In this document: one piece after another, positions 1 through 52,103 of the stretch
Numbering within the stretch: the first letter of the stretch is position 1
Layout of the letters: each line of letters opens with the position of its first letter
From: Synergistaceae bacterium
Lineage (GTDB): Bacteria > Synergistota > Synergistia > Synergistales > Aminobacteriaceae
DNA: 52,103 nt
Assembly: GCA_031272035.1 (NCBI GenBank)
Contig: JAISUO010000077.1
Coordinates: forward strand, 1 to 52,103
Reading direction: 5' to 3'
Translations under genes and position numbers: made by a program
The notes under the pieces: model-generated
Database searches by the model: none
Told to the model about the DNA's origin: nothing
Seen by the model: only the letters and a program-made list of their open reading frames with translations

Positions 1-200
1 CCGCCGTCGGTGATGTGGATGAGAGCGCCCGTGTTGTTGTTGACGGTTCCGTCGGGCTGGTTGGTGAAGAGCCCGTCGATGAGGATGGTTCCGTCGTTGT
101 TGATGGTTCCGTAGTTGTCCAGACGCCCGGAGCTCGTGACGTGGATGAGGGCGAAGGGAATGGAGGCCCCGTTGTACTGCCGCGTGTCCGTGAATTTGTT
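1..200 (-). repeat. near-identical copy of 3457-3656 (paralogous module)
   Basis: The plus-strand text around 31-170 (TGTTGTTGTTGACGGTTCCG through CCGTTGTACTGC) is repeated around 3487-3640 with few differences, an offset of about 3456 bp. The offset is close to the distance between the two module starts (5870 and 2366), so the two modules are a tandem duplication, with this stretch much more similar at DNA level than the flanks. Confidence 0.75.
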
Positions 201-3200
201 GTTGACGACCGCGCCCTGCTCGTTGATGAACGTCCCGTTGTCCATGATGGTTCCGTAGTTGTCGAAGGTCCCTTTATTGTCCAGAGTTCCGCCGTTGTCT
301 GTTGTTCCCCTGTTGGTCAGGGTTCCGTAAATCAGCAGTTTGCCGCCGGATTGAACGGTAATCGTGCCGTCGTTGACGAGGGTGACGCCGAAGGGTACGA
401 CGGCGGTGGCCCCCGCCGGGATGTTCAGAATCTGTCCCGCGGCGACGGTGAAACCCTCCTGAACGGGGAGGGGAGCGACGCCCGAGACGGTCCATGTGTC
501 GGAGCCGTTCCATGTGAGGGTTCCTCCCGTGTCGAAGCCGGCGCTGTTGTTCGTATTGCCCGTGACGGTTCCGCCTTTGTTCCAGACCAGACCGCGATTG
601 ATCAGGGTTCCTGCGGAGTTCACGTTCAGAGCGCCCCCCGCCTCGACGATGATAATGCCATCGTTTGTGGCCTTGACGCCTGCGGGAATCGTGACCGACT
701 GGCCTGCGGGAATCGTCAGGATTTCGCCCGGGGCGAGGTAGAAACCTTCGGAGAGAACCGCGTTTCCGGAGAGGGTCGCTCTTCCGTTTCCGTCGAAGGT
801 CATGCGCGCCCCCGCAGCCGATCCGCCGGTGATGTTTCCTTTGTTCAGGACCAGACCGTTGTTGGTGAGGCTGCGCGCGTTCAGGTTCAGGGTCCAGCCG
901 GCGGGGACGGCCAGGGTCGCCCCTGCCGGAACGGTCAGGTGGTCCTCGTCCTCCAGTGTGATGGTTTTATTGCTGTTGTCAAAGTTCAGTTTGAGGTGGT
1001 TTAAAAGCAGGACGAGCCCAACGCCGCCAACGCCGTAGATCTTCTGGTTCAGGAGGATTCCGTGGGATCCGTCGGAAGGATAATAGGATGGAACCGGAAC
1101 AGAGGCTGTGCTGACGGATTCCACCGCGCCGGTGGACAGAAGAACCAGGTCGCCGGAGGTAATATCCACCGAAGCGAATCCTCCGTTATTTTCTCCAATG
1201 GGCAAGCCGGACAGCGCCAGGATCGAGCCGCCGGTGAGGCTGACCGAGCCTCCCTTGCCCGATCCGGGGCCGATGGCCGGGCCGGTGCCTCCGACGGCGA
1301 TCACCGATCCTCCGGTGATGGTGATGACGCCGGCATTTCCATATCCGGCCCCTCCCCACGTGCCGCCGATGGCGGCGCTGTCGCCGATGCCGCCGGGCGA
1401 ACGGGCGTCCACGAACCCGCCGGAGATGGTGATGATGCCACCGTCGGCGCTTTGTCCTCCTCCGATGCCCGCGGCGGCGGCGGCGCTGCTGGCCGTGACC
1501 ACGCCCCCCGCGATGGTGATTTTTCCGTGAGTGTTGCCGTTTTTGGGGGTGTACCCGCTGCCGATGCCCGCGCTCCAGCTTGGCGCGGTCGCTTTGACGA
1601 AGCCGCCTGTGATGGTGATGTCCCCCGCCTCGCCGGCGTCGAAGGAGTAGTTGCCCGCGACGGAGATCGCGTCGCCGCCCCCGCCGCCGATGCAGGCCGC
1701 GCCCCAGTCTGTACCTTTCAGATCCGCGCTCAAAGCGCCGCCGTTGATGACGAGGGTTCCTCCGTCGCCCTGGTAGCCGCCGCCCAGTCCCGCGCCTCCG
1801 CCGATGTTCGTTCGGTTGTCCGTCCTGCTGCTGAAGTCGCTGCCTGTGGCCTGGATGGTCCCGCCGTTGATGGTGATGTGCCCGGCCGCCCGTCCGATGT
1901 CGCCGCCGATGCCGGCCCCGTATGTGCCCACGGCGGTGAGGGATCCGGCCAGAGAGCCGTCCCCGTATGCGCTGGTGATCGTCAGAGTGGAGCCCGCCGG
2001 GGCCTGAAGCCCCGCCGAGACCCCGTTGGACTTCAGAACGTTGGTTCCGGCCAGGCGCAGCTTCACCGTCGCCCCCGTCAGGTCGAAGGCGCAGGCGTCG
2101 TCGAAGGCGCTGACGTCGATAGTGGCGTTATCCAGAAGGACGTCCGCGCTGACGCCGGTGGCGACCACCACGCGGTCCCCCTGGTTCGTGCCCGTGATCC
2201 TGTAATATCCGTCCTGGGTGATGGTGATGACGTGCCCTGACCCGAGGACGATGATTTTCGGGGCGCAGGGGCTCCCTGCCGTCGCAGCGTCAGCGGTCGA
2301 GAACGCGAATAATGAAATCGAAAGAGACAGGAATAAGGCCCCAAGGGCTCGTTTCCTGTTCTTCATAACCGTCAGGGCGAAGAGGAGCGCCGCCGCGGTT
2401 CCTGAGCCTGTGGCTGCGCAACCGCCTCCGCCTTTCTTTTTGGTTTTGTCGTCGGCGCCGTCGTCCACGGAGCCCCCGACGCCGATGGTGAAATATGTCG
2501 CGGGCGGGTTCAGGTTTTGCGCGTACTCGCTGCCGTCCGTCAGGCTCCACTCGATCCGGGATATGCTGAGGTTTTGAAGGTCCGTCAGGGTCTGCGCCGT
2601 CCCCGTTATCCGAAGCACCGGAACTCCGTCGGCGCCCGTGGTCGTCACCAGGGTCACGTAGGAATAGTTCCCTCCCAGAGATGCGTAGATGTGAGCCGTG
2701 CCGTTGGGGAAAATGCCCTCTGCCAGGGGCGCTTCCACCGTGAACGAATACGTCCCGTCGGCGTTTTGTGACTGATCGAGGGTCCAGTGGGCCGGGTCAG
2801 GGTCCACAAGGGTTCCGTCCTGGACGGGTGGAACCTGAACCTTGAGCCTCACCTGATACGTGACCGTGTGATTTCCATCTCCGGAAATCACCGTGTAGGG
2901 CACGGCCTGTCCTCCGGAGAAGTTCCGGAGCTCTCCGCCCTTCGGGTCGACCTGAGCCCTCGCGTCGGGCAGGGTGAAGGTCAGACCCACTCTGGAAAGG
3001 TCCCCTCCGACCCCGTAGGGGACGTTGATGAGCCAGGTTCCGTCGCTCTGACGAATCATGTAACTCTCGGCGAACACCATTCCATACTCGTCGTTGAGCC
3101 TCACCGGCCCCCAGGTGAAGTCCGTGGAGGAGCTGCCGGATCCGGATGCGTCGTTCGCAGGGTCGTTGTCGATGAAGGTTCCGCCGTTGTCGTTGAAAGT

Positions 3201-5870
3201 GCCGCCGCTGGATATATTGACAGTGCCGCCGGAGTTGTCGAAGATCCCGCCCGGGTTGTTGTTGAAAACGCCGCCGTCGTTGATGTTGATTTTGCCGTCG
3301 TTGATCAGGGTTCCGTCGTTGTCGAAAATTCCTCCGTCGTTCACCTCAATGGTCCCGTCGGTGTAGTTGTTGATGGTCCCGCCAGGCTGGTTGTGGAGGT
3401 GGCCGTCAACCTCGATGGTCCCGTGGTTGTTGATGGTCCCGTAGTTGTCCAGGGTTCCGTCATCGGTGATATGGATGAGAGCGCCCTGGTTGTTGTTGAC
3501 GGTTCCGCCGGGCTGATTGGTGAAAAGTCCGTCGATGAGGATGGTTCCGTCGTTGTTGATGGTTCCGTAGTTGTCCAGAACGCCGCCGGGGCCGGTGATG
3601 TGGATGAGGGCGAAGGGAATGGCGGCCCCGTTGTACTGCTTCAAACCCGTATATCTGTTGTTGATGACCGCGTCCTGCTCGTTGATGAGGAGCCCGTTGT
3701 CGAGGACGGTTCCGTAGTTGTTGATGGTTCCCTTGTTGTCCACGATCCCGTTGTTGGTCACGGTCCCGTTGCTGATCAGGGTTCCGTACACCAGCAGTTT
3801 GCCGCCGGACTGGACGTCGATGGTTCCGTCGTTGATGATCGTCGTCCGGATGGAAACGATGGCGGTGGCTCCCGTCGGGACGACCAGTTTTTCGCCCTTT
3901 CCGATGGTGAAACCCTCGGGAAGAGGGGCGCTGGCGGAGGCGGTCCAGGTGTCGGTTCCGTTCCATGTGAGGGTTCCGCCGATCCCGGAAATGTTGGAGG
4001 CCCCGTTGATGGTCCCCCAGTTCTGTATCAGGCCGTTGTCGATGAGAGTTCCGGTCACGTTCAGCTCGCCGCCCGCTCGGACGACGATCTTTCCGTCGTT
4101 GGTCGCCCGGACGCCCGCCGGAACCGTCACTTTCGCGCCGGAGGGGATTTCCAGAATTTCGTCCGGCGCCAGGTAGAAGCCGCCGGACAGCACCGCGTTT
4201 CCGGCGACGCTGCCGACCTTGTTGTTGAATGTGATCACCGCGCCGCCGCCCGAAATCGTCGCTCCGACGGCTCCCTTGTTCACGATGAGGCCCAGATTGT
4301 GGATGCTGTGTCCGCTGGTCACCGTCAGGGTGTAGGTCTCCGGAACCGTGAGTGTCGCCCCCGCCGGGATGGTCAGGTCATTGCTCAGGATAACGGTCCT
4401 GGGGGTGGGATACGTCAGGTCGGGAGAGGTGAGGAATCCCAGGGATCCGTTAGGGGAATAGATGGACGAGGAGACCGAGTCCCAGACGCCGGTCGCCAGG
4501 AGGATGGGCCTGTTTCCGCCTGTGCCTGTGATGCTCACGGGCGTTTTGCTGGGACCGTTGAGAGGGTTGTATCCGATGGAACCAGCGGGGAGGGTCTGGT
4601 TGGACAGGGCGAAGATCGTCCCCCCGGAGAGGGTGATTTGACCGCCGTTGTTGCCGCCGTAAGCGAGGCTGCCCGAAGCGGGGCCGATGGGAGACCCGCT
4701 GCCTTCTCCAAGGGCGACGACCAGACCGCCGGAGATGGTGATGTTGCCGGCGTTTCCGCCCAGGGCGTTGATTCCGCCGGCGGCGCCGATGGCGGCGGGT
4801 GCGGAGACGCCGCCCAGAGATGTCGCCTCCACGTGACCGCCGCTGATGGTGATGACGCCTCCGTCGCCGTCGTAGCCCGCCCCGATGGCCGCGCTGTCGA
4901 CGCCGGCGCTGGCTTGGACCACTCCGCCCGTGATGGTGATGATCCCGTCGTTGTTCTTCGGCGTGTATCCGCTGCCGATGGCGGCGCTCCACCTGGGGGC
5001 CACCACCCGGACGAAACCGCCGTTGATGGTGATGGTTCCCGCCCCGCCGGCGTCCTGGGATCTTCCGCTTATGTTGGAAAGCGTGTCGCCGCCGCCGCCG
5101 CCGATGCCGGCCGCGCCCCAGTCCTCGCTTCCCAGGTCCACGTATACCTTGCCGCCGTTGATGGTGATGGTCCCTCCGTCGCCCTGATGCCCGCCGCCGA
5201 TGCCGGCTCCGCCGCCGATTTGGGCTCCGCTGCCGTACATTTCGCCGTCGCTGCCTCTCGCCTCAATGGTGCCGCCGTTGATGGTGATGCTGCCGGCCGC
5301 CTGGCCGTAGTCGCCGCCGATGCCGGCCCCGCTCATGCCGATGGCTTTCAGGTAACCGTATAATGAGCCGTCTCCGCCTGCGCTGGTGATGGTCAGCGCC
5401 GCGCCGGGGGGAACCTGTATGCCCGCCGCCGCGCCGTGGGACATCACGAAGTTCGTTCCCGCCAAAGACAGTTTCACCGTCGTCCCCGTCATCATCTCGA
5501 AGGCGCAGACGTGGGACAGGTGCCGGACGTCGAGGGTCGCGTTCTCCAGGATGATGTCCGCGCTGACGCCGGAGTTGACTACAACGCGGTCTCCCTGCCC
5601 GCTGCCCCTGATTTTGTAATACCCGCTCTCCGTGATGTTGATGATGTTGGACACCGTGTAGCCGGAGTCGGTTTCAGTCGGCAGTCCCAGAGTGATAACC
5701 CTGGGGGCGTAAGGGTTTCCCGCCGTCTCCGCGCCGGCGGGCGTGACAAAAGACGTGAAAAGGCTCAGGATGGACAGGATGGAAAAAAGGAAAATAAAAT
5801 TTGTGAAAAGGTCATGTGACCGCAGGGGCCTGCAGGACCTTTCGTCCGTCGTTGAATATAGAAACAGCAT
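1..5870 (-). CDS. giant tandem beta-helix surface protein, two fused paralogous modules, 3' end cut by window edge
   Basis: The minus-strand frame is open from the ATG at 5870 to the left edge (1956 codons, no stop), with a strong AAGGAGGA Shine-Dalgarno 7 nt upstream. The first module (residues 1-1168) has a long N-region, a hydrophobic signal peptide ending near Pro-Ala-Gly-Ala (about residue 50), Gly-rich parallel beta-helix repeats of the type GAGIGGG..GDGGTITINGG, then PAGATLTV-type rungs, then short repeats of the type NNYGTINNDGTI (roughly residues 650-900), a compact C-terminal domain, and a GGGGC-hydrophobic-basic tail like the Synergist-CTERM signal (about 1147-1174). The second module repeats the same order starting at Met1169 and is truncated here. 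Role is inferred: exported, surface-anchored, adhesin-like. No enzymatic motif is seen. Whether one polypeptide or two proteins are made is open. Confidence 0.85.
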   Translation of the reverse strand, partial: MLFLYSTTDERSCRPLRSHDLFTNFIFLFSILSILSLFTSFVTPAGAETAGNPYAPRVITLGLPTETDSGYTVSNIINITESGYYKIRGSGQGDRVVVNSGVSADIILENATLDVRHLSHVCAFEMMTGTTVKLSLAGTNFVMSHGAAAGIQVPPGAALTITSAGGDGSLYGYLKAIGMSGAGIGGDYGQAAGSITINGGTIEARGSDGEMYGSGAQIGGGAGIGGGHQGDGGTITINGGKVYVDLGSEDWGAAGIGGGGGDTLSNISGRSQDAGGAGTITINGGFVRVVAPRWSAAIGSGYTPKNNDGIITITGGVVQASAGVDSAAIGAGYDGDGGVITISGGHVEATSLGGVSAPAAIGAAGGINALGGNAGNITISGGLVVALGEGSGSPIGPASGSLAYGGNNGGQITLSGGTIFALSNQTLPAGSIGYNPLNGPSKTPVSITGTGGNRPILLATGVWDSVSSSIYSPNGSLGFLTSPDLTYPTPRTVILSNDLTIPAGATLTVPETYTLTVTSGHSIHNLGLIVNKGAVGATISGGGAVITFNNKVGSVAGNAVLSGGFYLAPDEILEIPSGAKVTVPAGVRATNDGKIVVRAGGELNVTGTLIDNGLIQNWGTINGASNISGIGGTLTWNGTDTWTASASAPLPEGFTIGKGEKLVVPTGATAIVSIRTTIINDGTIDVQSGGKLLVYGTLISNGTVTNNGIVDNKGTINNYGTVLDNGLLINEQDAVINNRYTGLKQYNGAAIPFALIHITGPGGVLDNYGTINNDGTILIDGLFTNQPGGTVNNNQGALIHITDDGTLDNYGTINNHGTIEVDGHLHNQPGGTINNYTDGTIEVNDGGIFDNDGTLINDGKININDGGVFNNNPGGIFDNSGGTVNISSGGTFNDNGGTFIDNDPANDASGSGSSSTDFTWGPVRLNDEYGMVFAESYMIRQSDGTWLINVPYGVGGDLSRVGLTFTLPDARAQVDPKGGELRNFSGGQAVPYTVISGDGNHTVTYQVRLKVQVPPVQDGTLVDPDPAHWTLDQSQNADGTYSFTVEAPLAEGIFPNGTAHIYASLGGNYSYVTLVTTTGADGVPVLRITGTAQTLTDLQNLSISRIEWSLTDGSEYAQNLNPPATYFTIGVGGSVDDGADDKTKKKGGGGCAATGSGTAAALLFALTVMKNRKRALGALFLSLSISLFAFSTADAATAGSPCAPKIIVLGSGHVITITQDGYYRITGTNQGDRVVVATGVSADVLLDNATIDVSAFDDACAFDLTGATVKLRLAGTNVLKSNGVSAGLQAPAGSTLTITSAYGDGSLAGSLTAVGTYGAGIGGDIGRAAGHITINGGTIQATGSDFSSRTDNRTNIGGGAGLGGGYQGDGGTLVINGGALSADLKGTDWGAACIGGGGGDAISVAGNYSFDAGEAGDITITGGFVKATAPSWSAGIGSGYTPKNGNTHGKITIAGGVVTASSAAAAAGIGGGQSADGGIITISGGFVDARSPGGIGDSAAIGGTWGGAGYGNAGVITITGGSVIAVGGTGPAIGPGSGKGGSVSLTGGSILALSGLPIGENNGGFASVDITSGDLVLLSTGAVESVSTASVPVPSYYPSDGSHGILLNQKIYGVGGVGLVLLLNHLKLNFDNSNKTITLEDEDHLTVPAGATLAVPAGWTLNLNARSLTNNGLVLNKGNITGGSAAGARMTFDGNGRATLSGNAVLSEGFYLAPGEILTIPAGQSVTIPAGVKATNDGIIIVEAGGALNVNSAGTLINRGLVWNKGGTVTGNTNNSAGFDTGGTLTWNGSDTWTVSGVAPLPVQEGFTVAAGQILNIPAGATAVVPFGVTLVNDGTITVQSGGKLLIYGTLTNRGTTDNGGTLDNKGTFDNYGTIMDNGTFINEQGAVVNNKFTDTRQYNGASIPFALIHVTSSGRLDNYGTINNDGTILIDGLFTNQPDGTVNNNTGALIHITDG
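2349..2432 (-). other. Synergist-CTERM-like sorting signal running directly into a second signal peptide
   Basis: Codons at 2432-2418 read Gly-Gly-Gly-Gly-Cys, followed by a small/hydrophobic stretch (AALLFALTV) and a basic cluster (KNRKR), the layout of the Synergistota C-terminal sorting tail. Normally a stop follows the basic cluster. Here there is none. Instead Met at 2366 (the M of MKNRKR) begins a textbook signal peptide (basic start, LFLSLSISLFAF core, Thr-Ala-Asp-Ala end) of the downstream paralog in the same frame. No good Shine-Dalgarno lies in the 15 nt before this ATG. The naming of the tail family is from memory of the motif. Confidence 0.7.
3160..3900 (-). repeat. short Asn/Gly/Thr/Ile coding repeats
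   Basis: DNA units based on GTTGTTGATGGTTCCG (plus-strand view) recur at irregular 18-60 bp spacing and encode NNxGTI, NNxGxI and DNxGTL rungs. They extend the beta-helix rather than forming a CRISPR-like array, because spacing varies and every unit keeps the coding frame. The same kind of block reappears at 1-300 in the second module. Confidence 0.75.
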
Positions 5871-6182
5871 GGTTGAATCCTCCTTATACCTGCACGCGGT
5901 GTGGAAAACGTCGGCGGCGAGTTTTTTATTTTTTAAGAATATTGTATCTTATGTAAAGTAAAATTAGTTAGAATAAATTACCTAATTTGAAGCCAGTCTT
6001 CCTGAACCCCATGAGACCCCAAAAAATAATGAAAGGACGCAAGGAAGAAACGAAAAGTGCGATTTTTTAAAAACAATCTTGCGCGTAAAACTTGCGTATG
6101 AAAGGGGAAAGGTGTATTCTTTTTTTATTCTTATAAAACAATGATTTTAATAATTAAAATTAATTGAAACGGGGTGATTTCT
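5871..6182. promoter_or_regulatory. divergent AT-rich intergenic region with candidate promoter for the carboligase unit
   Basis: This 312-bp gap separates the leftward surface-protein gene from the rightward carboligase unit. On the plus strand TTGCGT (6092-6097), a 17-nt spacer and TATTCT (6115-6120) form a plausible sigma-70 promoter about 60 nt before the start. No promoter as clear was found for the leftward gene, and no RNA gene or small reading frame with a ribosome site was seen. Confidence 0.45.
5878..5885 (-). promoter_or_regulatory. Shine-Dalgarno of the giant surface protein
   Basis: The minus strand reads AAGGAGGA followed by 7 nt (TTCAACC) and ATG. It fixes the start at 5870 and shows the first module has its own strong initiation site, unlike the internal Met at 2366. 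Confidence 0.8.
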
Positions 6183-7850
6183 GTGAAGGCAGCGGAAGCG
6201 ATCGTCAAAATTTGGGAAAAGGAAGGCATCGATACGGTCTACGGCATTCCGGGAGCGGGAATTAACGGAGTCTATAAGTATCTGGCTCAGTCCTCGGCTC
6301 TGAAACATTTCTGCCATCGTCACGAAGAGGCCTGCGTCCACGCCGCGGGCGGCCACTATCGGGCCAGCGGAAGACTGGCCGTCGCCATGTGTACCTCGGG
6401 GCCCGGAGCGACGAATTTCGTCACGGGGCTTTACAGTTGCAATATTGACAGCATTCCGGTCATTGCCGTGACGGGTCAGGCCGTGACGGCGCAGCTGGGC
6501 AAGGACGCCTTTCAGTGTGTGGACATCGCCAAAATATGCGCGCCCATCGCCAAAAAAACCTGGTGTATCACCGATCCCAAAAAGGTCGTGGAGACTTTTG
6601 CGGAGGCTTTCAGAGTTGCCCGGGAGGGCAAGCCTGGGCCGGTGGTCATCGACCTGCCTCTCGACGTTCAGAACGCGGACATCGAGTTCGACCCCTCCGG
6701 CTACGTTCCTCAGAGTTTCACCGTTCCCGCGCCGAAAGCGGAGGACATCGTCAAAGCCATTGCCATGATCAACGAGGCGAAAAATCCCCTTCTGCTCATG
6801 GGCGGCGGCGTGCTGCTGGCCGGGGCGGAAAAGGAGTGCGTGGAGCTGGCTGAAACCCTGAATCTTCCGGTCATCACCACGTATATGGCCAAGGGGGGCA
6901 TCCCCGTCAGTCATCCCCTGAACGCGGGACACTGCGGCATCCAGGTGGGACAGCCCATCGGCAACAAAGTTTTCCTGGATTCCGACCTGGTGCTGGGCAT
7001 CGGCTGTCGCTTCACCGACCGGCATACCGGAGCGATCGGCGTCTACCGCGGCAATCGGAAGTTCATCCACGTCAACATCGAACCCTCCGAAATCGGCAAG
7101 ATTTTCCAGCCGGACCTGGGTATTGTCGCGGACGCCAAAAAAGCCATTGACGCCCTGTTGGCCGAGGCGAAAAAGAGCGGAAAGAAAAGCTCTCATGTGG
7201 ACGTCGCGAAACTGCCGGCGCTGCGGAAGGAACTTGCCCGAAAGGTCGACTACGACGTGAAACCCATCAATCCCCACAGAGTTTTTGCTGAACTGAACAA
7301 ATTTTTCGACAGCGAAACGCTCTTTACGACGGGCTGCGGCATCACGCAGATCTGGTCCGGCCAGCTTCAGGACATCGACAAGCCGCGCCGGTATCTGGCC
7401 TCCGGGGGAGCGGGCTGTCTGGGCTACGACATTCCGGCGGCCTTCGGCGCCACCGTCGCCACGGGGAAACGCAGCGTGGCGGTTATGGGGGACTTCGGGT
7501 TCACCTTCCACGTTCAGGAGCTGGCCGTCTGCGCCGCGAATAAAGTCCCCGTGATCGTGGTCGTCGTCAACAACGCCTATCTGGGGCTCATTCGTCAGAA
7601 TCAGAAATACGCGTATCAGTACGAGTGCGACGTGGCGATGCCGGAGAACCAGGGCCTGATCGACTACGTGAAGGTCGCGGAGGGGTTCGCCTGTTACGGC
7701 GAGCGCGTGTTCAGCGCCTCGGACATTCCGGCCGCGCTGGACCGTGCGGTAAAGAGCGGAAAACCCGCCGTCATCGATATCGTCTGCGATCCCAGCGTGG
7801 ACTGCTCCATGGGAACCGCCCTCGACAACGTGAAGGAATTTGTGTACTGA
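6183..7850 (+). CDS. gcl: glyoxylate carboligase-like ThDP enzyme (tartronate-semialdehyde synthase family)
   Basis: Gcl condenses two glyoxylates to tartronate semialdehyde plus CO2 in the cytoplasm. The 555-residue product has the three-domain ThDP fold; VNNAYLGLIRQ and the C-terminal SMGxxLDNVxEF are close to E. coli Gcl. GTG at 6183 is chosen because GGGGTGAT lies 5 nt upstream; an in-frame GTG at 6174 has no ribosome site. The position that is Val51 in E. coli Gcl appears to be Glu48 here (RHEEAC versus RHVEGA), so the canonical ThDP-activating glutamate is present, which is unexpected for Gcl. It is followed by a tartronate-semialdehyde-reductase-like gene, as in E. coli gcl operons, which supports the role. 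An acetolactate-synthase-like activity is the alternative. Confidence 0.8.
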   Translation: MKAAEAIVKIWEKEGIDTVYGIPGAGINGVYKYLAQSSALKHFCHRHEEACVHAAGGHYRASGRLAVAMCTSGPGATNFVTGLYSCNIDSIPVIAVTGQAVTAQLGKDAFQCVDIAKICAPIAKKTWCITDPKKVVETFAEAFRVAREGKPGPVVIDLPLDVQNADIEFDPSGYVPQSFTVPAPKAEDIVKAIAMINEAKNPLLLMGGGVLLAGAEKECVELAETLNLPVITTYMAKGGIPVSHPLNAGHCGIQVGQPIGNKVFLDSDLVLGIGCRFTDRHTGAIGVYRGNRKFIHVNIEPSEIGKIFQPDLGIVADAKKAIDALLAEAKKSGKKSSHVDVAKLPALRKELARKVDYDVKPINPHRVFAELNKFFDSETLFTTGCGITQIWSGQLQDIDKPRRYLASGGAGCLGYDIPAAFGATVATGKRSVAVMGDFGFTFHVQELAVCAANKVPVIVVVVNNAYLGLIRQNQKYAYQYECDVAMPENQGLIDYVKVAEGFACYGERVFSASDIPAALDRAVKSGKPAVIDIVCDPSVDCSMGTALDNVKEFVY

Positions 7851-7994
7851 AGACTTTTTAATTTAAATTTCAGGTGTTGTCGTGATTTTGCGAGAAGCCT
7901 TCCCGGGCGGAACAGTCTGAGGAGGCTTCCTGCGTTTATAACGGGGGACGGGACCGGAAAAGCTGCAGAATATACTATCGTCGGAGGTTTTACC
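7851..7994 (+). other. intercistronic gap with an imperfect hairpin
   Basis: GAAGCCTTCC and GGAGGCTTC can pair with a one-base bulge in the space between the carboligase and reductase genes. There is no U-run after it, so it is more likely an mRNA-processing or stability element than a terminator. The reductase has its own ribosome site (GGAGG, 8 nt before ATG). Confidence 0.3.
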
Positions 7995-8906
7995 ATGAGC
8001 GACATCACGAAAATAGGCTTTATCGGCCTTGGAGTTATGGGGGGAGCGATGGCATCCAACATGGCGTCCAAAGGGTCCGAGGAGGTTATCGTCTACGATA
8101 TTTCACCGAAGCGGGTCGGAGAATACGCGGAAAAGGGAATGACCCCTGCGGCGTCTTACGCGGATGTCAGTCGGGGAGACGTCATTTTTACGTCTTTGCC
8201 CGACGGCGAAGTTCTGGAGAGCGTTTTTTTCGCGTCGGGAGGGCTCTGTGAGACGCTGCGGGAAGGTCAGATCTTTGTCGATTTGAGCACGGTCAAATAC
8301 TCTGTGACTCTGGAAATTGAAAGAAAAATCAGGGAAAAGAAGGCGCATTTTCTGGACGCCCCCGTTTCGGGAATGGCCGCCCGGGCAATCGACGGGACTC
8401 TCGCTGTCATGTGCGGCGGAGAAGAGGCGATTTTTGAAAAAATATGTCCTTATCTCCGCCGCATTGGCTCCAACATCGTATACATGGGACAAATCGGCTC
8501 CGGACAGGCCGCAAAACTCATCAACCAGCTTCTTTTCGACATCAACGCGGCGGCCATCGCTGAAATATTCCCTCTGGCAGTGAAAATTGGGCTCGATCCG
8601 GAAAAAACGGTCAGTATCGTCAATTCCGGAACGGGCCGCAGCTTTGCTTCAGAATTTTTCGCCCCGGGTATCTTAAAGGACAACTTCACGGAGGGATATG
8701 CCCTGCAGAGCGCGTATAAAGATCTGGTCAGCGCCTGTGAAATTTCTTCTTCTCTGGGGCTGCCGCTTCCGGTGCTGAACGCGGCGGCCATGACGTACCA
8801 GATGGCGCTTCTGAAGGGATATGGAAGCCAGAACAAGGGGTCGATGATTCATGTTTTCGAAGAATTGTTCGGCGTGGCCTTTCGCTCAAAGGAGAGAGTA
8901 CAATGA
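7995..8906 (+). CDS. NAD(P)-dependent 3-hydroxyacid dehydrogenase, tartronate semialdehyde reductase-like
   Basis: A 303-residue member of the 3-hydroxyisobutyrate dehydrogenase/GarR/GlxR family, which reduces tartronate semialdehyde to glycerate. The N-terminal Rossmann motif GFIGLGVMG (residues 8-16) binds the dinucleotide, DAPVSG is the family substrate motif, and GxGQAAKLxNQ carries the catalytic lysine. ATG at 7995 follows GGAGG at good spacing. Its stop overlaps the next start (ATGA, 8903-8906), so it is translationally coupled to the dehydratase. Placement after a carboligase favours tartronate semialdehyde as substrate, but other beta-hydroxyacids cannot be excluded. Confidence 0.82.
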
Positions 8907-10561
8907 ACGACAACAGACACAGACATCCTGAGGACATGACAGAAGCTTATTTCTGCGGCCTCATGCACTCAGCGGGGTACAGACAGTCGGATTTGAACAA
9001 GCCGCAGATCGCGATCGTGAATTCCTGGACGGACGTGAATCCGGGGCATAAACCTCTCGCGGAGCTGGCCAAAGCCGTGCGGGAGGGGATATGGGCTGCC
9101 GGAGGAACTCCCGCGGAGTTCAACGTTCCGGCTCCCTGTGACGGAATGGCGCAGGGGACGGGTATGCACTACATCCTTCCTCAAAGAGATCTCATAGCCG
9201 GGTCCGTTGAGAGCATGGTCAAAGCCCACAGTTTTGACGGCATGGTGATGCTCGCCTCCTGTGACAAAATTATCCCCGGTATGCTGCTGGCCGCCTGCCG
9301 GCTTGACCTGCCGGTGATATTCCTCTCGGCCGGCGCGATGACGCCTTATGTAGAGGGCGGCAACGTTTATGTGACGCCTGACCTGAAAGAATCCATCGGA
9401 CAGCGCAATAAAGGGATTATAACGGAGGAAATCTTTCAGAAGAGGAAAACGACGATCTGCTTTTCTCAGGGCACGTGTTCCATGATGGGAACTGCCAATA
9501 CAATGGGAACATTTTTGGAAGCGACGGGAATCGCCCCCTGGGGTTCGGCGACGATGCTCTGCAATGACGCCAGAAAGTTCTGCCAGGCACGGGACGCGGG
9601 TGAGCGGATTGTTGCGCTGGTCAATGCCGGAAAAAAGTTCAGTGATTATTTCAATGAACGTTCTCTGGAAAACGGCATTAAATATGTGTCGGCGACGGGA
9701 GGATCCACGAACGCGGTGCTGCACATCATGGCTCTGTACCGGGCGCTTGGTCTTCCGATGACGCTTGCGCGGTTCGATGAAATTCAGGCGTCGGTTCCGG
9801 TTATCTGTAAATTCAAGCCCTCTTCGAAATTCAACATCACGGATTACCACAATGCGGGCGGGGTTCCTGCCGTTCTTTCCACGCTTCAAAACAACTTCTG
9901 CCTCGACACGGAGCTTGTAATGGGTGGATCTCTGCGCGAATTTTTGAATAATGCGACGATCGGAGCGGACAGAAACGTGATTCATGAGGCCGATTCTCCT
10001 CTGCATGAATCGGGCTGTTTTTCCATCCTGCACGGCAATCTGGCCCCGAATGGCGCGGTGGTGAAACGCAGCGGGGTAGAGCCTCAGATGATGTATCACA
10101 AAGGGCCGGCGGTGGTTTTCAACTCCGAGGAAGAAGTGCGTGAACATTTATTAAAAAAGAAGGTGGAACCCGGTTCTGTGCTGGTGGTGCGATATGAGGG
10201 CCCGAAAGGCGGTCCGGGAATGAGAGAACTGTCCATCCCCGCGGCCATGCTGGTGGGGATGGGGCTGCATACATCCGTTGCGATGGTCACCGATGGACGT
10301 TTTTCGGGCGCTACGAGAGGTCCCTGCGTCGGGCACGTGAGTCCCGAAGCCTGGGTGGGAGGCCCCATATCGCTTGTGGAAGACGGAGATATTGTGGAAA
10401 TCGACCTGAATCGCAACACCCTGTCGCTTCTGGCGCCGGAGGAGGTGCTGGAACAGCGCCGAAAAGCGGGAATCATTCCGCCGGAGCGCAAAGTGAACGG
10501 AATTTTGAAAACCTACCGGGAAGGGGTTCAGGGAGCGGAAGACGGCGCTCTGTGGCTGTAA
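8903..10561 (+). CDS. IlvD/Edd family Fe-S dehydratase (dihydroxyacid or sugar-acid dehydratase)
   Basis: 552 residues, the usual size. The family removes water from a 2,3-dihydroxy acid to give a 2-keto-3-deoxy acid using an Fe-S cluster and Mg2+. Visible motifs: CDGMAQG at 79, CDKIIPGM with Cys120, and [12 protein letters not shown] with Cys192 for the cluster; PGH at 47-49 as in E. coli Ilv[11 protein letters not shown] near the C-terminus. It is coupled to the reductase by an ATGA overlap. No other branched-chain biosynthesis gene is nearby, while an HpcH/HpaI aldolase lies in the converging operon, so a catabolic sugar-acid dehydratase seems likelier than biosynthetic IlvD. Substrate is inference. 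Confidence 0.82.
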
Positions 10562-10573
10562 GAGCTGATAAAT

Positions 10574-10616
10574 AAAAGTTGAGCGTCAGGATTCTGTCTT
10601 TTGACGCTCAACTTTT
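10574..10616. terminator. strong, probably bidirectional intrinsic terminator
   Basis: A perfect 15-bp stem (AAAAGTTGAGCGTCA at 10574-10588 with TGACGCTCAACTTTT at 10602-10616) encloses a 13-nt loop. TTTTTT (10613-10618) follows on the plus strand, and CTTTTATTT follows on the minus strand. It lies 13 bp after the dehydratase stop and beyond the NHL gene stop, so it can end both converging units. Confidence 0.85.
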
Positions 10617-10633
10617 TTGCGGGTTGTCACTGC

Positions 10634-10786
10634 TATATCAATTTGAAGTAAAAGGCCTGATGAAGAAACTAAGCGACTCACGCGGCTCATACTTCACCGG
10701 TTCGCTGCTTATAAAGTTAGAATAGCTAAAAGCGATGATATTATTAGCTTCTCCATTAACACTCGATTGAAAGCAAATTGGTATTA
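10634..10786. mobile_element. possible MITE-like element with short terminal inverted repeats
   Basis: The left end reads ATATCAATTTG and the right end reads CAAATTGGTAT, an imperfect inverted pair enclosing about 150 bp with no coding capacity. The left end belongs to the 43-bp dispersed repeat (10635-10677). The right end overlaps the stop codon of the NHL-protein gene (10784-10786). No target-site duplication was confirmed. Confidence 0.4.
10635..10677 (-). repeat. dispersed intergenic repeat, copy 1 (43 bp)
   Basis: On the minus strand this matches 41879-41921 at 41 of 43 positions; the core is CAGGCCTTTTACTTCAAATT. A shorter copy is at 29409-29428. All copies lie between genes. Confidence 0.85.
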
Positions 10787-11803
10787 CTGCCGTACAAACT
10801 TGAATAAATTACCCGTGGGGCGACTGCCGCTGATTGATGAGATGTACAGATTACCGTGAGAATCCCCGCACAGGCCGTGACACCGTAAAATAATGGTTCC
10901 CGGGAATCCGAACTGTCCAACCAGCTCAAGCGAATCGATATCAATGATGGAAAGGTCGCCGCCAAGTCCGCCGAAGTATACGTTTTTGTCGTCTGACCAA
11001 CAGGATGCAAGTCGCCTGAAACCTCCCTGGAGTACACAAATAATGTCACCTGCGGTATTGTAAGCATAAGCACGGGAATTTTCACGGTCACAGACCCAGA
11101 TGCGATTGTATTTATCTGCCCAGACCCAGTGAACCAGCCTAAATTTTCCTGTTTCCGTACCTGGCCCTCCCCATGATTTCACCAGTGTGCCATCCGGCGT
11201 AAATTTGTGAACGGCGGCGTTCCCGTAACCGTCTGCCGCGAACATCTCCCCGTTGGGAGCTATGATCATGTGACAGGGTCTGTTGAAGGGCGGTGCAATA
11301 TGTGTGATAGTATCCATTTGCAGAAAGAATTCGGTCATATTGTCGTAAGGAGTGTCAGGTGGGATTATTCCCTTTATTTTCGCGTTGAAGAAGGCATCGA
11401 CATCGTAACCGGAATCGCTTGGATGAAAGGGGTTCCCGTAATTACGGACCAGATTTCCATCCATGTCCAGTTCACGTACCGCGTGCAGTACAGCGCTCGA
11501 ATCGGCGCATAATAAGGTTTTACGGGATGTTACAAAAACGCTGTGGGGACGGACGAAAAGCCCTTTTCCGATCGTGCGCAGAAATTTGCCATCCGGAGCG
11601 AAAATACATATAGGATAATCTCTGTGGGAAGTTGTCACATAGAGATTGTCCTCCTCGTCGCAGGCGATTCCCGGTACGTCGCTTCCCTTGACCTCGGCAG
11701 GCCACTGGGCCCATGCATGTTCCACCTTATATTCAAAATTTCCGTCTTTGAGAAATATGTTGCAGTGCAAATCCCGGTCAGCCCGCGCGGATATCTGAAG
11801 CAT
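10784..11803 (-). CDS. NHL-repeat / SMP-30-like beta-propeller protein
   Basis: 339 residues without a signal peptide, built from propeller strands of the form PDGxxxxxxG..G.F..P..V, for example APNGEMFAADGYGNAAVHKF and the RIWVCDRENSR strand. The family includes NHL propellers, peptidyl-hydroxyglycine lyases and lactonase-like enzymes. I cannot assign a reaction. It is the last gene of the long minus-strand operon, with a GGGAGGGG ribosome site before ATG at 11803. Position beside two metallo-beta-lactamase-fold hydrolases and an aldolase suggests a lactonase or binding role in the same pathway, which is inference only. Confidence 0.7.
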   Translation of the reverse strand: MLQISARADRDLHCNIFLKDGNFEYKVEHAWAQWPAEVKGSDVPGIACDEEDNLYVTTSHRDYPICIFAPDGKFLRTIGKGLFVRPHSVFVTSRKTLLCADSSAVLHAVRELDMDGNLVRNYGNPFHPSDSGYDVDAFFNAKIKGIIPPDTPYDNMTEFFLQMDTITHIAPPFNRPCHMIIAPNGEMFAADGYGNAAVHKFTPDGTLVKSWGGPGTETGKFRLVHWVWADKYNRIWVCDRENSRAYAYNTAGDIICVLQGGFRRLASCWSDDKNVYFGGLGGDLSIIDIDSLELVGQFGFPGTIILRCHGLCGDSHGNLYISSISGSRPTGNLFKFVRQ

Positions 11804-11886
11804 TCTTACCCCTCCCTGTTTTCATAATGAAAATACCTGTCCGAAAATACGAATCAGGTTATCGAAAAGGTATTCTTCTTTATAAT

Positions 11887-12627
11887 TTATTTTCCGTAAA
11901 TAGCGCGATCAAAGATACGCATATCGTGACCTGGCAATATTTTTACATTTTGAGCCCTCAGTTTTTTGTAACTGTCGTACCAGTCGTTCAGGTCTGTATG
12001 AATGGTATTGGGGACAGCCTGTTCGTAGTTTTGATAAAGAGGGGCGAAATCTCCCACCAGGGCGTATCGGCCTTCTGTCGTTTCTGCCAGAACCGTTTGA
12101 CTGCCCGGGCTGTGTCCGGGTGTCAGAATGACGCTCACATCTTCGAAAAGTTCCTGTTCTCCTTCGAGTCGATGGAAACGCAGTATGTGAGGAATCCACT
12201 CGGGGAGGCCGGTTTCTTTTAACAGGGAGTAATATCTGTATTCATGTGGAAAAGGGCATAAGGCATGACGAATCTCCCGTTCCTGCACATAAATTTCTGC
12301 TTCCGGAAACAGATCCAGGTTGCAACAGTGGTCATAATGTAAATGAGTGAGAATGATTTTTTTTATCGCTGAAGGTTCGATGCCCAGCTTTTCCAGAGCA
12401 TCTTTCAGAGGAGGAGCATCCTCCATGATTCGGAAGGGCTTTTTGTCTTTTAGAATCGTATCCTGAGAGGGCAGACCGCTGTCGACCAAAATCGTTTCTC
12501 TGTTATTTTGCAAAACAAAACAACTGTAACAGATTTTATTCTTTACGCCCTCAGGATATAAATACATATTCGAAGACAGGTCAACCAGACAGGAGCCAAG
12601 AAAAACGGGCAATATTCTATAACTCAT
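11887..12627 (-). CDS. MBL-fold metallo-hydrolase, AHL-lactonase-like (second copy in operon)
   Basis: 246 residues with a complete dinuclear metal site: THLHYDH, the GHSPGSQ histidine, the Asp of VGDF and the LPGHD histidine. The family hydrolyses lactones, thioesters or similar substrates. It is cytosolic (no signal peptide) and lies 12 bp after the aldolase stop. It is a paralog of the gene at 14903-15679, sharing GHxPGSQ, TTEG and KILPGHD. Having two such enzymes in one operon suggests two successive or stereochemically distinct hydrolyses. The lactonase reading is by family resemblance, not proven. Confidence 0.78.
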   Translation of the reverse strand: MSYRILPVFLGSCLVDLSSNMYLYPEGVKNKICYSCFVLQNNRETILVDSGLPSQDTILKDKKPFRIMEDAPPLKDALEKLGIEPSAIKKIILTHLHYDHCCNLDLFPEAEIYVQEREIRHALCPFPHEYRYYSLLKETGLPEWIPHILRFHRLEGEQELFEDVSVILTPGHSPGSQTVLAETTEGRYALVGDFAPLYQNYEQAVPNTIHTDLNDWYDSYKKLRAQNVKILPGHDMRIFDRAIYGK

Positions 12628-12639
12628 GGGAAAGAACCT

Positions 12640-13416
12640 CTACTGAGATTTTATATTGTCGACGTAAGCTTTAAAAGCGTTGGCGATAATGGTCTCATCC
12701 GGACCGCATGTGAAAACTTTTTCTCCCAGTTTCATTCTTTCTTTGATCGCATCGACGCCGGGCACCAGTACAACCGGAGTTTTTCCGTGTTCCAGGGCTT
12801 TGCGGATCAAAAGCGTTTCGAACTCCAGTACTTCCGGAGATGCTGTTTGGCCCGGTTTTCCAACGCTTTGGGATATATCGCCTTTGCCGGAAGAAATCAT
12901 GTCAACCCCTTCCATGGAGATAATTTCGTCGAGATAAGGTGTGGCTGCGATACTCTCGATTTGAACTGTTAATGTGACAATTTCGTTCGCCACTTTCACG
13001 TACTCCGCGAAACTGTCAACTCCGGCGGCACGCAGGAAGCGCCCCGTGGGGAGGGGCAGATTATACATTCCACGCGCTCCCACAGGGGAATATTTTGTCA
13101 ATTCTACAGCATTTCGAGCGCGTTCCACGGTATTGACATCCGGGACAACGATCCCCGTTGCTCCGGCATCGAGCATTTTTGTAATGTCGGTCAGGTCCGA
13201 GACCCGCACCTGGCAGGGTATATCCAGTAAAACAGCCACTCGAATCAGTTCTTTGATTTGACTGTAATCATATAAGATGTGCTCATTGTCTATACGAATA
13301 AAGTCAAATCCTCCCGCTTTTGCCGCTTCGATAATAAAAGGGTCGGCATTTTGCAGATAAAGACCCAATACAGGTCCATTTTTTTTGAGAAGATCTTTAA
13401 AAAGCGTTGTCATCAT
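12640..13416 (-). CDS. HpcH/HpaI family aldolase (2-keto-3-deoxy acid type)
   Basis: 258 residues. The family uses a divalent metal to cleave 2-keto-3-deoxy or 4-hydroxy-2-keto acids to pyruvate and an aldehyde. Seen: IDNEH with the catalytic His, VRV with the substrate Arg, GIVVPDV, GARGM, VQIES (metal Glu) and GKGDISQSVG (metal Asp), all in family order and comparable to GarL. Two adjacent ATGs (13416 and 13413) follow AAGGAG; the second has the better spacing. With the dehydratase and reductase in the converging unit it would complete a GarL/GarR-like route. Its true substrate is not visible. Confidence 0.82.
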   Translation of the reverse strand: MMTTLFKDLLKKNGPVLGLYLQNADPFIIEAAKAGGFDFIRIDNEHILYDYSQIKELIRVAVLLDIPCQVRVSDLTDITKMLDAGATGIVVPDVNTVERARNAVELTKYSPVGARGMYNLPLPTGRFLRAAGVDSFAEYVKVANEIVTLTVQIESIAATPYLDEIISMEGVDMISSGKGDISQSVGKPGQTASPEVLEFETLLIRKALEHGKTPVVLVPGVDAIKERMKLGEKVFTCGPDETIIANAFKAYVDNIKSQ

Positions 13417-13452
13417 TTAACTCCTTCTTTTGCCTTTCTGCAAAATCTGGCG

Positions 13453-13509
13453 GCGGGTCTCAGCCAAAGACACGAGGGTTCGGAATTGTGCCGTTCAGCT
13501 GAGACTCGC
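13453..13509 (-). promoter_or_regulatory. hairpin after the LivK-like gene
   Basis: GCGGGTCTCAG (13453-13463) pairs with CTGAGACTCGC (13499-13509), 11 bp with one G-U pair. It lies in the 163-bp gap between the binding-protein stop and the aldolase start, with no U-run. Such structures often protect the 3' end of an abundant binding-protein message. Confidence 0.5.
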
Positions 13510-13579
13510 AGGTATTTTCAATCAATCACCATATACACGAACCAGGGATACACATCACGTATTTTTTAGAAATTCAACG

Positions 13580-14827
13580 CTATTTTGTTTTCCTGAGGAC
13601 GGCGGGATCGATATATTCTCCGCTGGCCATAAATTCAGGATAAATTGTGATCAATTTCCCGTTCTGCCACTGCCCGATCACCGCCGTTGACCTGTCGTTT
13701 GCTCCCGTCGCGTTCAGCGTTATTTTGTCGCCCGCCAGGAGGGTATCGAAAGTTCCCGCGGCGATCGCGTCGCGCAAAGCTTTTTTATCGCGTGAACCCG
13801 TCTGTTCCAATGCCTGGGCGATTACCATGACAGCCGAATAAGCGCCACCGGCACATTGTTCCATAAAATATCCATACGTTTTCTCGAATTCATCGGTTAT
13901 AGCTTTTTTCGCTGGATTGTCCACAAGATTTTTGTTGGTGGCAAACCAGTTTGCGCTGACGAGAACTCCATTCATACTTTCGCCCAATGCGCTGTAGAAA
14001 GAAGGAAGTGAATTGCCCGTAATAGTCACCGGGTTGTAGTTTAAATTTTGCATGGCGGTAAAGAGAAGCTTGCATACCTGGTAAATGGTGTAAATAAAAC
14101 AAACGTCCGCTCCGCTGGCTTTGATGGAAGTCACCAGCGCCGTGGCATCAGTTAACGTATTGGGATGAGAGTCATCGAAAACGAGGTTCATTCCCATGCG
14201 CTTAATCGTGGCGCGAGCTCCGTTTGCGCTGTTCATCCCCTTGGCGCTGTTTTCGAAAATCAGGGCGGCGTTGTTCACCTTTATCCCGATTTTATTCTTC
14301 AGCCAGTCGATAAATTCGACCGAAACCTGGCCAACCGAGGATGCGCGGCAATGGATGGAAAAGACGTACTCGTAGCCCTGGCTGCTCAAATTATCTGCGT
14401 TGTTGTGCGTGACCAGAGGAACTTCATGACTTTCCCATACGGGCAGAGTGGGAAGAACCAGTCCACTGGTGCCGCCGCCCACGCCGGCGATAATGTCGCC
14501 TCTGGAAAGGACACGCTCCACAACACTTTTGGTGTTCTCTGTATTGCTGGTATAATCTTCGATAATCAGCTCGATTTTGGCTCCGCCCAGAGCCTTGATG
14601 CCGCCCGCTTCATTGATGCGTTTGACCGCCAGTTCAATGCCCGCCCGTTCCAGTGTCCCATTTTCTGTGGAATCACCGGAAAGGGAGGTGATCAGAGCCA
14701 GCCTGACAGGTTCCGGTTCAGCGGCCCATGCGAGGCCATCTCCCGGGCGGAGTGAAATTCCATTTCCAATCAGACACAAAATTCCCATGACCACGATAAC
14801 TGTTAAAAGACGCGTACTTTTTCGCAT
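13580..14827 (-). CDS. branched-chain amino acid-type ABC transporter substrate-binding protein
   Basis: 415 residues of the LivK/periplasmic-binding type I fold. The signal peptide (MRKSTRLL, hydrophobic core, ...AWA) is followed by VRLALITSLSGD, ERAGIELAVKRINEAGGI and IIEDYTSN, the classic start of this family. ATG at 14827 follows GAGGAGG. It is separated from livHMGF by the TRAP genes and one hydrolase yet lies in the same operon, so it is the likely partner of that permease. The ligand need not be an amino acid, since the family also binds amides, aromatic acids and short organic acids. Confidence 0.88.
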   Translation of the reverse strand: MRKSTRLLTVIVVMGILCLIGNGISLRPGDGLAWAAEPEPVRLALITSLSGDSTENGTLERAGIELAVKRINEAGGIKALGGAKIELIIEDYTSNTENTKSVVERVLSRGDIIAGVGGGTSGLVLPTLPVWESHEVPLVTHNNADNLSSQGYEYVFSIHCRASSVGQVSVEFIDWLKNKIGIKVNNAALIFENSAKGMNSANGARATIKRMGMNLVFDDSHPNTLTDATALVTSIKASGADVCFIYTIYQVCKLLFTAMQNLNYNPVTITGNSLPSFYSALGESMNGVLVSANWFATNKNLVDNPAKKAITDEFEKTYGYFMEQCAGGAYSAVMVIAQALEQTGSRDKKALRDAIAAGTFDTLLAGDKITLNATGANDRSTAVIGQWQNGKLITIYPEFMASGEYIDPAVLRKTK

Positions 14828-14902
14828 TTTTGCAGCCTCCTCTATAGATAATTTTATTTTATGAACTTCTGACCTGGTTTTAATAACTTTCGCTGCTCCT
14901 TT

Positions 14903-15679
14903 TTACGCCTGTATTTTTTGGGGAGGATAAACTTTATGTTCGAAAACTCTTTGATCGTGTCCAGGTAAAATTTTGCAGTTCAATTTTTCGATAATCTCGA
15001 AATCGCGGTAGCAGTCATCTACATTGACGTGAATACTGACGGGGATGTGCTTCCACACGCCTTTGCCTTCCCAGTTTTCAAAGTCGGAAATGACATCCCC
15101 CGCGATCAGATAAGGACCCTCTGTCGTATTAACAAGAACTCCCTGAGAGCCTGGCGTATGGCCCTTGAATTTAATCAACCGGATGCCTTCGAGCAAATCG
15201 ACGTCTCCGTCCACGATCTCGAACTGTCCCATGACCTCAATCCATGGCGGAGTCATTCCCACATGCGCGGTCTCATAATAATAGTACTGAAAGGGATGAG
15301 GGTTGATAGCGTAGGCTATCTCTTCTTTTTGCACGTAAATTTTCTTTCCCGGAAACAATCGATTGTTGAAACAATGGTCGTGGTGCAAATGCGTATTTAT
15401 AAGAAAATCGATTTTCTGTGGGTCCACACCGGCAGTCCGGATAGTGTTGAGAATTTCCATTTCCGGCGGGAGATGGAGTTTGAAATGATGTTTTTCGATG
15501 CTCCATTGCTCTCCGCCGCAGCCTGTATCCACTAAAATCGTGCGCCCGTTGCCCACAACCAGAAACGCGATGATGGGACTGACTTTCAGGGTTCCCATAT
15601 TTTGAAGGTAGGTGGCGCCTGATTTATCCCGGGGTTCCTGTTCGCCTGTTTTGAGAGGAATGATTTCGTACGTCTTCAT
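14903..15679 (-). CDS. MBL-fold metallo-hydrolase, AHL-lactonase-like (first copy in operon)
   Basis: 258 residues. Metal ligands are complete: NTHLHHDH, GHTPGSQ, AGDV and LPGHD. The N-terminus carries ILVDTGCGG, typical of this lactonase/hydrolase branch. Ribosome site AAGGAG lies 11 nt before ATG. It is placed between the TRAP membrane gene and the LivK-like gene. The paralog at 11887-12627 is clearly related but lacks the long loop around WEGKGVWKH, so the two probably differ in substrate. Confidence 0.78.
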   Translation of the reverse strand: MKTYEIIPLKTGEQEPRDKSGATYLQNMGTLKVSPIIAFLVVGNGRTILVDTGCGGEQWSIEKHHFKLHLPPEMEILNTIRTAGVDPQKIDFLINTHLHHDHCFNNRLFPGKKIYVQKEEIAYAINPHPFQYYYYETAHVGMTPPWIEVMGQFEIVDGDVDLLEGIRLIKFKGHTPGSQGVLVNTTEGPYLIAGDVISDFENWEGKGVWKHIPVSIHVNVDDCYRDFEIIEKLNCKILPGHDQRVFEHKVYPPQKIQA

Positions 15680-15700
15680 TATTTCACACGCTCCTTATTT

Positions 15701-16999
15701 TTACAGCCAGAGAAGAGGAATATAAGTTACCATGAGGCAGGTTGCCATTCCAATCATTACAAACGGCCAAACCCGTTTTACCAGCGTAATCACAGGCACT
15801 TTCGTGAATCCGGTGGTGACAAATAACGCTCCTCCAAAAGGCGGTGTAAGAGTGCCGATGATGCAGTTGAGAATCGTGACTACCCCGAAATGGATGGGGT
15901 TGATGCCAAAGGATTTGGCAACGGGGAAAAGGAGCGGTGTAATGATGGTAATGGTAACGCTGCCTTCCACAAACATGCCGGCGATAAAGTAAACGATATT
16001 GATGAGCAAAAGGAAGGAAACGGGTGTGGAAACCGTATTGCTTACGCCTGCAGCTACTGCTCTGGCTACGTTGTTGACGGTTAAAAGCCAGCTGAACACG
16101 TTCGCCGCGTCCACGATGATGATGACGCAGGCACTGCCGACGACGGAATCAGTCAGAGCCCGACAGGTGGTTTTGGGATTCAGCTCTCTGTACACGAACG
16201 TTCCCACGAGCCAGGAGTAAATCGTCGCTACAATGGCGCACTCGGTCGGTGTGAATATTCCCATGTAGATGCCGCCCAGGATAATGACAGGAGACAACAG
16301 TGCCCAGAATGCCTCCAGACAGTCTGCTCCCAGTTTTTTCAGAGCGACCTTTTGAGAAGTCGAATCCGGCTTTAAAACGACGGGGACATAAAAATTCTGC
16401 ACGCTCTTCTTTCGAATGAGCCAGAGCGCCATACCGATATAAGCGAGCATGGTCAATATTCCTGCCGGAGCGATGTACAGAAGCATATCGCCCACTGAGG
16501 AACCGGTGGCGACGCCGTACAGGACGCAGAGAATACTGGGTGGAATTAAAACGCCCAGCGTTCCTCCCACTGCCTGTAAAACCGCTGCGTAGCCTGCTTC
16601 ATATCCTTCCTGCAGCATTTCAGGATACATGATTTTGCCTATCGCCACCGTTGTTGCGTAGGAAGAACCGGAAATCGCGCCGAAAAAGGCACAGGAAACC
16701 ATTGTGATGACGGCCATACTGCCTCTTACCCAACTCAGGAGACTTCTGGCAAAATTGACAATTCTCCTGGAAATGCCTCCCTGCAGCATCAATTCACCGG
16801 CCATAAAGAAAAAAGGAATGGCCAACAGGGGAAAATTGTCGTTTGCGGTATAGAGTCTTTGTACGACCGTGTGCATCTTTCCGCCAGTGTTCAAAATCGT
16901 TGCAAAGGAGGCTAAAAGAATAGACAGGTAAACGGGCGCGCCAATAGCCATGAAAACAATGAGCGCCACGATCAGTAAAATCGCTCCGGTTCCTATCAC
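15701..16999 (-). CDS. dctM: TRAP transporter large permease subunit DctM
   Basis: 432 residues, about 12 hydrophobic segments, the family size for the TRAP sodium-coupled translocation subunit. Typical features are PFFFMAGELM, GSSYATTVAIGKIMYPEM and a TPPFGG motif near the C-terminus. It starts with GTG (16997-16999) immediately after the DctQ TGA, so translation is coupled. It works with the adjacent DctQ and DctP to import an organic acid across the inner membrane. Confidence 0.92.
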   Translation of the reverse strand: MIGTGAILLIVALIVFMAIGAPVYLSILLASFATILNTGGKMHTVVQRLYTANDNFPLLAIPFFFMAGELMLQGGISRRIVNFARSLLSWVRGSMAVITMVSCAFFGAISGSSYATTVAIGKIMYPEMLQEGYEAGYAAVLQAVGGTLGVLIPPSILCVLYGVATGSSVGDMLLYIAPAGILTMLAYIGMALWLIRKKSVQNFYVPVVLKPDSTSQKVALKKLGADCLEAFWALLSPVIILGGIYMGIFTPTECAIVATIYSWLVGTFVYRELNPKTTCRALTDSVVGSACVIIIVDAANVFSWLLTVNNVARAVAAGVSNTVSTPVSFLLLINIVYFIAGMFVEGSVTITIITPLLFPVAKSFGINPIHFGVVTILNCIIGTLTPPFGGALFVTTGFTKVPVITLVKRVWPFVMIGMATCLMVTYIPLLWL

Positions 17000-17461
17000 T
17001 CAGTTCGCCTCCTTTCCATACAGTCTGAAAATGGCGTGAAGCACGTATACGACACCGACCAGGCTGCCCACCGGTACGGCCGCGATGACAACGGCGTAAG
17101 GAAGGCGCAAAGCCGGAGTGTATTGCCTGAAATTACGCGCCATAAACGGAAATCCATAAACGATTAAAAAAAGGAAAACCGTCAGGGCGAGCAAAAGCAG
17201 GAACGTTTGATAATAAGGAATATACCTGGAAGGAATGCGTTTGGAGAACAGGTCGAACGAGGCATGACTTCCGCGGTCGAACCCTATCGGCATCCCCAAA
17301 AAGGTACTCCACACGAACAAATAACGGATTAACTCCTCCGACCATGAAAGCGGCATTCTCAGAATGTAGCGAAAGAAAATTTGAAAAAATCCCAGGACGA
17401 GCATCGCTGCCGCCATAAAAAACATAAAGAATTTTATAGTTCGGTCAAAGATTCTAAACAT
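17000..17461 (-). CDS. dctQ: TRAP transporter small permease subunit DctQ
   Basis: 153 residues with four hydrophobic segments and the LSWSEELIRYLFVW motif characteristic of DctQ. It is the small membrane subunit joining DctP-bound ligand to DctM. It lies between dctP and dctM with no spacing to dctM. The ribosome site before ATG is weak (GAGATGA), compatible with coupling from upstream. Confidence 0.9.
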   Translation of the reverse strand: MFRIFDRTIKFFMFFMAAAMLVLGFFQIFFRYILRMPLSWSEELIRYLFVWSTFLGMPIGFDRGSHASFDLFSKRIPSRYIPYYQTFLLLLALTVFLFLIVYGFPFMARNFRQYTPALRLPYAVVIAAVPVGSLVGVVYVLHAIFRLYGKEAN

Positions 17462-17515
17462 GCTTCATCTCTTTTCTTCATTGAGCCGGAGGGGAAACGA
17501 ATAAAACAACTCTTC

Positions 17516-17555
17516 TTACCTGAATTTTCACCTGAATTTTCTTACCTGAACTTGA
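17516..17555 (-). repeat. short tandem repeat spanning the dctP stop codon
   Basis: On the coding strand the last dctP codons and stop, TTCAGGTAAGAAAA, are followed by TTCAGGTGAAAA and TTCAGGTAAGAA: three units of 12-14 bp. The stop TAA (17542-17544) is inside the first unit. Confidence 0.8.
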
Positions 17556-18567
17556 AATCGACAATGCTCCTGACGAAGTCAGGTCCATAGATGGCCTCGT
17601 ATTTGGGGTAAATGGTACGCATGGCATCGGCCCATATCTTTTTGTCCACCTTCAGGACCTGCATATGTCCGCGTGCCTCAATGGCTTTGATGGATTCTCC
17701 TTCCACCCGGTCATTCGCTCTGAAAGAAAAAGCGAGCATGTCGGCTGCCACGGACTGGAAGAGTTCCTGGTCTTCGGAAGACAGAGAATCATAGAGTTCC
17801 TGGCTCATGGAAATGAGGCCTGCCGCAAATGTGTGTTCTGTAAGCATCAAATATTTTTGAACATCGTCGAAAGAACCGCTGTTGATGACGATGGGCGGGT
17901 TGTCCATGCCATCGACGGTCCCCTGCTGAAGCGCGGTGTAAAGTTCCGTGAACGCCATGGGCGTGGGATTTGCGCCAACCGCGTTGTACATATCGATGTA
18001 AACGGCATTTTCCATAGCGCGAATTTTTTTGCCTGCAATTTCTTTCGGAGTTCGTATCGGTTCGTTGGCCGTGAGACTGCGCCAGCCGCAGGCAATCCAC
18101 GTCAGGGGTTTTATACCGGTTCCCTCGAACTGCTTCAGGATATTTTTGCCAATTTCACTTCCCAGAACGGCTTCGGCGTGCTCGTTACTCATGAACAGGT
18201 ACGGCAGATCGAACACTCCGCAGGTCTGGACGAAATTGTAGGCCACCTGACTTCCGCCTCCGACCATGTCGATCATTCCCGTGCTTTCCTGTTCGAGCAG
18301 CTCTCGCTCGCTTCCCAGAGCGGAGTTGTGGTGCTCGGAAAAGGAGATTCTGCCCCCCGTTATTTCCTGAATACGCCGGCACATTTCGGAGATGGCCAAC
18401 TGGATCGGATTGTTCATCACCACACCTGTAGCCACGGTGAAAGAATGTTTTTCTCCTTTGGTATGATCAACTTCACCCGCTGCCTGAGCAGTTCCCGCAA
18501 AAAGGCCCGGTGATATGCACAGGAGTACCAGAACGGCCACTATTTTTCCCCATTTTTTCTCGAACAT
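17542..18567 (-). CDS. dctP: TRAP transporter substrate-binding protein DctP
   Basis: 341 residues. The start is taken at ATG 18567, preceded by GGGAGG, giving a clean signal peptide (MFEKKWGKIVAVLVLL...AQA); an in-frame Met at 18624 would put a non-signal extension in front. FTVATG at the mature N-terminus, GGRISFSEHH and KIRAMEN (the Arg that binds the ligand carboxylate) are DctP features. The likely ligand is a small carboxylate, consistent with the catabolic genes downstream. Its stop codon lies in a triplicated 12-14 bp repeat. Confidence 0.9.
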   Translation of the reverse strand: MFEKKWGKIVAVLVLLCISPGLFAGTAQAAGEVDHTKGEKHSFTVATGVVMNNPIQLAISEMCRRIQEITGGRISFSEHHNSALGSERELLEQESTGMIDMVGGGSQVAYNFVQTCGVFDLPYLFMSNEHAEAVLGSEIGKNILKQFEGTGIKPLTWIACGWRSLTANEPIRTPKEIAGKKIRAMENAVYIDMYNAVGANPTPMAFTELYTALQQGTVDGMDNPPIVINSGSFDDVQKYLMLTEHTFAAGLISMSQELYDSLSSEDQELFQSVAADMLAFSFRANDRVEGESIKAIEARGHMQVLKVDKKIWADAMRTIYPKYEAIYGPDFVRSIVDFKFR

Positions 18568-18701
18568 GATAAAGCCTCCCTGTGAAATTCGTTGGCGGGC
18601 AGACTCCATTCGAGTGAGCGCCAACGTGTTTTTTCTCTTTTTCCCTTAGCTTAAAACCTGGTTTGCAAAGGATATTTTTTATTTATCGTGAAAATGTAAA
18701 A

Positions 18702-19406
18702 TCACATTCCCAAATAGACTTCCTTCACCCTGTCGTCATTCATCAATGCTTCTGCCGTTCCTTCCATGACGATCTGTCCGGTTTCGAGGACATAACCCCG
18801 ATGGGCGATATTCATTGCCGCGACCAAATTTTGTTCGATAATCAAAATGGACATTCCACTTTTGCATACCTGAGAAATGGTTTCGAACACCTCATCCACA
18901 ATAATTGGCGCCAGGCCCAGAGAAGGCTCGTCCAGCATCAGGAGACGGGGTTCCATGACCAGGGCGCGAGCGATGGCCAGCATCTGCTGTTCTCCTCCCG
19001 ACAGGGATCCTGCTATCTGCTTTTGGCGCTCTTTGAGTTTGGGAAACAGTTCGAACACGCGTTCAATGTTTTCTTCACGGTGTTTTTTTACTCTTTTGTC
19101 ATATCCTCCCAAAAGTAAATTATCCAGGACATTCAAACTTCTAAGTATTCCACGTCCCTGGGGGATATGAGCAATACCCAGAGAAGCCCGTTTATAAGGA
19201 GAAATTTCGGATAAATTTTCTCCATACCAGGTGATTTCGCCGGATTTAATCGGTATCAGGCCGGATAAAACCCTCAGCAGCGTTGTTTTTCCCGATCCAT
19301 TGGAACCCGCCAGCGCAACGCATTCTTTTTCCTGTACGCAAAGAGAAACATCGAACAGGACCTGTAAATCGCCATACGATACGCAAAGGTGATCAATCTT
19401 TAGCAC
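18702..19406 (-). CDS. livF: branched-chain-type ABC transporter ATP-binding protein LivF
   Basis: 234 residues, ABC ATPase of the LivF class. Walker A GSNGSGKTT, signature LSGGEQQMLAIARAL and Walker B LLMLDEPSLG are intact, and it ends with the usual KEVYLGM. It overlaps the livG 3' end by 14 bp (19393-19406). It forms the cytoplasmic ATPase pair with LivG energising LivH/LivM. Confidence 0.93.
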   Translation of the reverse strand: MLKIDHLCVSYGDLQVLFDVSLCVQEKECVALAGSNGSGKTTLLRVLSGLIPIKSGEITWYGENLSEISPYKRASLGIAHIPQGRGILRSLNVLDNLLLGGYDKRVKKHREENIERVFELFPKLKERQKQIAGSLSGGEQQMLAIARALVMEPRLLMLDEPSLGLAPIIVDEVFETISQVCKSGMSILIIEQNLVAAMNIAHRGYVLETGQIVMEGTAEALMNDDRVKEVYLGM

Positions 19407-20124
19407 GACGATAGCCCTTTCCCAGGTAAGCTTTGATCACATCCCCATTATCCATCACGTCCTTTGGGATTCCTTCACAAAGCAGTTTTCCCTCGTTGAG
19501 TACGATGACCCTGTGGCATAGTCCAACAACGGCCTTCATCACATGTTCGATAAATAGAATAGAGATTCCTCCTCTGTTTATACGCTTTACAAGTTCCATG
19601 CTCTCGGTCATTTCAGCAGGATTCAGGCCCGCCATGACTTCATCCATCATAATAATTTTGGGGTCGATGGCCAAAATACGAGCCAGGTCGAGCCATTTGC
19701 GTTTTTCTATGGGCAATTTTTCGCTGGACAGATTACGCAGGCTCAAAAGCCCGGTTAAATCCAATATTTCATCGGCTCGTTTCGCGGCGTTTTCAAAAGA
19801 ATGTTTTTGCAACGCGATGGTGTTGACGCTTTGAAATACTGTAAGCCCCACAAAGGTCTTTGGTGTTTGAAAGGTACGTCCAATTCCGAGTTTTGCGCGT
19901 CTGGCGATACTCAATGGCCGGATTGAAGACCCTTCGAAAAGAATATTGCCTGACTCCGGGGTGTAAGTTCCGGCAATAAGATTGACTATGGTGGATTTTC
20001 CGGACCCGTTGGGACCGATGAGACCGAGGATTTCCCCCTGTTCAATTGTAAAACTGACGTCGTTGACGGCGTGAACACCACCAAAACTTTTATGTAATTT
20101 TATGACCTCGAGCAGTGTTGTCAT
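19393..20124 (-). CDS. livG: branched-chain-type ABC transporter ATP-binding protein LivG
   Basis: 243 residues from ATG 20124 (MTTLLEV..., the usual LivG beginning). An upstream GTG at 20136 adds four residues and has AAGG only 3 nt before it; the choice is uncertain. Walker A GPNGSGKST, signature region LPIEKRKWLDLARIL and Walker B IIMMDEVMAG are present. The signature has PIEKRKW in place of the more usual LSGGQ-like consensus, as is common in LivG proteins. It partners LivF. Confidence 0.9.
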   Translation of the reverse strand: MTTLLEVIKLHKSFGGVHAVNDVSFTIEQGEILGLIGPNGSGKSTIVNLIAGTYTPESGNILFEGSSIRPLSIARRAKLGIGRTFQTPKTFVGLTVFQSVNTIALQKHSFENAAKRADEILDLTGLLSLRNLSSEKLPIEKRKWLDLARILAIDPKIIMMDEVMAGLNPAEMTESMELVKRINRGGISILFIEHVMKAVVGLCHRVIVLNEGKLLCEGIPKDVMDNGDVIKAYLGKGYRRAKD

Positions 20125-20169
20125 TTTTGAGATCACTTACCTTCATTTTTATTAAGTAAAATAATATTG

Positions 20170-21156
20170 TCAGGCTTTTTGTTTAAAAAAACTCCATATT
20201 TTCAGTTTCCCATCCGAATCCAGTAAATAACTGATTATTCCTTTAGGTCTGAAGATCATGATCAAAATGAGAGCGAGACCATAAACCAGCATCCCCACTC
20301 CGCCCTTGATCTGTGCGTTGGCCAGCTCTATAAGTGGAATGAGAATCATGGCCCCCACCATCGGTCCAAACAGATGCCCCAATCCTCCAATCACGGCAAT
20401 ACTGAGAATTTTTGTGGAGATGTCCAAACCTCCAACGGCGGAGGGGTCAATGTATCCCAAATAGAAAGCGTAGACGGTGCCAATAACAGTGACGACTCCT
20501 GCGCTGATCAAAAAAGCGACGAGTTTGTAATTTTTGATCTCGATACCCAGAGATTCGGCGGCATCCTGATCGATTTTGATGACACGCAGGTAATATCCTA
20601 TTTTGGAACGTTCCACAAGCCAGGCAATAAGAAGAGAAATCATTAAAAGACACAAAAGGATGTAGTGGTAATAAATTATGTTTTTGAAAATTAACGTGGA
20701 AAAATTATTTCCTTTAACCGGTATGATCAAACCGTTCGCCCCACTCGTGATGTCTTTTTTGTACCGCAGAAGCACTTCGACGAGTTTACCGAACGCGATG
20801 GTGGACAACATGAAATAAGGTCCTTTAAACCTGAACGTTACCAGGCCAATGATCAGTGAAGCGGTAAGAGAAATGGCAAGGCCCACCGCCATGCCAATCC
20901 ATGGACTGATTTTGAAGTTCAGGTAGAGAAGATAACCCGAATAGGCCCCAATGGCAAAAAAAGCGGCGTGGGCAAGGCCAAGCTGTCCCGCATAACCGCC
21001 GATAATGTTCCATGCCGTGGCGAATGCGGCGAAAACACAGATATTGATACACACAGCCACGATATATCGGGATTGCGTGACGAAAGGGATTATCGCAAAA
21101 AACAGCCCCAACAAAAAAATGGTCAGTAATTTGGGGGAAACAGATAACTTCTTCAT
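20170..21156 (-). CDS. livM: branched-chain-type ABC transporter permease LivM
   Basis: 328 residues, about 9-10 hydrophobic segments. The family signature near the middle is readable as GINxxxYKLVAFLISA-like, followed by GGLGHLFGPMVGA. It overlaps the livH stop by 4 bp (ATGA). It forms the transmembrane heterodimer with LivH. C-terminal RPKGI is the typical end of these permeases. Confidence 0.9.
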   Translation of the reverse strand: MKKLSVSPKLLTIFLLGLFFAIIPFVTQSRYIVAVCINICVFAAFATAWNIIGGYAGQLGLAHAAFFAIGAYSGYLLYLNFKISPWIGMAVGLAISLTASLIIGLVTFRFKGPYFMLSTIAFGKLVEVLLRYKKDITSGANGLIIPVKGNNFSTLIFKNIIYYHYILLCLLMISLLIAWLVERSKIGYYLRVIKIDQDAAESLGIEIKNYKLVAFLISAGVVTVIGTVYAFYLGYIDPSAVGGLDISTKILSIAVIGGLGHLFGPMVGAMILIPLIELANAQIKGGVGMLVYGLALILIMIFRPKGIISYLLDSDGKLKIWSFFKQKA

Positions 21157-22037
21157 GCGATTCTTTCCCCCTTTCCGAACAATCCGTTGGGCATGAAAAT
21201 CAGCACCAGAAGCAACAGGATGAAAGCGCCTCCCTGGGACAGATCGACAGAAATAAATGTGGCGATAAAGGATTCCATAATACCTATTAAAATACCGCCC
21301 AGCACCGCGCCGGCAATGTTGCCCAATCCACCGATCACTACGCAGACCATCGTTACAATCATGAAAGTCCCGCCCGTCGAGGGATAGAGGTAGTAAGTCG
21401 GTGTCAACAGAAGACCCGCAACCCCGGCAAACATGATTCCCAGCGCAAATGACAAACGCATGATCACGGCCGTATTGATCCCCAATATTTCAGCGATTTC
21501 CCTGTTTTCGGCTGTAGCGCGCATGGCGCGCCCCATATCCGTCTTTTTTAAGAAGAAATGCAGCAGGACAATACAGATGAGCATCACGAGAAAAGCCACA
21601 ACTCTGGGCATTGCTATGGAAAAAGTTCCAATCGTAAGCGTACTTGCGCTTATGACTGAAGAGACTGATCGGGGCATTCCTCCGAAAATTAAAAGTAATC
21701 CTGTACTGATCACATAAGCGAGTCCCATCGTGACGACGGTGAAAACGGTATTTTCTCTGTTGGCGATGGGGCGAATCACGATTTCGAATAAAACAAGACC
21801 GAAGGCAAACATAAAAATGGACACCGGCAGCAGGAGCAGAAGAGGATCCCAGCCTGTCAGTACCTGAAGGAGAAAGGTCAGGTACATGCCTACGGTAAGA
21901 CAGTCTCCCTGGGCGAAATTGACCACTTTCATAATTCCGACAATCATCGTAAGCCCCACTGATACGAGGCAGTATATCCCCCCTATGGCGATACCATTCA
22001 CTACGGACTGCAGAAAAGTCCACAAAAACGAGTCCAC
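21153..22037 (-). CDS. livH: branched-chain-type ABC transporter permease LivH
   Basis: 294 residues, first gene of the 12-gene operon. Typical motifs: GIAIGGIYCLVSVGLTMI at the N-terminus, NFAQGD, and GGLGNIAGAVLGG near the end. Starts with GTG at 22037, supported by AGGAG 7 nt upstream. It forms the membrane channel with LivM. The intergenic region before it is the likely regulatory region of the whole operon. Confidence 0.9.
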   Translation of the reverse strand: MDSFLWTFLQSVVNGIAIGGIYCLVSVGLTMIVGIMKVVNFAQGDCLTVGMYLTFLLQVLTGWDPLLLLLPVSIFMFAFGLVLFEIVIRPIANRENTVFTVVTMGLAYVISTGLLLIFGGMPRSVSSVISASTLTIGTFSIAMPRVVAFLVMLICIVLLHFFLKKTDMGRAMRATAENREIAEILGINTAVIMRLSFALGIMFAGVAGLLLTPTYYLYPSTGGTFMIVTMVCVVIGGLGNIAGAVLGGILIGIMESFIATFISVDLSQGGAFILLLLVLIFMPNGLFGKGERIA

Positions 22038-22260
22038 GATGATTCTCCTTTTATCGTAAAAGTTTCAGATTGGCCTGAGGTATACGTAAGGAAAATTCTT
22101 TACCAAAAAATCACAACACAACAAACTCATTTCACAAAGAAATGACCTGTCCTCTGTAATAAATTCATTTTTCGTTTAACAAATAAAATAAAGAGAAAAT
22201 ACATTTTCTTCTGTCATTGTATTATATATTTTAGCATAAATATTATCTTCTGTTTTAATT
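22038..22260 (-). promoter_or_regulatory. AT-rich upstream region of the liv-dct operon
   Basis: The gap before livH is strongly A+T rich compared with its neighbours. It contains a 6-bp perfect inverted repeat CATTTC-ACAAA-GAAATG (22130-22146 area), a candidate operator, and two nearby copies of ACAGAAGA. Several -10-like hexamers occur but no clear -35/-10 pair stands out. It also follows the last dpp gene, but no U-tailed terminator for that operon was recognised here. Confidence 0.35.
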
Positions 22261-23232
22261 TCAGCACAGATGGCAGGCCGCCATGTGACCGTTGCCGGTG
22301 TCGCTCAGTTCCGGGACCTGCTTCGGACAGATGTTCATGACCTTCGGGCAGCGCGGGTGGAATGAACACCCCGACGGGGGGTCCAGCGGACTGGGCACGT
22401 CCCCTGAAAGGAGAATACGCCTGCCTCTTTTTCCAACGTCCGGGATGGGGGCCGCAGAGAGAAGGGCCTCCGTGTAGGGGTGCAGGGGCCGGCTGAAAAG
22501 ATCCTGCTTTTCCGCGAGCTCTACAATTCGCCCCAGGTACATGACGGCGACCCGGTCACTGATGTGGTGGACGACGCTCAGGTCGTGAGATATGAAGAGA
22601 TAGGTCAGATTATGGCGGAAGCGCAGCTCTTTCATCAGGTTCAGGACCTGCGCCTGCACGGATACGTCGAGGGCGGACACGGGTTCGTCGGCCACGATCA
22701 GTTCCGGCGAGAGCGCAAGGGCCCTTGCGATGCTCACGCGCTGCCGCTGTCCTCCGGAAAACTCGAAGGGATATTTTTTTGCCGCGTCCGCCTGGAGTCC
22801 CACGTCCTCCAGAAGCGCCGCGGTTTTTTCCTCCAGCGCCCGGCCCCGGATTGAACCGTGGATAATGGAGGGTTCCGAGATAATTTGTCCCACGGTCATT
22901 CTGGGGTTCAGCGAGGCATAGGGGTCCTGAAAAATCATCTGGAAGGATTTCCGGGCGCTCCGCAGCGCGTCTCCCTTCAGCGCCAGAAGATCCTGACCTC
23001 TGAAAAAGACGGTTCCTCCGGTGGGAGGAATCAGCCTCAGCACCGTTCTGCCCGCGGTGGACTTGCCGCAGCCGGATTCTCCCACCAGCCCCAGGGTTTC
23101 CCCTCGCCTGAGAGAGAAACTGATTCCATCCACGGCCTGAATCTGACCCGTTACGCGGCGCAGGAAAGAGCTGCGCAGGGGGAAATATTTTTTCAGATTT
23201 TTCACATCCAGCAGGGGGTCAGACAAATTCAC
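22261..23232 (-). CDS. dppF: dipeptide/oligopeptide ABC transporter ATP-binding protein DppF
   Basis: 323 residues. Start is GTG at 23232, overlapping the dppD stop by 4 bp (GTGA); the longer open frame to 23331 would add residues not found in the family. Walker [10 protein letters not shown], signature [17 protein letters not shown], Walker [13 protein letters not shown] and the peptide-transporter C-terminal Cys cluster ([17 protein letters not shown]) are all present; such clusters bind Fe-S in some Dpp ATPases. It is the last gene of the D-amino-acid peptide operon. Confidence 0.92.
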
Positions 23233-24224
23233 ACCTCTTCTCGTGATTCGGTTTTGACGAAATCCGGTTTCCAGCAGCGGGAGAAATGTTTCGGCGCGAT
23301 CTCCGTCAGAGCCGGTTCCTCCTCGAAACAAAAATCGGCCGCGAAAGCGCAGCGGCTGGCGAATTTACAGCCTTCTCCCAGGTCTTTGGGCGAGGGGACC
23401 ATTCCCGGAATCGCGCAGAGAGACTCCACCTGCCGGTCAATGCGGGGAATGGACTGCAGCAGCCCCAGAGTGTAAGGGTGTCCGGGGGAGGAAAACAGAG
23501 CTTTGGTGGAGGCGCTTTCCACGATATTGCCCGCGTACATGACCGCCACTCTGTCCGCGGTTTCGGCCACCACTCCCAGCGCGTGGGTGATCAGCAGCAC
23601 CGCCATGCCCGTCGCTTTTTGCAAATGCAGAATCAGATCCAGAATCTGGGCCTGTATCGTCACGTCCAAAGCCGTTGTCGGCTCATCGGCAATCAGCAGG
23701 TCCGGTGAGCAGGAAAGGGCCATGGCGATCATCACTCGCTGTCTCATCCCGCCGGAAAGCTGATGCGGATAACTTTTGATTCTTTTTTCCGGCGCGGGAA
23801 CCCCGACCTTGCGCAGAAGGTCCACCGCCCGTTCGAGGGCCTCCGGACGGGACAGTCTCTCATGGGTGCGGATGGCCTCTGCGATCTGGTCGCCGACGGT
23901 ATAAACCGGATTCAGGGAGGTCATCGGTTCCTGAAAAATCATCGAAATATTCTTTCCTCGCAGGGTGCGTATCTCTTTTTCAGGCACGTTTAAAATATCC
24001 CGCCCCCGGTAGAAAATATGTCCTTCCAATCCGCTGTGAGGCCGCGGAACAAGCCCCATTACCGCCAGGGAAGTCAGTGACTTGCCGCTGCCGGATTCAC
24101 CCACGAGGCCGAGAATTTCCCCTTTTTCGATATGCAGATCAACGCCCCTCAAAACCCGCACCGGCCCGCCGGGGGAGGGAAAGGCGAGGGTCAGGCCCTG
24201 AATGTCCACCAGATTGTTCGGCAT
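23229..24224 (-). CDS. dppD: dipeptide/oligopeptide ABC transporter ATP-binding protein DppD
   Basis: 331 residues from ATG 24224, which has AAGGAA 9 nt upstream and begins 4 nt after the dppC stop; an upstream Met at 24245 overlaps dppC. Walker [10 protein letters not shown], signature [15 protein letters not shown] and Walker [13 protein letters not shown] are intact, and the C-terminus has the CKFASRC cysteine region of peptide-type ATPases. Works with DppF. Confidence 0.92.
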
Positions 24225-24228
24225 GGTC

Positions 24229-25068
24229 TCAAATTCCTTCCACACTTTTGCGAAAATGAGGATCCAGTCTGTCTCGAAGAACGTCTCCGAGCATGTTGAA
24301 CGACAGCACCGACAGCACGATAAAGGACCCGGGGAAAAACAAAAGCCAGGGCGCCATGGTCAGATACGTCCGTCCTTCGCTCAGCATGTTGCCCCAGCTG
24401 GGGATTTCAGGTGGAATGCCCAGCCCCAGAAAGTCGAGGGCCGCCATGTCCAGAAGTGAAAACGCGAAAGTGAACGTGGCCTGCACAATAATGGGGGAGG
24501 TCATGTTGGGCAGGAGATGCCGCAGAACGATGCGGGCCTCCCTGGCTCCCAGGGAACAGGCGGCCTCCACGTAGGGTTCTTCCTTCACCCTCAGCGTCAG
24601 GGCGTAAACGATGCGCGTGGTGCGCGTCATGTACGTGATTCCCACGGCCAGAACGACGTTGAACATGCCCCGCCCGAGGATGGACACCAGAACCAGCGCC
24701 GTCAGCAGGGACGGGAACGCCATAAGAACGTCGATCAGCCGCATGACGAAAGGTTCGATACGGCGGAAGTACCCGGCGGACATTCCGAAGGCGATGCCTC
24801 CCGCGATGGCCACGGCCACCACCCCGGCGGACCCCAGAAGGCTTGTCCTCGCGCCGTAAACGATCCGGCTGAAAATGTCCCTCCCAAAGTTATCTGTCCC
24901 GAAAAAATGGGTGAGGTTCGGTCGCTTCAGCCGCTGGGCGGGGTCGAGGTGCGTGGGGCTGTCGGGAGCCAGAAGCGGAGCGAAAATCGCGAAAATCAGA
25001 ATGATCGAAATGACGATAAAACCCGCCAATGCTACCCTGCGCCTCACCAGTACGGACCAAAACGACAT
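24229..25068 (-). CDS. dppC: dipeptide/oligopeptide ABC transporter permease DppC
   Basis: 279 residues with an N-terminal membrane anchor, a periplasmic loop (LLAPDSPTHLDP) and five further segments, as in DppC. HFFGTDNFGRDIFSRIVYGAR is the family hallmark, and the EAA loop EAACSLGAREARIVLRHLLP is present. ATG at 25068 follows AAGGAG. Forms the pore with DppB. Confidence 0.92.
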   Translation of the reverse strand: MSFWSVLVRRRVALAGFIVISIILIFAIFAPLLAPDSPTHLDPAQRLKRPNLTHFFGTDNFGRDIFSRIVYGARTSLLGSAGVVAVAIAGGIAFGMSAGYFRRIEPFVMRLIDVLMAFPSLLTALVLVSILGRGMFNVVLAVGITYMTRTTRIVYALTLRVKEEPYVEAACSLGAREARIVLRHLLPNMTSPIIVQATFTFAFSLLDMAALDFLGLGIPPEIPSWGNMLSEGRTYLTMAPWLLFFPGSFIVLSVLSFNMLGDVLRDRLDPHFRKSVEGI

Positions 25069-25098
25069 AATGCTGCTCCTTTGGCGGAATCCGCGTCT

Positions 25099-26043
25099 CT
25101 AAATGCGGATTCTGGGATCGAGAAACGCGAAAATCAGGTCTACCACGAGATTGACGATCATATACATCAGGGCCACAATCAGAATAATCCCCTGAATAAT
25201 GGGGTAATCCCGCCTGAGCACGGATTCGACGATCAGGCGTCCGACTCCCGGCAGGGAGAAAACGGTCTCGGTCACCGCCGTGGAGGCCATGAGCCCTACA
25301 AACGTGAATCCCAGTACGGAGACCACACTGATCAGAGAATTTCTGAAAATATGCTTCAGCGTGACCGCGGATTCACATAACCCTTTTGCGTAAGCTGTTT
25401 TAACGTAATCGGCGCGAGCCACGTCCAACATGCTGGAACGCGTCATTCTCACGATGAGCGCCGAGTTGGGGGCGACCAGAGTGAGGCAGGGCAGGACCAG
25501 GTAGCGCAGATTGCTCCAGTCCCCCGATTCCAGTATGGAGGGAAATCCGGAGGTGGGAAGCCATTTCAGGTGAACCGCGAAGAGGTACATCAGATTCAGC
25601 CCCAGCCAGAACGTTGGAACCGAGGCGAAAAACATCGACGCTCCGGACAGAAACTGATCCATGCCCGTGTTGCAGCGCGCCGCGGAGACAATCCCTATGG
25701 GCACGCCCACCAGGATGATCATGACGATGGAAATGAGGGCGATGAATACGCTGGTCTCGGCTCGATCTCCGATCACCTTCAGAACCGGCTGGTGAAAAAA
25801 GATGGACTGCCCCATGTCGCCCCTGAAGAGCCCTCTGACCCAGATGCCGTACTGCACGTAAAGCGGCCGGTTCAGCCCAAGCGTCTCCCTGAGGGCTTCC
25901 ACCTGCTCCGGAGTGGAGTTGTCTCCCAGCATGACCGCCGCCGGATCTCCCGGGATCATGTGTATAAAGGAAAAAACGAGCAGGGACGTCAAAATGAGCG
26001 AAGGGATCATGCTGATTGTCCTTTTCGCGATGTATGCCAGCAC
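25099..26043 (-). CDS. dppB: dipeptide/oligopeptide ABC transporter permease DppB
   Basis: 314 residues, six segments. GTG start at 26043 is supported by GGAGGA 7 nt upstream. The N-terminus (LAYIAKRTISMIPSLILTS) and HMIPGDPA are typical of DppB, and the EAA loop DYVKTAYAKGL is present. Forms the heterodimeric pore with DppC. Confidence 0.92.
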   Translation of the reverse strand: MLAYIAKRTISMIPSLILTSLLVFSFIHMIPGDPAAVMLGDNSTPEQVEALRETLGLNRPLYVQYGIWVRGLFRGDMGQSIFFHQPVLKVIGDRAETSVFIALISIVMIILVGVPIGIVSAARCNTGMDQFLSGASMFFASVPTFWLGLNLMYLFAVHLKWLPTSGFPSILESGDWSNLRYLVLPCLTLVAPNSALIVRMTRSSMLDVARADYVKTAYAKGLCESAVTLKHIFRNSLISVVSVLGFTFVGLMASTAVTETVFSLPGVGRLIVESVLRRDYPIIQGIILIVALMYMIVNLVVDLIFAFLDPRIRI

Positions 26044-26096
26044 TTTGGAGTCCTCCCTTCGTCAGAATATACGCCCCTCCGGCGTTCGGAAGCGTT

Positions 26097-26129
26097 CAGG
26101 GGGGCACATCCGCAGACATGCCCTCCCTG
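26097..26129 (-). promoter_or_regulatory. hairpin after dppA
   Basis: CAGGGGGGCACAT (26097-26109) pairs with ATGCCCTCCCTG (26118-26129), with one bulge, in the 105-bp gap between dppA and dppB. There is no U-run; it probably stabilises the dppA message or attenuates expression of the membrane genes. Confidence 0.5.
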
Positions 26130-26148
26130 TTTGCCGCCTTTCAGACCG

Positions 26149-27699
26149 TTATTTGCCGAATCCGATACCCCAGAACTTCGGCCAGATCAGAGCGCTGTCC
26201 CCGACTCCCTCGATTTTGGGCGAGTAGAGATAATACACGTAATGGAAGCCCGATTTCATGACGGGGATTTCCTCGTAGACCAGAGTCTGAATCTTTTCCC
26301 AAATTTCCTTGCGCTTCACCGGGTCTATAGTTTCGGAAAATTCTTTGGTGAGAGAACGTTTTTGCTCTGTCTTCCACCAGCCGGGATAAGCCTCGCTGAT
26401 GAACGTAAAGAGCGCCGGTTCCGGAATGAACCCGTGGGCGGTGAGGAAGAGGTCCCACTGTTCCGGGTCGGCCCGTTTCGAAACCAGAGTGGCCCAGTCG
26501 TAGACCTGAAGGTCGATATTGAATCCCGCGTCCCGAAGGTTCTGGGCCATGACGGTGCTGTAGTCGTAGTTGTACTGATAGGAAGTCGTGGTCATGTACC
26601 GGATTTTTTCTCCCTTGTAACCGGCTTCCTGAGCCAGTTTTTTGGCCAGCGCGACGTCGTGGACGTTGTAATTTTTGATCCCCGCCTCGGAGTACCAGGG
26701 CGTTGTGTCGGGCATAAGGGATCCGGACAGAATCCACAGGCCCCTCGGCCCAAACGCCGCGGCCTGACCGGCTTCGATGTTGAGAGCGGCGAGAAGGGCC
26801 TGACGCAGTTTGTAGTTGTCCTTCAAAACTCCGGCGGAGCTGTTTGCGAAGAGGAACACCTGGGTCGCGCCCTGGCTGAGGGTCGTTCTGACGGAAGAAT
26901 CCGCCTTCAGAGATTCGTACAGGTCTCCCGGAAGCTGTTCCGCGAAATCATAGTCTCCGGCCTTCACCCCGTTGACCCGGGTGCCCGGGTCGGGAACCGG
27001 AATGAAGCGCAGCTCGTCGAAGAGCGCCTCGCGTTTTCCCGCGTAACCGTCCTCAGGCTCGGTGCGGAAGACGTACTCGTCGAAGCGTTTCAGGCTGATG
27101 TATCGCCCGGGGTTGTGCTCGGCGAACTTATAGGGGCCAGTCCCGATGTACTCCTCCGGCGGGATGAAACCCTTGTCGGCTTTTTCCGCCACCGCTTTGG
27201 GATAAACCACAGGGCCGCCGTTGGTGAAGGCCAAAAGGTTCTTCCAGGGGGCGAAGGGCTGTTTGAACGTTAATTTAATCTGGTCCTGACCGATCTGTTC
27301 CATCTTGTCGATGTTGGAAAAGAGCACCGGACCCCTGGTGCCGAATTTGCTCCAGCGGGTCAGAGAGGCGATGACGTCTCCCGCGTCCAGGATTTTCCCG
27401 TTGTGGAATTTCACCCCTTCCCGCAGCGTAAGCACCACGGTTTTTCCGCCGTCCTGAATGTCTTCGGTTTTGACGAGAAGCGGTACGGGCTCATATTTGG
27501 CGTTGAAGCAATACAGACCTTCGAAAATATGCTGCGCAATCATCGTTCCCAGGTCGGAGGTGACCAGCTGCTGATCCAGCGACGGCGGTTCGTCGATCAT
27601 GGCGAAACGCAGCAGGCCGCCTTTCACCGGAGCCGCGCAGGCAGCCGCGGCGAGAGCGAACACCAGCGTCAGGGCCAATATCCACCTTTGTTTCCTCAT
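26149..27699 (-). CDS. dppA: peptide ABC transporter substrate-binding protein DppA (SBP family 5)
   Basis: 516 residues from ATG 27699, which starts a signal peptide (MRKQRWILALTLVFAL); the open frame extends upstream but only with non-family sequence. A Cys right after Ala-Ala-Ala-Ala could be a lipobox, although a normal signal-peptidase I site is also possible. GGLLRFAMIDEPPSLDQQL opens the mature protein and FNAKYEPVPLL, VKFHNGK and YIGTGPYKF follow, all standard for family 5 binding proteins. Given the deacylase in the operon, the cargo may be D-residue or N-acylated peptides. Confidence 0.9.
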   Translation of the reverse strand: MRKQRWILALTLVFALAAAACAAPVKGGLLRFAMIDEPPSLDQQLVTSDLGTMIAQHIFEGLYCFNAKYEPVPLLVKTEDIQDGGKTVVLTLREGVKFHNGKILDAGDVIASLTRWSKFGTRGPVLFSNIDKMEQIGQDQIKLTFKQPFAPWKNLLAFTNGGPVVYPKAVAEKADKGFIPPEEYIGTGPYKFAEHNPGRYISLKRFDEYVFRTEPEDGYAGKREALFDELRFIPVPDPGTRVNGVKAGDYDFAEQLPGDLYESLKADSSVRTTLSQGATQVFLFANSSAGVLKDNYKLRQALLAALNIEAGQAAAFGPRGLWILSGSLMPDTTPWYSEAGIKNYNVHDVALAKKLAQEAGYKGEKIRYMTTTSYQYNYDYSTVMAQNLRDAGFNIDLQVYDWATLVSKRADPEQWDLFLTAHGFIPEPALFTFISEAYPGWWKTEQKRSLTKEFSETIDPVKRKEIWEKIQTLVYEEIPVMKSGFHYVYYLYSPKIEGVGDSALIWPKFWGIGFGK

Positions 27700-27766
27700 T
27701 TTGCAACACCCTCTCTTTTTGTATGTCCAATTCGGAATGCAAATTCCGAAAAGGGGTTCCCGTTGT

Positions 27767-29377
27767 TTACGCCGGGTGAATCCGGATGCTCCTCCCGAGA
27801 ATTTTGCCGGTCGTTTTTCCATCCACGACGACGAACTGTCCGTTTTTCACGACGCGTTCCACGCCCTCCGAGGGGACGCGGGAATTTCTGTATTCGGCGC
27901 GATCAATGACGGTATTGGGATCGAAAAGCACCAGGTCCGCAAGCAGCCCCTCTTCAATCCGGCCCCTGTCCTTCAGCCGGAAGCGGATCGCCGGGTATCC
28001 CGTCATTTTTCGGATGGCCTCCTCCCAGGTGAAGAAACCCTTTTCCCGGACGTACCGGCCAAGAACCCTCGGATAGGTCCCGAAAGACCTCGGATGGGGA
28101 TTTCCGCTGGCAAGCGGTCCGGTCAGCGAGGAGGGCAGAGCGTCGGAGCCGATCATCGACAGATGGTGCTTCATGATGCGCTCCATGTCCTCCTCCGAGT
28201 GGGAGAGAATGACGATCGTCGCCTGAGCCTTTTCGGAGGCCACCAGGTCGAGATATCCGATCTCCGGAGCGACTCCGCGGGAGTCCGCTATTTCCTGCAG
28301 ACTGAGCCCCACAATGGATTTGTCGCTGCGGCAGGATCCGATCAGAATTCTGTCCCATCCGGTGTCTTTCGCGTGGTTGTCCCATCCGGGAAGGTCCCGT
28401 TTGAAATCCTCCAGAATGCGTTTGCGCTCGGAGGCGTCGGAAAGCCGTTCCAGAACTTTGGGGACGCCTCCGGCGTTTGCCCAGGGCGGCAGAAGAGAGG
28501 TGATGGCGTTGGAGCCCGCCGCATAGGGGTAAACGTCGCAGGTCACGTCGATGCCCTCTTTGATGGCGTCTTCCATCATCTTCAGGGTTTTCTCGGACCA
28601 GCCCCTGTAACGACGCATGACTTTGTGATGCGAGATGTGCAGCCGACAGCCGCTCTTTCGCGCGATTTCGATGGCCTCCCTTACGGCGTCCAGCAGGGAC
28701 CCCGCCTCCCCGCGGATGTGGCTGGTGTAGATTCCGTCGTATTTTGCGACGACGCGGCACAGTTCCGTGATTTCATCGGTAGAGGCGTAACAGCCCGGTG
28801 GAAAGATGAGCCCCGTGGAGAGCCCTGCGGCTCCGCTGGTCATGGCTTCTTCCACGTAATCCTTCATAAGGACCATCTCCGATGCCGTGGGCGCCCGGTC
28901 GTCAGTGCCCATGGCGGCCACCCGCAGCGTTCCGTGCCCCACCAGCTGAACCAGGTCCGTGATGTGACCGCGCCGGTCCAGCAGGTCCAGCATCTCTCCC
29001 ACGGTCTGCCAGGAGGGCTCCATCGGAATGCTGGAGGGAATCGATGCCGCCAGGTAGGGCAGGAGATCGTCGTAGTGGGCTTTGCTGATGGGGGCAGGGC
29101 TTTGTCCGCAGTTTCCAGCGACCTCCGTCGTCACGCCCTGCAGAACCTTAGCGTCCGGATTCGCCACGAACAGCGCCGCTCTGTCCGCGTGAGAGTGGGC
29201 GTCCACAAAGCCAGGGCAAAGGATTTTTCCCCCGGCGTCGATTTCGATTGTCGCGGGTTCGGGAAGATAGTTTCCAATGCGGGCAATCCTGTCTCCGGAA
29301 AGGGCGACGTCCGCTTCGTACCCCCTGGCGCCGCTGCCGTCGATCACCCGCGCGTTGCGAAAGACCACGTCATACAT
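27767..29377 (-). CDS. N-acyl-D-amino-acid deacylase (D-aminoacylase family amidohydrolase)
   Basis: 536 residues. The family hydrolyses N-acyl-D-amino acids with one or two zinc ions. Seen in order: DAHSHAD (HxH metal site), GNCG (the Cys ligand of D-aminoacylases), SHIRGE, HISHHK and MIGSDALPSS with the catalytic Asp, then the family C-terminal HPRSFGTYPRVLGRYVRE. ATG at 29377 follows AAGGAG. It lies directly upstream of dppA, so imported peptides or acyl amino acids are probably its substrates. Dipeptidase-like activity is the alternative within the family. Confidence 0.9.
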   Translation of the reverse strand: MYDVVFRNARVIDGSGARGYEADVALSGDRIARIGNYLPEPATIEIDAGGKILCPGFVDAHSHADRAALFVANPDAKVLQGVTTEVAGNCGQSPAPISKAHYDDLLPYLAASIPSSIPMEPSWQTVGEMLDLLDRRGHITDLVQLVGHGTLRVAAMGTDDRAPTASEMVLMKDYVEEAMTSGAAGLSTGLIFPPGCYASTDEITELCRVVAKYDGIYTSHIRGEAGSLLDAVREAIEIARKSGCRLHISHHKVMRRYRGWSEKTLKMMEDAIKEGIDVTCDVYPYAAGSNAITSLLPPWANAGGVPKVLERLSDASERKRILEDFKRDLPGWDNHAKDTGWDRILIGSCRSDKSIVGLSLQEIADSRGVAPEIGYLDLVASEKAQATIVILSHSEEDMERIMKHHLSMIGSDALPSSLTGPLASGNPHPRSFGTYPRVLGRYVREKGFFTWEEAIRKMTGYPAIRFRLKDRGRIEEGLLADLVLFDPNTVIDRAEYRNSRVPSEGVERVVKNGQFVVVDGKTTGKILGRSIRIHPA

Positions 29378-29408
29378 GAACAGTACAGTCTCCTTCCGGT
29401 TGAATCAG

Positions 29409-29428
29409 TTTACTTCAAATTGGTATCA
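29409..29428 (+). repeat. dispersed intergenic repeat, copy 3 (20-bp core)
   Basis: TTTACTTCAAATTGGTATCA occurs here in the 73-bp gap between the PLP-enzyme and deacylase genes. It matches the 3' half of the 43-bp copies at 10635-10677 and 41879-41921. Confidence 0.75.
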
Positions 29429-29450
29429 GCGCTTCCTGAAATCTTCCCGT

Positions 29451-30602
29451 TTACCCCGCCATTTCTTTTTCGATGGCTTCGAGACGCGAGGCGATGAGGT
29501 CAAATTCCCCGTCCCGCAGGGTCATGGGATTGACAAATATGCCGTCCTCGTCGGCGGCGACGGTGAAAATCGAGGGGTTCCCATCCGTCAGGCGCTTCAG
29601 AACCCAGGAGGAAATCGATTCGGAAAGAGGCTTCGGCGGTCTGAAACGGACGACGGCCTGGGCCATTGGCTGCCCGGCTTCATTGGGGAACACTCTTTCC
29701 ACGGAGGTGACCCGGCTGTTTTCGAAGCGTTTTTTGAGCGCCGCGATTCGTCCTTCGGCCCAGGCGTCTCTTTCCTGATGATTGTCCGCCACGTACTCCT
29801 CCACAGCCGACCAGAGCCCGACGATCTCCTCCCGGCCCACCTTGAACATCCGTCCCACGCCGTAGGTCGGGAAGGCCGTTTTCGCGACCCAGTTCATGAA
29901 TTCCCGCTTTCCCACCACAAGGCCGCTGGCCTGAGGGCCCTTCAGGTCCTTGCCTCCGCTGAAAATGCAGGCCGAAGCCCCTTTTTCCGTGATTTTCCAG
30001 AGGTTTTCCACCGGCGGGACCTGTGCCGCCGCGTCCACAATGACGGGAATGTCGTGCTTTTGCGCGATGGCCAGAGTTGCCTCCAGCGACAGCGCCCCCG
30101 GGGCGATCCATCCGCCGGGAGGCATGAAAAAATAGTAGATGGCCACGGTATTTTCCGTAAGAGAGAGCTCCAGATCGGATTCCGATGTGGGCAGAATGAG
30201 ATTGGGAAAACCGGGTTCCACCAGCTTTGTTCTCAGCAGCTGCACCGCCCAGTCGTAGGGGTTGCGGTGGGCTCTGTGGATGACGATTTCGCAATTGGCG
30301 ATCTGCTCTTTGGACAGGGAGGCGTGAGGGCGTCCGAAATATCTGGCGATGGCGGCGGCTCCCGTGATGTGGAGAGAACATGCGGCTCCGTTCGTCACGA
30401 AGGCCGCTTCGTTATGGGTCAGAGCGGCGAGGCGCTCGTGAACCTTCGCCTGAAGTTCCCGGATAATCACGTGACTTCGGGCCGCTTCCGCCATGGCTGC
30501 GATGGTTTTTTCGCTCATGCGGCTTCCTCCGGCCATCGTGTAGGTTCCCGCCGCGTTGATGACTTTTCTGACGCCAAGCTTCGCGTAAACGTCTTCAGAC
30601 AA
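29451..30602 (-). CDS. SelA/DgaE-like PLP-dependent enzyme
   Basis: 383 residues of the fold-type I PLP family that includes selenocysteine synthase and D-glucosaminate-6-phosphate ammonia-lyase. GVRKVINAAGTYTMAGGS is the usual N-terminus; SGGKDLKGPQASG carries the PLP lysine, with VDAAAQ as the cofactor Asp. No tRNA-Sec gene or SelB is nearby, so selenocysteine synthesis is unlikely. Next to a D-aminoacylase it may deaminate or racemise a D-amino acid, which is inference. It starts with TTG at 30602, supported by GGGGG 7 nt upstream, and is the first gene of the peptide operon. Confidence 0.78.
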   Translation of the reverse strand: MSEDVYAKLGVRKVINAAGTYTMAGGSRMSEKTIAAMAEAARSHVIIRELQAKVHERLAALTHNEAAFVTNGAACSLHITGAAAIARYFGRPHASLSKEQIANCEIVIHRAHRNPYDWAVQLLRTKLVEPGFPNLILPTSESDLELSLTENTVAIYYFFMPPGGWIAPGALSLEATLAIAQKHDIPVIVDAAAQVPPVENLWKITEKGASACIFSGGKDLKGPQASGLVVGKREFMNWVAKTAFPTYGVGRMFKVGREEIVGLWSAVEEYVADNHQERDAWAEGRIAALKKRFENSRVTSVERVFPNEAGQPMAQAVVRFRPPKPLSESISSWVLKRLTDGNPSIFTVAADEDGIFVNPMTLRDGEFDLIASRLEAIEKEMAG

Positions 30603-30621
30603 AAGAAAGCCCCCTTTTAAT

Positions 30622-30649
30622 TCAATGCCATCCGGTCAATGCCATCAGG
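30622..30649. repeat. 14-bp tandem duplication
   Basis: TCAATGCCATCCGG (30622-30635) is followed directly by TCAATGCCATCAGG (30636-30649), 13 of 14 identical, in the leader of the PLP-enzyme operon. Confidence 0.85.
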
Positions 30650-30686
30650 AACGCGCCGGGCCGTCTCTATAAAATTATTTAAAATA

Positions 30687-30710
30687 ATGAACACTAAAAT
30701 GAACACTGGA
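30687..30710. repeat. 12-bp tandem duplication
   Basis: ATGAACACTAAA and ATGAACACTGGA are adjacent 12-bp units (10 of 12 identical). Confidence 0.7.
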
Positions 30711-30753
30711 ATCATTCTACCACAGTCGGGTTATCGAACTTATGTCATTGAGA

Positions 30754-30809
30754 GTGCAAGAAGGAAAGTGCGAGAAGGAGAGTGTGAGAAGAAGAGTGCG
30801 AGAAAATTT
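30754..30809 (+). repeat. four tandem 14-bp units upstream of the Rrf2 regulator promoter
   Basis: Units begin at 30754, 30768, 30782 and 30796 and follow GTGYRAGAAGRARA (last unit degenerates to GTGCGAGAAAAT). The array ends 4 bp before the -35 hexamer at 30814, a position suited to regulator binding or simply a slippage product. Confidence 0.85.
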
Positions 30810-30813
30810 CGTC

Positions 30814-30841
30814 TTGCCGTTCGGGTTGTTTTTGGTAGAAT
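30814..30841 (+). promoter_or_regulatory. candidate promoter of the Rrf2 regulator
   Basis: TTGCCG (30814-30819), 16-nt spacer, TAGAAT (30836-30841), about 85 nt before the regulator ATG. Confidence 0.5.
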
Positions 30842-30928
30842 CCATATATGAATAGTGGGATAATTAGATAACAGATGGAGAAGAAAGATAAAGAAGAAAA
30901 ATATTTGCCGCGTGAGGGAGGAAAAGCT

Positions 30929-31369
30929 ATGAAAATATCGACGAAAGGGAGATACGCTCTGCGAATGTTGCTGGATCTGGCGGAACATCAGGATGAGGGA
31001 TATATTTCACTGAAGGACGTGGCCGAAAGACAGAACATTTCAAAAAACTATCTGGAGCAGATCATCACCCTGCTGAAAAATACCGATATGCTGCGGACCA
31101 CCCGCGGTTCTCAGGGCGGGTACAAACTGGCGAAGCCCCCTTCGCAGTACACGGTGGGGGAAATCCTTCGCATCACGGAGGGAAACCTCGCCCCTGTAGC
31201 CTGTCTGGTGGACGATGTCAATGAATGCGAGCGCAGTTCCTTCTGTATGACCGTCGGTATCTGGCGAGAGTTGGGGAAAGTCATAGAAGATTATTTGAAC
31301 GGGATCACCCTCCAGAGTATTCTGGACAAACATCACAACCTCGACGTTGCCGATCAGTATTGCATATAA
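30929..31369 (+). CDS. Rrf2/IscR-family transcriptional regulator
   Basis: 146 residues; start at ATG 30929 (MKISTKGRYALRMLLDLA, the classic family N-terminus) behind GGGAGGA, not at the earlier in-frame Met. The winged helix includes NISKNYLEQIITLLK and the wing RGSQGGYKL. Three cysteines, Cys92, Cys100 and Cys106, sit where IscR has its Fe-S ligands (92, 98, 104), with spacing x7/x5 instead of x5/x5; the IscR ligand His107 is not conserved. It stands directly upstream of cysK, mnmA and larE, so it probably senses Fe-S or cysteine status and controls sulfur genes, combining IscR-like ligands with a CymR-like genetic context. Confidence 0.88.
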   Translation: MKISTKGRYALRMLLDLAEHQDEGYISLKDVAERQNISKNYLEQIITLLKNTDMLRTTRGSQGGYKLAKPPSQYTVGEILRITEGNLAPVACLVDDVNECERSSFCMTVGIWRELGKVIEDYLNGITLQSILDKHHNLDVADQYCI

Positions 31370-31423
31370 AGTGAGCGCTGCGGGCTCGGGCATATTTTGA
31401 AACGCGCAATTTTGAGTATGCTC

Positions 31424-31452
31424 TTGACAGCGCACGCTTCTGCTTTTATATT
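31424..31452 (+). promoter_or_regulatory. strong sigma-70 promoter of cysK
   Basis: Consensus TTGACA (31424-31429), 17-nt spacer, TATATT (31447-31452), placed between the Rrf2 regulator and cysK. It implies a leader of about 220 nt before the cysK ATG. Confidence 0.8.
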
Positions 31453-31480
31453 ATAACCAACTAAAAACATAAGATTTATA
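31449..31480 (+). promoter_or_regulatory. imperfect inverted repeat over the cysK -10, candidate Rrf2 operator
   Basis: TATAACC and GATTTATA flank an A-rich centre from the -10 to about +25. Placement over the start site suggests repression by the adjacent regulator. No footprint-grade consensus is claimed. Confidence 0.35.
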
Positions 31481-31683
31481 GGATTGAGCCTGACGGGGTT
31501 GCTCTCCAGGGGAGACGAGGGGAGGGAAGAAGGTGCTCGTTTTTATGCGAAAACTCCTGTTTTCTGAAATTTGCACTGGACGGAACTGCTGTTGCGGCAA
31601 GAGTCGTGTTTTGTTTGTGCCGATTCGGGACGCCAGGTACGTCGTACAAAAATTTTGAGAACACAAAAAGGAGATCGTTCTGA
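31481..31683 (+). other. long untranslated leader of cysK
   Basis: About 200 nt between the promoter and cysK. It contains purine-rich text (GGGGAGACGAGGGGAGGG) but no T-box GGUGG element, S-box start or U-tailed terminator that I could recognise. The ribosome site AAGGAG is 10 nt before the ATG. Confidence 0.4.
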
Positions 31684-32613
31684 ATGCCCATCTATTCGAA
31701 AATTACGGATTTAATAGGAAAGACGCCCCTCCTGGAACTTGGACGCTACAGCGAGAAGCAGGGACTGCCCGTGAAAATTGTGGGAAAGCTGGAATATTTC
31801 AACCCGGCGGGAAGCGTCAAGGACCGCATCGCCAAAGCGATGGTGGACGAGGCGGAGGTAAAGGGGATCCTGAAACCGGATTCGGTCATCATCGAGCCCA
31901 CCAGCGGGAACACCGGCATCGGGCTTGCCGCCGTCGCCGCGGCCCGGGGCTATCGGATCATCCTGACCATGCCGGAGACCATGAGCGTCGAGCGCCGCAA
32001 CCTTTTGAAGGCCTACGGCGCGGAGCTGGTGCTCACCGAGGGCGCGAAGGGAATGAAGGGCGCCATCGCGAAGGCCGAAGAACTGGCCCGATCTACGCCC
32101 CACAGCTTTATCCCCAGTCAGTTTACGAACCTGGCCAACCCCAAAATTCACAGAGAGACGACGGGGCCGGAGATCTGGCAGGACACGGATGGAAAGGTGG
32201 ACGTGTTCATCTCCGGCATCGGCACAGGCGGAACGATTACGGGCGCGGGGCAGTTTCTGAAGTCGAAAAAGCCCTCCGTTCACGTTGTGGCCGTGGAGCC
32301 CGCGGGGTCTCCCGTGCTGTCCAAAGGGACTCCCGGGACTCACAAGATTCAGGGCATCGGAGCGGGGTTCGTCCCTGAGGTGCTGGATACGGCTGTTTAC
32401 GACGAAATCATCCCCGTGGAGGACGAAAAGGCCTTCGAAACGGGGCGGCTGATCGCCAGGACGGAAGGGCTTCTGGTGGGGATTTCCTCGGGAGCGGCGG
32501 TGTGGGCTGCCGTCCAGATCGCGAAACGTCCCGAATTTGCGGGAAAACTGATCGTGGCGCTGCTGCCGGATACGGGGGAGCGTTATCTTTCCACACCCAT
32601 GTTTGCGGGGTAG
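31684..32613 (+). CDS. cysK: cysteine synthase (O-acetylserine sulfhydrylase)
   Basis: 309 residues, the normal length. PLP-dependent replacement of acetate in O-acetylserine by sulfide to make cysteine. Motifs: NPAGSVKDR with the PLP lysine, [11 protein letters not shown] for substrate, [10 protein letters not shown] for the phosphate, and GISSGAA near the C-terminus. Preceded by its own strong promoter and the Rrf2 regulator, followed by the tRNA thiolase gene, so cysteine supply and sulfur transfer are probably co-regulated. No cysE is in the window. Confidence 0.93.
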
Positions 32614-32736
32614 CCAAACTCTTTTTGGGGTGGCCTTGGCTTGTCGTAAAAAAACGTTATACTGTATCCGGTCGCCTTGGACGCGGCCGGAAGGGACGAA
32701 TCGAAAATACGGACATCAGGTATCAATAAAAAAGCC

Positions 32737-33846
32737 ATGATTGCCATGAGCGGGGGAGTGGACAGCTCTGTCGCCGCCAGCCTGATGAAAGATCAGGGGT
32801 TTGAATGCCTGGGCGTTACCATGAAACTGTTTTCGAACGAAGATGTCGGGCTCGAAAGGGATGACACCTGCTGTTCGGCGAAGGACACGGACGACGCCCG
32901 GGCTGTGGCTTATCGTATGGGAATTCCTCATTATGTTTTCAATTTTTCGGAGGACTTCAACAAAGAGGTCATTCAGCGTTTTACGGAGTCCTGGGAAAAC
33001 GGACGAACTCCAAATCCCTGTATCGACTGCAATCGTTTCATCAAATTTGAAAAACTTCTCAGACGAGCCCGGGAGCTGGATTGCAGTTATCTGGTGACCG
33101 GGCATTACGCGCGAATCGAGCGCGAAGGACATCGCTTCTTCCTTAAAAAAGCACTGGACGCCGCAAAGGATCAGAGCTATTTCCTGTATTCTCTGACGCA
33201 GGAGGAGCTGGCACGAATTCTTTTTCCGCTGGGAAATCTGACGAAAAAAGAAGTTCGGAAAATAGCGGAGATGAAGGGATTTGTCAACGCTCAGAAACGG
33301 GAGAGCCAGGACGTCTGTTTTGTCATGGATGGCGACTATGCCCGTTTTGTGGAGCAGTATACGGGCAGACGCGGCGAAAGCGGAAATTTCGTGGATTCTT
33401 TGGGCAACGTCCTCGGCGGGCACAAGGGCCTGATCCGCTACACCATCGGCCAGCGCAGAGGGTTGGGAATCGCCTCCACGCGGCGCCTTTACGTCTGCGG
33501 CAAAAACGAACGGGACAACACGGTGACGCTGGGCGGCGAGGAGGATTTGTACGCGAGACTTCTGTATGCGAAGGACCTTGTGTGGACCGCCGGAGAGGTC
33601 CCCCGGGGGCCCCTGAAAGTGGGAGTGAAGACGGGCTACCGGCGGACCGAGCGGCGGGGGACGATTGAACGGGTGGGAGAAGACCGGCTGCGCGTCGAGT
33701 TTGAGGAACCGCAGAAGATGACGTCGCCCGGTCAGGCGGTGGTTTTTTACGAGGGAGATTTGGTCCTGGGCGGAGGAACGATTTCCGAAATGAAACCAGG
33801 TCTCTCGACGACAGACGATATTAATTATGGAGAAGGGTTGGCATAA
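32737..33846 (+). CDS. mnmA: tRNA-specific 2-thiouridylase
   Basis: 369 residues from ATG 32737; the frame also has a TTG at 32677, and no candidate has a good ribosome site, so the start is uncertain. MnmA adenylates U34 of Lys/Glu/Gln tRNAs and inserts sulfur. Seen: the PP-loop AMSGGVDSSVAA, catalytic cysteines in NPCIDCN and in SQDVCFV, GHYARIE, and YTIGQRRGLG. Its stop overlaps the larE start (TAATG). No cysteine desulfurase gene is in the window to donate sulfur. Confidence 0.92.
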   Translation: MIAMSGGVDSSVAASLMKDQGFECLGVTMKLFSNEDVGLERDDTCCSAKDTDDARAVAYRMGIPHYVFNFSEDFNKEVIQRFTESWENGRTPNPCIDCNRFIKFEKLLRRARELDCSYLVTGHYARIEREGHRFFLKKALDAAKDQSYFLYSLTQEELARILFPLGNLTKKEVRKIAEMKGFVNAQKRESQDVCFVMDGDYARFVEQYTGRRGESGNFVDSLGNVLGGHKGLIRYTIGQRRGLGIASTRRLYVCGKNERDNTVTLGGEEDLYARLLYAKDLVWTAGEVPRGPLKVGVKTGYRRTERRGTIERVGEDRLRVEFEEPQKMTSPGQAVVFYEGDLVLGGGTISEMKPGLSTTDDINYGEGLA

Positions 33847-34667
33847 TGGATTTCCACTGTAAATACGAAAATCTGAAGCAGTATCTCTCGGAGCTGGGAA
33901 GTGTGGCCGTGGCCTTTTCCGGAGGGGTGGACTCCACCTTTCTTCTGAAAACGGCTCACGATGTACTGGGAGACCGAGCCATCGCGGTCACTGCGCGATC
34001 CTGCTCCTTTCCCGAGCGGGAACTTCGGGAGGCGAAGGCGTTTTGCGAGAAGGAAAACATCACCCACGTTATCTGTGACTCCGAAGAGCTGGATATTGAC
34101 GGGTTTTCCATGAACCCGACCAACCGCTGTTATCTGTGCAAGAACGAGCTGTTCACCAAAATATGGGAAGTGGCCCGGGAACGCGGAATCGCCAACGTGG
34201 CCGAGGGTTCCAACATGGATGACAACGGGGATTACCGACCGGGTCTGACCGCCGTGGCGGAACAGGGCGTCGCCAGCCCTCTGCGTCACGCGGAGCTGTA
34301 CAAGGCGGAAATCCGTTCCCTCTCCTGGGAAATGGGGCTTCCCACCTGGAATAAACAGGCTTTTGCCTGCCTCTCCTCCCGTTTTCCCTACGGAGAGGAG
34401 ATCACGCCGGAACGGCTTCGCATGGTGGATCGGGCGGAACAGCTTCTCCTGGACCTGGGGATCAGGCAGGTGCGGGTGCGCCACCACGGAAATTCCGCCC
34501 GGATCGAAACCGACGAGGAAGGCTTCACTCTCCTCATGGACCGGAAGGTGAGGGAAACGCTCTACGCGCAGTTCAGGGAAATCGGTTACGCCTACGTCTC
34601 TCTGGATCTTTTGGGGTATCGCACGGGCAGCATGAACGAAACGCTGGAAAAAACTTCGGTGGCGTAA
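33846..34667 (+). CDS. larE: LarE-type ATP-dependent sulfur transferase (nickel-pincer cofactor synthesis)
   Basis: 273 residues. LarE adenylates the carboxylates of a nicotinate-derived precursor and inserts sulfur, an essential step in making the nickel-pincer nucleotide of lactate racemase-type enzymes. PP-loop AFSGGVDST at 23-31. Cysteines Cys95 and Cys98 (CYLC) and Cys175 (ACLSSRFPYG) match the three-Cys, [4Fe-4S] class known from Thermotoga rather than the single sacrificial Cys of Lactobacillus. TAATG overlap with mnmA couples translation. LarB and LarC are not in this window, but a LarA-like gene is at 44013-45281. Confidence 0.85.
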   Translation: MDFHCKYENLKQYLSELGSVAVAFSGGVDSTFLLKTAHDVLGDRAIAVTARSCSFPERELREAKAFCEKENITHVICDSEELDIDGFSMNPTNRCYLCKNELFTKIWEVARERGIANVAEGSNMDDNGDYRPGLTAVAEQGVASPLRHAELYKAEIRSLSWEMGLPTWNKQAFACLSSRFPYGEEITPERLRMVDRAEQLLLDLGIRQVRVRHHGNSARIETDEEGFTLLMDRKVRETLYAQFREIGYAYVSLDLLGYRTGSMNETLEKTSVA

Positions 34668-34764
34668 TCCCTTTGGAAGAATCCTGAAAAAACGCTGGCT
34701 GAATGAGCTGGAGCCTCAGTGGGACGGAGGAGCGATCGAGAGATTGAATTCCGCCGTCCCATAT

Positions 34765-35676
34765 TTATGACCGCTGACCCTGAAGGAATATCACCTTTTC
34801 ACGAGGCAGCGACGTGTACTTCGCTACGGCGTCAATCGGGAGACCATCGTTCAGCATGTTTTGCGCGACCTCAATTCTGTTTTTTTCGATGCCTTCCTCG
34901 ATGCCTTCTTCTTTCCAGACTTTCAGCGCGTCTTCAAGGTTGAATTCCGCTGTCAGCATATTGATCACCTCCGACGAATGACTCCGTAAAAATTCGGCCA
35001 GGATTCCCCGCTCGATGCAATCGTTCACAGCCCGGCGAATGGCTTCTTCCAGCTCATAACCGATCTCCGTATTGTGACGCGCCGCATCGACAAAGGCGGC
35101 GTAACCGGACAGGGTTTCGCTTTTCCTGAGCATTTCCTCGTTGAAGCCGCTGTTGATATTATAAACCGGAACGCTCAGTTCCAGAAGTCCTTCAAACCGT
35201 TTCGGGATGCTTTCTTTATCGGTTTTATCGGCTTCCGGGCTTTCCAAAAAGGCGTCCGACAGCTTTAAGATTTTTCGCTCGGGGAATGCCGCTTTGCCGT
35301 TGTAGAAAACGTAAAATTCGGGCTTTGGGATTTTCAGAAGTTTCGTCCCGTAAAGCGCCTGCCTGAGTTTTTCGTCGGCGTTGAGCAGTTTTTCGTAAAC
35401 GCCGTCCACGTAGATCAACAGGCGCAGGGGCATGTTTTCGCATAGCGTACTTTGGTGTTCCATCATTACCACAAGCCTGTCTTCCATGAGGAAGGAAACG
35501 TCGTTGCGCCGCCCCATAAACAGCGCGTTTTCCAGTGTGACGATTTTTACCGCCGCGTCCGGCGGATAGTTTTTGTTCGCGACCGCGTTGTAAACCTCGA
35601 CGAGACGGTTTTTGTCTTCGCAGAGAGTGACGAAGACGCTGCTTTTGTATTCTCTGTTCGCCTTGTTTGGCGTCAT
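34765..35676 (-). CDS. Rpn-family / PD-(D/E)XK nuclease-transposase protein
   Basis: 303 residues from ATG 35676, chosen for GGAGGA 6 nt upstream; the frame stays open to 35748. The N-terminal half has the family core NDVSFLMEDRLVVMMEHQS (Asp...Glu-x-Gln) then PLRLLIYVDGVYE. The C-terminal region has the family's charged EGIEEGIEKN repeat, encoded by a 12-bp tandem repeat. These proteins are recombination-promoting nucleases usually scattered in many copies. No terminal repeats or partner genes were found, so it appears as a solitary cargo-less gene between the larE and small CXXC protein genes. Confidence 0.82.
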   Translation of the reverse strand: MTPNKANREYKSSVFVTLCEDKNRLVEVYNAVANKNYPPDAAVKIVTLENALFMGRRNDVSFLMEDRLVVMMEHQSTLCENMPLRLLIYVDGVYEKLLNADEKLRQALYGTKLLKIPKPEFYVFYNGKAAFPERKILKLSDAFLESPEADKTDKESIPKRFEGLLELSVPVYNINSGFNEEMLRKSETLSGYAAFVDAARHNTEIGYELEEAIRRAVNDCIERGILAEFLRSHSSEVINMLTAEFNLEDALKVWKEEGIEEGIEKNRIEVAQNMLNDGLPIDAVAKYTSLPREKVIFLQGQRS

Positions 35677-35971
35677 CCAGGATCCTCCGAAGAATCGATT
35701 TTCCTGCAGCAGTGTACCGGAAAAGAATTCTTCCGGCAACAGCTTCATTTTGTCCGGTGTGGAACGTTACATTGACATTTTTTCGGCCGGCTGTCGAGAC
35801 GTTTGAAGGCGCAAGTCGTCTTTGATTCGCAGATTCGGGAGATTTTCAGAGGGAAAAGGACGTATTTTCGGGTAGAATGTCTGAACGGTCGCGGGTTCGG
35901 AGCTGTTTCTGCGAGATAATCAGTAAAATGTCAGCAGAGCCTTGGAAATTTGAACTTTTGGAGGGAAAAAT
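35677..35971. other. intergenic region before the CXXC protein
   Basis: This 295-bp gap contains TTGACA near 35773 without a convincing -10, and a TAGAAT hexamer near 35873. No RNA gene or small reading frame with a ribosome site was seen. Confidence 0.4.
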
Positions 35972-36127
35972 ATGGACGCTGTGAAAAAAAACCGGGGTCG
36001 GACAGTGAGGATCATCCTGTTCTTTCTTGCCCTGGCCTTCACTCTGTATGGCTGGAGCAGGGGAGAGGCAGAGACTGTTTTTACCAAAGCAGCCCGTGTT
36101 TGCCTTGAATGCATCGGCATTGGCTGA
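35972..36127 (+). CDS. small CXXC membrane protein, CD1871A-like
   Basis: 51 residues: a basic N-terminus, one hydrophobic segment (ILFFLALAFTLYGW, about residues 14-27), then a short tail ending in CLECIGIG. This matches the layout I recall for the CD1871A family of small CXXC-motif proteins, typically encoded next to a polyferredoxin-like membrane protein, exactly as here. GGAGGG lies upstream of ATG 35972. The CXXC could bind metal or a cluster, or take part in thiol exchange; function is unknown. Confidence 0.75.
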   Translation: MDAVKKNRGRTVRIILFFLALAFTLYGWSRGEAETVFTKAARVCLECIGIG

Positions 36128-36165
36128 CACCCGTTCCGTTTGATCTGAGAATCAGGAGTTTTTAT

Positions 36166-37107
36166 ATGTTTCGTAAAGCTATACAGTGGTTGAGTTTATT
36201 GGGTTCCAACGCGTGGCTGCCCGGTTTTTGGCAGGGACGCATTTACAGTGGAAAACTGAAGTCCGTCTGCGTTCCGGGGTTGAACTGTTATTCCTGCCCC
36301 GGGGCGGTCGGTTCCTGTCCGCTGGGCGCTTTGCAGGCCGTTCTCGGCTCCTGGAAGTACAACTTCAGCTATTATGTGATCGGGCTGGTTGGGCTTCTGG
36401 GACTTCTGTTCGGGCGCTTCATCTGTGGTTTTCTGTGTCCCTTCGGCCTCATACAGGAGCTGATCAATAAAATTCCTCTGGGAAAGGCCTCCCGTCTGCG
36501 GGCGGACCCGCAGAAGACCTGGCGATGGCCTCTTGGTACCCGATATGTTCTGCTGGCGGTTTTTGTCGTTGCTCTGCCCCTTCTGGCGACCAACGCCGCC
36601 GGAATTGCCTCTCCGGCTTTCTGCAAATACATCTGTCCCGTGGGGACGCTGACGGCGGGACTTCCTCTCATGGCCGCGAATCCCCCGTTTCGAGAGGCCG
36701 CAGGGAGGCTTTTTTTGCTGAAGCTGGGCATTTCCGTGGGAGTCGTCCTGGCCTGTCTGTTCATCCATCGTTTTTTTTGCAGATACCTCTGTCCTCTGGG
36801 AGCGCTGTACGGCTTTTTCAACGGAGTCTCTCTCTATCGTCTGAGGCTGAACCGCTCCAACTGCGTCAACTGCGGAGCCTGCTCCAAAGCCTGCCCCATG
36901 GCCGTGGACCCGTCGCGCACCCCTCACAGCCCGGACTGCATTCTCTGCGGGAAATGCGTCAAATCCTGTCACTTTTCCGCTCTTGACGCGGGATTCTTCG
37001 ACAGAAGTGAAAAGAGCAAAACTCAAAAAAGCCCGAACAACGGGCCTCTTCTAGAAGCCTCAGACGGAAAAACCCTGACCAAAACCATCGGAAGAAATTC
37101 CCTGTAA
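36166..37107 (+). CDS. membrane 4Fe-4S polyferredoxin-like protein (NapH/YccM type)
   Basis: 313 residues from ATG 36166 behind AGGAG. Four to five membrane segments alternate with cysteine motifs typical of NapH-like electron carriers: CYSCPGAVGSCPLG, CGFLCPFG, CKYICPVG and CRYLCPLG. Two classical ferredoxin motifs follow (NCVNCGACSKACP and CILCGKCVKSC). It probably passes electrons at the inner membrane with the small CXXC protein 38 bp upstream. The last 35 residues are low-complexity and overlap the terminator and 3' end of the convergent regulator gene (37060-37107), so the tail may be a neutral extension. Confidence 0.85.
   Translation: MFRKAIQWLSLLGSNAWLPGFWQGRIYSGKLKSVCVPGLNCYSCPGAVGSCPLGALQAVLGSWKYNFSYYVIGLVGLLGLLFGRFICGFLCPFGLIQELINKIPLGKASRLRADPQKTWRWPLGTRYVLLAVFVVALPLLATNAAGIASPAFCKYICPVGTLTAGLPLMAANPPFREAAGRLFLLKLGISVGVVLACLFIHRFFCRYLCPLGALYGFFNGVSLYRLRLNRSNCVNCGACSKACPMAVDPSRTPHSPDCILCGKCVKSCHFSALDAGFFDRSEKSKTQKSPNNGPLLEASDGKTLTKTIGRNSL
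37025..37045 (-). terminator. intrinsic terminator of the PrpR-type regulator, inside the neighbouring coding region
   Basis: On the minus strand GCCCG-TTGTT-CGGGC is followed by TTTTTT, 15 bp after the regulator stop. It lies entirely within the 3' coding end of the convergent Fe-S protein gene. Confidence 0.8.
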
Positions 37108-38901
37108 ATGATTTCGCTGTCCTTTTTTCAGGACGCTCCACACCGTTGAACGGCTGATTCCCAGTCGGGCGGCCGTACGGCTCTGATTTCTGTCCTCGTC
37201 TTCCAGTACCAGACGCACCACGTCGTAGATAATTTCATCGAGGGGCTGCCGCAGGTTGACAACTGCGCAGCCCGCTGCGACGCTTTGAGCGTATCGGGGG
37301 AGCTCCGCCTTCAAAACCCGGCGAACTTCCTCTTTGCCGATATGGGGTTCTTCTCCCGTCAGAGCAAGTGTCCGGACCACTCGGCTCAACTGCGTCAGGT
37401 TTTCGTCCCACCCGAAACTCTGCAAAAGAGCCAGAGCCTCCGGCTCAAAACCAATGTACTGCCGGCCCAGCTCCAGGTTGACCTGATTGATGTACAGGGC
37501 GGCCAGACCGGGAATATCCTTTTGCCGCTGCCTCAGAGGCGGCAGCCGCAGGGTGATGGTGGAAAAATGATTTTTGAGGTAACCGCAGATATACCCTTCT
37601 TCTGTTTCTCCCCGCGTCAGCTCGCAGGAAAAAATCATCCGGCTGCGCCGGCAAAGCCCCGTCTGTTCGATGAATCGCAGCAGCATATCCGCCTGCGCCT
37701 CGCTGAGGCAGTTCACCAGACGCAGATGAAGGGTAATGCCGGAGCGCATGAGCGGGGAATTTTCCCGATCGAGCAGGTTTCTCCACCGGCGTGGGGAAAC
37801 CGTTTGACAGTCCACCGTCACCATCATTCTCTCCCCAAAAGGGCCATGGCGATAAATCAGTGACGCGATCGTGTCTTTGCCGGTCCCCGGCTCTCCGATA
37901 ATCAACACCGGCAGCGTACATCCATAGCAACCGGCGATCAGGCTCCCCAAATCCCCCATCAGCACCGAGCTTCCTATCTGCGAGATGTCCGCCAGTATCT
38001 GATCCGTCCGCGTGGAAATCGAGACGCCCCTGTTCGCGGTGAGCAGAGGATTTTTCGACGTCCCGATGCGGATCAGCAGACATCTGATGCCGTGGTGAAA
38101 TATCCGCTTCGAGGAGAGCGTCAGGACGACGCTTTTCCACCTGCAATCCCGCTCCAGCGTTTCGTAATCCCAAAACTCGAACACCATTTTGTCAAGCTCT
38201 TCAGAAAATCCTTCATAGAAGGAATCCTGTTCCAGCGTGGAAAAAAGAAGCCCTCCTTTTTCATCGTAACAAACCATGTGATGTTCCTGCGAGAACAACA
38301 GCGTTCTCATCATTTCGTTCTGCCGGCGAAATCCGCCGTACAGCCGGCAGACGCGCACCGCTTCGTCGAAAGCCGAGACAATTTCCGTTTCGTCGGACGT
38401 CAGCAGGATGGAGTTCATTCCCAGCGCCTCGGCGTGGGTCCGGCTGATCTGATCGCACAGCACCAGTTCGATTCCCTGCTGCCTCAGGCGGATCAGCTCC
38501 GCTTCCACGTCGCTCTGTTCCGTGATGTTGCAGATGTCCAGGCGATACTGCATCATCTCGGACAATTTTCTGACGCATTCGGTTATATTGGAAAATCCGA
38601 CGACCGCCATCCTGCCGTTGTATCCCTGCACGGACTTCAAACATCGAAGCGCGTCATAAACCGAAACTTCGATTTCTATTACTGGGACGGAGACCAGTTC
38701 GCGCAACATCATGGCAGTTCCCCCGCGGGAAACGATGACGTCATAATCCCACTCGCTTTCCTGTCGCAGAACCTGCCTGCAGGTCTGTATGTTTCCCACC
38801 CTCACCGTAAGCTGAAAATCCTTCCGAGCGCCCGCCAGACGGTTCATCACTTCAGCCATCCCCTGGTAAGGGACAACAGCCAGAATCTTTACCAGACTCA
38901 T
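37060..38901 (-). CDS. PrpR-N domain regulator with degenerate AAA+ domain
   Basis: 613 residues. Residues 1-190 resemble the PrpR N-terminal sensor (VVPYQGM, SRGGTAMMLRE, VVGF). An AAA+ domain follows: Walker A GEPGTGKDT at 336-344 is intact, and LPPLRQRQKDIPGLA at 453-467 is the sensor-II region. The GAFTGA sigma-54 loop is absent, and the Walker B segment (GITLHLRLVNCL, 388-399) has lost its acidic pair. A Fis-type helix-turn-helix ends the protein (NQSRTAARLGISRSTVWSVL). ATG 38901 has TTGGAGGA upstream. Divergent from the dehydratase/tct/larA-like operon, which it probably controls, perhaps at a sigma-70 promoter. Confidence 0.85.
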   Translation of the reverse strand: MSLVKILAVVPYQGMAEVMNRLAGARKDFQLTVRVGNIQTCRQVLRQESEWDYDVIVSRGGTAMMLRELVSVPVIEIEVSVYDALRCLKSVQGYNGRMAVVGFSNITECVRKLSEMMQYRLDICNITEQSDVEAELIRLRQQGIELVLCDQISRTHAEALGMNSILLTSDETEIVSAFDEAVRVCRLYGGFRRQNEMMRTLLFSQEHHMVCYDEKGGLLFSTLEQDSFYEGFSEELDKMVFEFWDYETLERDCRWKSVVLTLSSKRIFHHGIRCLLIRIGTSKNPLLTANRGVSISTRTDQILADISQIGSSVLMGDLGSLIAGCYGCTLPVLIIGEPGTGKDTIASLIYRHGPFGERMMVTVDCQTVSPRRWRNLLDRENSPLMRSGITLHLRLVNCLSEAQADMLLRFIEQTGLCRRSRMIFSCELTRGETEEGYICGYLKNHFSTITLRLPPLRQRQKDIPGLAALYINQVNLELGRQYIGFEPEALALLQSFGWDENLTQLSRVVRTLALTGEEPHIGKEEVRRVLKAELPRYAQSVAAGCAVVNLRQPLDEIIYDVVRLVLEDEDRNQSRTAARLGISRSTVWSVLKKGQRNHLQGISSDGFGQGFSV

Positions 38902-39191
38902 AGGATTCCTCCAAGTGTTTAATTTTCAAACAATTTTTCTGATAATATCACATCACCCTGAAAAAGCGTGTTTGGCTTTATAATCTGTTTGATTTTCAGA
39001 CATTTATGGATTTAAAACGGCTTGTAAACGCACATAAGATTCTTTATGATATAAAGCAATATCTATACTTTTTTCTGATTTTGATTCCAATCCTGGTATG
39101 AAAAGGGAGAAAAACCCGACAAATCTTTACCTGTAAGTTTGCCGAAAATCGGGTTTGGCTTCCGGGTGACTTATTCTGCGAGGTGAAAGTC
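38902..39191. promoter_or_regulatory. divergent control region with operator-like and leader hairpin elements
   Basis: TTCAAACA (about 38924) and TGTTTGAT (about 38986) form an inverted pair flanking a TATAAT at 38979-38984, a plausible operator and promoter. Downstream, AAACCCGA (39112-39119) can pair with TCGGGTTT (39149-39156) in the leader just ahead of the ribosome site GAGGTGA. No TGGCAC-N5-TTGC sigma-54 element was found. Confidence 0.5.
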
Positions 39192-39461
39192 ATGTTGCGT
39201 AAAAGTCTGATGATCAACCCGATGGACTCCGTCGTTATGGTACTGGAGGACGCCAAAAAAGGGGACTCCGTCGTGACGCCGAAGGGAACCGTCACGCTGG
39301 TGGAGGACGTGGAGTTCGCCCACAAGGCCAGCATTTCCGATATGAAAAAGGGTCAGCCTGTCATTAAATACGGAGAGGAGATTGGTTATCTGCTGAAGGA
39401 TGTTTCCGCCGGAAGCTGGATTCACGTTCATAACATGGGCTGCGACCGCGGCAAAATATAA
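39192..39461 (+). CDS. altronate dehydratase-family N-terminal (SAF domain) subunit
   Basis: 89 residues, the small half of the split UxaA/GarD-type dehydratase. The SAF domain has the DSVVMVLEDAKKGD beginning, VIKYGEEIG in the middle and HVHNMG near the end. Start at ATG 39192 fits GAGGTGA; an upstream GTG at 39183 is inside the ribosome site. It works with the large subunit 17 bp downstream to dehydrate a hexonate-like or other hydroxy acid. A leader hairpin stands directly upstream. Confidence 0.85.
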   Translation: MLRKSLMINPMDSVVMVLEDAKKGDSVVTPKGTVTLVEDVEFAHKASISDMKKGQPVIKYGEEIGYLLKDVSAGSWIHVHNMGCDRGKI

Positions 39462-39478
39462 AGGGAGACTCAGGTCAG

Positions 39479-40708
39479 ATGAAACAGGAATTTATGGGAT
39501 ATAAGCGTCCGAACGGTTCTGTGGGCATTCGCAACTACCTTGCCGTGATCCCGTCGGTGTTCTGCGCCAATACCACGGTGGGTAAAATCGCCGCTCAGGT
39601 GGAGGGAGCCGTCGCGCTGCCCCATGCGGTGGGCTGCGCGCAGGTGGGATTTGACCTGGAGCTGACCGCGCGCACGCTCAAGTCCATGGCGTGCCACCCA
39701 AACGTGGGGGCCGTCATCGTCGTCGGCCTCGGCTGCGAACGCTTCAACCCGCAGGAACTGTACGACGCGGTGAAGGAAAACGGTAAACCCGTGGCCCTGT
39801 TCGTTATTCAGGACGAAGGCGGCACCACCGCCACCATCCGGAAAGCCGTGGACAAGGCTCGGGAGTTCAAGGCCATCCTCGATCAGGACCGGCGGACTCC
39901 CTGCCCTCTCTCCTCTCTGATGATGGGGACGAAATGCGGAGGGACCGACGCCACCAGCGGGCTGGCGGCCAACCCTGCCGTTGGAAACGCGGCGGACCGC
40001 ATCGTGGCGGCGGGGGGCAGCGCGATTCTTTCCGAGCTCAACGAGCTCTTGGGAACGGAGGATTTCCTCGCGCGACGGGCCGTCAGTCCGCAGGTCGCCG
40101 ATAAAATCTACTCCGCCATTTATGAAATCGAGGACGTACTCCGCAGCGGGCTGGACCCCACGCTTCCGGAAAACCGCAACCACCTCATCTCCCGGGGAAA
40201 TTTCGACGGCGGCGTCAGCAGCATCGTAGAGAAAGCGCTGGGCGGAGTTCACAAATCCGGCACATCTCCCATCGTCGACGTCATCGAGTACGCCGTCCCC
40301 CCTGACCCCTCTCTGAAGGGTCTGTTCCTGATGAACTACGAAAGCCACGATGGAGAAGTGGTGACCGGCATGATCGGCTGCGGCGCGCAGCTCGTGGCGT
40401 TCACCACCGGCAGAGGGAACCCCACGGGGCATCCTGTCGCCCCGGTGATCAAAATCACGGGCAACGAAAAAACCTGGCGCAGCATGGAGGAAAATTTCGA
40501 CTTCAACGCCAGTGGAATCATCTCTCAGGGGCGCTCCGTGGAGGAGACGGGCGAAGAGCTTTTGGAGTTGATCCTTCGCATCGCCGGCGGGGAGGAAACC
40601 ACCGCCGAAAAAATTGGGGGAACCGAGCTGTTCTGTGTGGGGCGTCGTCACGGCTACCACAGAAAAAGCAGGGAAGAACTGTGGGCGGGACATTCCTGTC
40701 CGAGCTGA
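39479..40708 (+). CDS. altronate dehydratase-family large subunit (UxaA C-terminal type)
   Basis: 409 residues. The family removes water from altronate, galactarate or sulfolactate-type hydroxy acids with a bound metal. GYKRPNGSVGIRNY opens the protein and TKCGGTDATSGLAANPAVG is the family's core motif; cysteines in HAVGCAQ, GLGCE and GTKCGG are placed as in the metal-binding members. The two-gene split arrangement is common in this family. Position beside a TTT carboxylate importer and a LarA-like racemase suggests the acid is imported, epimerised and dehydrated. The exact substrate is unknown. Confidence 0.85.
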   Translation: MKQEFMGYKRPNGSVGIRNYLAVIPSVFCANTTVGKIAAQVEGAVALPHAVGCAQVGFDLELTARTLKSMACHPNVGAVIVVGLGCERFNPQELYDAVKENGKPVALFVIQDEGGTTATIRKAVDKAREFKAILDQDRRTPCPLSSLMMGTKCGGTDATSGLAANPAVGNAADRIVAAGGSAILSELNELLGTEDFLARRAVSPQVADKIYSAIYEIEDVLRSGLDPTLPENRNHLISRGNFDGGVSSIVEKALGGVHKSGTSPIVDVIEYAVPPDPSLKGLFLMNYESHDGEVVTGMIGCGAQLVAFTTGRGNPTGHPVAPVIKITGNEKTWRSMEENFDFNASGIISQGRSVEETGEELLELILRIAGGEETTAEKIGGTELFCVGRRHGYHRKSREELWAGHSCPS

Positions 40709-40769
40709 CGAACCGAAAAGCAGACGGGAAATGTAACAAAAACACATAAATCATGAGGAGGTAAAGGGT

Positions 40770-41747
40770 ATGGGAAAATCACGGTATTTTCTGCTGGCTG
40801 TAATGGTTTGCGCGCTGGTGGCCGTAAGCGGAGCGGCGTTCGCCGCGTATCCGGACAAGCCGATCACGGTCACGCAGGGATTCAAGGCCGGCGGTGGAAG
40901 CGACACCCTGGCGCAGTTGACGCAGCCCTATCTGGAGAAGGTCGTGGGACAGTCCTTCGTCAATCAGTACATTCCGGGAGCGACGGGGGCCATCGCCTGG
41001 ACCCAGCTGGCGAAGACGGCGAAGAAGGACGGCTACACCATCAGCATCACCAACACCCCGATGCTCCAGACGAACTACATCATGAACCCCGAGATCACCT
41101 ACACCATCGACGAGCTGGAGCCCCTCGCCAACGTCATCACGGACCCCGGTATCATCGTTGTCGGTAAGGACAGCCCCTACAACACCGTCGACGATTTTTT
41201 CAGGGCCGTGAAGGAGAACCCCGGCAAGATCACGGTGGGCAACTCCGGCGTGGGCGGAGACGACTTCTTCACCACCCTCATCTTCGAGAAGGCCAGCGGC
41301 ATGAAGGTCCAGATGGTGCCTTTCGAGGGAGACGGCCCGTCCTGGCAGGCGGCCATGGGCGGCAAGATCGACGCCAGCTTCAACAACGTGGGGATCGTTT
41401 ATCCGCAGGTCAAAGCCGGCAACCTGAAGGCTTTGGCAATCATGACCGAGGAGCGCTACGCGAGCCTTCCCGACGTTCCCACGCTGAAGGAAAAGGGATT
41501 TAACGTGGTGTCCGGTTCCTCACGGGGCTACTGCGCACCCAAAGGCGTTCCCGAGGAAGTCAAAAAGGTGATGATCGAAGCGTTCAAAAAGATGGCCACG
41601 ATGCCGGAATTTATAAAAGCCTGCGAGGACCGCGCGTCCATCATCGACATGAAGTACGGCGACGACTACTCGAAGATGCTCCACGACCAGGAAGCCGCCT
41701 TCAAACTTATCTGGGAGGAAGTTCGGGAACAGTATCAGGGTAAATAG
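40770..41747 (+). CDS. tctC: tripartite tricarboxylate transporter substrate-binding protein TctC
   Basis: 325 residues with a clear signal peptide ending in AAFAA. YPDKPITV follows, then GGSDTLAQL and GATGAIAW, typical of the Bug/TctC fold that binds carboxylates through backbone amides. The ribosome site AGGAGG is strong. A hairpin with a U-rich tail after the stop probably keeps its expression above that of tctBA. Confidence 0.92.
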   Translation: MGKSRYFLLAVMVCALVAVSGAAFAAYPDKPITVTQGFKAGGGSDTLAQLTQPYLEKVVGQSFVNQYIPGATGAIAWTQLAKTAKKDGYTISITNTPMLQTNYIMNPEITYTIDELEPLANVITDPGIIVVGKDSPYNTVDDFFRAVKENPGKITVGNSGVGGDDFFTTLIFEKASGMKVQMVPFEGDGPSWQAAMGGKIDASFNNVGIVYPQVKAGNLKALAIMTEERYASLPDVPTLKEKGFNVVSGSSRGYCAPKGVPEEVKKVMIEAFKKMATMPEFIKACEDRASIIDMKYGDDYSKMLHDQEAAFKLIWEEVREQYQGK

Positions 41748-41805
41748 GCCGGTGACGGGCGGAGAACTGTTTACCGCCGCCGGAGAAATTTTGTGTCGTG
41801 ACGAA

Positions 41806-41854
41806 AAAACGACGTTGCGCGGCAGAGTTTCTTTCTCACGCGTGACGTCGTTTT
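41806..41854 (+). terminator. attenuator-like hairpin after tctC
   Basis: AAAACGACGT (41806-41815) pairs with ACGTCGTTTT (41845-41854), with additional GCGC/GCGC-type pairing inside, and is followed by CCGGCTTTTTT. It is likely a partial terminator separating abundant tctC mRNA from tctBA. Confidence 0.6.
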
Positions 41855-41878
41855 CCGGCTTTTTTGCGTCTTTTGCGG

Positions 41879-41921
41879 GTCGCTTGGTTTCTTCATCAGG
41901 CCTTTTACTTCAAATTGGTAT
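41879..41921 (+). repeat. dispersed intergenic repeat, copy 2 (43 bp)
   Basis: This plus-strand copy matches the minus strand of 10635-10677 at 41 of 43 bases and shares TTTACTTCAAATTGGTATCA with 29409-29428. It sits between the attenuator hairpin and tctB. Confidence 0.85.
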
Positions 41922-41957
41922 CAATCCGCGGGCACGGTCAGCAAGGAGGTCGTCGAT

Positions 41958-42404
41958 GTGAAATCGACAACGCAGCATTATTTGTTTTCGGCTTTCAGCA
42001 TGGCGCTGAGCCTCTTCTTTTTGCAAAAATCCCTTTCAATGTCCAGAACGGCGGCTCGTTTTCCCCAGCTTATCGCGGGACTGGTGCTGATTCTGGCCCT
42101 TGCCATGGCGTTCCAGACCTGGAAACGCGCTCCGGGATTCGGCGGGGAGGAGAAAGAGCCGTCTGCGCCGATCCATCACGTTCGGGTGGCGGTTTACGTG
42201 GCGGCTATGGTTCTTTATATTTTCCTCATCCCGCGCCTGGGCTATTTCATCGCCACACCGCTTTTCATGCTGGTTTCCTACGGGTATTTCCGCGCCACCG
42301 GCCCGGTCAGGACGGTACTGATCTGCCTGGGTTTTCCCGTCTTCATCTACCTGTTGTTCGTCCTTTTCCTCAAACTCCCCATTCCCCTGGGACTGATGGA
42401 GTGA
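41958..42404 (+). CDS. tctB: tripartite tricarboxylate transporter small membrane subunit TctB
   Basis: 148 residues, four hydrophobic segments, low conservation as usual for TctB. GTG start at 41958 lies 7 nt after AAGGAGGT; an ATG two bases earlier is out of frame. PRLGYFIATPLFM is the recognisable family region. The stop codon is inside a fourfold 12-bp repeat. Confidence 0.85.
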   Translation: MKSTTQHYLFSAFSMALSLFFLQKSLSMSRTAARFPQLIAGLVLILALAMAFQTWKRAPGFGGEEKEPSAPIHHVRVAVYVAAMVLYIFLIPRLGYFIATPLFMLVSYGYFRATGPVRTVLICLGFPVFIYLLFVLFLKLPIPLGLME

Positions 42405-42440
42405 ATGATGGAATGACTGATGAAATGACTGATGGAGTGA
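42393..42440 (+). repeat. four 12-bp tandem units spanning the tctB stop codon
   Basis: CTGATGGAGTGA, ATGATGGAATGA, CTGATGAAATGA, CTGATGGAGTGA. The first unit encodes the last residues Leu-Met-Glu and the stop; each following unit also ends in TGA in the same frame. Confidence 0.92.
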
Positions 42441-42480
42441 ACTCCGTTCGGGTTTTTTGCCGGAAGAAGGAGAGCGAGAT

Positions 42481-43977
42481 ATGTTTGCGAATGTAATTCT
42501 GGGACTCACCAACGTCTTTTCGTTGCACAATTTTCTGGCTATCGCCTTTGGGACTTTTCTGGGGCTGGTGGTAGGCGCCATGCCGGGCCTCTCCGCCACG
42601 ATGGCCATTGCCCTTCTCGTGCCGGTGACCTTCGCCATGCCCCCCGACACCGGCATCAGTATGCTGGCCTCCATCTACATGGGCGCCATGTACGGCGGCT
42701 CCATCGCCGCGGTGCTGATCCGGACGCCCGGAACTCCGGCGGCGGCGGCCACCACCGTAGACGGGTATCCCATGGCGCAGAGAGGCGAAGCGGGCCGCGC
42801 TCTGGGCATTTCTCTGACGGCCTCCTTCGTGGGAGGGGTGGTCAGTTCCTGCGTCCTCCTCACCCTTGCCCCCATCCTGGGCTGGGTCGCCGTTATGTTT
42901 GGCCCCGTGGAGCTTTTCGGCATCGCCGTTCTGGGCATGACCATCCTGGCGTCCCTGTCTCAGGGTTCCGTCATCAAGGGGCTGCTGGCAGGGACCATCG
43001 GACTTCTCTTTTCTACCGTGGGCATGGACTCCATCACGGGTATTCCCCGCTTCACCCTGGGAAACATCAACCTGTTTGGCGGAATTCCCTTTACCGTGGC
43101 GCTTATCGGACTGTTCTCCATTCCCCAGGCCCTTCGCCTGATCGAGAAGGACTCGGACGGCGCCGTTCAGACGAATCGCATCACGGACAAAATTCTTCGC
43201 CCCTGGAGCGAGGTCAAAATGCTTCTGCCCACGTTTCTTCGCTCTTCGATTATCGGCGTCTTCACGGGGATCATCCCCGGGACCGGCGGGGACACGGCCT
43301 GTTGGTTCGCCTACAACGAGGCGAAGCGGCGGTCCGACGAGCCGGATTCCTTCGGGAAGGGTTCTCCTTACGGCATAGCCGCGCCGGAGGCCGCCAACAA
43401 CGCCGTAGTAGGCGGAGCTCTGGTTCCCACCATCACTTTGGGCATTCCCGGCAGCTCCTCCACCGCCGTCCTCATGGGAGGTCTGATGATTCACGGGATC
43501 ATGCCCGGCCCGTCGCTGATGACGGAGTACGCCGGAGTGACCTACACCCTGATCTGGGCCGTGCTGCTCTCTACCGTCGTCATGTTCGTCGAAGGCCTGT
43601 TCTTCACGAAAGCCTGTATTTTTGTCACGCGGATCGGGAACAAGGTGCTCTCCGTGGCGGTGGTGGTCCTTTGCGTGATCGGCGCCTTCGCCATCAATAA
43701 CAACCTTTTCGAGGTGGGGCTGATGCTGGCTTTCGGAATCCTGGGCTACTTCATGGACAAAATAAAAATCCCCGTGGCGCCCCTGGTTGTCGGGCTCATT
43801 CTGGGGAGGATGCTGGACGTGAGCCTGCACCAGTCGCTGCTCATCAGTCAGGGTTCCTGGATGATCTTCCTCACCAACCCCATTTGCGCCGTTCTGCTGC
43901 TGCTGGCGCTGATCTCGCTCATCCAGTCCACCCCCATGTACGTGGCATGGCGCAGGAAGCGCCGCGCCAGAGCCTGA
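42481..43977 (+). CDS. tctA: tripartite tricarboxylate transporter large membrane subunit TctA
   Basis: 498 residues from ATG 42481 behind AAGGAG (the frame is open further upstream). About 12 segments with the family hallmarks GAMPGLSATMAIALLVPVTF, YMGAMYGGSIAAVLIRTPG and IPGTGGDTACW...APEAANNAVVGG. It is the sodium- or proton-driven channel for the ligand delivered by TctC. Confidence 0.94.
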   Translation: MFANVILGLTNVFSLHNFLAIAFGTFLGLVVGAMPGLSATMAIALLVPVTFAMPPDTGISMLASIYMGAMYGGSIAAVLIRTPGTPAAAATTVDGYPMAQRGEAGRALGISLTASFVGGVVSSCVLLTLAPILGWVAVMFGPVELFGIAVLGMTILASLSQGSVIKGLLAGTIGLLFSTVGMDSITGIPRFTLGNINLFGGIPFTVALIGLFSIPQALRLIEKDSDGAVQTNRITDKILRPWSEVKMLLPTFLRSSIIGVFTGIIPGTGGDTACWFAYNEAKRRSDEPDSFGKGSPYGIAAPEAANNAVVGGALVPTITLGIPGSSSTAVLMGGLMIHGIMPGPSLMTEYAGVTYTLIWAVLLSTVVMFVEGLFFTKACIFVTRIGNKVLSVAVVVLCVIGAFAINNNLFEVGLMLAFGILGYFMDKIKIPVAPLVVGLILGRMLDVSLHQSLLISQGSWMIFLTNPICAVLLLLALISLIQSTPMYVAWRRKRRARA

Positions 43978-44012
43978 GCCTGAGTTTCGAACCTGACAAA
44001 GGAGGAAAAGAT

Positions 44013-45281
44013 ATGTCGGCTGTTGATTCGCTTCTGGACCCTGTGCCCGTCCCGAAGATCGTGAAAGTGAGGCAAATTTTCGAGCGTCCCAAAGTGGAGA
44101 ACGTGGAGGAGGAAGTCGCCCGGAAGCTGAGAGACAGCGGCGCTCTGAACGCTGTGAAACCGGGGTGGAAGGTGGCGATCACGGGCGGCAGCCGGGGAAT
44201 CAGCAACATGCCGCTGGTTCTGCGAACGGTGGCGGAAATGGTCAAAAACGCGGGAGGCGAGCCCTTCGTTTTTCCTGCCATGGGCAGCCACGGCGGCGCT
44301 TCCGCCGAAGGGCAGCGTCATGTTCTGGAGAATCTGGGAATTACGGAGGACCGCCTGGGCGTTCCGATACGGGCCACCATGGAGACGGTGGAGCTGGGCC
44401 TCTCAGAAAACGGGCGTCCCGTCTACCTGGACAAATATGCCAACGAGGCCGACGCCATCGTCGTGGTGAACCGGATCAAGCCCCACGTGGCCTTCAGAGG
44501 TCCTTACGAGAGCGGAATCATGAAGATGATCACCATCGGCATGGGCAAGCAGAAGGGCGCGGATTACGCGCACATGCTGGGCTTCGGCAAAATGGCCGAA
44601 AACGTCCCCTCCATCGCGAAGGTCGTCATCGCGAAGAAAAATATCCTTTGCGCCGTGGGACTGTTGGAAAATGCCTTTCATGAAACGGCAGAGATCGTCG
44701 TGATGAAAGCTTCCGAAATAGAATCCCGGGAGCCGCTGCTTTTGAAGAAAGCCTGGACGCTGTACCCGAAGCTGTATTTCGACAAACTGGACGTCCTGGT
44801 CATCGACGAGATCGGAAAGGACATCAGCGGCACCGGGTTCGACACCAACGTGGTGGGACGCTACCATACGCCTTTCGCGTCAGGCGGGCCTGAAATCACC
44901 CGCGCCGTGGTGCTGGACATCACGGACCGGTCCGGAGGCAACGCCAACGGTCTGGGCATCGTGGACTTCACCACTCAAAGGGCTTACAGGAAGTTCGACT
45001 TCGAACAGACCTACCCGAACTCTCTGACGTCCACCGTGCCGCTCAGCGTCAAGATTCCGATGGTCCTCAAAAACGACCGGCAGGCCATCCAGGCGGCCAT
45101 AAAAACCAGCAACGTCCTTGACCGGACGAAGATAACCCTGGCGCGCATCAAAAACACCACCGCTCTGGGCGAAATAGAAGCCTCGGAAAGTCTGCTGGAT
45201 TATATCCGGGAACATCCGAAGCTTGAGGCGGAGGGCGGAGCGCGCGAGTTCGAATTCGATCAGTCGGGCAATTTGTTCTGA
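44013..45281 (+). CDS. LarA-like nickel-pincer racemase/epimerase family protein (DUF2088)
   Basis: 422 residues from ATG 44013 behind AAAGGAGG; the frame is open upstream into tctA but that is not family sequence. Residues matching lactate racemase LarA are His93 (MGSHGG), His158 (KPH), Lys171 (GIMK) and His187 (YAH). Spacings 65, 13 and 16 compare with 66, 10 and 16 in the Lactobacillus enzyme, where the lysine carries the nickel-pincer cofactor and histidines act as acid/base and Ni ligand. It is the last gene of the dehydratase-tct operon, so it probably racemises or epimerises an imported hydroxy acid. The specific substrate is not readable. Confidence 0.75.
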   Translation: MSAVDSLLDPVPVPKIVKVRQIFERPKVENVEEEVARKLRDSGALNAVKPGWKVAITGGSRGISNMPLVLRTVAEMVKNAGGEPFVFPAMGSHGGASAEGQRHVLENLGITEDRLGVPIRATMETVELGLSENGRPVYLDKYANEADAIVVVNRIKPHVAFRGPYESGIMKMITIGMGKQKGADYAHMLGFGKMAENVPSIAKVVIAKKNILCAVGLLENAFHETAEIVVMKASEIESREPLLLKKAWTLYPKLYFDKLDVLVIDEIGKDISGTGFDTNVVGRYHTPFASGGPEITRAVVLDITDRSGGNANGLGIVDFTTQRAYRKFDFEQTYPNSLTSTVPLSVKIPMVLKNDRQAIQAAIKTSNVLDRTKITLARIKNTTALGEIEASESLLDYIREHPKLEAEGGAREFEFDQSGNLF

Positions 45282-45350
45282 ATTTATTGAGACGGTTTTA
45301 TTTTGGCCTTTACTTTGGCCTGGGTGCCTGCGGCGTTATCTGAAATACAA

Positions 45351-45379
45351 TTCGAAAAATGACCAATTCAGGATATAAT
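45351..45379 (+). promoter_or_regulatory. candidate metF promoter
   Basis: TTCGAA (45351-45356), 17-nt spacer, consensus TATAAT (45374-45379). Confidence 0.55.
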
Positions 45380-45391
45380 AACTTTCATTTC

Positions 45392-45427
45392 ATGCCAAAT
45401 GGGCACCCGATTAAAATAAATTGGCAT
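45392..45427 (+). promoter_or_regulatory. inverted repeat in the metF leader
   Basis: ATGCCAA (45392-45398) and TTGGCAT (45421-45427) form a perfect 7-bp inverted pair just downstream of the -10, a candidate operator or leader hairpin. Its right arm, AAATTGGCATCAAT, also resembles the end of the dispersed repeat (AAATTGGTATCAAT). Confidence 0.5.
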
Positions 45428-45452
45428 CAATTCTTGCTCCGGAGGTTACAGG

Positions 45453-46307
45453 ATGATTTGTCAGCTTTATGCTCAAAAACGCCCCGTTCTGTCTTTCGAA
45501 GTTTTCCCCCCCAAACAGGACTCGCAGATAGAGACGATCTACGCCACGCTGGACCATCTGACGGGGCTTTCCCCCGATTTTATCAGCGTCACCTACGGCG
45601 CGGCGGGAAGCGGAAACGCGCATCGCACGGCCGAAATCGCTTCCGCCGTGCGAAAAAGGGGAGTCGAGGCACTGGCTCACCTCACCTGCGTTTCCACCGA
45701 TCGAAATCAGATAAATACCATTCTGGACAATCTGAAAGAAAAAAATATAGACGATATTCTTGCCATGCGAGGAGATTTACCCGCCGGGTCGTCCCTGCCC
45801 CTGTCGAAGGATTACCGTTATGCCTCCGATTTGATCGAAGACATTGCGGGGCGTGGCGATTTCTGCATTGGAGCGGCATGTTATCCGGAAGGTCATATCG
45901 ACTGCGACGATTTTTCCGTCAGCCTGGATCATCTTCGCCTCAAGCAGGATGCGGGGGCCAATTTTCTGATCAGCCAGCTTTTTTTTGAGAACGATCTGTT
46001 CTGGAATTTTCTGGAAAAAGCCAGGCTGAAGGGAATCACGCTGCCCATTTCCGCCGGGGTGATGCCGATCATGAGCCGCAGCCAGATTGAACGCATGATC
46101 TTCCTCTGCGGGGCGTCGCTGCCGTCGAAAATCATTCGTCTGCTGCACCGCTACGAACACAGCCCGGCGGACTTGGAAAAGGCGGGAGTGGAGTACGCCA
46201 TCGCCCAGATGGAAGATCTGGTTCGCGGCGGCGCGGAGGGCGTTCACATCTACACCATGAACAAGCCCCACGTTGCCGCCCTTGCCATAAACCGTTTGAG
46301 GAAGTGA
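45453..46307 (+). CDS. metF: 5,10-methylenetetrahydrofolate reductase
   Basis: 284 residues, normal for bacterial MetF. Flavoprotein reducing methylene-THF to methyl-THF for methionine synthesis or C1 metabolism. LSFEVFPPK with the catalytic Glu, ISVTYGAAGS, LAHLTCV and DDILAMRGD are the family motifs, and FLISQLFF and SAGVMPI follow. ATG has CCGGAGG upstream. Its stop codon abuts the convergent prmC stop with no base between. Confidence 0.92.
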   Translation: MICQLYAQKRPVLSFEVFPPKQDSQIETIYATLDHLTGLSPDFISVTYGAAGSGNAHRTAEIASAVRKRGVEALAHLTCVSTDRNQINTILDNLKEKNIDDILAMRGDLPAGSSLPLSKDYRYASDLIEDIAGRGDFCIGAACYPEGHIDCDDFSVSLDHLRLKQDAGANFLISQLFFENDLFWNFLEKARLKGITLPISAGVMPIMSRSQIERMIFLCGASLPSKIIRLLHRYEHSPADLEKAGVEYAIAQMEDLVRGGAEGVHIYTMNKPHVAALAINRLRK

Positions 46308-46324
46308 TTACCTGCCCGGTAATC
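46306..46324. other. palindrome containing both convergent stop codons
   Basis: GATTACC-TGCCC-GGTAATC is a perfect 7-bp inverted repeat in which the metF TGA and the prmC TAA meet at 46307/46308. There is no U-run on either side, so termination efficiency is uncertain. Confidence 0.55.
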
Positions 46325-47273
46325 TGCAGGGGGCCTCGGGGGGGCCAGTGAGGACCGCAAAGCGGCCGAACGAGCTCCGACCCCCTGAGTATTGAGAGTC
46401 CTGAAAATTTCTTTTCCAGGCCAGACAGCGGGGGATATGGGCGTAGTCTCTCACCTCTTTCACAAATTCCAGTGAGGGAGGGGTCATTTTTTTGAGGCTG
46501 TCGGACTGTTCCGCGTTTCCGATTTCGAAGAGCAAATATCCCCCCGGCTTCAGCCGGAGAGGCGCGTAATGAAAAAGCAGACGGTAATAATCCAGACCGT
46601 CCGGGCCTCCGTCGAGAGCCATGCGGGGTTCGTAATCGCGGACGTCGCGCATGAGCCCTGGAATGACCGGCCTGGGGATGTAGGGAGGATTGCTGAGGAC
46701 CAGATCCAGAGCGCCCCTGGGGACGGGAATGTCATCGGGATTTCGGGAATGCCATAAAAGACTCCGTTCGAAAAGGCGATGCCGCGACAGATTGTTCCAC
46801 GCCAAAATCAGAGACTCCGGATTTTTTTCGGCCAGGATCCCTTTTGCGCGAAACCGTTCCAGAAGCAGAGTGATCCCGATGCAGCCGCTGCCCGTCCCCC
46901 AGTCGAGAAAATCGAAGGCGGCGTCGGCGGGAAAAAATTCCAGAGCCAGCTCCACCAGGAGCTCCGTCTCCGGACGGGGAATCAAAGCGCCTTTTCGCGT
47001 TTCGAAGGATCTGCCGTAAAAGCAGGTTTCTCCCAGAATGTACTGAAGAGGTTCTCTTTTCACGCGTCGTTTGACCGCTTTTTTGATGGAAAGCATTTGA
47101 GGACAGGTCAAAATCGTCTCCGGATGGCCCAAAATCGCGGCTCGGGAAAAATTCAGGAGACGGGCCAGAATCAGATCCGCCTCCTGAAAAGGATTTTCGA
47201 TTTGCGCGTTCCTCAGTTCCGAGATCAGGTAACGTCGCGCCTCGGCCAGGGGGACGCTCATGGGGACGCTCAT
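46308..47273 (-). CDS. prmC: peptide chain release factor N(5)-glutamine methyltransferase
   Basis: 321 residues. Methylates the GGQ glutamine of release factors using S-adenosylmethionine. LDWGTGSGCIGI is the SAM motif and SNPPYIPRP holds the catalytic NPPY. Located directly after prfA, its substrate gene. The protein continues about 35 residues past the usual family end (RCLAWKRN), an extension of no recognised fold. The start is ambiguous because a 12-bp unit with its own ATG is duplicated (Met at 47273 and 47261). Confidence 0.9.
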   Translation of the reverse strand: MSVPMSVPLAEARRYLISELRNAQIENPFQEADLILARLLNFSRAAILGHPETILTCPQMLSIKKAVKRRVKREPLQYILGETCFYGRSFETRKGALIPRPETELLVELALEFFPADAAFDFLDWGTGSGCIGITLLLERFRAKGILAEKNPESLILAWNNLSRHRLFERSLLWHSRNPDDIPVPRGALDLVLSNPPYIPRPVIPGLMRDVRDYEPRMALDGGPDGLDYYRLLFHYAPLRLKPGGYLLFEIGNAEQSDSLKKMTPPSLEFVKEVRDYAHIPRCLAWKRNFQDSQYSGGRSSFGRFAVLTGPPEAPCRLPGR

Positions 47274-47287
47274 GGCGACGCGCTCAT
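47250..47287 (-). repeat. 12-bp repeat duplicating the prmC start codon
   Basis: ATGAGCGTCCCC occurs twice in tandem (47273-47262 and 47261-47250), with a related 14-bp unit ATGAGCGCGTCGCC just upstream that overlaps the prfA stop. Confidence 0.85.
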
Positions 47288-48357
47288 ATTTCCAGGTGGT
47301 GCAGCCGCTCCGTCTGCTCCGCCAGCATCATGGCGTCCATCATTTCGTAGAGGTCGCCGTCCAGATAATAGTCCAGCTTGTAGAGGGTGAGGTTGATCCG
47401 GTGGTCCGTGATGCGGTTCTGAGGGTAGTTGTAAGTGCGAATGCGCTCGGAGCGATCTCCCGATCCGATCTGTCCGCGGCGCTCGGACGCCAGATTCGAC
47501 GTCTGCTTCTGCAGCTCCATGTCGTAGAGCTTCGTTTTGAGGTACGTCATGGCCCTGGCGCGGTTCTTGATCTGTGAGCGTTCATCCTGGCAGGTGACGA
47601 CGATCCCCGTGGGAATGTGGGTGATGCGCACGGCGGAGTCCGTCATGTTCACGTGCTGTCCTCCGGCCCCGCTGGATCGGTAGGTGTCGATCTTCAGGTC
47701 CTCCTGACGGATGTCCACCTCCACGTCTTCCACCTCCGGCAGCACGGCCACCGTGGCCGCGGAGGTATGAATACGGCCGCCGGCCTCCGTCACGGGAACC
47801 CTCTGAACGCGGTGCACGCCGCTTTCAAATTTGAGCCGGCTGTAGGCCCCCTCGCTGTCCACCCGAAAGATGATCTCCCTGTAGCCGCCGATTCCCGTTT
47901 CGTTGGAATCCAGAACTTCGATGCGCCAGCGCTGACGCTCGCAGAACCGGTTGTACATGCGATAGAGGTCCGAGGCGAAAAGCGCCGCCTCTTCTCCTCC
48001 GGTGCCGGCCCGAATTTCAACGATGACGCGTTTTTCGTCGTTGGGATCCTTCGGCAGGAGCAGCAGCTTCAGCTCGTTTTCGAAGCCGTCGATTTGAGGG
48101 GACAGACGCTCGATTTCCTCGGCGGCCAGAGCCTCCATGTCCGGTTCTCCGCTTTTGAGCAGTTCTCTGGCCTCCGCGATACTCTGCTGAATGGCGCAAT
48201 AATTGCGAAATTTTTCTACTACCGGCTCCAGCTGGGCGTGTTTTTTGCCAAGAGACTGAAGCTCTTTGGGATCCGACGCGTTGACCGGATCGGCCAGTTT
48301 TTTCTCGATGTCGATATAGTCCTGTTCCAGTGCTTTCAGTTTGCTTACCAGATCCAT
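47284..48357 (-). CDS. prfA: peptide chain release factor 1
   Basis: 357 residues. Recognises UAA/UAG stops and triggers peptidyl-tRNA hydrolysis. The tripeptide decoding motif PVT (RVPVTEAGG) identifies RF1 rather than RF2, and GAGGQHVN contains the catalytic GGQ that PrmC methylates. Four bases separate it from the preceding DUF1385 gene. No frameshift site was seen. Confidence 0.95.
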   Translation of the reverse strand: MDLVSKLKALEQDYIDIEKKLADPVNASDPKELQSLGKKHAQLEPVVEKFRNYCAIQQSIAEARELLKSGEPDMEALAAEEIERLSPQIDGFENELKLLLLPKDPNDEKRVIVEIRAGTGGEEAALFASDLYRMYNRFCERQRWRIEVLDSNETGIGGYREIIFRVDSEGAYSRLKFESGVHRVQRVPVTEAGGRIHTSAATVAVLPEVEDVEVDIRQEDLKIDTYRSSGAGGQHVNMTDSAVRITHIPTGIVVTCQDERSQIKNRARAMTYLKTKLYDMELQKQTSNLASERRGQIGSGDRSERIRTYNYPQNRITDHRINLTLYKLDYYLDGDLYEMMDAMMLAEQTERLHHLEI

Positions 48358-48361
48358 GTCG

Positions 48362-49372
48362 TCACTCCGCTGTTCGTCCCTGTACGGGGACGTCCTGTGA
48401 ATTCGAACTCAATTTTGAACTTTGATTTAATTCTAGGTCCAGGGCTTCGTCCAGCGACGCCAGCGCGACCTCGATCTGTCCGGAGCCGGGCTCCCGCGTC
48501 GTCAGATATTGGAGGGAAAGAACGGGATACATGAAAATTTTCCCCAGGATTCCCGACCGGGAGGTGAGCCGGATAATTTCGTAGGATATTCCGATCACCA
48601 GGGGCAGAAGGACCACCCTGGAGCCCACGCGCCATACGACCCCGCCCTTGCCGATGGCGGAAAATACCGCGATGCTGATGAGAATCGCGATCAGCAGAAA
48701 GGACGTTCCGCAGCGGGGATGAATCCGGGACTGGGTCGCCACCGATTCCGGCGTCAGCTCCAGCTCGCGCTCGAAGGCGTTGATGGTTTTGTGCTCCGCC
48801 CCGTGATAACGAAACACCTCCTGAATATCCTTCATCATGCCGATGGCCGCCACGTAAACGATGAAGACCGCCGCTCGCAGCACGCCCTCCAGAACGTTGA
48901 GGGCAAGGGGAGAGAGCGGGAAAAAGGTCCCCAGTTTCTCCGAGGCCCACAGAGGAAAAGCGATAAAAAGGCCCACAACGGCGAAAATTCCAACGGCCAC
49001 CGCCAGAATCAGGTCGCGGGTCGTCATTTTTTCTCCGCTGTCGCTGAGGGCGATTTCCGCTGAGTGGCTGAGGGCTTTGAATCCCGTCGTCATCATCTCG
49101 ATCATCGTTATAAAACCGCGCAGAACGGGCAGCTTCCAGGGGTAACGCTTCGTTCGGGAGGAGTTGCCCCACTTTTCGCGGAAAATTTCGCCGTTCGGCT
49201 GCCGTACGGCAAGACCCCAGTAGTTTATCCCCTTCATGAGCACGCCTTCGATAACGGCCTGCCCTCCGACGGGAATCCTTCGCGCTTCCGAAAACCACAG
49301 CCCCGCGGAAAGGTTCAAAAGAGCGAAAGAGCTGAAACGAGCGCCTTTACCGGATTCGAAGGGCGGTTGCAT
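48362..49372 (-). CDS. DUF1385 membrane protein (YqhQ-like)
   Basis: 336 residues. RIPVGGQAVIEGVLMKG near the N-terminus and FRYHGAEHKTINAFE and HPRCGTSFLL later are the family blocks, with four to five membrane segments. Function is not established. It is commonly encoded beside prfA/prmC in Clostridia and related groups, as here. ATG 49372 follows the thyX stop as TAAAATG; an overlapping ATG at 49387 is the alternative start. Confidence 0.85.
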   Translation of the reverse strand: MQPPFESGKGARFSSFALLNLSAGLWFSEARRIPVGGQAVIEGVLMKGINYWGLAVRQPNGEIFREKWGNSSRTKRYPWKLPVLRGFITMIEMMTTGFKALSHSAEIALSDSGEKMTTRDLILAVAVGIFAVVGLFIAFPLWASEKLGTFFPLSPLALNVLEGVLRAAVFIVYVAAIGMMKDIQEVFRYHGAEHKTINAFERELELTPESVATQSRIHPRCGTSFLLIAILISIAVFSAIGKGGVVWRVGSRVVLLPLVIGISYEIIRLTSRSGILGKIFMYPVLSLQYLTTREPGSGQIEVALASLDEALDLELNQSSKLSSNSQDVPVQGRTAE

Positions 49373-49373
49373 T

Positions 49374-50090
49374 TTATTCCATTTCACTTTGGAGAAGGTC
49401 CTCCGTGTTTTTATAAGGTTTGCCGCAGGGACGGGCTTCCCGGCAGATTCCCTCCCGAACGCAGGAAGGTCCCGCCTTTTTAAAAATGACAGGGGCCACT
49501 TTGCGGCATTCTTCCAGCATCAGACGCGCCATTTCCCGAATTTCCCACTGGGCCCTCCGGCAAAGCCGCAGGGAGAAAAAATGGTGAAGTTCACGGGCGT
49601 TCATCGTGAGGACAATACGGGTTTCCCAGCCGTGGGGAAGGATGAACCGCGCATCTTCCGCCGGAATTCCCATTTCCACCAGGGTCCTGTAGGTTTCATG
49701 GGCCGCGGCAAACTGTTTTTCGAAGAGGCTTCGGGCCTCCGGATTTTTCGCCACTGCGGGCGGCAGGATAACGGGGCTTCCCGCTTTCATTTTGACGTAA
49801 CGCTGACTCTGCTGACTGAAGCTGGCCATCCGGTGACGTACGAGCTGATGCGTGGCCACACGGCTGATTCCGTCCACCCCGAAGGTGAAGGATGCGTGTT
49901 CGAAGGGGGAGTGATGTCCGCTGCGCCAGAGCTCGTCCAGAAGACGCTCTGAAAGTTCCTGCGTTTCGCGCTCCAGAAGACTGGCCGCGGTTGTGTCGCA
50001 GTAACAGATGCGGGCCGCCGCCGCCACGAGTTCATCCGGTTCCGGAGTGTGCCTCAGAAGATAAACTTTGCATAAAGAATTTAAAGACAT
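49374..50090 (-). CDS. thyX: FAD-dependent thymidylate synthase
   Basis: 238 residues. Makes dTMP from dUMP with methylene-THF, FAD and NADPH. The ThyX motif RHRx7S is present as RHRMASFSQQS, and GHHSPFEHASFTF and MNARELHHFFSLR are typical. Start taken at ATG 50090 from family length, although no Shine-Dalgarno precedes it; it begins just 15 nt after the rpmE terminator U-run. The C-terminus has extra cysteines (CVREGICREARPC). Links folate use here with metF nearby. Confidence 0.92.
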   Translation of the reverse strand: MSLNSLCKVYLLRHTPEPDELVAAAARICYCDTTAASLLERETQELSERLLDELWRSGHHSPFEHASFTFGVDGISRVATHQLVRHRMASFSQQSQRYVKMKAGSPVILPPAVAKNPEARSLFEKQFAAAHETYRTLVEMGIPAEDARFILPHGWETRIVLTMNARELHHFFSLRLCRRAQWEIREMARLMLEECRKVAPVIFKKAGPSCVREGICREARPCGKPYKNTEDLLQSEME

Positions 50091-50105
50091 GTGAATGTAA
50101 TTAAA

Positions 50106-50124
50106 AAGGGGCTCGAAGCCCCTT
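50106..50124 (-). terminator. rpmE intrinsic terminator
   Basis: Minus strand AAGGGGCT-TCG-AGCCCCTT followed by TTTAA; the stem begins at the rpmE stop codon. It sits between rpmE and thyX. Confidence 0.88.
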
Positions 50125-50362
50125 AACCCTGCTTTTCGGTGATTTCTTTCTGGCCGTAGTTGATTCCGGCGTATTTCTTCTGGAACTTCTCCAGCCGCCC
50201 GTCCGTCATGATCCGGCTTCCCCGTTTTCCGGAGTAGAAGGGATGGCACTGTGAACAAACCCCCACCCGGATCTCTTTTTGCGTGGACTGCGTTACAAAG
50301 GTATTCCCGCAGGCGCAGCTCACCTTGCACTCCTGATAGGCGGGATGAATCTCTTTTTTCAT
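50123..50362 (-). CDS. rpmE: 50S ribosomal protein L31 (zinc-binding form)
   Basis: 79 residues. [11 protein letters not shown] is the usual start. Cysteines in CACGNTF and [12 protein letters not shown] identify the C-plus, zinc-binding L31. ATG at 50362 follows GGAGGT. A small hairpin sits directly upstream of the ribosome site, and the terminator starts at the stop codon. Confidence 0.96.
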
Positions 50363-50376
50363 ATATGAACACCTCC

Positions 50377-50389
50377 GACGTAAAACGTC
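50377..50389 (-). promoter_or_regulatory. hairpin abutting the rpmE ribosome site
   Basis: GACGT-TTT-ACGTC (minus strand) ends one base before GGAGGT. It could mark a regulatory leader; evidence is only structural. Confidence 0.35.
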
Positions 50390-50445
50390 TTCCTCAAAAT
50401 CGAATGATCTGAAACGAGCATTGCATCCTCATTGCCTCTCTGCGC

Positions 50446-50712
50446 CTAGTGACGCAGACCCAACCGTTCGATAAGGCCGCGGTAACGGTTGAAATCCTTC
50501 TCTCTCAGATATCGCAACAGCTTCCTTCGCTGACCGACCATCTTCAGAAGTCCTCTTCGCGAGTGAAAGTCTTTCGCGTGGATCTTCAGGTGTTCCGTCA
50601 ATTCGCGCACCCTTTCGGTCAGAACCGCAACCTGCACCTCCGGGGAACCGGTGTCGGACTCGTGCACCCTGTACTCCCCAATGATTTCCTGCTTTTTTTC
50701 TTTCCGGATCAC
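50446..50712 (-). CDS. rpsO: 30S ribosomal protein S15
   Basis: 88 residues from GTG 50712, which has GAGAGGTGAT upstream and gives the standard length; a GTG at 50721 lies inside the ribosome site. [19 protein letters not shown] and [20 protein letters not shown] are diagnostic of S15. First gene of the rpsO-rpmE group. Confidence 0.96.
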
Positions 50713-50796
50713 AGAGATCACCTCTCAAAAAAATTGCCGCGAACTGCGATTTGCGTCGATCTCGGAGACGCAGATCCCGGTGTCGGGCCGACAGGT

Positions 50797-50825
50797 ATAT
50801 TATCACTCTCGATTGTTATTCGCAA
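50797..50825 (-). promoter_or_regulatory. candidate rpsO promoter
   Basis: Minus strand TTGCGA (50825-50820), 17-nt spacer, TAATAT (50802-50797). Confidence 0.5.
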
Positions 50826-50911
50826 GCGGACCGGCAAACTGTCGCGGCGAAAAATAGAGGTCCGGGTTATAATGTCTTCAAAATAACGATAAACATAAAC
50901 GCAAAATTCAG

Positions 50912-50939
50912 GCCCTCGTATAGTCGCGGGGGCTTTTTT
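50912..50939 (+). terminator. plus-strand intrinsic terminator with no upstream gene
   Basis: GCCCTCG (50912-50918) pairs with CGGGGGC (50927-50933, one G-U pair) and is followed by TTTTTT. The nearest plus-strand gene upstream is metF, more than 4 kb away, so it must serve a small RNA or an attenuated leader. Confidence 0.65.
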
Positions 50940-50963
50940 GTCGTTTTGCGTTGTGCAATAATA

Positions 50964-50969
50964 TATAAT
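50964..50969 (+). promoter_or_regulatory. -10-like element before the secreted-protein gene
   Basis: Consensus TATAAT in an AT-rich stretch about 130 nt before the ATG at 51094; no matching -35 was clear. Confidence 0.4.
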
Positions 50970-51093
50970 AGTTACAATATTGCATGGATGTTGACGCGAG
51001 GGGAACCGGACCGGAGATTTTGCGTCGCGAAGTTTGAGCGACAACCTGCAGCTCGGCTTTTCCACACTCGATCACAGGGGGGTATGTACAATA

Positions 51094-52103
51094 ATGTTTT
51101 TTCCGCGCCTGACGACCAAAGACGAGGCCGGTTACACCGGCCACACGCCACACGGGCTTAATTATTTCCTTTTAACCCGCTTCACTTTCCTGCTCCTGTT
51201 TCTGTCCGCGTCGCTCCTGACGCCGCGCGCCGCGCGCGCCGCTTACACCCTGGAGGGCACGGTGCACGGCGTCCCGATAGTCTTTTCCGACACAGCCGGC
51301 GACAGCAGCGGAACGATAAAGGATCCCCTTCTCGGCAGCGTCGTCCTTGCGCCGAGCCTGGCGGCGCGCATTGTTCCGACCGACATCCAGGTCTCGGTCG
51401 ACGGCGTCGCCAAGACGCGCGTGGGTCTGCACGGGTATTATAACCTCCCTTCGCCGGCAGTTTTTTGGCCCACAACCGGGGCCACTGGCGATAACGCTTC
51501 TTTGATGCTTTTTGAAACCGGCGGTGTAGAAGCCCACAGTGTACTCTACTTCAGAATCCATGTCATTCGCGCCAGCACGGACGCCCGGCTGACCTCCGCG
51601 GCGGGCGTCGCCGTGACGACGGCGGCGACGGGAACCCTTAACGCTCCGGAACTCGTCTCCATTTCGGTTCCCAGTTCGAAGCCTTCCATCACCACGTCGG
51701 ACATCGTCCCCGCGCCCGACGCCTCGTTCCACATCTACAGCGACGCGGGGTTCTCCCAGAACCGGGACTCGGCCGTGATCCTGCCGTCGGGCGAGTCCAG
51801 TCACGTCTACGTGAAGGTCCTGGCCCAGGACGGGCTCACGGAATCTTATTACGACGTGACGGCGGCCCGGCCCGGAACCGACGCGGGCCTGACCTCCGTG
51901 GCGGGCATGGGCGTGTCCACCGCCGGGTCCGGCGCGTCCATCTCCAGCCCCCAGACCGCCGCCGTCGTCGTGGACAAGGGAAAAAGCTCCCTGTCGGCGT
52001 CCGAGGTGATCTGCTCGGCGGGCGCGACCGTGACGGTCTACACGGACAAGGACTTTTCCGCCCCCGTTCAGTCGATAGCGCTGAACCCCGGGGACTACAC
52101 CCA
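51094..52103 (+). CDS. secreted protein with cadherin-like beta-sandwich repeats, 3' end cut by window edge
   Basis: 336 codons are visible and open to the edge. The start at ATG 51094 is chosen because it leads into a signal peptide (LLTRFTFLLLFLSASLL...ARA, cleavage near residue 50); a GGGGGG run lies about 12-18 nt upstream. Two repeats exactly 100 residues apart begin TDARLTSAAGV (residue 162) and TDAGLTSVAGM (262), each followed by strands like VYVKVLAQDGLTESYYDVTA, which resembles the cadherin-like beta-sandwich found in large bacterial surface proteins. Exported role is inferred. A C-terminal sorting tail may lie beyond the window. Confidence 0.75.
   Translation, partial: MFFPRLTTKDEAGYTGHTPHGLNYFLLTRFTFLLLFLSASLLTPRAARAAYTLEGTVHGVPIVFSDTAGDSSGTIKDPLLGSVVLAPSLAARIVPTDIQVSVDGVAKTRVGLHGYYNLPSPAVFWPTTGATGDNASLMLFETGGVEAHSVLYFRIHVIRASTDARLTSAAGVAVTTAATGTLNAPELVSISVPSSKPSITTSDIVPAPDASFHIYSDAGFSQNRDSAVILPSGESSHVYVKVLAQDGLTESYYDVTAARPGTDAGLTSVAGMGVSTAGSGASISSPQTAAVVVDKGKSSLSASEVICSAGATVTVYTDKDFSAPVQSIALNPGDYT

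Follow-up and report, generated by a model that had tools for sequence, protein, structure and literature searches.

Two surface proteins in one open reading frame

In the window, that is the whole stretch of 52,103 nucleotides analysed here, a single unbroken coding frame specifies two cell-surface proteins. The fused open reading frame (ORF; 3..5870, minus strand) comprises a first protein (copy A), a sorting tail, an internal signal peptide and a second protein (copy B), and it runs past the window edge into another contig of the same genome, C3. We consider it likely that the gene encodes an exported surface polyprotein whose halves are split by signal peptidase and whose first half is trimmed by the protease MrtS. 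At least ten relatives share the arrangement, and these bacteria probably produce surface polyproteins that are cleaved after export, in a manner resembling some animal viruses.

The window is contig C77 of a draft assembly of 122 contigs (genome G000). Translation of the minus strand from the ATG at 5870 gave a frame open to base 3, the window edge (1956 aa), with zero stop codons between the sorting tail and the signal peptide that follows it (2432..2286). A sequence-only reading of this DNA had already claimed that the frame stays open across the junction as far as the window edge, and the claim could be extended beyond it. The left end of C77 is identical to the end of C3 over exactly 119 bases. 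An assembler run at k = 119 leaves a 119-base overlap between neighbouring contigs, and we infer that this applies to C77 and C3; the contig names of a relative (G017, Synergistaceae MAG Md513_bin75) start with k119. The missing 3ʹ part of the gene lies on C3, where positions 1-1266 share 68% identity with the corresponding stretch of copy A, and it terminates in GGGGGCTTGTGFFLGLAALAPLLTEKKK followed by a stop codon, which is a normal terminal sorting tail. The joined ORF of 2339 aa thus reads signal peptide, A, tail, signal peptide, B, tail, stop, and is one uninterrupted ORF with two exported proteins. In a BLAST comparison copy B was 57% identical to copy A across 1132 aa, in agreement with the sequence-only reading, in which the second protein was a paralogue of the first.

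Several other contigs of G000 end in or beside repeat-rich surface protein genes (the left end of C77, as well as C3, C5, C12, C66, C69, C90 and C94), and since many contigs end at such genes, the true count of surface genes and of fusions may be underestimated. Next to the fused gene, at 6174-10561 on the plus strand, three neighbouring genes resemble by eye glyoxylate carboligase, tartronate semialdehyde reductase and a dihydroxy-acid dehydratase family enzyme, which suggests a glyoxylate-to-glycerate pathway adjoining the surface genes.

Parts of the fused gene

All features of the gene lie on the minus strand. The ATG at 5870 is served by a strong Shine-Dalgarno sequence, GGAGG (5879..5883, in UAAGGAGGAUUCA; -12.2 kcal/mol), and opens an N-terminal signal peptide (5730..5870) with a predicted cut at TPAGA^ETAG. 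Signal peptides were called in this study by simple rules and not by a trained predictor. AlphaFold2 modelled the rest of copy A as a long beta-solenoid, an adhesin-like passenger (residues ~57-901, 3168..5702), and a C-terminal beta domain ahead of the sorting tail (residues ~903-1132, 2475..3164), with a mean pLDDT of 67, i.e. moderate confidence. The best PDB matches of the model were TibA and antigen 43; their TM-scores were low, so the term adhesin-like is to be read only as a hint. The region of the C-terminal beta domain is also matched by C5, C19 and C94 of the same genome.

The internal sorting tail, GGGGCAATGSGTAAALLFALTVMKNRKR (residues 1147-1174, 2349..2432), shows the layout of the Synergist-CTERM model TIGR04564, namely a Gly-rich motif with Cys, a hydrophobic span and a basic end (GGGGC-AATGSGTAAALLFALTVM-KNRKR). 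Its Cys1151 (2418..2420) is a candidate for the Cys that is invariant in the sorting motif, as judged from the sequence and from the alignment of fused junctions. The resemblance to Synergist-CTERM noted in the sequence-only reading therefore stands for the layout, but not for the score, as the tail reached 13.2 bits, or 18.7 bits in the genome scan, and remained below the curated cut-off of 22.5, which nine other sites in the genome exceed. In addition, ~1165 residues lie downstream of this tail in the joined ORF, so that it does not occupy the extreme C-terminal location of TIGR04564 tails.

The last residues of the tail, KNRKR (2349..2363), form a basic loop shared between the tail of A and the n-region of the internal signal peptide, and an internal ATG (Met1169, 2364..2366), which has no Shine-Dalgarno sequence (+0.7 kcal/mol), lies just ahead of it. 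The h- and c-regions of the signal peptide follow as ALGALFLSLSISLFAFSTADA (2286..2348), with a predicted cut after Ala1195 (ADA^ATAG), and the mature region of copy B (3..2285) continues from there into the C3 sorting tail and stop. The n-, h- and c-regions were all recognised by the simple rules and by homology to the N-terminal signal peptides of paralogues, with which the internal segment aligns. Hence the tail indeed enters the signal peptide of a paralogue without a stop, as had been noticed from the sequence.

Recurrence across Synergistota

Junction profiles were searched against 188 Synergistota genomes, and 13 fused genes were found, in 11 genomes, six genera and two families. Besides the window they are located at G017:C60, G009:C75, G078:C22, G163:C76, G163:C48, G163:C91, G095:C10, G079:C51, G097:C20, G115:C15, G087:C8 and G164:C103. 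They represent about nine distinct pairs, since G095 and G079, as well as G115 and G087, carry orthologues, and G163 has a trio of paralogues; the two proteins were compared by BLAST in seven of the pairs and judged by eye in those of G115 and G164. The comparison with related Synergistota proposed in the sequence-only reading gave fused genes with no stop in 10 other genomes, next to unfused tandem pairs that also exist. The second fusion seen, G017:C60, came from a homologue search; there GSGCTAGSWPFIAVLCAVAGLIGLAHHKRRSGR continues into SFISLLIFILALLAVSTPAMA^AS, and the junction lacks Met. The same-genus genomes G001 and G002 were also searched, and a homologue of the polyprotein was absent from both. 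A contig scan of the genomes for further fusions gave none that were new, and further hits of the pattern beyond G017 proved to be non-CTERM noise.

The basic loop of the fused junctions spans 2-13 residues overall (2-8 in the nine junctions that were measured, ~13 in G164), and in all 13 genes it leads into a signal peptide that closes with an Ala-x-Ala-like site. In the nine measured junctions the core of the second hydrophobic segment is on a par with the cores of true signal peptides (mean KD 2.3-3.4); 18-23 residues past the last basic residue there is a small-x-small (AxA-like) site, and the distance from Cys to the cut is 41-50. The Cys is kept in 9/9 aligned fused junctions. A terminal sorting tail was not recognisable on the second protein of the G009 and G164 fusions.

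The geometry of the junctions bears on an unlikely alternative, in which the chain stays uncut and the second hydrophobic segment is a membrane anchor, with A and B shown together on a two-helix hairpin. The paralogous halves could act as a single repeat protein, and no sequence feature proves cleavage; however, the AxA-like site is found at the usual distance in all nine measured junctions, and the second segment aligns with N-terminal signal peptides of the cleaved type in paralogues. Moreover, without cleavage by MrtS an uncut chain would remain in the inner membrane, and that cleavage would itself free A.

Two of the fused loci had further features. The three fused paralogues of G163 (C76, C48 and C91) occur in one genome, and two of them share a DNA-identical first-protein tail, owing to gene conversion or to recent duplication; more signal-peptide genes begin within a few nucleotides of the C76 and C91 stops. 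In G095:C10, the second protein carries a C1 peptidase domain, a C-type lectin domain and lectin-like domains after an LRR region, so that a likely secreted protease forms part of a polyprotein.

Chance and selection

An HMM built from 131 terminal tails was run against all ORFs of the fetched loci. It returned 163 distinct CTERM tails, 156 of which end at most 25 residues from a stop, the remaining seven being extended. All seven extended tails run into a signal peptide, a count not free of ascertainment bias, as some of the loci were retrieved with a profile that includes the signal peptide. Under random stop loss, only 7 of the 156 terminal tails (4.5%) would continue in frame into a signal-peptide ORF of 80 aa or more, in a sample which is itself enriched for tail/signal-peptide pairs.

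Selection is a stronger test than these counts. The fused orthologues of G115 and G087 are 71% identical in protein sequence at dS 1.2, with dN/dS of ~0.14 in each half and 0.56 at the junction, where stops and frameshifts are absent and the Cys, IRRRK and FA^D are retained. The fused paralogues of G163 have kept the frame at dS ~1, with dN/dS of 0.23-0.27 (0.29-0.32 at the junction), and G095 and G079 contain the same fused gene from two assemblies, three substitutions apart. The retention of these frames under purifying selection in the relatives shows that fused genes are translated and maintained.

These results also bear on the proposal that the window owes its fusion to a recent stop loss or to a sequencing or assembly error, and that there are normally two genes, joined here without function. 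The junction in the window is known from a single metagenome assembly, and there are unfused tandem pairs whose stop lies merely 3-6 nt ahead of the next start. Nevertheless, the proposal is improbable: the identical architecture occurs in 10 other genomes, among them one gene from two assemblies and orthologues at dS 1.2, and extended tails never enter arbitrary sequence (7/7 signal peptide). As the fused frame is kept at dS ~1.2, sequencing error and recent stop loss are excluded as a general explanation, and the recent stop loss considered in the sequence-only reading is not supported in general, with fused genes conserved across species. That the window alone lost its stop or was misassembled is unlikely as well, given the recurrence, and since the window has neither an intergenic remnant nor a ribosome site, an error would need more than one wrong base. 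An assembly chimera was also considered; against it, the junction sits at a good distance from the contig end, and independent assemblies show the pattern again.

Origin of the fusions

Unfused tandem pairs in the same frame, composed of a tail protein and a signal-peptide protein, were found in G109, G112, G022, G169 and G155. In these pairs the stop is followed 3-6 nt on by an ATG or GTG, and the ribosome site lies in or beside the basic-tail codons. In G022:C207, G112:C9 and G169:C94 the basic-tail codons (AAACGGAGG, AAGAGAGGGCGG) are also the ribosome-binding site of the next gene, a dual-use stretch that carries tail charge and translation start together. The fusions probably arose from such tightly coupled tandem genes via loss of the stop and of a few surrounding nucleotides, and they are probably tolerated, the products still being kept apart through the internal signal peptide.

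It is very improbable that internal initiation at Met1169 is the main source of copy B, with the full-length chain as a by-product. The ATG stands right ahead of the basic cluster, as the start of a signal peptide would, and the G163 junction ATGs show some Shine-Dalgarno pairing and could permit such initiation. The pairing at 2366, however, is +0.7 kcal/mol (vs -12.2 at 5870, and -5.7 to -10.8 at the downstream starts of unfused pairs), by which internal initiation was rejected for the window. G017, G009, G095 and G097 lack an ATG just ahead of the basic cluster, so that it cannot be the general mechanism, and ribosomes from 5870 would still produce the fusion. The internal start at 2366 offered in the sequence-only reading was thus dropped.

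Proposed processing of the polyprotein

For the exported polyprotein that we favour, we infer the membrane topology, both cuts, the lipidation and the benefit of 1:1 expression as follows. The basic end of a CTERM tail lies in the cytoplasm, as does the basic start of a signal peptide; since both ends are cytoplasmic, their merged form would be a short hairpin of correct topology. A single ribosome run would yield A, tail, hairpin and B in one chain. The N-terminal signal peptide would begin Sec export of A, and the sorting tail of A would then halt transfer with its basic end left in the cytoplasm. KNRKR would also serve as the n-region of the next hydrophobic segment, and the export of B would restart. 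Signal peptidase I is predicted to cleave after ADA (residue 1195), releasing B, and MrtS, a myxosortase-type glutamic protease, would cleave A just after or near Cys1151, probably post-lipidation, and so anchor it; by analogy with MrtX, the cut would fall after Cys1151. B would be anchored later through its own terminal tail, and the outcome would be two paralogous adhesin-like beta-solenoid proteins in a fixed 1:1 ratio.

Both proteases are encoded in the fused genomes tested for them. Exactly one CPBP protease was found in each of eight fused genomes searched, and in 7/7 of those tested it scored far above the NF040589 cut-off for MrtS. The MrtS of G000 (239.6 bits vs a cut-off of 130) is the sole CPBP protease found in the genome, and its gene (C3:5608-5877) lies ~4.3 kb past the end of the joined ORF. 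Signal peptidase I was present in 7/7 fused genomes searched, including G000 (PF10502, 176.5 bits). The sequence-only reading had considered a polyprotein cut at the sorting signal. The polyprotein is supported by the recurrence in 11 genomes, the purifying selection in relatives, the canonical internal signal peptide and MrtS; the separating cut, by contrast, would most likely be the work of signal peptidase I, with the sorting protease then trimming the first product, so that cleavage at the sorting signal gives only half of the likely picture.

A more far-reaching proposal seems quite possible, though short of probable: that Synergistota repeatedly evolve true surface polyproteins, in which the hairpin is cut from either side by signal peptidase I and MrtS to give stoichiometric, co-anchored pairs, the fused state being selected and not merely tolerated.

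Comparison with known systems

A search of the open literature for bacterial polyproteins, fbcH included, yielded nothing useful. The cytochrome b/c1 precursor of Bradyrhizobium, fbcH, is a single ORF whose two products are exported or membrane-bound and are split by signal peptidase at an internal signal sequence; unlike the window gene, it belongs to a respiratory complex and has neither a sorting tail nor surface proteins. The Synerg-CTERM/MrtS system (TIGR04564, NF040589) is alike in tail layout and cognate protease, but here the tail is internal instead of at the protein end.

According to the myxosortase paper (PMC11980579), internal MYXO-CTERM motifs are rare, cleavage of MYXO-CTERM by MrtX has been shown and lipidation of the Cys has been proposed. 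For Myxococcus xanthus MXAN_5598, with an internal MYXO-CTERM, its authors suggest a two-gene fusion whose N-terminal part undergoes processing by the myxosortase route; as here, a Cys-type CTERM lies within an ORF. It differs as a single case in another phylum with another Mrt protease, and its C-terminal part is an outer-membrane beta-barrel with an OmpA-type domain. A shared basic loop, an internal signal peptide and a recurrent class are not described in the passage on MXAN_5598. The same text cites an ArtA-dependent substrate of Haloferax whose tripartite signal is not C-terminal (Abdul Halim 2017, reference 46 in PMC11980579); there too a CTERM-type signal functions off the C terminus, but with an archaeosortase and a Tat substrate. 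With these two cases published, the description of the window as a new arrangement in the sequence-only reading was too strong. What goes beyond these precedents is that the arrangement recurs as a class within the Synerg-CTERM/MrtS system, that tail and signal peptide share a basic loop, that fused genes are conserved in evolution and that the two proteases to be expected are both present. The bunyavirus Gn/Gc and flavivirus structural polyproteins likewise have an internal signal peptide, a signal peptidase cut and equimolar surface products (PMC5113920, PMC7601889); they are viral and eukaryotic, and the analogy is one of working and not of membership.

Implications

Fused genes of this kind are probably labelled by automatic annotation as one odd giant protein. 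To our knowledge, there are few descriptions of bacterial polyproteins, and a recurrent, sequence-recognisable class would show operon neighbours merging while their products stay separate. Such a class would call into question the view that a CTERM tail always stands at the C terminus, and the fused genes are a ready substrate to ask if myxosortases require a free C-terminal tail. The junction would also be a natural module for the fixed-ratio production of two surface proteins.
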